Positions 1 through 36,674 of a stretch of DNA of 36,674 bases are shown piece by piece. The DNA lies in contig PFVX01000065.1 in the NCBI GenBank assembly GCA_002790835.1, forward strand, positions 949 to 37,622, given 5' to 3'. Source of the DNA: a bacterium CG_4_9_14_3_um_filter_65_15 (lineage in GTDB: Bacteria > Krumholzibacteriota > Krumholzibacteriia > LZORAL124-64-63). The position numbers were made by a program, and so were the translations under genes. The first letter of the stretch is position 1. Each line of letters starts with the position of its first letter. The notes beneath the pieces were generated by a model. That model saw only the letters and a program-made list of their open reading frames with translations, searched no databases and was not told where the DNA came from.

Positions 1-148
1 AAAAGGTGAGGCGGAACTCGTAGACACAATTTACGAGGCACAACTAAAATTATTGAGGGAAGGGGGCCATCCGCGATGGGGCCCAATTACCCGCGAAACC
101 TGGGAAAAAACACTTCAGTTCCGCCGTTTCCTGCCGATACAGGCCTAG
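1..148 (+). CDS. C-terminal end of an unidentified protein (partial)
   Basis: An open frame enters from the left edge (first full codon at base 2) and ends at TAG 146-148, giving about 48 residues that finish in RRFLPIQA. The stretch is rich in charged and aromatic residues (WGPITRETWEK is central), which reads like real protein rather than a shadow. It lies 40 bases before the histidine kinase on the same strand. I do not recognise the family. A substrate-binding protein of an ABC transporter is one guess, without firm support. Confidence 0.45.
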   Translation, partial: KGEAELVDTIYEAQLKLLREGGHPRWGPITRETWEKTLQFRRFLPIQA

Positions 149-188
149 AATAGTCTGAATCTCGCTCCACCGAGAAGGTAAGCGGCCA

Positions 189-1874
<1,686 letters not shown>

Positions 1875-1880
1875 TCCCTT

Positions 1881-2789
1881 CTAGCCCTGGCCCTCCATGG
1901 CCTTGTCGGCCGGCGCGACGGGTTCCGGGGTGGCCCGCCTTTTCTGCGCAGCCAGCAGCCTTTGAATCATCTTCAGATCCCGCTCGCCCAACTGCAGGGC
2001 GGTATCGACCCACACCCGCGTGATCTCGATCAGTTCCTCGTAGGTGATGGGGTTGACGCACTGCCGCACCCGGTTCAGGGCGTGGTGGGCGTTGGCCCGT
2101 CGGTGGGAGTGGGCCAGGTACTCCTGCACCGCGCGGTGACCCTGCCCGTTCTCGGCGAGGATATCGACCAGGCCGAGCTTCTGCATCTGGACCGCCGTCA
2201 GCACCTTGCCCGTGGTGATCAGCCGCTTGGTGATCTCGGGCGTGGTGCGGCGGATCAGAAAACTGTAGGCGCCCATGCCGGGTATGAGGTTGAACATGAT
2301 TTCCGGCAGGCCGAACCGCGCCCGTCGCTCGGCAACGATCAGGTTGCTGGAGATGGCGGCTTCACATCCGCCGCCGAGGGCCTCGCCCTGGACCAGGGAA
2401 ATGGTGGTCACGGGCATGTCGAAATGCACGGCGTTGGGGTAGAGGACGTCGATGCAGGCGGTGGCGTATTTCTGGAGGCCTTCGCGGTCCCGGGCCAGGA
2501 TCAACTGGTGGAAGAGGTCGAGGTCGCCCCCCAGGTTGAAGACGCCGGGGGTCCTGCTGGACAGGACGGTGTAGCGCACCGGCGGTTCCTGCCCCCGGTC
2601 CATGGCCTTGCGGTTGACGCGCACCAGGTTTTCCTGAAAGCGCTTCAGCTCGGTCAACATCTCAAGGTTGAAGCAAGGGCGCGGCTGGGGGTCAAGGGTG
2701 TACCACAGGACTCGATAGAGCCGGTCGTAGTGGACTTTGACCTGTTGGTAATCGTTTCGAATGGCGACGAAACGGTCATCCTTGACCAT
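1881..2789 (-). CDS. rpfF: RpfF-like DSF synthase (crotonase superfamily)
   Basis: This 302-residue crotonase-fold protein aligns along its length with RpfF, the thioesterase/dehydratase that makes the diffusible signal factor (cis-11-methyl-2-dodecenoic acid and relatives) from 3-hydroxyacyl-ACP. Diagnostic segments are FNLGGDLDLF (84-93, oxyanion loop), ALGGGCEAAI (137-146), GLPEIMFNLIPGMGAYSF (160-177) and ITRVWVDTALQLGE near the C-terminus. The two catalytic glutamates of RpfF (E141 and E161 in Xanthomonas) correspond to E143 and E163. Length is close to the 289 residues of the Xanthomonas protein. The ATG has a good AGAAGGA ribosome site. It is transcribed towards the RpfC-like kinase, the same convergent arrangement as rpfF and rpfC in Xanthomonas. 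The product spectrum cannot be read from sequence. Confidence 0.9.
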   Translation of the reverse strand: MVKDDRFVAIRNDYQQVKVHYDRLYRVLWYTLDPQPRPCFNLEMLTELKRFQENLVRVNRKAMDRGQEPPVRYTVLSSRTPGVFNLGGDLDLFHQLILARDREGLQKYATACIDVLYPNAVHFDMPVTTISLVQGEALGGGCEAAISSNLIVAERRARFGLPEIMFNLIPGMGAYSFLIRRTTPEITKRLITTGKVLTAVQMQKLGLVDILAENGQGHRAVQEYLAHSHRRANAHHALNRVRQCVNPITYEELIEITRVWVDTALQLGERDLKMIQRLLAAQKRRATPEPVAPADKAMEGQG

Positions 2790-2916
2790 GATATCCTTCT
2801 GTATCGTTTTCCGCGACCCACAGGGCGTTGGGGGTGGCTAAAACCATTTTCTCAACTCATCCCATGATGGGTCAAGTCTGTGTTGGAAGCAGGATTAACC
2901 TGTCCTGATAGTTTTC

Positions 2917-2944
2917 ATAATAGCAGGAATTCACATGTGATTCC
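2917..2944 (-). promoter_or_regulatory. extended -10 element and palindromic operator before rpfF
   Basis: On the minus strand TGCTATTAT (2917-2925) is a good extended -10 element. Directly upstream lies the palindrome TCACATGTGA (2931-2940) flanked by GGAAT and TTCC, a dyad of about 19 bases. It sits where a -35 box would be, so a bound regulator could block or replace that contact. The half-sites TCACA/TGTGA are those of CRP-family regulators but in the reverse spacing, so the binding protein is unknown. The region is shared with the divergent antiporter gene. Confidence 0.35.
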
Positions 2945-3045
2945 ATCAAAAGTCGGGGGGGCAGTGTAATCGTGTCGCAGCATAGGATTTCCGATGCTAT
3001 GGTGGCGTTGCACCACCTGTCGGGAACCCCAGTGGAACGGAATGG

Positions 3046-4743
3046 ATGAACGTGGCCCCGGTCAATCACCCCCTTCTGGCCATCGCCGTCTTGCTGTTGA
3101 TCAGCATGGGAGCCAGTGCGGTGGTCCGTCGCTGGCAGTTGCCATCGATGACGGGACAGATCCTAGCCGGAGTCCTGGTGGGTCCGGCGGCCCTCGGCCT
3201 CTTCGACCATGCTACGGTCCAAGGGATGCTGCCCATCACCAGCTTCGCCCTGGGTTTGATCGCCGTTTCAGTGGGGGATCACCTGCACTTGGCGCGGCTG
3301 CGTATCGCCGCCGGTCGCTTGGGCCTGATGGTTCTGACCGAGAGCCTGTTGATACCGGCGTTGGTCTTCGTGGCGATCACGGCGATCGGCGGAGCCCACT
3401 GGACCCTGGGCTTGCTGCTGGGGACCATGGCCATCGCGACGGCGCCGGCGACCATCGTGGCTTTGGTCAAGGAGACGCGGTCGCGCGGGGTGTTCGTGGG
3501 CACCCTGGTGGCGGCGGTGGCCCTGAACAACATCGCCTGCATCGCCCTGTTCGAACTGGCCATGACGATTTGTCGGGTCGAGCTGGCCCCCGAAAGCATG
3601 GGGCACCCCCTGCAGGTTCTGACGGTTCCCTTGCGCCAGCTTGGCATATCAGCGGGCCTGGGTGCGGGTGTGGGGTTGATCCTGATCCTGCTGACCCGGA
3701 ACGTGGTGCATCCCCAGCGGCTGACGACCGGCTCGCTGGTGGCGATCATGGGCACGGTGGGGCTGGCCAGCACGCTGGGCGTATCGCCCCTGCTGGCGTG
3801 CGTCGTCCTGGGAATCGTGCTGGCCAACCTGGACGTCGACCAGAAGGAGATCGGCCACCTGGCCTTCGAGAACTTCGAGGGGGCGATCTTCGCCATCTTC
3901 TTCACCGTGGCGGGGATGGAGCTGGATTTCACCTACCTGAAGCCGGCCGGTGCGCTGGCGCTGATGGTGGTGGTGGCTCGCGCCTCCGGCAAGATCCTGT
4001 CCGCCTGGGGCGCCATGACGCTTGCCCGGGCCCCGGTCAATATCCGGCGTTATCTCGGTCCGGCGCTGGTGCCGCAGGCGGGGGTGGCGGTGGGTCTGAT
4101 CCTCATCGTGCAACAAACCCCCTTCCTGGCGGACGTGAAGCAGCTATTGCTGGCGGTGGGGCTGACCACCGTGACGGTCAACGAAATCATCGGGCCGCTG
4201 TTGACGAAGCTGGCCCTGCAGCGTTCGGGCGAGGCGGGCCTGGACACGCCCCACGTGCTGGAGTTCCTGCGGGAGGAATGCATCACCACCGGAGTGAAAG
4301 GCGACTCGAAGGAGGAGGTGGTGGGGAAGCTGGCGGACCTGCTGGTCCGGATCGGTCGCTGCGATCTGGATCATGAGGAGATTGCCGCGAGGGTGATGAA
4401 GCGGGAACGGGAGGCTTCCTCCTGTCTGGGACGCGGCCTGGCCATACCCCATTTCATCGCCGAAGGCGCCACCGAACTGGCCGGGGTGATGGGTGTCAGC
4501 CGGCGAGGGTTGACCTTTCCCACCCCGGACGGTCAACCCCTGCACTGCCTGGTGCTGCTGGCGATCCCGGAATCCATGGCCGATGCCGAGGCGGAGATCC
4601 TGGCCTCGGTGGCGCGGGCGCTTTCGGTCAGCGGCAGGCTGCTCTCGCAGCTCAACCACGCCCACTCACCGGCGCACGTCTGCGCGGTGTTGCAGGAGCT
4701 GGAAGCCGAGAGTCTGGACGACCTGCTCGAGGAAAACACCTGA
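3046..4743 (+). CDS. CPA2-type cation:proton antiporter fused to a PTS EIIA domain
   Basis: A 565-residue inner membrane protein. Residues 1-390 are a sodium/hydrogen exchanger domain with about 12 hydrophobic segments (typical PSMTGQILAGVLVGP near the start, TVNEIIGPLLTKLAL at its end). Residues 405-555 form a PTS EIIA type-2 (fructose/EIIA-Ntr) domain with the phosphohistidine motif GLAIPHF, H469. The family exchanges Na+ or K+ for H+. The EIIA tail suggests control of transport by phosphorylation from HPr or EI-Ntr, neither of which is in the window. The ATG is preceded by GGAACGGA. It is divergent from the rpfF-like gene with a 256-base spacer. Such fusions are known in several phyla; the transported ion is not deducible. 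Confidence 0.88.
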   Translation: MNVAPVNHPLLAIAVLLLISMGASAVVRRWQLPSMTGQILAGVLVGPAALGLFDHATVQGMLPITSFALGLIAVSVGDHLHLARLRIAAGRLGLMVLTESLLIPALVFVAITAIGGAHWTLGLLLGTMAIATAPATIVALVKETRSRGVFVGTLVAAVALNNIACIALFELAMTICRVELAPESMGHPLQVLTVPLRQLGISAGLGAGVGLILILLTRNVVHPQRLTTGSLVAIMGTVGLASTLGVSPLLACVVLGIVLANLDVDQKEIGHLAFENFEGAIFAIFFTVAGMELDFTYLKPAGALALMVVVARASGKILSAWGAMTLARAPVNIRRYLGPALVPQAGVAVGLILIVQQTPFLADVKQLLLAVGLTTVTVNEIIGPLLTKLALQRSGEAGLDTPHVLEFLREECITTGVKGDSKEEVVGKLADLLVRIGRCDLDHEEIAARVMKREREASSCLGRGLAIPHFIAEGATELAGVMGVSRRGLTFPTPDGQPLHCLVLLAIPESMADAEAEILASVARALSVSGRLLSQLNHAHSPAHVCAVLQELEAESLDDLLEENT

Positions 4744-4766
4744 GCCGGATCACCCCGTAGCCGGCC

Positions 4767-6280
4767 TCATTTCGCCAGCACGACCTTCTTCATGCCCCCC
4801 GAAACCCCATCGGCGATTCGCACCAGGTAAACCCCGCTGGGCGCGGCGCGTCCGGTGGCATCCTGCCCGTCCCAGACGAAACGTTGCGTCCCGGCGGCGT
4901 GCGGACCCCGGTGCAGCGTCGCCACGCGGTGGCCGGCGACGTCGTAGATCCCGAACTCGAGGGTCGCCGGCTGTTCCAGCTCGAAGGCCACCGTCAGGCT
5001 GGGGTTGAAGGGGTCGGGTCAGACCTGCAGGGCGGGGCCGAAGGGGACCGGCAGGTCTTCCACTCCCGACGCCAGCCCGCCGACCTGGCTCAGATCGCCG
5101 TTGGCCGCCGGCCACAGGCTCAGGGTGTTGCCCACGTGATAGACCACGCTGGCCACGTCGCCGTAGGTGCCGTGCAGGACCGGATTGGCCGGATCGTTCA
5201 GCACGTTGGTGAAGGTCCCGCTGATGCCGTTGGAACCCTCGTCCTTGACGTGCACGTGCAGGCCGAAGAGCGCGCCGCAGAAGGTCTCGGTGTCGCCGCC
5301 GACGGGGTCGCTGATGTGCGGGACGCTGTAGCCGCCGAAAATGCTGGCGCTGTCCCAACCGTTGCCGTTGCGGTCGCTGCTGTTGTGGTCGGCGATGAAG
5401 CACAGCGAGCCGCCGTCGCACACGTACGGCCCGAGGGCCGCGATCTCGGCGGCGGTGAACGGGTTCTGCGGCTCGGGAATGATCACCAGTTCCACCCCCC
5501 CAGGGAGGCGGCGGTGAAGGCGGCGGTGTTGCTGCGTACGGTGTGCCCCAGCAGGTACAGCTCGTAGCCCCAGCTCGAGAGCTGGCTGTTCCAGGACGTT
5601 TCGCTGGTGGGGGTCGCCGGAATCGGATCGGGGAAGTTGTCGTCGATGCGCCAGTTGCCGCCGGTTCCCGCATCGGCATCGTAGTACAGTTCGACGAACT
5701 CGTAGATGTAGTTGCCGCTGCCGGAGGCATCGGATGCCTCGCTGATCACCAGGCCGCTATACACGCCGTCGGGGGCTTCGACTCCCGAGCCGGGCGTTGC
5801 CGCGGCCGCATCCAGGGTCCAGGGCGCGGCCTCGGGATCGTTGCGCTGGTGGGACAGGAAGGCGGTGTTGAACGCGGGGGTGGGCCCGCCGACCACGGCC
5901 CCGCCGGCGTTCTTCAGGGTGTAGGTCTCGTCGCCGTTGATCATGGGGACGGCGGGAGCCTCGCTGGCGTTGGTCTAGACCACGTTCGCACTCAGGGACA
6001 CGCCCCAGAACGATTCGAACGACGCCTGGTCGGCGAAGCGGCCCAGCACCAGATAGCCGCCCGGTTGGATCACCGTGCCGCCGGGGATGGTGAACGCCGA
6101 GGCGCTACCGGCCTGTTCCACGGTCCAGTTGGAAAGATCCAACCCCTGGCCGAATACGGCGGAACCGCTCGTCAGGGTGATCAATAGGAGGATGCACGCA
6201 AAAATCCGCGCCGCACCGCCGAAGCGGCCAAAATTGGGCGTAATTTTCAAGGTGAGCCAATCCCCGGAGTCATGGGTCAT
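4767..6280 (-). pseudogene. broken lamin-tail-domain surface protein with FlgD-like C-terminus
   Basis: One reading frame can be rebuilt across three lesions. It starts with a signal peptide (hydrophobic IFACILLLITLTSGS, then FGQ), followed by a lamin-tail domain (LDLSNWTVEQ, VIQPGGYLVLGRF). An in-frame TAG lies at 5975-5977. The frame continues (TNASEAPAVPMINGD) to a run of seven G (5495-5501), where one missing base shifts it; restoring a G gives SLGGVELVIIPEPQNPF. It then reaches an in-frame TGA at 5019-5021, followed by PDPFNPSLTVAFELEQP and a complete FlgD-like sorting domain (GIYDVAGHRVATL, GVYLVRI). The intact protein would be about 500 residues and exported. TGA stands where Trp is often found before PDPFNP. 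Three independent lesions favour a true pseudogene over one sequencing error. Confidence 0.85.
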
Positions 6281-6311
6281 TCAATCGTCAACTGAAAGTA
6301 CATTATAACAA

Positions 6312-7661
6312 TTAAGGGGTTGGTTTTTCAAGCAGAAGCAGAGATTCGATGTGAGCGGTCTGGGGGAACATGTCCAGGACCTGGAGCTTCCGGGGTTGGT
6401 AACCCTGTTCGGTCAGACGGGCGGTATCCCGGGCCATGGTCGCCGGATCGCAGCTCATGTACAGGATGTGACGGGGCGAGGCCTTGAGCAAGGCCGCCAG
6501 GCCGTCTTTCTCCAGCCCCCGCCGCGGGGGATCCACCACGCACAGGCTGTCTTGCCATTCCTGCGGCGTCGCCAGGTCGGGAGTGTCGAGGGCCTTTCCC
6601 AGAGGGCCGGCGAGCACGCGGGCCTTGTCGCGGACCGCTTCGCTGCGCTGGATGTTGTTGCGGGCGTCGCGGCAGGCGCCCTCGTCGCTGTCGATGGCGA
6701 TGATGCGCTCGAAGAGATCGCCAAGGGTGAGGCTGAACAGGCCGACGCCGCAGAACAGATCGTCGAGCAGGGGGCCGAGCGCGTCCCGGTTCCGCAGTTC
6801 CTCCAGCCAGCCGCGGATGGTGGCCACGGCCTGCTCGGTGACCGCCAGGTTGCCCTGGAAAAAGCTCTGGGCCCGCGCGCGGAAGGAGTGACCGGCCACG
6901 CGGTACACGAGGAAATCGTGGCCCCAAAGCGGCAGGTTGTTGAACAGGAGACCCACGCACCCGGGGGCGGGTTCCTCGTTCGGACCGAGGGCGGCCAGGA
7001 TCTTCTTGAGAACCTTGAGGCGATTCGTCGATCCGTAGAGCGATATCAACCAGCGGCACTCGTCGACGGGGCGGCCGTCGAGCCGGATGACCGCCTGGTC
7101 CACCGGGGGCAGCATGCGCATCCAGGGCAGGATGTCGCGGTTGAACCGTTCGGGCATGAGGAGGCATTGGTCCAGGGGAACCACGTCGTGGGAGCCGCGG
7201 CGCAGCAATCCGTAAGGTCCCGAAGGCGAGGCCGACAGGCGAATGCGATTGCGGTAACCCAGGACCGGACCCGGCTCGGGAACCGTGAGGATATCCGCCA
7301 GTTCCAGCTTGCCCAGGCGGCGAAAGCAGTCCAACACGATGACGGTTTTCGCCTTGCGCTGCTGTTCATCTTCGAGGTGTTGCAGATCGCAGCCGCCGCA
7401 GTCGCCGTAGTGGGGGCAGGGGGCTTCACGCCGGCCTGGTCCGGGTTCGACCACCTCGGTGATCTCGGCGCGGATGAAATTCTTGCGACGCTCCCGGATT
7501 TCCGCCCGGACGGTATCGCCCACCGCGGCCCGTGGCACGAAAACGGCTTGGCCGTCCTTGCGGGCCAGGCCCTCGCCGCCGGTGACGAGCTTTTCGACGA
7601 CCAGCTCCAGCAGGTCGTCATCCGGGGTGGGATTGGGGATTTCGGTGTCGCGGTCGGTCAT
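6312..7661 (-). CDS. rlmD: class I SAM-dependent 23S rRNA (uracil-C5) methyltransferase, RlmD/TrmA family
   Basis: The 449-residue protein has an N-terminal TRAM domain (residues 15-72), an iron-sulfur cluster motif C82-x5-C88-x2-C91 and a Rossmann methyltransferase domain with LLDDLFCGVGLFSL as motif I. The catalytic region VVDPPRRGLEK is followed by the nucleophile Cys in LYMSCDPATMARD and by the family's C-terminal QVLDMFPQTAHIE. The family methylates U1939 or U747 of 23S rRNA, or U54 of tRNA. The Fe-S motif and TRAM favour an RlmD-like 23S enzyme, but RlmCD or TrmA specificity cannot be excluded. The ATG lacks a strong ribosome site. It is divergent from the NlpC/P60 gene. Confidence 0.88.
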   Translation of the reverse strand: MTDRDTEIPNPTPDDDLLELVVEKLVTGGEGLARKDGQAVFVPRAAVGDTVRAEIRERRKNFIRAEITEVVEPGPGRREAPCPHYGDCGGCDLQHLEDEQQRKAKTVIVLDCFRRLGKLELADILTVPEPGPVLGYRNRIRLSASPSGPYGLLRRGSHDVVPLDQCLLMPERFNRDILPWMRMLPPVDQAVIRLDGRPVDECRWLISLYGSTNRLKVLKKILAALGPNEEPAPGCVGLLFNNLPLWGHDFLVYRVAGHSFRARAQSFFQGNLAVTEQAVATIRGWLEELRNRDALGPLLDDLFCGVGLFSLTLGDLFERIIAIDSDEGACRDARNNIQRSEAVRDKARVLAGPLGKALDTPDLATPQEWQDSLCVVDPPRRGLEKDGLAALLKASPRHILYMSCDPATMARDTARLTEQGYQPRKLQVLDMFPQTAHIESLLLLEKPTP

Positions 7662-7726
7662 AGTGGAGCTAAACTAGCACGTGGATGCACGACAGGCCAA
7701 TTGTCCGGCCGGACCCAGGGAGGGGC

Positions 7727-8368
7727 ATGACCGGTTTTCGCGGGATATCACCAGGGATACGGCACGGAATGCGGGCGCTCCTCAGCCTGACCGCCGTCGT
7801 GCTGATGTTCCTCGGCGGGTGTGCACCCAAGCGGGTGGTTACCCCCCCGCCGGGCCGGGCTCCCGCCGAGTCCGGTGGGGCGCGGGTGCGCAAAACGGCG
7901 CCTGGCCCATCCCGGCAAGCCGGCCCCGGCCCGTCGTCCAGTCAACGGGCCGAGAATAATCAGGCGCCTGCCCCCGGTTCCTCCGGGGAATCGCAAGGGC
8001 AATCGGCCGCCGCTCTGGCGCGGCAACAGCTGGGCAAACCCTACCAGTGGGGCGCGGCCGGCCCGGATCGCTTCGACTGCAGCGGCCTCGCCTATTTCGT
8101 GTACGGCCGGTTGGGTGTGGCCCTGCCCCGGGTGTCCGCCGACCAGGCCCGCGTGGGAGAGGAAATCTCCCCGGATGATCTGCAACCGGGCGACCTGCTG
8201 TATTTTGCCGTGGACAGCTCCCGGATCAACCACGTGGGGATCTTCGTCGGCCGTCGGCAGTTCGTCCACGCCCCGCGCCGCTACCAACCCGTCCGCATGG
8301 ACACCCTCGACGACTCCTACTGGCGGAACCGGTTCAAGGTGGCCCGCCGCCTTGCACCGGCCCGCTGA
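7727..8368 (+). CDS. NlpC/P60 family lipoprotein (peptidoglycan endopeptidase)
   Basis: This is a secreted lipoprotein with a lipobox LGGC (Cys32 counted from 7727), a Pro/Gly/Ser-rich linker and a C-terminal NlpC/P60 cysteine peptidase domain (residues 100-212). The catalytic triad is visible: C118 in FDCSGL, H169 in INHVGIF, and H181 in FVHAPR as the polar third residue. The family cuts D-Glu-DAP bonds in the cell wall. I chose ATG 7727 for its AGGGAGG ribosome site. ATG 7769 would give a tidier 17-residue signal peptide (MRALLSLTAVVLMFLGG) and is a serious alternative. The gene begins about 65 bases from the divergent methyltransferase. Confidence 0.88.
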   Translation: MTGFRGISPGIRHGMRALLSLTAVVLMFLGGCAPKRVVTPPPGRAPAESGGARVRKTAPGPSRQAGPGPSSSQRAENNQAPAPGSSGESQGQSAAALARQQLGKPYQWGAAGPDRFDCSGLAYFVYGRLGVALPRVSADQARVGEEISPDDLQPGDLLYFAVDSSRINHVGIFVGRRQFVHAPRRYQPVRMDTLDDSYWRNRFKVARRLAPAR

Positions 8369-8385
8369 ACTTCTCTTCGCCATTC

Positions 8386-8402
8386 CTGGCACGCATGTTG
8401 CC
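8386..8402 (+). promoter_or_regulatory. sigma-54 (RpoN) promoter upstream of cheW
   Basis: CTGGCACG-CATG-TTGCC matches the -24/-12 consensus YTGGCACG-N4-TTGC exactly, with GG at 8388-8389 and GC at 8400-8401 in the correct 10-base spacing. It starts 18 bases after the NlpC/P60 stop, points at cheW and the HDOD gene, and predicts transcription start near 8413. It would need an enhancer-binding protein, none of which is encoded in the window. Confidence 0.65.
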
Positions 8403-8413
8403 CTGAAAGAAAT

Positions 8414-8710
8414 GAGCTTTCCCTCGCGGGCATCTTCCGGTGCTGGGAAAGCAACCGCAAATGTGCGGACCTGGCTTTCAATGTCCTGAATTCAAAGGAC
8501 ATACGAAACTCCACACCGGGACTGCCGGCAAAATGGTCACCCCTCGGGGGGCCCCCTGCAGGATCGGGATCCGCAGGACCGGGTAACATCATGCCGGACC
8601 GGCCGAAAAAGTACCGCCGGCAAGGGCGGTGGCGGTGGCGTCCGGAACAGGATTCAAGCAGGCGATTCCCCACGGGTGAATCGAAGGCGGCGCGGCCGCC
8701 CACAGGGAGG
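8414..8710 (+). promoter_or_regulatory. hairpin-rich 5' leader of cheW (no gene seen)
   Basis: The 348-base gap 8369-8716 holds no convincing gene. Downstream of the sigma-54 site it contains several close-packed perfect or near-perfect hairpins: CCGCA-N4-TGCGG (8455-8468), ATGTCCT-N8-AGGACAT (8481-8502), GGGGG/CCCCC around 8546-8555, CCTGC-A-GGATC-GG-GATCC-GCAGG (8555-8577), and CCGCC/GGCGG around 8622-8636. The last ends about 65 bases before the ribosome site. It does not match the c-di-GMP riboswitch signatures I know. It may be a regulatory leader or a short RNA. Confidence 0.4.
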
Positions 8711-8716
8711 TTGATG

Positions 8717-9238
8717 ATGGCGACAGTGGATTCGGTCACCAGGAACGCTCAGGCGGGCAAGTACCTGACCTTCGGTCTGGCGGGGCAGGAATACGGGCTG
8801 GGCATCCTCAAGGTCCAGGAGATCCACAGCCTGACGGGTTTGGCCCGCACGCCGGACCTCCCGGGTTTCCTGCAGGGGGCCATCGACCTGCGCGGCAGGA
8901 TGGTTCCGGTGATCAACCTGCGTGAACGATTCGGTCTGCCGCCCGTGGAAAAAAACGAGAAGACCTGCATCGTGGTGATCCAGGCCGAGTACGACGAGTC
9001 GGTGGTGAACCTGGGGATCGTGGTGGACGAGGTCGAGGAGGTCCTGGCCTTGCGGGAGGATCAGATCGAGGCCGTGGCGGGTGCCGCGGCGGACGAGTCC
9101 GTCATGGGCACCGGCCGGTTGGCCGACCGGGACGTGACCCTCCTGGACGCCGACGGGCTGTTGAACAGACGGGAACTCGAGTCTGTCGCCGGGCTGATCC
9201 CGGCCGTGAGATCAAACGAATATTCCGACGACCGCTGA
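8717..9238 (+). CDS. cheW: CheW-like chemotaxis coupling protein
   Basis: A 173-residue single CheW domain protein. The typical segments are KYLTFGLAGQEYGLGILKVQEI, GAIDLRGRMVPVINLRERFGL and the late VVDEVEEVLALREDQIE. CheW links chemoreceptors to the CheA kinase at the cytoplasmic face of the membrane. No receptor, CheA or other Che gene is in the window, so it may serve a distant array. ATG 8717 lies 6 bases after AGGGAGG; ATG 8714 is too close. It is followed by the HDOD gene after 43 bases on the same strand, probably in one transcript from the sigma-54 promoter. Confidence 0.9.
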   Translation: MATVDSVTRNAQAGKYLTFGLAGQEYGLGILKVQEIHSLTGLARTPDLPGFLQGAIDLRGRMVPVINLRERFGLPPVEKNEKTCIVVIQAEYDESVVNLGIVVDEVEEVLALREDQIEAVAGAAADESVMGTGRLADRDVTLLDADGLLNRRELESVAGLIPAVRSNEYSDDR

Positions 9239-9281
9239 GGCCGTGCGGGTTTTGAGGACACATGGGGAAGGATGTGGAGTT

Positions 9282-10172
9282 GTGACCGACAAGAAGGAAA
9301 TCCTGGCGCACGCCAAAAAGATCCCGTCGCTGCCGTCGGTGGTGTTGAAGCTGCGCAAGTACCTCAACGACCCGGAAGTCAATTTCGACGAATTGTCCAA
9401 GGTCATCGAGTACGATCCGGGTCTGACCGCCAATGTGCTCCAGCTCGCCAATTCCGCCTACTTCGGCTGGTCGCGGACGATCAAATCCGTCAAGGACGCC
9501 ATCACCCGCCTGGGCACCAACCGGATCTTCCAGATGGTCCTGTGCATGTCGGTCGCGCCCATGGTGCGCAAGCCCATCAAGGGCTACGACCTCGATTCGA
9601 CGGACCTGTGGGAGCATTCCATCGCCGTGGCGATCTGCGCCGAGATCCTGGCCGACGAGTTGCGGCTGCGGGGAGTCGAAGAGGGCTTCACGGCCGGCCT
9701 GTTGCATGACATCGGCAAGATCGTTCTGGGCACCTTCGTGGAAATCGACGACGACCCCATCAAGGAAATCATGGCGCTGGACCATCTGGCCTTCAACGAG
9801 GCGGAGATGATGGTGCTGGGAATCGACCACGCCGAAGTCGCCGGGGTGATGCTCGGCGCGTGGAACCTGCCGGGTGAAGTGGTGTCGGCGGCTCGGTGGC
9901 ACCACCAACCCAACCGCTGCGATCCCGATCACCGCATGCTGGTGGATCTGATCCACGTGGCCGACATCATGTGCCTGCAGGCGGGCTATGGTCTGGGGAT
10001 CGACGGGGTGAACTATCGTTCCGACGAATCGGCGGCCGTGCGGCTGGGCTTGAGTCAGGCGCAGGTGGAATTGATCCTGGAAAAGACGGGCACGGGGGTC
10101 GAGGAGATGAAGACCCTGTTCCAGCCCCGGACCGAAGAGCGCAAACCGGTCGGGTCATCCTCACACCGCTAA
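9282..10172 (+). CDS. HDOD domain protein
   Basis: This 296-residue protein has an HDOD domain at about residues 10-205: the opening IPSLPSVVLKLRKYLND, VIEYDPGLTANVLQLANSAYFG and IKSVKDAITRLG. HDOD is a relative of HD phosphohydrolase domains. An H...HD pattern is retained (LWEHSIAVA ... GLLHDIGK), which many HDOD proteins have lost. Family members act in signalling and stress regulation, often near chemotaxis or two-component genes, but seldom have a proven enzyme activity. The GTG start at 9282 has GGGGAAGGA 9 bases upstream. An upstream GTG at 9243 is possible but leaves a poor leader peptide. Probably co-transcribed with cheW. Confidence 0.85.
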   Translation: MTDKKEILAHAKKIPSLPSVVLKLRKYLNDPEVNFDELSKVIEYDPGLTANVLQLANSAYFGWSRTIKSVKDAITRLGTNRIFQMVLCMSVAPMVRKPIKGYDLDSTDLWEHSIAVAICAEILADELRLRGVEEGFTAGLLHDIGKIVLGTFVEIDDDPIKEIMALDHLAFNEAEMMVLGIDHAEVAGVMLGAWNLPGEVVSAARWHHQPNRCDPDHRMLVDLIHVADIMCLQAGYGLGIDGVNYRSDESAAVRLGLSQAQVELILEKTGTGVEEMKTLFQPRTEERKPVGSSSHR

Positions 10173-10179
10173 CCGGGGC

Positions 10180-10542
10180 TCAGGAAACGAACGCCCCGAG
10201 GACCTGCGCCATGTCGTCGGCGGTGAACGGCTTGGTCATCAGGAACATGGCGCCGGCTTCGCTGGCCTGTTCCACCATTTCCACCGTGCTATCCGAAGTG
10301 ATGAAACCGAAAGGGATGTCCAGGTTCTCTGCGTTCATGGCCTGGAGGAATTCAATCCCCGTCATTTCGGGCATGTGCCAATCCGACAGGACCATGTCGG
10401 GCCGGTGGCTGCGCACCGCTTCAAGCCCTTCACGACCGTTCTCCGCTTCGATGATTTCGCTGCCCTGATAACCGGCCTGATGGATGGAGCGCGCAACGAT
10501 GCGCCGCATGGCCCGGGAATCGTCGACGATCAAGATCTTCAT
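10180..10542 (-). CDS. single-domain CheY-like response regulator
   Basis: A 120-residue stand-alone receiver domain: KILIVDDSRAMR (acidic pocket), the phospho-acceptor Asp in MVLSDWHMPEMTG, Ser/Thr switch in FGFITSDS and Lys in LMTKPFTADD. No output domain is present. ATG 10542 is preceded by GGAGAAG. The gene is convergent with the HDOD gene (7 bases apart) and about 114 bases downstream of thiI on the same strand. Given cheW nearby, it may act as a CheY for a motor or as a phosphate shuttle, which is inference. Confidence 0.88.
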   Translation of the reverse strand: MKILIVDDSRAMRRIVARSIHQAGYQGSEIIEAENGREGLEAVRSHRPDMVLSDWHMPEMTGIEFLQAMNAENLDIPFGFITSDSTVEMVEQASEAGAMFLMTKPFTADDMAQVLGAFVS

Positions 10543-10656
10543 GTTCTTCTCCAATAATCGGGAATCCCTCGGCGGGTAAGGGCGATCCCCGCCCAATCCT
10601 CTCCATGGATGGAATCGGTCTTCTTGCGCCACGGTTGAGGAAAAATTGGTTCGGAT

Positions 10657-11880
10657 TTACCCGATATCGACGCGCACGGTGGCGGTCAGGGCCTCATGAA
10701 CGGCCTCTTCCAGGTTCATGGCCTGCGAAAAGCGCAGCAGATTCTGGGGCCGGGCGGTCAGCACGGGTTTGGGCGAGCGGATGGAACAGCAGTCCCGGTA
10801 GGGCAGGATGGATGTCTCGAACAGGCCGGTTTCGCGGGACCAGGCGGTGATCTCCTGCTTATCCAAGCCGATGAGGGGACGCAGGATGGGCAGGCGGATG
10901 TCCGGAGTGATGGCGCCCAGATTGAAGATGGTCTGGCTGGCCACCTGGCCGAGACTGTCGCCGCTGACCAGGGCGCGGCACTTGTTGTTGCGGGCCAGGG
11001 ACGCGGCGGTCTTGAACATGAAGCGCCGGAACATGACCATGTCGTGGCTGTCGGGCACGTTGCCCATGGCCCGCATCTCGTAGGGCACCACCGGCACCAG
11101 ATGCAGGCGCAGAGGGGCGGGGAAGTACCCCGCGAGCAGGGCCACCAGCTTTTCGATCTTGTCGGTGTCGGCCTCGGCGGCCGTGCGGCCGGAGTAGAAA
11201 TGGATGAAGTCGGGGCGGCAGCCGCGGCGCATCATCAGCCACCCGGCCACCGGGGAATCGATGCCCCCGGACAGCAGGACCATCACCCGTCCGCTGGATC
11301 CGGCGGGCAGCCCGCCGTAGGCCTTTTCCTTGGCGCAGAAGACGAGCAGGGATTCCTTGAGCACCAGCACGTTGACCACAAGGTCGGGATGATGCATGCG
11401 GCCGGGCAGTTCGACGGCCTGGTAGACCGCCGCGCCCACGATGCGGTTGATATCCGGCGAGGTCAGGGAAAAGCTGCGGTCACTGCGCCGGGTCGCCACC
11501 TTGAAGTGGGCGCAACCGTCGCTGTGGGCGGCAGCCATTTCGGCGGCGATGCGGCAGACGGCATCCAGGCCCGGTTCGCGGCCGGCGGCCAGGTCGGCGG
11601 CCAGAGCGGCTTCGACCTCCGCGCGGGAAATGGGCACGGCCGGGGATATCCACTGCAGGCCGAATACCTTTTTCAGCTGCGCCGAAACCTCCTGCGCGGC
11701 GGCGGGATCCTCCAACTCGATGATCAGTCGGCTTTCCACGTGCCGGATGTCCCTCACCGGAGCCCCCTTCAGCATCGTGCGCATGTTGTTGAGGAGCTTG
11801 CGCATGAATACCGTGCGGTTTCGCCCCTTGAGGGCGATTTCCGCATAGGTCGCGACGATGACGGGCGAGGCCTGGTTCAT
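10657..11880 (-). CDS. thiI: tRNA 4-thiouridine sulfurtransferase ThiI
   Basis: The 407-residue protein has an NFLD/THUMP region (residues 1-165: ATYAEIALKGRNR, HFKVATRRSDRSF) and a PP-loop ATPase domain with VLLSGGIDSPVAGW. LVSGDSLGQVASQT and the late PYRDCCS are ThiI signatures. It adenylates U8 of tRNA and inserts sulfur, and in many bacteria also supplies sulfur for the thiamine thiazole. It lacks the C-terminal rhodanese domain of the E. coli enzyme, like the Bacillus form, so a cysteine desulfurase must pass sulfur differently. It is divergent from the isomerase remnant. Confidence 0.93.
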   Translation of the reverse strand: MNQASPVIVATYAEIALKGRNRTVFMRKLLNNMRTMLKGAPVRDIRHVESRLIIELEDPAAAQEVSAQLKKVFGLQWISPAVPISRAEVEAALAADLAAGREPGLDAVCRIAAEMAAAHSDGCAHFKVATRRSDRSFSLTSPDINRIVGAAVYQAVELPGRMHHPDLVVNVLVLKESLLVFCAKEKAYGGLPAGSSGRVMVLLSGGIDSPVAGWLMMRRGCRPDFIHFYSGRTAAEADTDKIEKLVALLAGYFPAPLRLHLVPVVPYEMRAMGNVPDSHDMVMFRRFMFKTAASLARNNKCRALVSGDSLGQVASQTIFNLGAITPDIRLPILRPLIGLDKQEITAWSRETGLFETSILPYRDCCSIRSPKPVLTARPQNLLRFSQAMNLEEAVHEALTATVRVDIG

Positions 11881-11996
11881 GATGTTCCCGGGATCCTGGT
11901 CTTTACGGTTTTATTGCCGGAGGAAAGGGCGTTATCCTGAGCGTGAACCGGGAACAATACAATCAATACCGGACCACTGGCAAGGAAGGCGACGAC

Positions 11997-12859
11997 ATGG
12001 AGGCGTATCAGGGGGTCTGGTTGGACATCTCCGGGACCGAGGCATTCCTGCCCCCGCAGGAACGGGACGAACTCCTGCGGGCGGGGGCGCAGGCGGCGGA
12101 TGGTTTGGAACGCGGCGCCTGCGCGGGCGCGGAATGCCTGGGTTGGCGGGATCTGCCCGCCCGGATGACGGACGCGGAACTGGAGGCGGTGGAGGAGGAA
12201 GCCAAGCGCATCGCGGGCCATGCCGACGTTCTGGTGGCCGTGGGCATCGGCGGTTCCTATCTCGGAGCCCACGCCGTGCTTGCGGCCCAGCACGGGGACG
12301 GCGCGCGGGCGCCGGACGGTCGCCCCGAAGTGCTGTTCGCGGGCACCGGCCTGTGCGCGACCGGGCTTCAGCGGGTCCTGGATGGGATCGGCGACCGGGT
12401 TTTCACGTATGCGCGATCTCCAAGTCGGGCACGACCCTGGAACCGGCCGTGGCCTTCCGTGTCCGCGAACTGGTCGCCGGCGCCCGCGGGATGCGGGAAC
12501 GGTGTCTGGCCGGCGACAGCGCCGACAATCCGGCCACCCTGTACGCAGCCGTCCGCAACGGACCGTATCGCAAGGGGTTCACGACCGAGATCCTCGGCGG
12601 TTTTCACGGGGATCTGCACAGCCTGGGTCAGTACATCCAGGACGGCCGCCGCAACCTGATGGAGACAATCCTGCACGTGCAGAGCAGCGGATCGGCGCTC
12701 ACCGTGCCCGCTCTCGCGGATGGTGCCGACGGTTTGGGTTACCTGTACGAGAAGGCCGTGGCGGTCAGCGGCCTCATGCTGGAGGTCAACCCCTTCGACC
12801 AACCCGGGGTCGAAACGTACAAACGCGAGATGTTCCGCCTTCTGGGCAAACCGGAGTAG
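11997..12859 (+). pseudogene. pgi: decayed glucose-6-phosphate isomerase
   Basis: The remnant aligns with bacterial glucose-6-phosphate isomerase, which interconverts glucose-6-P and fructose-6-P. The first part reads LGWRDLP and VLVAVGIGGSYLGAHAVL. A frameshift at about 12402-12410 moves the match to another frame, AISKSGTTLEPAVAFRV, which continues through YAAVRN, DLHSLGQYIQDGRR and VNPFDQPGVETYKREMF to the stop. Compared with the usual 440-450 residues, only about 287 remain. Blocks are missing near 12480-12500 (the ATTDKARGAL to GGRYS region), 12590-12605 (including the GESEGK loop with the catalytic Glu) and 12715-12745. It therefore cannot be a working enzyme. ATG 11997 with AAGGAAGG is the old start. 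Confidence 0.85.
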
Positions 12860-12984
12860 GCCGTTTCGCACCGGGACGTTTCGCAGGTGGGGGTGGGATA
12901 TCGGGCAACCGGAGGTTATATTTTCCGGGTGATGAAGCCCAGATGGCGCGGGGGCGAATCCCCGCCGAAAAAAAGGAGGCCGAC

Positions 12985-13806
12985 GTGGCCAGGAAGATCA
13001 TGCTGATTCTGATGTCCGTTGCCCTGATGGCCTTGCTGGCCGGCTGCAACGGGGGCGACAAGCGGGAGACCCCGGCAACGGCCGCCGACCAGGCCGGATC
13101 GCCTTCCGCCGAGACCGCGGCCGCTGCGGTGCCCACCGGGTGGACCGGCGAGATCACCGAGACCATGGACTCGGGTGGTTACACCTACATTCAGCTCGAC
13201 ACGGGCACCGAGAAGATCTGGGCCGCTGCGACGCAGACCAAGGTCGCCGTCGGTCAGCGCGTGTCGGTTCCGCAGGGCATGCTGATGCAGGATTTCCAGA
13301 GCACGACCCTGAACCGGACCTTTCCGGAAATCTATTTCGTATCCGGATTCTACCCCGAAGGGCAGATGCCCATCGCGCAGATGGCAAAGCCCAGCGGAGG
13401 CATGGGCGGCATGACCGGCTCGGCCAGTCCCAACGACGGAGCCATGGGGGGCGGGGGCGCCGCGCACAACACGGTTCCCGACGCGGAGGTTTCCGGGGTG
13501 GAGAAGGTTTCCGGCGGGTATGACATCGCCGAGATCTACGCCCAGAAGGCCGGCCTCGACGGCAAGACCGTCAAGGTGCGCGGCCGGGTGATCAAGTTCA
13601 CGCCCCGGGTCATGGGCACCAATTGGATCCACATCCAGGATGGCAGCGGCCACGGTGAGACGGCCGACCTGACCGTCACCTCCAGCGTCGAGGTCCAGGC
13701 CGGTGACCTGGTCGTGATCTCTGGTGCCGTGGCGGTGGACAAGGACTTCGGCGCCGGTTACAAGTACAGCGTCATCGTGGAGAACGCGACCGTCACGAAG
13801 GAGTAG
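12985..13806 (+). CDS. lipoprotein with OB-fold (NrfJ-like) domains
   Basis: A 273-residue lipoprotein from a GTG start with an excellent AAGGAGG site 5 bases upstream. The signal peptide is VARKIMLILMSVALMALLAGC with lipobox LAGC. After an Ala/Thr-rich linker there are two similar beta-rich modules: residues 50-120 (GWTGEITETMDSGGYTYIQ) and 175-270 (KTVKVRGRVIKFTPRVMG, NWIHIQDGSG, GDLVVISGAV). They are joined by a Gly/Met-rich stretch. The second resembles the OB-fold domain of periplasmic NrfJ-like and nucleic-acid-binding-like proteins. No function is known to me. It lies between two pseudogenes, yet its frame is intact and its codon use matches its neighbours. Confidence 0.8.
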   Translation: MARKIMLILMSVALMALLAGCNGGDKRETPATAADQAGSPSAETAAAAVPTGWTGEITETMDSGGYTYIQLDTGTEKIWAAATQTKVAVGQRVSVPQGMLMQDFQSTTLNRTFPEIYFVSGFYPEGQMPIAQMAKPSGGMGGMTGSASPNDGAMGGGGAAHNTVPDAEVSGVEKVSGGYDIAEIYAQKAGLDGKTVKVRGRVIKFTPRVMGTNWIHIQDGSGHGETADLTVTSSVEVQAGDLVVISGAVAVDKDFGAGYKYSVIVENATVTKE

Positions 13807-13809
13807 AAC

Positions 13810-13905
13810 TCTCCTGACCTGCCGTCAATGAAGACGCTCGGCGATGTCCTCGGCCTATGGCCTGCGGATTACGCCGAGCGTCTTCATTGACGGCAGGTCA
13901 GGAGA
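13810..13905. repeat. 34-bp perfect inverted repeat with 28-bp spacer
   Basis: Bases 13810-13843 are exactly complementary in reverse to 13872-13905. The 28-base spacer can add a partial inner stem (GGCC-TAT-GGCC). The left arm begins 4 bases after the stop codon of the lipoprotein gene. There is no T-tract, the arms are far longer than a normal terminator, and there is no transposase or obvious target duplication. It could be a very strong terminator, a fold-back mobile scar, or an amplification/assembly chimera. Confidence 0.8.
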
Positions 13906-14038
13906 ATTCCATTCCTTCGAGCCGAACATGGGTGGCTATCGCTCCCACGCGTTGATCCATGGATCGGTTAACCGTATCATCCCCGGTGAATGGTTATTGT
14001 TCTCTAGGCAGCCGCGCGTCCCGGTCCTTTCCCGGGAA

Positions 14039-14461
14039 ATGGCTCTCGACAAGAGAGCTCTTCGACGCTTCATTGCCGAGAGGTTGGCCCCGGCGACGAC
14101 GGCGGCACTCGACGCGCGCTGGAGGTGCTCTACGGTCCGGGGCTCGAAAGGGTCGGCGGGAATTTCCGGGTTCTGGACCACGGGTGTGGCAACGGAGCGC
14201 AGACCTTGTGTCTGGCGGCGGAACTGGGCTGCCGGGTACCCGCAGATGGCCGACGTGGAGACGCATCTGGCCATCATCGAAGAGTACGGCTATGAGCCGG
14301 CCGGTCGGTTCACCTTGCCGGAATCGTCCTGGTTGGAGTCGTTCTACGACCACCTGGCGAGGCGGATGGCTGGGTACGAGGCGCCCGACGACGAGTCGCG
14401 ACTCCTGGTCGAGGCGATCCGCAGCGAGGGCAACAAGCTGTGGTTCTGCTCCTTCGACTGA
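14039..14461 (+). pseudogene. decayed class I SAM-dependent methyltransferase
   Basis: Pieces of one methyltransferase are spread over two frames. Residues from ATG 14039 read DKRALRRFIAERLAPATTAAL. A frameshift near 14110-14120 leads to VLYGPGLERVGGNFRVLDHGCGNGAQTL, whose LDHGCGNG is motif I for SAM binding. A second break near 14235-14245 returns to the first frame at MADVETHLAIIEEYGYEPAGRFTLPESSW, the usual C-terminal part of small-molecule methyltransferases of this type. Roughly 70-80 residues of the central fold are missing at the second break. A continuous frame does run from 13844 to 14461, but it reads nonsense between these islands. No function should be assigned. Confidence 0.75.
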
Positions 14462-14512
14462 CCCCGCAGTAACCGCCCCACCTTCCGGGCCCAAGCCGGT
14501 CATCCTGGATGG

Positions 14513-14594
14513 GGGCGTCTGCACAAAAAAACCCGGTGTCCTCCGCAGGCCGTCAGGCCGAGGACAACACCGGGTTTTTTGTGTGCAGACGCCC
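14513..14594. terminator. bidirectional rho-independent terminator
   Basis: A long hairpin pairs GGGCGTCTGCACA with TGTGCAGACGCCC and ACCCGGTGT with ACACCGGGT, with A7 on the left arm and T6 on the right. On the minus strand the inner GC stem is followed by seven T, ideal for ending the peroxiredoxin transcript. On the plus strand it has TTTTTT. It separates the methyltransferase remnant from the peroxiredoxin gene. Confidence 0.9.
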
Positions 14595-14606
14595 TATCCG
14601 GGACGA

Positions 14607-15224
14607 CTACTTGTGCTCGCTCAGGTACTTGGCCACACCATCGGCGGTGGGAGTCATGGCGTCGTCGCCCTTCTTCCAGTTGGCCGGGCACACTTCGCCG
14701 CATTCTTCCAGGTGCTGCAGGGCATCGACCAGGCGGAGCATTTCGTCGACGTTCCGGCCCAGACCCAGAGCGTTGACGGTGGAATGCTGGATGTTGCCTT
14801 CCTTGTCGATGAGGAAGGTGCCGCGCAGGGCCATGCCGCCCTCGAGCAGAACGCCGTAGTCCTGGCTGATGGTCTTCTGGAAATCGGCGACCAGCGGGAA
14901 CTGGATGTTACCGATGCCGCCGTTCTCGACGGGGGTGTTCTTCCAGGCCCAGTGGCTGAAGTGGCTGTCCGTGCTCACGCCGATGACTTCGCATTTGCGG
15001 CTCTTGAACTCCTCGAGCGCCTTGTTGAAGGCGATGATCTCGCTGGGGCACACGAAGGTGAAGTCCAGCGGGTAGAAGAACATCACGACGTACTTGCCGC
15101 GGTAGTCCGAAAGGGAGAAGTCCTTCTTGAAGCTGTTGTCCGGCATGACCGCGGTGGCGGTGAATTCGGGAGCTTCGGTGGAGACAAGAGGCACGGGGAT
15201 GAAGTCGAAATCGAGGCTGTCCAT
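14607..15224 (-). CDS. 2-Cys peroxiredoxin (AhpC/Prx1 type)
   Basis: A 205-residue cytoplasmic thiol peroxidase. The peroxidatic cysteine is C59 in PLDFTFVCPSE and the resolving cysteine is C179 in GEVCPANW, the typical 2-Cys arrangement. Arg and Thr contacts of the active site are kept. It reduces H2O2 and organic hydroperoxides using thioredoxin or AhpF. ATG 15224 has AGGAG upstream; longer in-frame extensions lack protein-like character. It lies 83 bases downstream of the perR-like gene on the same strand, so it is very likely its regulatory target, and it ends at the strong terminator. Confidence 0.95.
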   Translation of the reverse strand: MDSLDFDFIPVPLVSTEAPEFTATAVMPDNSFKKDFSLSDYRGKYVVMFFYPLDFTFVCPSEIIAFNKALEEFKSRKCEVIGVSTDSHFSHWAWKNTPVENGGIGNIQFPLVADFQKTISQDYGVLLEGGMALRGTFLIDKEGNIQHSTVNALGLGRNVDEMLRLVDALQHLEECGEVCPANWKKGDDAMTPTADGVAKYLSEHK

Positions 15225-15307
15225 GGTTGAACTCCTTGTTCGGTTGTTGGTCGATGGCGCACTCCCGCGCCGTGGTTGAAAAGGTTGCTGTGACCAGGTT
15301 GCTGAGC

Positions 15308-15739
15308 TCAGTGCTGGCTGTGCGCCGTTCCGGATACGCCTTCGGTTTCGCCGAGGCAGGAAGGGCACAGGCCATGGAATTCGAGTCGGTGACCATCGAT
15401 GCGGAAACCCCCCGTTTCCATCGGCATGGTCACCAGTTTGTCGTGCAAGGGTGTGGGGAGATCCCGCACGCAACCGCACGCCCGGCACCGGACATGATAG
15501 TGGGGAGTGGTCGTGCCGTCGAAGCGCGTTTCGGATCCGGCCAACTCCAGTTTGCGAATCTGACCGTCCTCATGGAGAACTTCGAGGTTGCGATAGACCG
15601 TGCCCAGGGAGATTCGCGGTAGCCTGCGCCGGACCTGGGCGAACAGTTCTGCTGCAGTCGGATGGGCCTTGCTCGCGCAAAGCTCTTCCATGATCACGGC
15701 TCGCTGGGGGGTTTGCCGTCGCAATTTGTTGGTAGCCAT
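15308..15739 (-). CDS. perR: PerR-type peroxide-sensing Fur family repressor
   Basis: The 143-residue Fur family protein has a winged helix (TPQRAVIMEEL ... ISLGTVYRNLEVL) and a metal-binding dimer domain. The structural zinc site is C85-x2-C88 and C125-x2-C128. The regulatory metal ligands of Bacillus PerR (H37, D85, H91, H93, D104) correspond to H26, D74, H80, H82 and D93. Asp at the last position is the mark of PerR rather than Fur. Fe-loaded PerR is oxidised by H2O2 and leaves DNA. It heads the peroxiredoxin gene and probably represses both. Start ATG has AGGAGAGGG 9 bases upstream. Confidence 0.9.
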   Translation of the reverse strand: MATNKLRRQTPQRAVIMEELCASKAHPTAAELFAQVRRRLPRISLGTVYRNLEVLHEDGQIRKLELAGSETRFDGTTTPHYHVRCRACGCVRDLPTPLHDKLVTMPMETGGFRIDGHRLEFHGLCPSCLGETEGVSGTAHSQH

Positions 15740-15929
15740 TCTGCAATCCCTCTCCTGTGATCGGAGGCTTCATCGTATTGAGCCTTAATCTAACAGGAAT
15801 GATTATCGATGTCAACCTTGTGGGGGGATATTCCAGAAATCGAGCGAACCAGGAAAGTGTCAAGATTTTGGAAGAACTGCCGATAGGGAATCTGAGAAAC
15901 AACAAAACCATTCGGTCGGAGGTGTTTTC
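15740..15929. promoter_or_regulatory. divergent promoter region with Fur/PerR-like dyad
   Basis: This AT-richer spacer separates perR (minus) from a response regulator (plus). TAATC (15786-15790) and GATTA (15801-15805) form a dyad, and GAATGATTATCGAT resembles half of a Fur or PerR box. Autoregulation of perR here would be typical. I see no clear -10/-35 pair. Confidence 0.3.
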
Positions 15930-16307
15930 ATGGCGACCATTCTCTTGGTCGACGACGATGATCAGGTGCGCATGATGCTTTCGGAGGTCATCGCCAAGGA
16001 GGGGCATACGATGGTCGAGGCGGCCGACGGCAATCAGGCCGTCAGGCTTTACGACCCCGATACCATCGACCTTGTGATCACCGACATCGTCATGCCGGAA
16101 AAGGAAGGTCTGGAGACCATTCGTGAGATTCGTGCCGTGAATCCGGATGTCCGCATCATCGCCATCAGCGGCGGCGGCCGGATCAAACCGGAGGATTACC
16201 TGGACTGGGCGAATCGGATCGGTGTGGACCGGACCTTCGCCAAGCCCGTGCGTCGTGTTGATCTGTTGAAGGCCGTCAACGATCTGCTGGGGGTTGAAGT
16301 CGCGTAG
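15930..16307 (+). CDS. single-domain response regulator
   Basis: A 125-residue receiver domain: TILLVDDDDQVRMML, phospho-Asp in LVITDIVMPEKEGLE, IIAISGGGRIKPEDYL and TFAKPVRRVDLL. The ISGGG motif after the fourth strand is common among regulators of phosphorelays. GGAGG lies 8 bases before the ATG. It is followed after 10 bases by the receiver-GGDEF gene, so the two form a small operon. No kinase is adjacent; candidates are the two hybrid kinases in this window. Confidence 0.9.
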   Translation: MATILLVDDDDQVRMMLSEVIAKEGHTMVEAADGNQAVRLYDPDTIDLVITDIVMPEKEGLETIREIRAVNPDVRIIAISGGGRIKPEDYLDWANRIGVDRTFAKPVRRVDLLKAVNDLLGVEVA

Positions 16308-16317
16308 GGATGTGGCC

Positions 16318-17334
16318 ATGGAGTCCGGACACAGCATCCTGATCCTGGATGATGACCGCCAAGACCGGCGGATCCATGCCGGGGCCCTGCGGGGCCACGG
16401 TTACGACGTCCGGACGGCGTCCGGCTGGGATGAGGCCCGCGCCGCCATCAAGGTGCGGATCCCGGACCTGATTCTGATCCATGCGTCCCTGAGCAGGGGC
16501 GACGCCTTCGCCATGGGCGGGAAGCTCAAGGACGACACGTCCACCCGCAGCATTCCCGTGATCTTCACCATCCCGGCGCGGGATCCCGCCACCATCGACC
16601 GGGCCTTCGCCGTCGGGGCCGTGGATACCATCACCCAACCCTGTCACCTGAACGAGTTCCTGGCCAGGATCGCGACCCACATCAAGCTCCGCGGACTGGT
16701 CACCGAGGTCGAGCGCCTGCGGGAACTGGACATCGACGCCAATCCCCTGACCCACCTGCCCGGAAACAACACGATCGCCTCCACCATCCAGGAAGCGGTG
16801 ACGGCGAACCGGGACATGGCCCTGGTCTATTCCGATCTGGACAATTTCAAGACCTACAACGACGCCTACGGGTTCAACGCCGGCGACGACATCCTGCTGT
16901 TCAACGCCGAAACCCTGCAAACGGCCCTGCGCATGGTCTGCACCGGACCCTGGTTCCTGGGGCATGAGGGCGGGGACGATTTCGTGGTCCTTTTGCCGGC
17001 CGCGGACGTGGAGGCGTTCGGTGAGAAAGTCATCCGCATCTTCGATGCCGAGGCTCCGAACTTCTACAGCTCCGAAGATCGGCAGCGAGGGTACATCACG
17101 ACGAAAAGCCGGCGGGGTGATGTCCGGAAGTTCCCCCTGGTGAGCATCAGCCTGGCCGGGGTGCGCCTGCGGGACTACCCCTTCACACGTTTCGTCGAGG
17201 TGGCGGCCGTGTGTGCCGAGGTCAAGCACGCCGCCAAGGCCATCGCCGGCAGCGTGCTGTTCATGGATCGCCGGGGCGACGAAAAAACCACCGCTGCGAC
17301 ACCCGCCGCTGCGGACCTCATTTCGACCCAATAG
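16318..17334 (+). CDS. receiver domain fused to a divergent GGDEF domain
   Basis: A 338-residue protein with a receiver domain (residues 5-120: ILILDDDRQDRRI, the acceptor position replaced by the LILIHASL segment, TQPCHLNEFLARI) and a GGDEF-type domain (residues 140-300). The latter has the opening NPLTHLPGN, the metal-binding DLDNFKTYND and the signature EGGDDF. The canonical GG(D/E)EF has Glu where this has Asp. The receiver also lacks a clear Asp at the phosphorylation site (His-Ala instead). It may be a c-di-GMP binder or a weak cyclase rather than a normal phospho-activated cyclase. ATG 16318 has AGGGA 7 bases upstream. Its 3' end overlaps the convergent Mur ligase gene by 17 bases. Confidence 0.8.
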   Translation: MESGHSILILDDDRQDRRIHAGALRGHGYDVRTASGWDEARAAIKVRIPDLILIHASLSRGDAFAMGGKLKDDTSTRSIPVIFTIPARDPATIDRAFAVGAVDTITQPCHLNEFLARIATHIKLRGLVTEVERLRELDIDANPLTHLPGNNTIASTIQEAVTANRDMALVYSDLDNFKTYNDAYGFNAGDDILLFNAETLQTALRMVCTGPWFLGHEGGDDFVVLLPAADVEAFGEKVIRIFDAEAPNFYSSEDRQRGYITTKSRRGDVRKFPLVSISLAGVRLRDYPFTRFVEVAAVCAEVKHAAKAIAGSVLFMDRRGDEKTTAATPAAADLISTQ

Positions 17335-18775
17335 CCAGCAGCACCGCTTTTCCCAGTTCGGTCAGGGAGGGGTCGCGTGCGCCCATGATGAGGACCAGAT
17401 CGCCGGGCCGGGCCTCGGCGGCGATCAAAGCCGGCAGGTCTTGGCGCCGGGGAACGAAATGGGCCCGGGCGCCCTGCGTGCGGATGTCGGAGGCCAGATC
17501 GGCCGCGGAGATGTCGCGCACCACGGTTCCGCCGGCGAAATAGATCTCCGGCAGCCAAAGAATATCGTCGGGACGCAGTCCGTCGGCGAGCGCCGCGGTC
17601 AGGGGGTCGCGGAGAAACCGCGTGGGGCCGAAGCCGTGGGGCTGGAACACGGCCAGCAGGCGCCCGCTGCCGACACCTTCCAGACGCCCACGGGCTGTGG
17701 CCAGGGCGGCGGCGAGCTTGTCGGGGTTGTGGGCGAAGTCGTCGATGACCTCAACTCCCTGCGCCGAGCCCAGGGACTGGAAGCGCCGCGTCACGCCCCG
17801 GAAGTTCGCCAGGGGGGAGACCATGTCCCCCAGGGGCACGCCGACGCCGGCGCAGGCCGCGATGGCTGCCACGGCGTTCAGAACGGTGTGCAGGCCGGGC
17901 TGGGGCACCGAGAACCGGACACCCTGGAGGGTGAAGGCCACACTGCCGGCGAGGTGGACCAGGTTCTCGGCCGCAAAATCCGGTCCCTCGGCCGGGGATT
18001 CCGATATCCCGAAGGTGATCGCGCCGTCCCGCAGGGAGCGCAGGTTGTCGGTGGCGGCCACGACGACCCGTCCGCGGGTGCGGGCGGCGAAGATGGTGAA
18101 CATCTCCAGGACTTCGGTCGGCGGCTTGTGGTCCATTCCCAGATTGAGGATCACCCCGACGTGGGGCTCGTAGCGGACCAGGCTGCCGTCGCTCTCGTCG
18201 GCCTCGATCACCAGCCAGGGGGCCATGCCGTCCGGGGCCGGGCCGGCCGGATGGGCGTTGCCCAGCATATCCTTTTCCTGCAGGGCCACCAGGGGGCCGC
18301 CGGTCAGCAATCCGGGCTGCAGGCCGCAGGCGTCCAGGATGCTCCAGACCATGGCCGTCACCGTGGATTTGCCGCTGGTGCCGCTGACGGCCACGGTCCG
18401 GTGTTCCCGCACGTACGCGGCCAGCAGTTCGGACCGGTGCCAGACCGGAATCCCGCAATCCAGGGCCGTCCGGTGGTCGGGCACGTCGCTCTCCACCGCG
18501 GTGCTGGCGACCACCCCGTCGCAGGAGCGGCCCGGACACGCGGAGGGGAATCCGCCGTCCTGAGGCACGATGCGCACCCCGGCCGCTTCCAGGCAACCCC
18601 GGATGGCGTCGCGCTCTGCGCAGTCGAAGGCCCGGTCGCTGCCCGTGGCCAGCCCGCCGCCGCGCTGGGCCGCCGCGGCATGGAACTGGGCCAGGGCGCT
18701 CATGCCGCTGCCGCCGACTCCCATGAAATGCAGCCAGGCGGATCCATCGGCCCGAATCGGTTCAGATGATGACAA
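17318..18775 (-). CDS. Mur ligase family protein (MurC/Mpl-like)
   Basis: About 485 residues with the three Mur ligase domains: a UDP-sugar-binding N-terminus (LHFMGVGGSGMSAL), the ATP-binding loop VSGTSGKSTVTAM, EADESDGS, the MurC-like RFQ segment and a C-terminal domain with DDFAHNPDK and FQPHGFGPTR. MurC adds L-Ala to UDP-MurNAc, and Mpl adds a recycled tripeptide. This protein is MurC-like overall, but GTSGKS replaces GTHGKT and DDFAHNP recalls Mpl's DDFAHHP, so it may be a recycling ligase. TTG 18775 with AAGGGG 6 bases upstream is the best start; GTG 18790 and 18802 are alternatives. It overlaps the end of the YkuD gene, suggesting translational coupling. Confidence 0.75.
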   Translation of the reverse strand: MSSSEPIRADGSAWLHFMGVGGSGMSALAQFHAAAAQRGGGLATGSDRAFDCAERDAIRGCLEAAGVRIVPQDGGFPSACPGRSCDGVVASTAVESDVPDHRTALDCGIPVWHRSELLAAYVREHRTVAVSGTSGKSTVTAMVWSILDACGLQPGLLTGGPLVALQEKDMLGNAHPAGPAPDGMAPWLVIEADESDGSLVRYEPHVGVILNLGMDHKPPTEVLEMFTIFAARTRGRVVVAATDNLRSLRDGAITFGISESPAEGPDFAAENLVHLAGSVAFTLQGVRFSVPQPGLHTVLNAVAAIAACAGVGVPLGDMVSPLANFRGVTRRFQSLGSAQGVEVIDDFAHNPDKLAAALATARGRLEGVGSGRLLAVFQPHGFGPTRFLRDPLTAALADGLRPDDILWLPEIYFAGGTVVRDISAADLASDIRTQGARAHFVPRRQDLPALIAAEARPGDLVLIMGARDPSLTELGKAVLLAIGSK

Positions 18776-19334
18776 CGGGATCCCCTTCACACACGAGGTC
18801 ACAGACGGCGACGATATCCCGGTTGCCCAGGCGGATGCACCCGTGGGAGACGGGCCTGCCCAGCTGGTCTTCCCGGTTGGTGCCGTGCAGGTAGATGTAC
18901 CGCTTCATGCTGTCGAGGCCGGGGCCCCGATTGACCCCCTCTTCGCAGCCGTCGAGGGTCAGGATGCGGGTCAGGATCAGATCCCGATCCGGTTCGCCGG
19001 GCAACTTGTCCGGTGAGAAGATCCGTCCCGTGGGCTCGCGGCTGACGAATTCGGTCCCCAGGGCGGCTTCCCGGCCGATCCGCCGCTCGATGCGATGGAC
19101 CCCGGGCGGGGTGCCCCCGGAATCCTCGCCGGCGTTGATCCCGGCGGCGGCGGTGGAAACGGGCCAGCGGCGCTGCGGATCACCATCGAGAACGAGGACC
19201 AGGCACTGCCGGGTGACGTCCACCAGGAGCCAGCGCTGGGGAATTTTCCCCAACACGCTCTGCAGGGCCGCGACGGCCTCGGCCAGAGGTAAGTCCCCGT
19301 GAGCCGGTCCGTTTTCCCTTTCGGAGCTGGCCAT
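18762..19334 (-). CDS. YkuD (L,D-transpeptidase fold) protein without signal peptide
   Basis: A 190-residue YkuD domain protein. The active-site motif is complete: H150-G-T-N followed by S163-H164-G165-C166-I-R, where Cys is the nucleophile. The family forms 3-3 crosslinks in the periplasm. This protein has no signal peptide or membrane segment (the N-terminus is charged, MASSERENGP), so it probably acts in the cytoplasm. A cytoplasmic YkuD enzyme, ElsL of Acinetobacter, is an L,D-carboxypeptidase that trims recycled muropeptides. The overlap with a Mur ligase fits that role. ATG 19334 has AAGGAA upstream. Divergent from the acyltransferase-kinase gene. Confidence 0.85.
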   Translation of the reverse strand: MASSERENGPAHGDLPLAEAVAALQSVLGKIPQRWLLVDVTRQCLVLVLDGDPQRRWPVSTAAAGINAGEDSGGTPPGVHRIERRIGREAALGTEFVSREPTGRIFSPDKLPGEPDRDLILTRILTLDGCEEGVNRGPGLDSMKRYIYLHGTNREDQLGRPVSHGCIRLGNRDIVAVCDLVCEGDPVVII

Positions 19335-19426
19335 GATGGTTCCTTGCCAAAGGGCGGTACGGAGCCCAATTTAATGTTAAAGAATTATCGATTGCCGGCC
19401 GCTCCCTGCGGCCAGGAGGATGGTCA
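19335..19426. promoter_or_regulatory. divergent promoter region with hairpin before the ribosome site
   Basis: The 92-base spacer has an AT-rich core (19370-19390) likely to hold promoters for both directions. On the plus strand GGCCGC-TCCCT-GCGGCC (19397-19413) forms a perfect 6-bp hairpin directly before the AGGAGGA ribosome site (19414-19420) of the fusion gene, where it could influence translation. Confidence 0.35.
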
Positions 19427-21643
19427 ATGTACGATATCGAGGCATCCCTGGACAACCAGATCCTCGCCCGCATGCAGAACCGTCCCACGGTGATCTTCAC
19501 CGAAGCTGTGGATCCGCGCATCATCGAAGCGGCCTGCTATCTGCCCCGCTTTGCCCGCCCGGTCTTTCTGGCGGACGAAAACCAGGTCAAGGACATCGTC
19601 TCCCGCGAGCTGCAGCACCTCGATCCGACCCGTGTGGAGTTCACCCTGGCCGATAGCGCCTTCTGCAGCATCGAGGAACGAACCGATCTGCTGGAGGAAT
19701 TCGCCCGCAGCTGCACCGAACTTCCCCACACCTTGAACCCCACCCCGGATATGGAAACCGCCCTGGAGAGGATGCGCGATCCGGCGCGATTCGGCGTCAT
19801 GGCGGTGCGCCAGGGCCACGCCGACATGGTCGTCGGCGGAGCGACCCATGAGCCCCGGGATTTCTTCCGGCCCATGCTGCGCCTGCTGAGCAAGCAGGAA
19901 GTGGCCTGCGAGGCCGGTGTGATCATCCTGCCGGACAGCCATCCGTCCGATATCTTCCCCCACAACATCCTGGTGGTGGGCGATGTGGGAGTGAACGCCA
20001 ACATGACCCCCGAGGCCCTGGCGCACTGCGCCGTGGGCACCTGCGCGGTGGCGCGGGACCTGTTTCCCGAGGACGTGCTGCCGGTGATCAACGGCGCCAT
20101 CGTTTCCTACTCCAACAAGGGGTCGGACGAGGGGCCGAGCCCCGAGCTGGTGCGCAAGGCCTCGGCCCTGGTGCCGGAAATCCTGGCCGAGCGCGTCAAC
20201 CGCGGGGAGCGTTACAGCACCATCCACATCGAGGGCGAGGTCAAGATCAGCGTGGCGTTGTCCCGCCGTTCCGCGCACCTGTATCGGCGCGGCCAGGAAA
20301 AGGCCTTCGTGGGGGGGACCAACGTCCTGATCGTGCCCAACCTGGACACGGGAAACCTGTTGTTTCACCTGTACGGCACCCGGTATCCCGAAGCCCGCAA
20401 GTTCAGCGCCATGTTCGGCCTGCGCTTCCAGGGCGTCGACCTGCCCATGGACAGCACGGCCCAAGACGCGGCTCTGGCGGTCAAGGCCAGCATTTTGCGG
20501 CTGCACCGGTTTGGACACTGGGTGCGCACACCCAAGGACACCTTCTACCGACGCTACCGGATCCTGGCGATCAACCCGGGTTCGACCAGCACCAAGATCG
20601 CCCTGTTCGAAGGTGACTTGCCGCGGTTCACGGCGGAGATCCAGCATTCGGCCGATCAGCTCGAGCCCTATGAGGGCCGTCGCATCGTGGAGCAGTACCC
20701 CCTGCGCAAGCAGGTGATCCTGGACGAACTGGCCAAACACGGACTGGCTCCCGAGGATCTGGACGCCGTGGCCGGCCGGGGCGGTCTTCTGCAGCCCATT
20801 CCCCACGGAACCTACCGGGTGGGTGAGGAAATGGTCGATGAGCTGCTCGGGGCCGGAGGAGCCGATCACGCCTCCAATCTGGGCGCCCTGATCGCGCGGG
20901 AGCTGGTGGCCCGTACGGATCACCCGGCCTACATCGTCGACCCAGTGGTGGTTGACGAGGTGCCGCCGCGGGCCAAGGTCACCGGAATGAAGGCCCTGCG
21001 CCGCAAGGTCATCAGCCACGCCCTGAATCAGATCTCCACCGCGCGGCGCTACGCCGAGGAGCACGAGACCTTCTATCGTTACCTGAACCTCATTGTGTGC
21101 CACATGGGCGGAGGCATCACCATCGGCGCCCACGCCGCGGGCCGTTACATCGACGTGAACAACGGTCTGGACGGAGAGGGGCCGTTCAGCCCGCAGCGCT
21201 CCGGCGGCGAACCGACCGGCGACCTCATCCGGCTCTGTTTCAGCGGGCGCTTCACCCTGGAAGAGCTGCTCAAGTTGAACAAGGGCCGGGGGGGATTGAT
21301 CGATCTGCTGGGCACGGCGGATTTTCGCGAGGTGGAGCAGCGGGTCCTGGCCGAGGATCCGCAGGCCTGCGAAGTCTACGAGGCCATGGTCTACCAGATC
21401 TGCAAGAACATCACCGCCCTGCTGCCGGCCTTCAACGGTGCGGCCGTGGACCAGGTGCTGCTGACCGGGGGGCTGGCGCGCAGCGAGATGCTGGTGCGGG
21501 ACATCACCGCGGGGGTTCAGGGTCTGGGATGCGGGGTGACGGCCTATCCCGGCGAAAACGAGATGTACGCCCTGATGAAGGGCGTCCTGCGCGTGCTCAC
21601 GGGCAGGGAACCGGCGAAGGACTACAACCCGGCGGGGGAGTGA
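19427..21643 (+). CDS. phosphate acyltransferase-butyrate kinase fusion
   Basis: A 738-residue two-enzyme fusion. Residues 1-345 are a phosphate acetyl/butyryltransferase domain (FGVMAVRQGHADMVVGG, GDVGVNANMTPEAL, VLIVPNLDTGNLLFHLYG), closest in feel to the PTA-like domain of bacterial malic enzymes. Residues 377-730 are a butyrate kinase of the ASKHA fold: INPGSTSTKIALF, AGRGGLLQPIPHGTYRV, HASNLGALIARELVA, HMGGGITIGAH and DGEGPFSPQRSGG. Together they would convert acyl-CoA plus phosphate to acyl-phosphate and then to acid plus ATP. All kinase signatures look intact. AGGAGG precedes the ATG. The next gene, a separate phosphate butyryltransferase, starts 2 bases after the stop, so the transferase activity is present twice in one operon. 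Confidence 0.88.
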   Translation: MYDIEASLDNQILARMQNRPTVIFTEAVDPRIIEAACYLPRFARPVFLADENQVKDIVSRELQHLDPTRVEFTLADSAFCSIEERTDLLEEFARSCTELPHTLNPTPDMETALERMRDPARFGVMAVRQGHADMVVGGATHEPRDFFRPMLRLLSKQEVACEAGVIILPDSHPSDIFPHNILVVGDVGVNANMTPEALAHCAVGTCAVARDLFPEDVLPVINGAIVSYSNKGSDEGPSPELVRKASALVPEILAERVNRGERYSTIHIEGEVKISVALSRRSAHLYRRGQEKAFVGGTNVLIVPNLDTGNLLFHLYGTRYPEARKFSAMFGLRFQGVDLPMDSTAQDAALAVKASILRLHRFGHWVRTPKDTFYRRYRILAINPGSTSTKIALFEGDLPRFTAEIQHSADQLEPYEGRRIVEQYPLRKQVILDELAKHGLAPEDLDAVAGRGGLLQPIPHGTYRVGEEMVDELLGAGGADHASNLGALIARELVARTDHPAYIVDPVVVDEVPPRAKVTGMKALRRKVISHALNQISTARRYAEEHETFYRYLNLIVCHMGGGITIGAHAAGRYIDVNNGLDGEGPFSPQRSGGEPTGDLIRLCFSGRFTLEELLKLNKGRGGLIDLLGTADFREVEQRVLAEDPQACEVYEAMVYQICKNITALLPAFNGAAVDQVLLTGGLARSEMLVRDITAGVQGLGCGVTAYPGENEMYALMKGVLRVLTGREPAKDYNPAGE

Positions 21644-21645
21644 GC

Positions 21646-22578
21646 ATGGATCCCATCACGAATCTGGAACAACTGGTGGAGCAGCTGCGCACGGCTCCTT
21701 CGCGCCGCGTGGTCATAGCGGCCGGGCAGGATCCCCACTCCCTGGAAGCCGCCGCCCGCGCGGTGGGCGAGGGAATCGCCCGGATCACCCTGGTGGGCGA
21801 CCGACTGCGCATCGGGAAATTGTGCAGCGAGATGTCCCTGGATCCGGATTCGTTCACCATCGTCGACGAACCCGATCCCTTGCGGGCGGGCGCCCTGGCG
21901 GTGGCGCAGGTGCGCGACGGCCAGGCCGACGTCCTGATGAAGGGTCTGATCGGCACCGCCGACTACATGCGACTGATCCTCGACAAGGATCAGGGCCTGC
22001 TGCCGATCAGCCGCGTGCTGTCCCATGTGACGGTGGCCGAGTTTCCCGTCGGGAAGCTCGAACCCCGGCGGCTGCTGTTCCTCGCCGATGTTGCCATCAT
22101 TCCCCATCCGGATCGCGAATCCATGATCCAGATCACGGGTTATTGCACCGCCGCCGCCCGCAGCTTCGGCATCGAACGGCCGCGGGTCGCCCTGCTGACC
22201 GCCAGCGAAAAGGTCTCCGGGCGCATGCCCGCCACGGTGCAGGCCGACGAGATCGCGCGGATGTGTGCAGCGGATGAGCTGGCCGATCGCATCGGGCCGG
22301 CGGATGTGGCCGGTCCCATTTCGCTGGACCTGGCTCTTTCGGCCGAAGCCTGCGCCATCAAGGGCTATGGGGGACCGGTCGGGGGGCGCGCCGACGTGCT
22401 GGTGTTTCCCAACATCGAGGCGGGGAACGTCTTCTACAAGACGGCCACGCGGCTGGCCGGAGCTCGGGTTGCGGCGGTGGTGGTCGGGGCGGCGGCGCCC
22501 TGCATCCTCACGAGCCGCGCCGACAGCGAGGAATCCAAGTTCCTGTCCATCGCCATGGGTTGCCGCCTGGCCGAATAA
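21646..22578 (+). CDS. ptb: phosphate butyryltransferase
   Basis: A 310-residue phosphate acyltransferase of the Ptb subfamily: VVIAAGQDPHSLEAA, ADVLMKGLIGTADYM, VAEFPVGKLEPRRLLFLADVAIIPHPD, PRVALLTASEKVSG and ADVLVFPNIEAGNVFYKTATRLAGA. It exchanges CoA for phosphate on butyryl-CoA or branched-chain acyl-CoA, feeding the kinase domain encoded just upstream. ATG 21646 follows GGGGGAG and lies 2 bases after the previous stop, showing tight coupling. Rubrerythrin follows after 74 bases on the same strand. Substrate choice between butyryl-, isobutyryl- and isovaleryl-CoA cannot be read from the sequence. Confidence 0.93.
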   Translation: MDPITNLEQLVEQLRTAPSRRVVIAAGQDPHSLEAAARAVGEGIARITLVGDRLRIGKLCSEMSLDPDSFTIVDEPDPLRAGALAVAQVRDGQADVLMKGLIGTADYMRLILDKDQGLLPISRVLSHVTVAEFPVGKLEPRRLLFLADVAIIPHPDRESMIQITGYCTAAARSFGIERPRVALLTASEKVSGRMPATVQADEIARMCAADELADRIGPADVAGPISLDLALSAEACAIKGYGGPVGGRADVLVFPNIEAGNVFYKTATRLAGARVAAVVVGAAAPCILTSRADSEESKFLSIAMGCRLAE

Positions 22579-22652
22579 GGGGCTTGAATGTCGGAAAAAA
22601 GGCGGGTAGTCTGCCATCCGGTCCCAATGTATTTCCGACGAGGGAGAAAACC

Positions 22653-23150
22653 ATGTCCCAGACCAATGACAACCTGAAGGATGCCTTCGCCGGCGAGAGC
22701 CAGGCTTTCCAGAAGTACACGTCCTTCGCCGAAAAAGCCGAGAAGGAAGGGCTGCCCAACATCGCCCGCCTGTTCCGGACCACGGCCCAGGCCGAACGGA
22801 TCCACGCGGCCGGGCACTTCGGTGCGCTGGACGGCGTTGGCGATACCGCGGCCAACCTGAAGGACGCCATCGCCGGAGAGACCTACGAGTACACCGAAAT
22901 GTACCCGCCCATGCTGGCGGCGGCCGAAGCCGAAGGGCACAAGGCCAAGCGGATGTTCAAGTTCGCGGTGGGGGCGGAGGAGATCCACGCCCAGCTGTAC
23001 CAGCGGGCGCTGGAAGCGGCGCAAAAGGGCGAGGACCTGCAGGAGGAAAAATTCTTCCTGTGTCCGGTGTGCGGCCACATCGAATTCGGCGCGGCGCCGG
23101 AAAATTGTCCCATCTGCGGCGCCCCCGCCAGCCGGTACATCCAGGTCTAG
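22653..23150 (+). CDS. rubrerythrin
   Basis: This 165-residue protein has a four-helix di-iron domain (ligands E15, E48, H51, E79 or E76, E109/E110, H112 in the motifs AGES, AERIH, AGETYEY and AEEIH) and a C-terminal rubredoxin domain with C137-x2-C140 and C152-x2-C155. It reduces hydrogen peroxide with electrons from rubredoxin or NADH systems and is typical of anaerobes and microaerophiles. AGGGAGA precedes the ATG. It could be in the ptb operon, but the 74-base gap may hold its own promoter. No PerR-like site is visible in that gap. Confidence 0.95.
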   Translation: MSQTNDNLKDAFAGESQAFQKYTSFAEKAEKEGLPNIARLFRTTAQAERIHAAGHFGALDGVGDTAANLKDAIAGETYEYTEMYPPMLAAAEAEGHKAKRMFKFAVGAEEIHAQLYQRALEAAQKGEDLQEEKFFLCPVCGHIEFGAAPENCPICGAPASRYIQV

Positions 23151-23156
23151 GCCGGA

Positions 23157-27152
<3,996 letters not shown>

Positions 27153-27300
27153 GATGACTCCCATATTGCACAGTTGATTCCACCATCCCGGAGGCGCAAA
27201 CAGACCGGGACAGACCTTCCGGGAGTCTATCGGCTAAAGGCCGCTGAGCTTTAGATTTGAAAAAATGCCATCAAATAAAGAGGTGGATCAGTATCGATAT

Positions 27301-29313
27301 CTAGATATCCAGACTCAGCCCACCCATGACGAGGCGTCCCGGTTCCGGGAGTCCGGTTTGCGCAAGGATGCCGGCATCGAACAGATTTTCGATGCGCAGG
27401 TGGGCCTCCACCGAGCGTCCTTCCCGCTGCCAGCGCCACCCCAGACGCAGGTTCCAGGCGGCGGCCGCGGTCAGGTGTTTGAGGTCGTCGGTGGCCGCGG
27501 ACTCACCGGAGGCGTCGGCGCTCCAGCGGGAGCCGGTCAACCGGGCCTCCACCAGGGCGTTGAACCCCGCGGGGGGATTCCAGCGCACCGAGGCGAGGGA
27601 AAGGTGGTCGGGGCGGTCTTCGGCGCGACCGCTGAATGATCCGTCCTCGGCCCGCACCCGCGCCCGCATCATGGTGTGCTGCAGGGCCAGGATGAGCCCC
27701 GGTCGGGGCCGGAGCGATCCCGTGATTTCCCAGCCGGGCACCCGAATATCGGTTCGGTTGACGCGCATGAACCGGCCGCTGCCGTCGGTCAGTTTTTCCT
27801 TCTCGATGCCGCCCTCGGTGTCCTGCAGAAATACCGCCGAGGCCAGGTCCCAGGTCCGGCCGCGCTTGGTGATCCCGGTCTCCAGAAGGTCCTGGCGTTC
27901 GGGATGGAGGTCGGGGTTGGGCAAAAACTTGCCCAGCGCCCCGGAAAAGAGCTCCCGCAGGGAGGGGAACCGGCTGCGCCGCGAGGCGGTGGCATAAACA
28001 CCCGTGTCGGGGGTCAACTGCTTTTCCAGCCTCAGGTTGACCGCTTCGGCGCTCTCGGGGTCGCGGTCGGGCTTGTCGCCGGTTCGCGGGGTGGCGGCGC
28101 GATCCCAGCCCGCTCCGGTGCGGGCGGTCCAGCCCGGCGCGAACTGCCATTGCGAAGAGAAGACCACGGCGGACAGCAGCTGGGTGTAGGTGAGCCAATC
28201 CTCTCCCACGACCAGGGTCTCCCGGTGACGGGTGGCGCGGAGGTTGCCCTGCAGGGTCAGACGCAGGCGGTCGCCGGCCCAGTGGGTCACCCCCAGCATG
28301 GCGTGCCGGGTCCAGTCTTTGTCGTGCTCGAAGTCTTCGCCGTCTGCCGGAGGTCTGTCCCAGCCATCGGGTCCGCGGGGGTCGGTTTTCTGCTGGAAAT
28401 CGTCGACCGCCAGCATGGCGCTCAGATCCCAATCGCCGTCGGCGGACAAGGGCAACTGCAGGGACATCCCCCCGAGGGTTCGTTCGCGCAAGGGGTAGCG
28501 CCAGAAACGAGCGTCGTTACCCAGGTGCAACTCCGGCGGCACGCCCTTGACCTCGTGCCAGCGTGTCAGCAGCAGGTTCAGGCGACCGGTTCCGGCCAGG
28601 GGGCGCCCCGCCCGGGCCAGGAAGGCGTACTGGTCCCGATCGCTGTTGAATCGTTCGGATCCGCTGCCGGGCAGGGTCCAATAGTCGCGGTTGTTCCAGC
28701 TCACCCCACCCTGGACGCGCCACGAACCGAGGTCGTCCCCGCCGGATGAATTCAACCGGGTCAACCCGTTTTGGCCCAGGACGGCCAGGGTGTGGGCGGT
28801 GCGCCCGATCCCGGATTCGGCCGGCAAAATCCGGACGCTCCCTGCCAGGGCACCGGGACCCTCCAGCAGACTGGCCAGGCCCCGGCGGACTTCGAGCCGC
28901 ATGCCGCCGGTCACCGGCACCGTGCCCAGGTCGACCCGCTCATCCCAGGGCAGGTTGAGGGGGATCCCGTCCAGGAAGGTCTGGACGTTGCGCTCGGGGG
29001 CGCCCCGGATCATCAGGACTTCCTCGCCGCGGGAATTCACCGAGACCCGGGTGGAGGGGAACAGGGCGCCCAGATCGGCCACCGTTCCGGCGTCCTCCAT
29101 GGTTAGCCGCCCGCTGTCCAGAAGGGTCCGTCCGGCCGGAGGGGGCGCGGCGCTTTCGCTGCTGACCACCAGGTCAGGCAGGACGACATGCAGGGTGGAT
29201 GAATCGGTCTCGGCATGGGGCAGGGCAGAAGAAGCGGCGAAGACCGGGAAAACGGTCCCCGGCAGGAGAACCCAGGCCAGGGTCAGCAGGGCATGCCGGT
29301 CACGCGGGTTCAT
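27301..29313 (-). CDS. TonB-dependent outer membrane receptor
   Basis: A 670-residue receptor with a signal peptide (TLAWVLLPGTVFPVFA), a TonB-box-like LPDLVVSS, a plug domain (residues 60-170: SRGEEVLMIRGAPERNVQTFLDGIPLN, LEVRRGLASLLEGPGALAGSV) and a 22-strand-type barrel ending in alternating residues, last LSLDI. Such receptors import siderophores, cobalamin or sugars. I see no substrate clue, and the C-terminal residue is not the usual Phe. ATG 29313 has a GGGAGGGG site and overlaps the end of the acyltransferase gene by 14 bases, so the two are coupled. The giant hybrid kinase is downstream on the same strand after a 148-base gap. Confidence 0.88.
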   Translation of the reverse strand: MNPRDRHALLTLAWVLLPGTVFPVFAASSALPHAETDSSTLHVVLPDLVVSSESAAPPPAGRTLLDSGRLTMEDAGTVADLGALFPSTRVSVNSRGEEVLMIRGAPERNVQTFLDGIPLNLPWDERVDLGTVPVTGGMRLEVRRGLASLLEGPGALAGSVRILPAESGIGRTAHTLAVLGQNGLTRLNSSGGDDLGSWRVQGGVSWNNRDYWTLPGSGSERFNSDRDQYAFLARAGRPLAGTGRLNLLLTRWHEVKGVPPELHLGNDARFWRYPLRERTLGGMSLQLPLSADGDWDLSAMLAVDDFQQKTDPRGPDGWDRPPADGEDFEHDKDWTRHAMLGVTHWAGDRLRLTLQGNLRATRHRETLVVGEDWLTYTQLLSAVVFSSQWQFAPGWTARTGAGWDRAATPRTGDKPDRDPESAEAVNLRLEKQLTPDTGVYATASRRSRFPSLRELFSGALGKFLPNPDLHPERQDLLETGITKRGRTWDLASAVFLQDTEGGIEKEKLTDGSGRFMRVNRTDIRVPGWEITGSLRPRPGLILALQHTMMRARVRAEDGSFSGRAEDRPDHLSLASVRWNPPAGFNALVEARLTGSRWSADASGESAATDDLKHLTAAAAWNLRLGWRWQREGRSVEAHLRIENLFDAGILAQTGLPEPGRLVMGGLSLDI

Positions 29314-29770
29314 ACCCCTCCCGGTAGCGCATGATGCGGGCGGGGCAGCCCGCGACCACGGCTCCGTCGGGCACATCCTTGGTGACCACCGCGCCGGCGC
29401 CGACCACCGCGTTCCGGCCGACACGCACCGGCAAGATGGTGGCGTTGCTGCCGAGGCTGGCACCGTCCTCGATGGTCGTCGGCAACCACTTGTCACGATC
29501 GGCCTGGGGGGGCATGGTATCGTTGATGAACATGACGCCGTGGCCCACGAAGACATCGCTGCCGATGGTCACCATTTCGCAGATGAAGGTGTGGCTCTGG
29601 ATCCGGGTGCGGTCACCGATTTTCACGCCGGCCTGGATCTCGCAGAAGGTGCCGACCATGCTGTCGCACCCGATTTCACACTCGTAGAGGTTGACGAAAT
29701 TCCAGATTTTCGTGCCGGACCCGATCTTGCAGTCGCGGATCAGTTGCTTGTCGTGGGCGGGATAATCCAT
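29300..29770 (-). CDS. hexapeptide-repeat acyltransferase (WbpD/WlbB-like)
   Basis: A 156-residue left-handed beta-helix protein with repeats such as IGSGTKIWNFVNLYECEIG, IGDRTRIQSHTFIC and VTIGSDVFVGHGVMFIND. It ends VVTKDVPDGAVVAGCPARIMR, characteristic of acetyltransferases that modify UDP-amino sugars for surface polysaccharide. IWNFVN and the HGVMFINDTMPP loop point to the WbpD/WlbB group. AGGAA lies 5 bases before ATG 29770. The coupling to a TonB receptor is unusual, since no other sugar genes are nearby. The gene is divergent from the DUF3228 gene. Confidence 0.87.
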   Translation of the reverse strand: MDYPAHDKQLIRDCKIGSGTKIWNFVNLYECEIGCDSMVGTFCEIQAGVKIGDRTRIQSHTFICEMVTIGSDVFVGHGVMFINDTMPPQADRDKWLPTTIEDGASLGSNATILPVRVGRNAVVGAGAVVTKDVPDGAVVAGCPARIMRYREGYEPA

Positions 29771-29843
29771 CATGCTTCCTGCCTCGCTGAGGGGCGATAA
29801 AGGGCGATCGGCAGGCAACATAGTACACGGAAAGGACGCTGTC

Positions 29844-30428
29844 TTGAAAAATGATCAATCCGCACTTCCGCAGCTGGGGTGGAGCGATTTCGCCCGCGCC
29901 CGCCACGTGTCCGGGGGCGGTCATACCTGGTTCGAGGGCACCGAAGAGGAGCTGCTGGGTCTCGTGCGCAAGGGGTGGCCCCGACGCGAACCCGGGGCCG
30001 GTCGCAGTGGCCTGGATGAGGTGGTGATCGTGCCCGTGCCGCCGGACCGCTTCATGTCCGCCACCGTCATGGTGGACGAGACATCGACCCTGCGCGCGGA
30101 GTTCACCCGACGACAGCCGCATGAGGAAGGATATGTCCGGGTTCTGGCCACCGGGCCGCGGGAGGAAGTGCGACACGCCGCCGTGGTGCTCTACGCCGCC
30201 GACACCCTCCTGGAAAACGACGGACGGCGCAGCGGTGACTTCGACTGGGAGGTGGTTTGCCTGCTGGCGGGTCCGGTCGCCGACGAGCCCATGGACCCGT
30301 TGACCATGGCGCGCAACATGCTCGAAAAGCCGGGGGGCACATCCTGCGCCTACACCGCCGAACAGTTCGCCGCCGCGGTCTGGTACTGGTCCCGGCGGGC
30401 CGCCGTCGATTCCGGCGGCGCTACCTGA
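29844..30428 (+). CDS. DUF3228 family protein
   Basis: A 194-residue cytoplasmic protein matching the DUF3228 family: VVIVPVPPDRFMSATVMVDE, EFTRRQPHEEGYVRV, VVLYAADTLLEND, DWEVVCLLAGP and the C-terminal MARNMLEKPGGT ... AAVWYWSR. The family has no known function. I chose TTG 29844 because AAAGGA lies 7 bases upstream; the frame is open further back to 29772 but that part would overlap the divergent promoter region. Its 3' end overlaps the broken spondin gene by 8 bases. Confidence 0.8.
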   Translation: MKNDQSALPQLGWSDFARARHVSGGGHTWFEGTEEELLGLVRKGWPRREPGAGRSGLDEVVIVPVPPDRFMSATVMVDETSTLRAEFTRRQPHEEGYVRVLATGPREEVRHAAVVLYAADTLLENDGRRSGDFDWEVVCLLAGPVADEPMDPLTMARNMLEKPGGTSCAYTAEQFAAAVWYWSRRAAVDSGGAT

Positions 30429-31282
30429 CCAGGGAGATCGGCCGCGTTTCGTGCAGGCCGCCTCCGCGCAGGTTCACCAGATAGGTCCCCGAGGGCGGGG
30501 TGCGCCCGGTCCGCATCCAGGTGGAAGCTGACGGTCGTGCGCGGATTGAAGGGGTTCGGTGCCACGGCCGGTTGCGCGGTCGGGAGCGGTGGGACCGACG
30601 AAACATCGTCTCGGCGCACGAAGGTGAAGGTCCCCAGGGAAACACCCGGGCTGAACGGGCCACCGGTGATGGCGGCCACCGGATCGGGCGGAACGGTGGC
30701 CAGGTCGGGCGAGGTGTAGCCGATTCCGCTGTCGGTGCCGGCGTCGAAAGGAAAGAGGTCGACGACTACCGAATCGGTCCAGGCCTGTCCCTGCAGCAGG
30801 TTCAGCCCCTCGACCCCGACGAACCAGTCCGGCGTCGGGGCGATCATGGCGACCAGGGTCACCAGGGGATGATCCGTCGAGACCGTGAATTCCGTCGAAG
30901 TCGTACCGGGCGATTCGGGGATCCAAAGCGCCTGAATGACCTCCCCGGCGGAACCGGCGGAGATGGCGGCCATGACTTCGGTGTCCAGGGGAGTGACCGA
31001 ACCTCATTCGGCCATGCGCTTGATGCCGAGGCTGGCCGGCTCGCCCCCCCGCCGGAAGTGCACGCTCGCGTCGTGGGTGCCGCCGATGGGCGGGGAGAAG
31101 TGGGGGAACGACGGAAAATCCTGGGGATGGGTTTCCGCGCTCCAGGTGGCGGTGAAAACCAATTCGTAGGTCGCCGTCGGCGAGTTCGCCGGGGCCGGGG
31201 AAGGCACCCGGGGCGAAGGTGACGGTGCCGTTGGTGCGTCGGAACATGGACGCATGTTATCACGATGCGGAAACCGCGTCAT
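30421..31282 (-). pseudogene. broken spondin-domain surface protein with FlgD-like C-terminus
   Basis: A spondin N-domain is recognisable: TYELVFTATWSAETHPQDFP, HFSPPIGGTHDASVHF, LGIKRMAE, then an in-frame TGA (31004-31006), then the rest in the same frame: MAAISAGSAGEVIQALW, VTLVAMIAPTPDWFVGVEGL, DLFPFDAGTDSG and LGTFTFVRRDD. It goes on to VAPNPFNPRTTVSFHLDAD, where a break near 30505-30520 removes about 40 residues of the FlgD-like domain and shifts the frame. The tail GTYLVNLRGGG to the stop at 30421 follows in another frame. No signal peptide is visible at the 5' end, so that is lost as well. The ancestor was an exported protein of about 270 residues. Confidence 0.8.
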
Positions 31283-31341
31283 GGCTATTGCATTTCCGGG
31301 CCCGATGGGTGACGATGGCCCCCCCGATCATGAGGTTTGCC

Positions 31342-31731
31342 ATGAAATGTCCGGTCTGTCGCGTACCGACCTATGTCGTTGAATACAAGGGGATCGAACT
31401 GGATCTGTGCCCCGATTGCGCCGGGGTCTGGTTCGATCGAGGGGAACTGGACCTGCTGCTGCCGGCTGTCGGCGGTGCGGGCCTGAGCGAGGCGCAGACC
31501 CGGGAGAATGGTCGCCCCTGTCCCCTCTGTTCCCGGACCATGGCCAAGATGAATATCGGGCCCGGCCGCCGTGTACTGGTGGACGATTGCCCTACCTGCG
31601 GCCTGTGGTTCGATCGCCACGAAGTCGAGGATCTCAGCCGAGATCTTGTCGAGCACAGTCTGGATGTCGACCCTGCCCTGGCGGAATTCCTGGGCGGAAT
31701 GTTTCCCGTGAAAGGGGAAGATGAATGTTAA
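31342..31731 (+). CDS. double zf-TFIIB zinc-ribbon protein
   Basis: A 129-residue protein with two zinc ribbons of the zf-TFIIB type. The first is CPVC ... CPDCAGVWFDRGELDLLL (residues 3-38) and the second CPLC ... CPTCGLWFDRHEVEDL (about 59-95). Function is unknown; this family is often encoded with LemA and HtpX. ATG 31342 follows GAGGT. It overlaps the lemA gene by 7 bases, and the htpX-like gene follows, so the three form one operon. The C-terminal domain of the HtpX-like protein also carries a zinc ribbon. Confidence 0.85.
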   Translation: MKCPVCRVPTYVVEYKGIELDLCPDCAGVWFDRGELDLLLPAVGGAGLSEAQTRENGRPCPLCSRTMAKMNIGPGRRVLVDDCPTCGLWFDRHEVEDLSRDLVEHSLDVDPALAEFLGGMFPVKGEDEC

Positions 31732-32285
31732 TCGTCCTGCTGATCATTCTGGGGGTTGCCCTCGCGCTGATCGGATGGTTCGTCGGCGTGTACAACTCGC
31801 TGGTGGGCCTGCGCAACCAGGTCAAGGAAGCGTGGGCCCAGGTGGACGTGCAGCTCAAGCGGCGCTTCGACCTGATCCCCAACCTGATGGAAACCGTCAA
31901 GGGCTACATGCACCACGAACGGGAGACCCTCGAGGCGGTGACCCAGGCCCGATCCGCCATCGGCGGAGCCGGCAACATTCCCGACCGCATCAAGGCCGAG
32001 GGCGGTCTGACGGCGGCCCTGGGGCGCTTGTTCGCCGTATCGGAATCCTATCCGGACCTGAAGGCCAGCCAGAACTTCATGGCCTTGCAGGAGGAACTGA
32101 CCAGTACCGAGAACAAGATCGGTTTCGCGCGCCAGTTCTACAACCAGACCGTCATGAACCTGAACAACAAGGTGCAGATGTTCCCGGGGAACATCGTGGC
32201 CGGCATGTTCAACTTCCAGAACGAGACCTTCTTCGAGGTTACCGAGGAAGTCGAGCGCGAGGCGCCCAAGGTCAAGTTCGACTGA
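31725..32285 (+). CDS. lemA: LemA family protein
   Basis: A 186-residue LemA protein: an N-terminal membrane helix (LIVLLIILGVALALIGWFVGVYN) followed by helical repeats with the family signature NQVKEAWAQVDVQLKRRFDLIPNLMETVKGYM and FYNQTVMNLNNKVQMFPGN. LemA proteins are inner membrane proteins with the body outside; their exact role is unresolved, but they often accompany HtpX. It overlaps the upstream zinc-ribbon gene by 7 bases and precedes the protease gene by 25 bases. Confidence 0.95.
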   Translation: MLIVLLIILGVALALIGWFVGVYNSLVGLRNQVKEAWAQVDVQLKRRFDLIPNLMETVKGYMHHERETLEAVTQARSAIGGAGNIPDRIKAEGGLTAALGRLFAVSESYPDLKASQNFMALQEELTSTENKIGFARQFYNQTVMNLNNKVQMFPGNIVAGMFNFQNETFFEVTEEVEREAPKVKFD

Positions 32286-32310
32286 TACCGTAAAGGGTGA
32301 CGCAAGCGCC

Positions 32311-33522
32311 ATGTGGGAACAGATCGCGGCCAACCGCCGCAAATCCTTCGTGCTCGTCATGGCAACGGCCGCGCTGCTGATGGCGCTGGGGTATTCCCTG
32401 GGCGAGTACTTCGGCGGGCGCGGCTTCGGTTGGTACGGGCTCGCCGCGGCGGCGGTCGTCTGGTTGATCATGACCCTGATCTCCTGGTTCCAGGGCGACC
32501 AGGTGATGCTGGCGGTCAGCGGAGCCCACCGGATCGAGAAGGAGGATCTGCCGGTCCTGTTCAACGTGGTGGAGGAAATGACCCTGGCCGCGGGCCTGCC
32601 GCAGATGCCCGCGATCTACATCATCGACGACCCCGCCCCCAACGCCTTCGCCACCGGACGCCGTCCCGAAACCGCAGCGGTGGCGGTGACCAGCGGACTG
32701 TTGCGCAGCCTGACCCGCGACGAGCTGCAGGGGGTCATCGCCCACGAGATCGGGCACATCCGCAACCGGGACATCCAGCTGATGCTCTTCGCGGGGGTCC
32801 TCGCCGGGGCCATCGTGATTCTGGCCGAAGTCGGCCTGCGCGGCATGTGGTTCGGCGGCGGTCGCAGCCGTTCCCGACGGTCGGGTGGGAACGAGAGCGC
32901 GGGGATCATCGCGGTGATCGCCATCGTGCTGGCCATCCTGGCGCCGATTCTGGCCCGGCTGATCTACTTCGCCATTTCGCGCAAGCGGGAGTACCTGGCC
33001 GACGCCTCGTCCGCCGTCTTCACCCGCTACCCCGAGGGCCTGGCCTCGGCCCTGGAGAAGATCTCCGCCTCCGCGCAACGGCCCACCCACGCCACCCGCG
33101 CCACGGCTCCCATGTACATCGTGGATCCCATGCTGCGGGAGGGGGCCATGGCCGCCCAGGGTTCCGCCACCCATCCTCCGGTCGGCCAGCGGATCCAGAT
33201 CCTGCGCAGCATGGGCGGGACAGACTTCGGCGCCTACCAGGACAGCTACACCCTGGCCACGGGGAAAAAGGGTGTGCTGCCGCCTTCGGCCCTGACGGGT
33301 GACGGCGGGGTCGGGCCCCGGACCGCTGCGACCGAATCGGCTCCCGCCGGTGAGGCGTCTCGTCGGAACCTGGCCCGCCAGGTGGATGACTTCTTCTACC
33401 GCAAGGGCGGATATGACCGGATTCCGTGTGATTGCGGCACGGTCTTGAAAATTCCCCCTGATTTTCAATCCTCCCATGCGACATGTCCGCGCTGCGGCAA
33501 GGAACATTCGCTCAAATCGTAA
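32311..33522 (+). CDS. HtpX-like M48 metalloprotease with C-terminal zinc ribbon
   Basis: A 403-residue membrane protease. It has two N-terminal helices (residues 12-30, 40-60), the zinc site H145-E-I-G-H149 with the third ligand in EYLADA, and two further helices after it. HtpX degrades misfolded membrane proteins. The extra part is a C-terminal tail of about 100 residues, ending in a four-cysteine site C373-x-C375 and C392-x2-C395 (CDCGTVLKI ... CPRCGKE). This looks like a zinc ribbon and is not in E. coli HtpX. It may bind the upstream zinc-ribbon protein or nucleic acid, which is speculation. A hairpin with T7 follows the gene. Confidence 0.9.
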   Translation: MWEQIAANRRKSFVLVMATAALLMALGYSLGEYFGGRGFGWYGLAAAAVVWLIMTLISWFQGDQVMLAVSGAHRIEKEDLPVLFNVVEEMTLAAGLPQMPAIYIIDDPAPNAFATGRRPETAAVAVTSGLLRSLTRDELQGVIAHEIGHIRNRDIQLMLFAGVLAGAIVILAEVGLRGMWFGGGRSRSRRSGGNESAGIIAVIAIVLAILAPILARLIYFAISRKREYLADASSAVFTRYPEGLASALEKISASAQRPTHATRATAPMYIVDPMLREGAMAAQGSATHPPVGQRIQILRSMGGTDFGAYQDSYTLATGKKGVLPPSALTGDGGVGPRTAATESAPAGEASRRNLARQVDDFFYRKGGYDRIPCDCGTVLKIPPDFQSSHATCPRCGKEHSLKS

Positions 33523-33560
33523 GAAACCCTCCTGATTTCCTGCCCGTCCGGTGGTTGTCG

Positions 33561-33587
33561 AAAATTTCACGGCGGCCGAATTTTTTT
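33561..33587 (+). terminator. probable rho-independent terminator after the htpX-like gene
   Basis: AAAATT-tca-CGG-cgg-CCG-AATTTT pairs into a short stem with a three-base bulge, followed by T7 (33581-33587). The position is 39 bases after the protease stop. The stem is weak in its AT part, so efficiency is uncertain. Confidence 0.45.
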
Positions 33588-33662
33588 GCTTTGGTTTCCT
33601 CGAGCCGGGTCGATAACCGGATTGCTGTTCGCAATCTTGGCCTTATTGAGGAGGATCATGCA

Positions 33663-34997
33663 ATGAGTCGAGGCAATTTCAAGAACCTGCAAGCCGTCCT
33701 GGTAGCCGTCATGGTGCTGGGGCTGAGCATCGGGCTCACCGGGTGCAGTGATGACAACAGCCCGGTGACCGTTCCCACGACCGGTTCCATTTCCGTCGAC
33801 GTGACTCCGGACGACATCGGCGTCTCCTGGGTCCTGTCCAGCCAAGACAAGCTTCTGGCGTCTGTGCAGGGGGATTCCACATTCTCCAGCCTGGCCCCCG
33901 GGATCTATACCCTGACCTGGGGTAACGCGACCGGTTGGAGCACCCCCACGCCCGGCACGGTGGAAATCACCCTGCAGGCCGGCGACCAATTGTCCTACTC
34001 CGGCACCTACGCGCAGGTACCCGGCACCATCGTCATCGACGTGAACGATGACAGCCTGGACGCGCCCTGGACGCTGACCAAGCCGGGCAACGTCGACGTC
34101 ACCGGCAACGGCGACGCGACCTTCACGGACATGCCCGTGGGCAGCTATGTCATGACCTGGGGCGACGTGCTCGACTACACCACCCCGGGTTCGGAGCAGT
34201 TGGCCGTTCTCGACGGCGGCACCGTGACCTTCACCGGGACCTACACCTATGCGATTCCCAACGGCTTCGTTATGGTCGACGCCGGCAGCTTCACCATGGG
34301 TGCTCCGGTGAGCGAGCTCGGCCGTGAGGGGGACGAGGTCGAGCACGCCGTGACGCTGACCGACCATTTCCTGATGTCCAAGTACGAAGTCACCCAGGCC
34401 ATGTGGGATGAATACATGGGTGGGTCCTCGTTCTCCACCATGCCCAAGACGGGCGTGAACTGGGATCAGGCCGTGGCCTTCTGCAACGCCATGTCCGTGG
34501 CCGAGGGATACACGCCGGCCTACACGATCAACGGCTCGGGCAACGTGACCTGGAACCGGGATGCCAACGGTTTCCGTCTGCCGACCGAGGCGGAGTGGGA
34601 ATACGCCTGTCGTGCCGGTAGCGACGGCGCCTTCCCCGCTGGTCAGATCGCGGCCTTGTTCTGCGAGGAAGACGCCAATCTGGATGCCGCCGGCTGGTAC
34701 TGCTACAACAGCGATGCCGCCGCCCATCTGGTGGGGATGAAGTCGGCCAACGACTTCGGTCTCTACGACATGAACGGCAACGTCTGGGAATGGTGCTGGG
34801 ACGCCTATACCGCGGCCTATGAGGACCTGGGCGCCACCGACCCCGTCAACGACGGCGGTGCCGGTGACTCCCGCGTGGTGCGCAGCGGCGGGTACCTGAG
34901 CTACTCGCACTTCTGCCGTGCGGCCGCCCGCAGCATGGCCACGCCGACCCTGGCCCACAGCATGTACGGGCTGCGCGTCGTCAAGACGATGCCTTGA
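33663..34997 (+). CDS. lipoprotein with beta repeats and an FGE-type (SUMF1) domain
   Basis: A 444-residue lipoprotein: signal peptide with lipobox LTGC (C28), two similar beta-rich repeats (residues 42-118 and 119-196, each ending FTGTY or YSGTY), and a formylglycine-generating-enzyme/sulfatase-modifying-factor fold (about 200-440). Signatures of the last are VDAGSFTMG, KYEVTQAMWDEYM, VNWDQAVAFCNAMS, GFRLPTEAEWEYACRAGS, GLYDMNGNVWEWCWD and YGLRVVK. This fold is widely reused by ergothioneine and other enzymes and by surface proteins of unknown role, so sulfatase activation is not proven; there is no sulfatase in the window. ATG 33663 has GAGGAGGA upstream. The GC and codon use match the neighbours. 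Confidence 0.85.
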   Translation: MSRGNFKNLQAVLVAVMVLGLSIGLTGCSDDNSPVTVPTTGSISVDVTPDDIGVSWVLSSQDKLLASVQGDSTFSSLAPGIYTLTWGNATGWSTPTPGTVEITLQAGDQLSYSGTYAQVPGTIVIDVNDDSLDAPWTLTKPGNVDVTGNGDATFTDMPVGSYVMTWGDVLDYTTPGSEQLAVLDGGTVTFTGTYTYAIPNGFVMVDAGSFTMGAPVSELGREGDEVEHAVTLTDHFLMSKYEVTQAMWDEYMGGSSFSTMPKTGVNWDQAVAFCNAMSVAEGYTPAYTINGSGNVTWNRDANGFRLPTEAEWEYACRAGSDGAFPAGQIAALFCEEDANLDAAGWYCYNSDAAAHLVGMKSANDFGLYDMNGNVWEWCWDAYTAAYEDLGATDPVNDGGAGDSRVVRSGGYLSYSHFCRAAARSMATPTLAHSMYGLRVVKTMP

Positions 34998-35047
34998 CCT
35001 TGGCCACGGGCCTGGAAACAGGTTCTGAAGGTTCGGGTTGCGAACAG

Positions 35048-35077
35048 GCGGGACGGTCGGGTTACCGGCCGTCCCGC
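35048..35077. terminator. strong hairpin between convergent genes
   Basis: A 13-bp stem (one G-T pair) with a GTTA loop runs from 35048 to 35077. It spans the pabB stop codon and follows the FGE-type gene by 50 bases. No T-tract follows on either strand, so it may act as a rho-assisted or bidirectional terminator. Confidence 0.45.
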
Positions 35078-36564
35078 ACGGTCCGCGAGGATCGGACTGC
35101 TTGAATGAGGGCCCTCGCCTTGGCGAGGGTTTCGTCGTATTCGGCCCCCGGGTCCGAATCCGCCGTTATCGCCCCGCCGGTTCCCAGCCACGCCCGGCCG
35201 TCCTTGCAGAGGAGAGTCCGGATGACGATGGCCAGATCCATGGTGCCCCGCCGATCCAGATAGCCCAGGGAGCCCGCGTAGACCCCCCGGGTGGTGTGTT
35301 CAACCTCGTCGATGAGCTTCATCGCCTCGACTTTGGGGGCTCCGGTCATGGAGCCTCCGGGGAAACAGGCCCGGACCAGATCCAGGGCGTCACGCTCCGG
35401 CGCCAAACGGCCGCGGATGGTTGAGACCAGCTGGTGAACCGTGGGATAAGACTCCAGAACGCACAACTCGGGCACCTTCACGCTGCCGGTTTCACACACG
35501 CGCCCCAGGTCGTTGCGGACCAGATCCACGATCATGACGTTCTCGGCCCGGTCCTTGGAGCTGGAGGCCAGTCCGTCGCGCAGAGCCGCGTCCGCTTCGG
35601 GGTCGGTGCCGCGCGGGGCGGTGCCCTTGATGGGGCGGGATTCCGCCACCCTGTCGCCGTTCAGCTTCAGGAATCGTTCGGGCGATGCGCTCACCACGGC
35701 GAATCCGGGCAGATCCAGACATGCGGCATAGGGGGCGGGATTGATTTCCCCGAGGGTGCGGTACAGGTCCCAGGGACTCCCGGCGAATTGCATGGACATC
35801 TGTTGGGTCAGGCAGACCTCGAAGATCCGCCCGGCCAGGATCGCCTCCCGGCAATGCTCCACCGCCGCGCAGTATTCCTCGCGGGTGAATTGCGCCGTCA
35901 CGCCATCGAGAGAGGTTTGGCGGATTTCCCTGGAGGCCGAGTCGGCCGAAGCCATGTCGGCACTCCGGGACATCGCCAACTCATGTTCCAGGGCATCCAG
36001 GCGCCACTGCGCATCGAGATGGGCGGCGGCGGCGGACTGGCCGCGACCGGCCGCGATCAGCCACGAGGAACCGGTGATGTCGTCGTGGGCCACCAGGTCG
36101 TCGACCACCAGGAAGGCCAGATCGGGAAGGGCCAGGACATCGCCCACGCGGCCGGGCAATTGCTCGCAGGCGTGGGCGGTCCCGTAGCCGAAGTAACCCA
36201 CCAGGCCGCCGCAGAATGGCGGCGGGTCGTCCATCGCCGGAGGATCGGCCTGGTAAGCGGTCTGGAGTTGGCGCAGGGCCTCGAACGGGTCGTCGGTCCA
36301 GGTCCGGGTGACGGGACGGACGGGAACCTGGCCGTCCGGCGCGCGCCAGAAGGTCAGCGTAATATGGCAGTCGGAGCCGTCGAATTTTCCCGTCAACAGG
36401 GCGCAGGGCCGATCGCCGCGAAAACTCCACCGGCCACCCATCGGAGGGCTGCCGGGCACGATCGGGACGCTTCCGCTGGAAAGGTCAAAGCTCGGCGCAT
36501 CCCTGTGCCCGACGATGGGCCAGACGGGAGTCGGCAAGGGGCGCACACGGGTTATTGCCGGCAA
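35062..36564 (-). CDS. pabB: para-aminobenzoate synthase component I
   Basis: A 500-residue chorismate-using enzyme: GLVGYFGYG in the N-terminal half, then FEVCLTQQMSM, NPAPYAACLDLPGF, SASPERFLKLNGD, SRPIKGTAPRG, MIVDLVRNDLGRVC and FPGGSMTGAPK. The Lys in PIKGT marks PabB; anthranilate synthase has PIAGT at that place. It makes 4-amino-4-deoxychorismate for folate with PabA, which is not in the window. The TTG start at 36564 has AGGAG 7 bases upstream. The length is typical of free-standing PabB without a fused glutaminase or lyase. It is convergent with the FGE-type lipoprotein gene. Confidence 0.92.
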   Translation of the reverse strand: MPAITRVRPLPTPVWPIVGHRDAPSFDLSSGSVPIVPGSPPMGGRWSFRGDRPCALLTGKFDGSDCHITLTFWRAPDGQVPVRPVTRTWTDDPFEALRQLQTAYQADPPAMDDPPPFCGGLVGYFGYGTAHACEQLPGRVGDVLALPDLAFLVVDDLVAHDDITGSSWLIAAGRGQSAAAAHLDAQWRLDALEHELAMSRSADMASADSASREIRQTSLDGVTAQFTREEYCAAVEHCREAILAGRIFEVCLTQQMSMQFAGSPWDLYRTLGEINPAPYAACLDLPGFAVVSASPERFLKLNGDRVAESRPIKGTAPRGTDPEADAALRDGLASSSKDRAENVMIVDLVRNDLGRVCETGSVKVPELCVLESYPTVHQLVSTIRGRLAPERDALDLVRACFPGGSMTGAPKVEAMKLIDEVEHTTRGVYAGSLGYLDRRGTMDLAIVIRTLLCKDGRAWLGTGGAITADSDPGAEYDETLAKARALIQAVRSSRTVRDGR

Positions 36565-36674
36565 TTCTTTTCTCCTGAATGAATTTCGAAAACTCCAAAA
36601 TGTCGCTGATCCTGGGCCGGTATCCGCTCACAATGGCATGGACAGCAACGGGAGAAACCCGGTAAAATATTTTA
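36565..36674. other. right edge, no gene assigned
   Basis: The last 110 bases are AT-richer and probably hold the pabB promoter or the end of an upstream minus-strand gene. One minus-strand frame is open from the edge to about 36490, overlapping the pabB start, and reads YRPRISDILEFSKFIQEK in its middle. I do not recognise it and cannot decide. Confidence 0.25.

Follow-up and report, generated by a model that had tools for sequence, protein, structure and literature searches.

Within the window, the 36,674-nucleotide stretch of a Krumholzibacteriota genome that was analysed here, one gene encodes a phosphate acyltransferase-type domain joined to a butyrate kinase (Buk), and the next gene encodes a second, separate phosphate butyryltransferase (Ptb). 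This arrangement raises the question of what the fused domain does when a transferase stands next to it. The first-pass annotation offered two answers: the two transferases might use different acyl-CoAs, or the fused domain might be regulatory, as in malic enzymes.

Organization of the locus

The fusion gene (19427-21643, + strand) is an uninterrupted open reading frame of 738 amino acids. It is preceded by a ribosome-binding site, AGGAGG, read from the sequence at 19414-19419 (+), and similar purine-rich boxes lie upstream of most relatives of the gene. The protein consists of a PTA_PTB domain (residues 17-356; 19475-20494, +), a linker whose W..(R)TP(K/R)DTF motif is conserved (residues 357-376; 20495-20554, +), and a complete butyrate kinase domain (residues 377-735; 20555-21631, +). 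Pfam detects PTA_PTB at residues 17-313 (100.8 bits, cut-off 24) and Acetate_kinase at residues 545-701 (43 bits, cut-off 22). In Foldseek searches with the AlphaFold2 model of the protein (pLDDT 83.9, pTM 0.83), one half matches Buk2 and the other half the Pta and malic enzyme PTA domains. Two nucleotides separate the TGA of the fusion gene from the ATG of the separate Ptb-type gene (21646-22578, +), which encodes 310 amino acids with an intact LTSRADS motif and is assigned from domain calls and conserved adjacency. Thus, the first-pass description of a fused acyltransferase-kinase beside a second Ptb is borne out by the reading frames and the Pfam and NCBIfam domain calls, and its outer coordinates, 19427-22578, are exact.

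A rubrerythrin-type protein is encoded directly 3' of Ptb (22644-23150, +) and fits anaerobic or microaerophilic life. On the other side lie genes for an L,D-transpeptidase-fold protein, whose nearest model is the ElsL carboxypeptidase (18762-19334, -), and, adjoining it, a MurC/Mpl-like Mur ligase that scores under both model cut-offs (17318-18802, -); these two are possibly a peptidoglycan-recycling pair. No clue to the substrate was found among the neighbours considered (the Mur ligase, the L,D-transpeptidase, the rubrerythrin and a hybrid histidine kinase).

The kinase domain

Residues 377-735 are predicted from the sequence to form a full, working-looking butyrate kinase. The NCBIfam butyrate kinase model TIGR02707 matches residues 378-731 with 417 bits, above its equivalog cut-off of 289, and the domain aligns over its whole length with Thermotoga maritima Buk2 (1x9j/1saz; 297 bits, and 46% identity in the Foldseek alignment). 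The Asn, Ser, Lys, Arg, Asp, His, Arg and Glu positions common to acetate kinase are kept. In particular, N383, K390, R451, D505, H559, R591 and E712 match both AckA and Buk2 in the catalytic-residue alignment, and H481 agrees with Buk2 and is offset by one column in the AckA alignment. The fusion protein shares with Buk2 a full kinase with its catalytic residues; however, Buk2 is a single-domain protein and lacks the 376-residue N-terminal extension.

The N-terminal domain has lost phosphotransacetylase residues

The N-terminal domain is matched better by the solved phosphotransacetylases (Ptas) 6iow, 1r5j and 1qzt than by the PTA domains of hybrid malic enzymes (MaeB), and Ptb models hardly match it; thus, it is Pta-like and not Ptb-like. 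It shares fold and sequence family with the Ptas of M. thermophila (1qzt) and P. gingivalis (6iow), with profile scores of 72 and 84.5 bits, respectively, and reaches 85.5 bits against the Pta equivalog model, below the cut-off of 311.2. It differs from an active Pta by replacements in the cleft, including both members of the catalytic Ser-Arg pair.

The catalytic residues of the fused transferase, which the first-pass annotation had singled out as worth checking, were examined in an alignment that combined 71 fused proteins, five Ptas and two MaeBs (M. thermophila Pta numbering is used below), and Ser309-Arg310, S128, Q244 and K283 were all found to be replaced. The profile alignment and the residue table place P340-M341 (20444-20449, +) at the catalytic Ser309-Arg310. 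Across the family, the Ser309 position holds proline or alanine in 70 of the 71 proteins and serine in one, and the Arg310 position holds methionine in 63 and arginine in three. The call that this pair is replaced is robust because the stretch from Asn279 to Ser309 is equal in length in fused domains and Ptas; for R87 and K257 the correspondence varies with the alignment used, two alignments disagreeing at K257. The Ser/Thr128 position of active Ptas is occupied by P143 (19853-19855, +), with proline in 66/71 fused proteins, and by tyrosine in the malic enzymes of E. coli and of the host genome itself. K273 (20243-20245, +; lysine in 70/71) stands at the Gln244 position and H314 (20366-20368, +; histidine in 71/71) at the Lys283 position. 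Asn279, Arg133 and Asp316 are kept in all 71 proteins and Asp307 in 66; D347 (20465-20467, +) occupies the position of Asp316, the proposed catalytic base. The cleft residues K273, H314 and D342 are newly fixed in the fused domains of this alignment, and the most divergent fused member (L118) keeps both R310 and Q244. Measured against an active phosphotransacetylase, the domain thus lacks the Ser309-Arg310 pair and retains the proposed base. In P. gingivalis Pta, each of the residues equivalent to Asp307, Ser309 and Arg310 is essential, and mutation of the Asp316 equivalent leaves 11% of the activity (PMC6461089).

Despite these losses, comparison of the sequences indicates that the fused Pta-like domain is not decaying and is conserved almost as well as the kinase. 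Compared pairwise, the fused proteins share on average 62% identity in the Pta-like domain and 68% in the kinase domain, and the two are correlated (r = 0.93 over 2485 pairs, which are non-independent). Moreover, conservation in the pocket and cleft columns modestly exceeds that in the remainder of the domain (P = 0.02, rank test; P = 0.046, Fisher test).

Comparison with hybrid malic enzymes

The PTA domain of MaeB is an established allosteric sensor of acetyl-CoA (PMC7902834, PMC12704298). MaeB has no transferase activity, and the positions equivalent to an Asp and a Ser/Thr of active enzymes are changed (PMC7902834); judging from spacing and residue type, Y576 and V746 of MaeB probably correspond to Ser128 and Asp316, respectively. 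The fusion protein resembles the MaeBs of E. coli and Bdellovibrio in having a Pta fold that has lost transferase residues, is joined to another metabolic enzyme and forms a clade of its own. It differs in domain order, as the PTA domain is C-terminal in MaeB and here is N-terminal and joined to a butyrate kinase, and in the residues lost: the fusion keeps Asp316 and changes Ser309, Arg310 and Lys283, whereas the MaeBs of E. coli and of the host genome change Asp316 and Ser128. In a tree of PTA domains, the fused domains form one clade (support 100/100) apart from the MaeB clade (97/99), with the fused clade on a long stem that makes its deep placement unsure. Kinship with the malic enzyme PTA domains was considered and is unsupported, as the two lie in separate clades.

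Distribution and origin of the fusion

When 84,980 species genomes were scanned with short peptide patterns, 82 loci were found and 80 were kept, a number that is a lower bound. The phyla represented are Krumholzibacteriota, Acidobacteriota (many Holophagae, including the cultured Geothrix fermentans, G. rubra and G. terrae, as well as Thermoanaerobaculia) and Spirochaetota, together with metagenome-assembled genomes (MAGs) labelled Latescibacterota, Gemmatimonadota, Fibrobacterota and Deltaproteobacteria, labels that may err. The nearest named relatives are Candidatus Krumholzibacteriia MAGs, with 86% identity in the N-terminal domain. A stop between the domains, which the first-pass annotation had named as a possible objection to the fusion, did not appear: the junction is open and in frame in 79 of the 80 named loci, and the contig of the 80th stops at the junction. 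Six loci that seemed unfused were explained by alignment past a stop (three), a later frame break inside the kinase (two) and a contig end (one).

A fusion model matched 35 of 38 genomes of the source organism's own family, nearly always at full length, with a few in pieces broken by contig ends; this fusion was found in none of the other families of the Krumholzibacteriota genome sample. A sequencing slip, missed stop or assembly artefact is ruled out, since most of the family's genomes have the fusion and it also turns up across many unrelated projects, and occurrence in other phyla likewise rules out restriction to one family. In samples of two phyla, 36 of 396 Acidobacteriota genomes match (counting one whose match is a standalone relative), as do 3 of 393 Spirochaetota genomes, so the distribution is patchy.

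In a tree of kinase domains, the 36 fused kinases sampled lie on one side of a branch and eight kinases without the Pta-like domain on the other (support 94/92), and all 36 of the fused clade keep the Pta-like domain. This tree, in which the fused kinases split from the eight that lack the Pta-like domain, fits a single fusion event and later spread. Members of one Krumholzibacteria genus, a 'Deltaproteobacteria' MAG and two Treponema-labelled MAGs (L061, L099, L100 and L102) form one supported kinase clade, which suggests either transfer between phyla or mislabelled MAGs.

A different fusion is widespread across sister families within the class. Families f3, f7 and f4 of the Krumholzibacteria carry the reversed order, Buk and then a Ptb-type domain whose SR motif is intact, in proteins of approx. 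735-815 amino acids (loci L034-L037 and L174-L191 in f3 and f7; L204-L207 in f4). The f3 and f7 proteins, of approx. 810 amino acids, have a 110-residue N-terminal extension, and in f4 the fusion occurs alongside separate genes. Since these families carry the reversed form, two different kinase-transferase fusions exist in different families of the phylum. Both combine a kinase and a PTA_PTB domain on one chain, but the reversed one differs in order, in its Ptb-type domain and in its intact motif, from which it is predicted to be truly bifunctional, as it looks. No description of it was found in the literature searched, and it is apparently undescribed.

The separate Ptb and a possible substrate

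The neighbouring gene (21646-22578) is Ptb-like by best match: phosphate butyryltransferase models score highest, with 260-267 bits, which lies under their equivalog cut-offs of 399-410 (TIGR02706: 260 against 410), so that the score does not fix acyl specificity. A separate Ptb-like gene of approx. 300 amino acids, classed by its pattern of partial PTA_PTB matches, is present in 20 of 22 fusion genomes; none was found in G080 and G086, the latter a 1.6-Mb draft. In the own Krumholzibacteria family, Ptb lies directly downstream of the fusion wherever the contig allows. Among the 74 named loci with enough flank, 59 have Ptb in the locus (38 downstream on the same strand, 21 convergent). The Geothrix Ptb is convergent to the fusion gene and only approx. 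44% identical, and several named fusion loci have no adjacent Ptb. As in the Clostridium Ptb-Buk operon, a Ptb gene stands next to a kinase gene and the same two steps are available; unlike in that operon, the kinase gene comes first and its product has an extra pseudo-transferase domain.

A standalone relative of the fused domain, of approx. 395 amino acids (180 bits to the fused-domain profile), is encoded in the acidobacterial genome G113 (L213:2064-3293, -). It keeps T128, Q244, S309 and R310, adjoins VorB- and gamma/beta-type 2-oxoacid:ferredoxin oxidoreductase genes and is possibly an unrecognised branched-chain phosphotransacylase. The locus had been considered as a split fusion, and this was dropped in favour of a standalone relative. 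Since VorB lies beside this gene and a VorB above the model cut-off is also encoded in the host genome of the fusion, a branched-chain acyl-CoA is a reasonable guess for the substrate.

A proposed sensory role for the fused domain

The reading we favour, at a probability of roughly 60%, is that the fusion protein is a butyrate-type acyl kinase with a repurposed, catalytically dead Pta domain as a sensor, and that the neighbouring Ptb carries out the transfer; here, we infer each of the loss of transferase activity, the ligand, the direction of control and the substrate. The adjacent Ptb would convert an acyl-CoA (butyryl-CoA or a branched-chain one), perhaps supplied by a VorB-type 2-oxoacid:ferredoxin oxidoreductase, to the acyl phosphate, which the kinase domain would convert to the acid and ATP, or the reverse. 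In the remodelled cleft, the N-terminal domain would bind acyl-CoA, CoA or acyl phosphate, and it would switch kinase activity via the conserved linker, in the manner of the PTA domain of hybrid malic enzymes. Of the two answers initially offered, the regulatory one thus gains support, by sequence and by analogy, from the residue losses, the conservation, the Ptb in 20 of 22 genomes and the MaeB precedent, which together would make regulation plausible. That of two transferases with different acyl-CoAs is disfavoured, because the Ser-Arg pair essential in the P. gingivalis enzyme is lost, along with S128, Q244 and K283.

The chief rival, since Asp316 is kept and new cleft residues are fixed, is an active bifunctional enzyme in which a phosphotransacylase with a remodelled site and another acyl specificity feeds the kinase, and the separate Ptb serves another acyl-CoA. 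Retention of D316, D307, N279 and R133, fixation of K273, H314 and D342 in the cleft and the two genomes in which no separate Ptb was seen (G080 and G086) would all fit such an enzyme, and the R310 and Q244 kept by L118 also count against the favoured reading. We nevertheless consider an active enzyme unlikely, as nearly all members lack Ser309-Arg310, each essential in P. gingivalis Pta, most genomes (20/22) have a separate Ptb-like gene, and the pair is retained in the standalone relative.

Slightly less probable still is a structural role, in which a PTA dimer or hexamer interface organises the kinase, or docks Ptb for handover of the acyl phosphate, with no sensing. PTA folds are natural dimers and form hexamers in MaeB (PMC7902834), and Ptb adjoins the fusion in most loci; however, a pure scaffold would not need the extra conservation seen in the cleft columns, and docking fits poorly with a Geothrix Ptb that is convergent and approx. 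44% identical and with loci that have no adjacent Ptb. Loss of the catalytic residues could also mark a functionless relic of an older bifunctional enzyme, but the domain is strongly conserved across phyla, almost as well as the kinase, and every sampled kinase of the fused clade has retained it, which makes this very improbable.

Significance

To our knowledge, a dead Pta copy as a built-in metabolite sensor has so far been known only from malic enzymes. The principle of a Pta domain as regulator is thus already known from MaeB, and the Pta-Buk version is apparently undescribed. The first-pass annotation had allowed that the fusion might prove widespread and already described; it does span several phyla, yet the pattern scan of 84,980 genomes recovered it from only about 80, a lower bound, and no published description of a Pta/Ptb-Buk fusion was found in the open literature searched. 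We see about even odds that, in the fusion, the phosphotransacetylase fold has been recruited a second time, and independently, as an allosteric sensor of acyl-CoA, one that gates an ATP-forming acyl kinase in several phyla.

By model matches alone, the gene would be annotated as a plain butyrate kinase, and pathway reconstruction could miscount the dead domain as a second transferase. Direct testing is feasible, as the fusion is present in cultured Geothrix species. Should the sensory reading hold, evolution has converted the phosphotransacetylase fold to regulatory use at least twice; butyrate-type kinases, which pathway schemes usually show as unregulated final enzymes, would include a form tied to the acyl-CoA state of the cell, and substrate-level phosphorylation in these bacteria would respond to the acyl-CoA pool.
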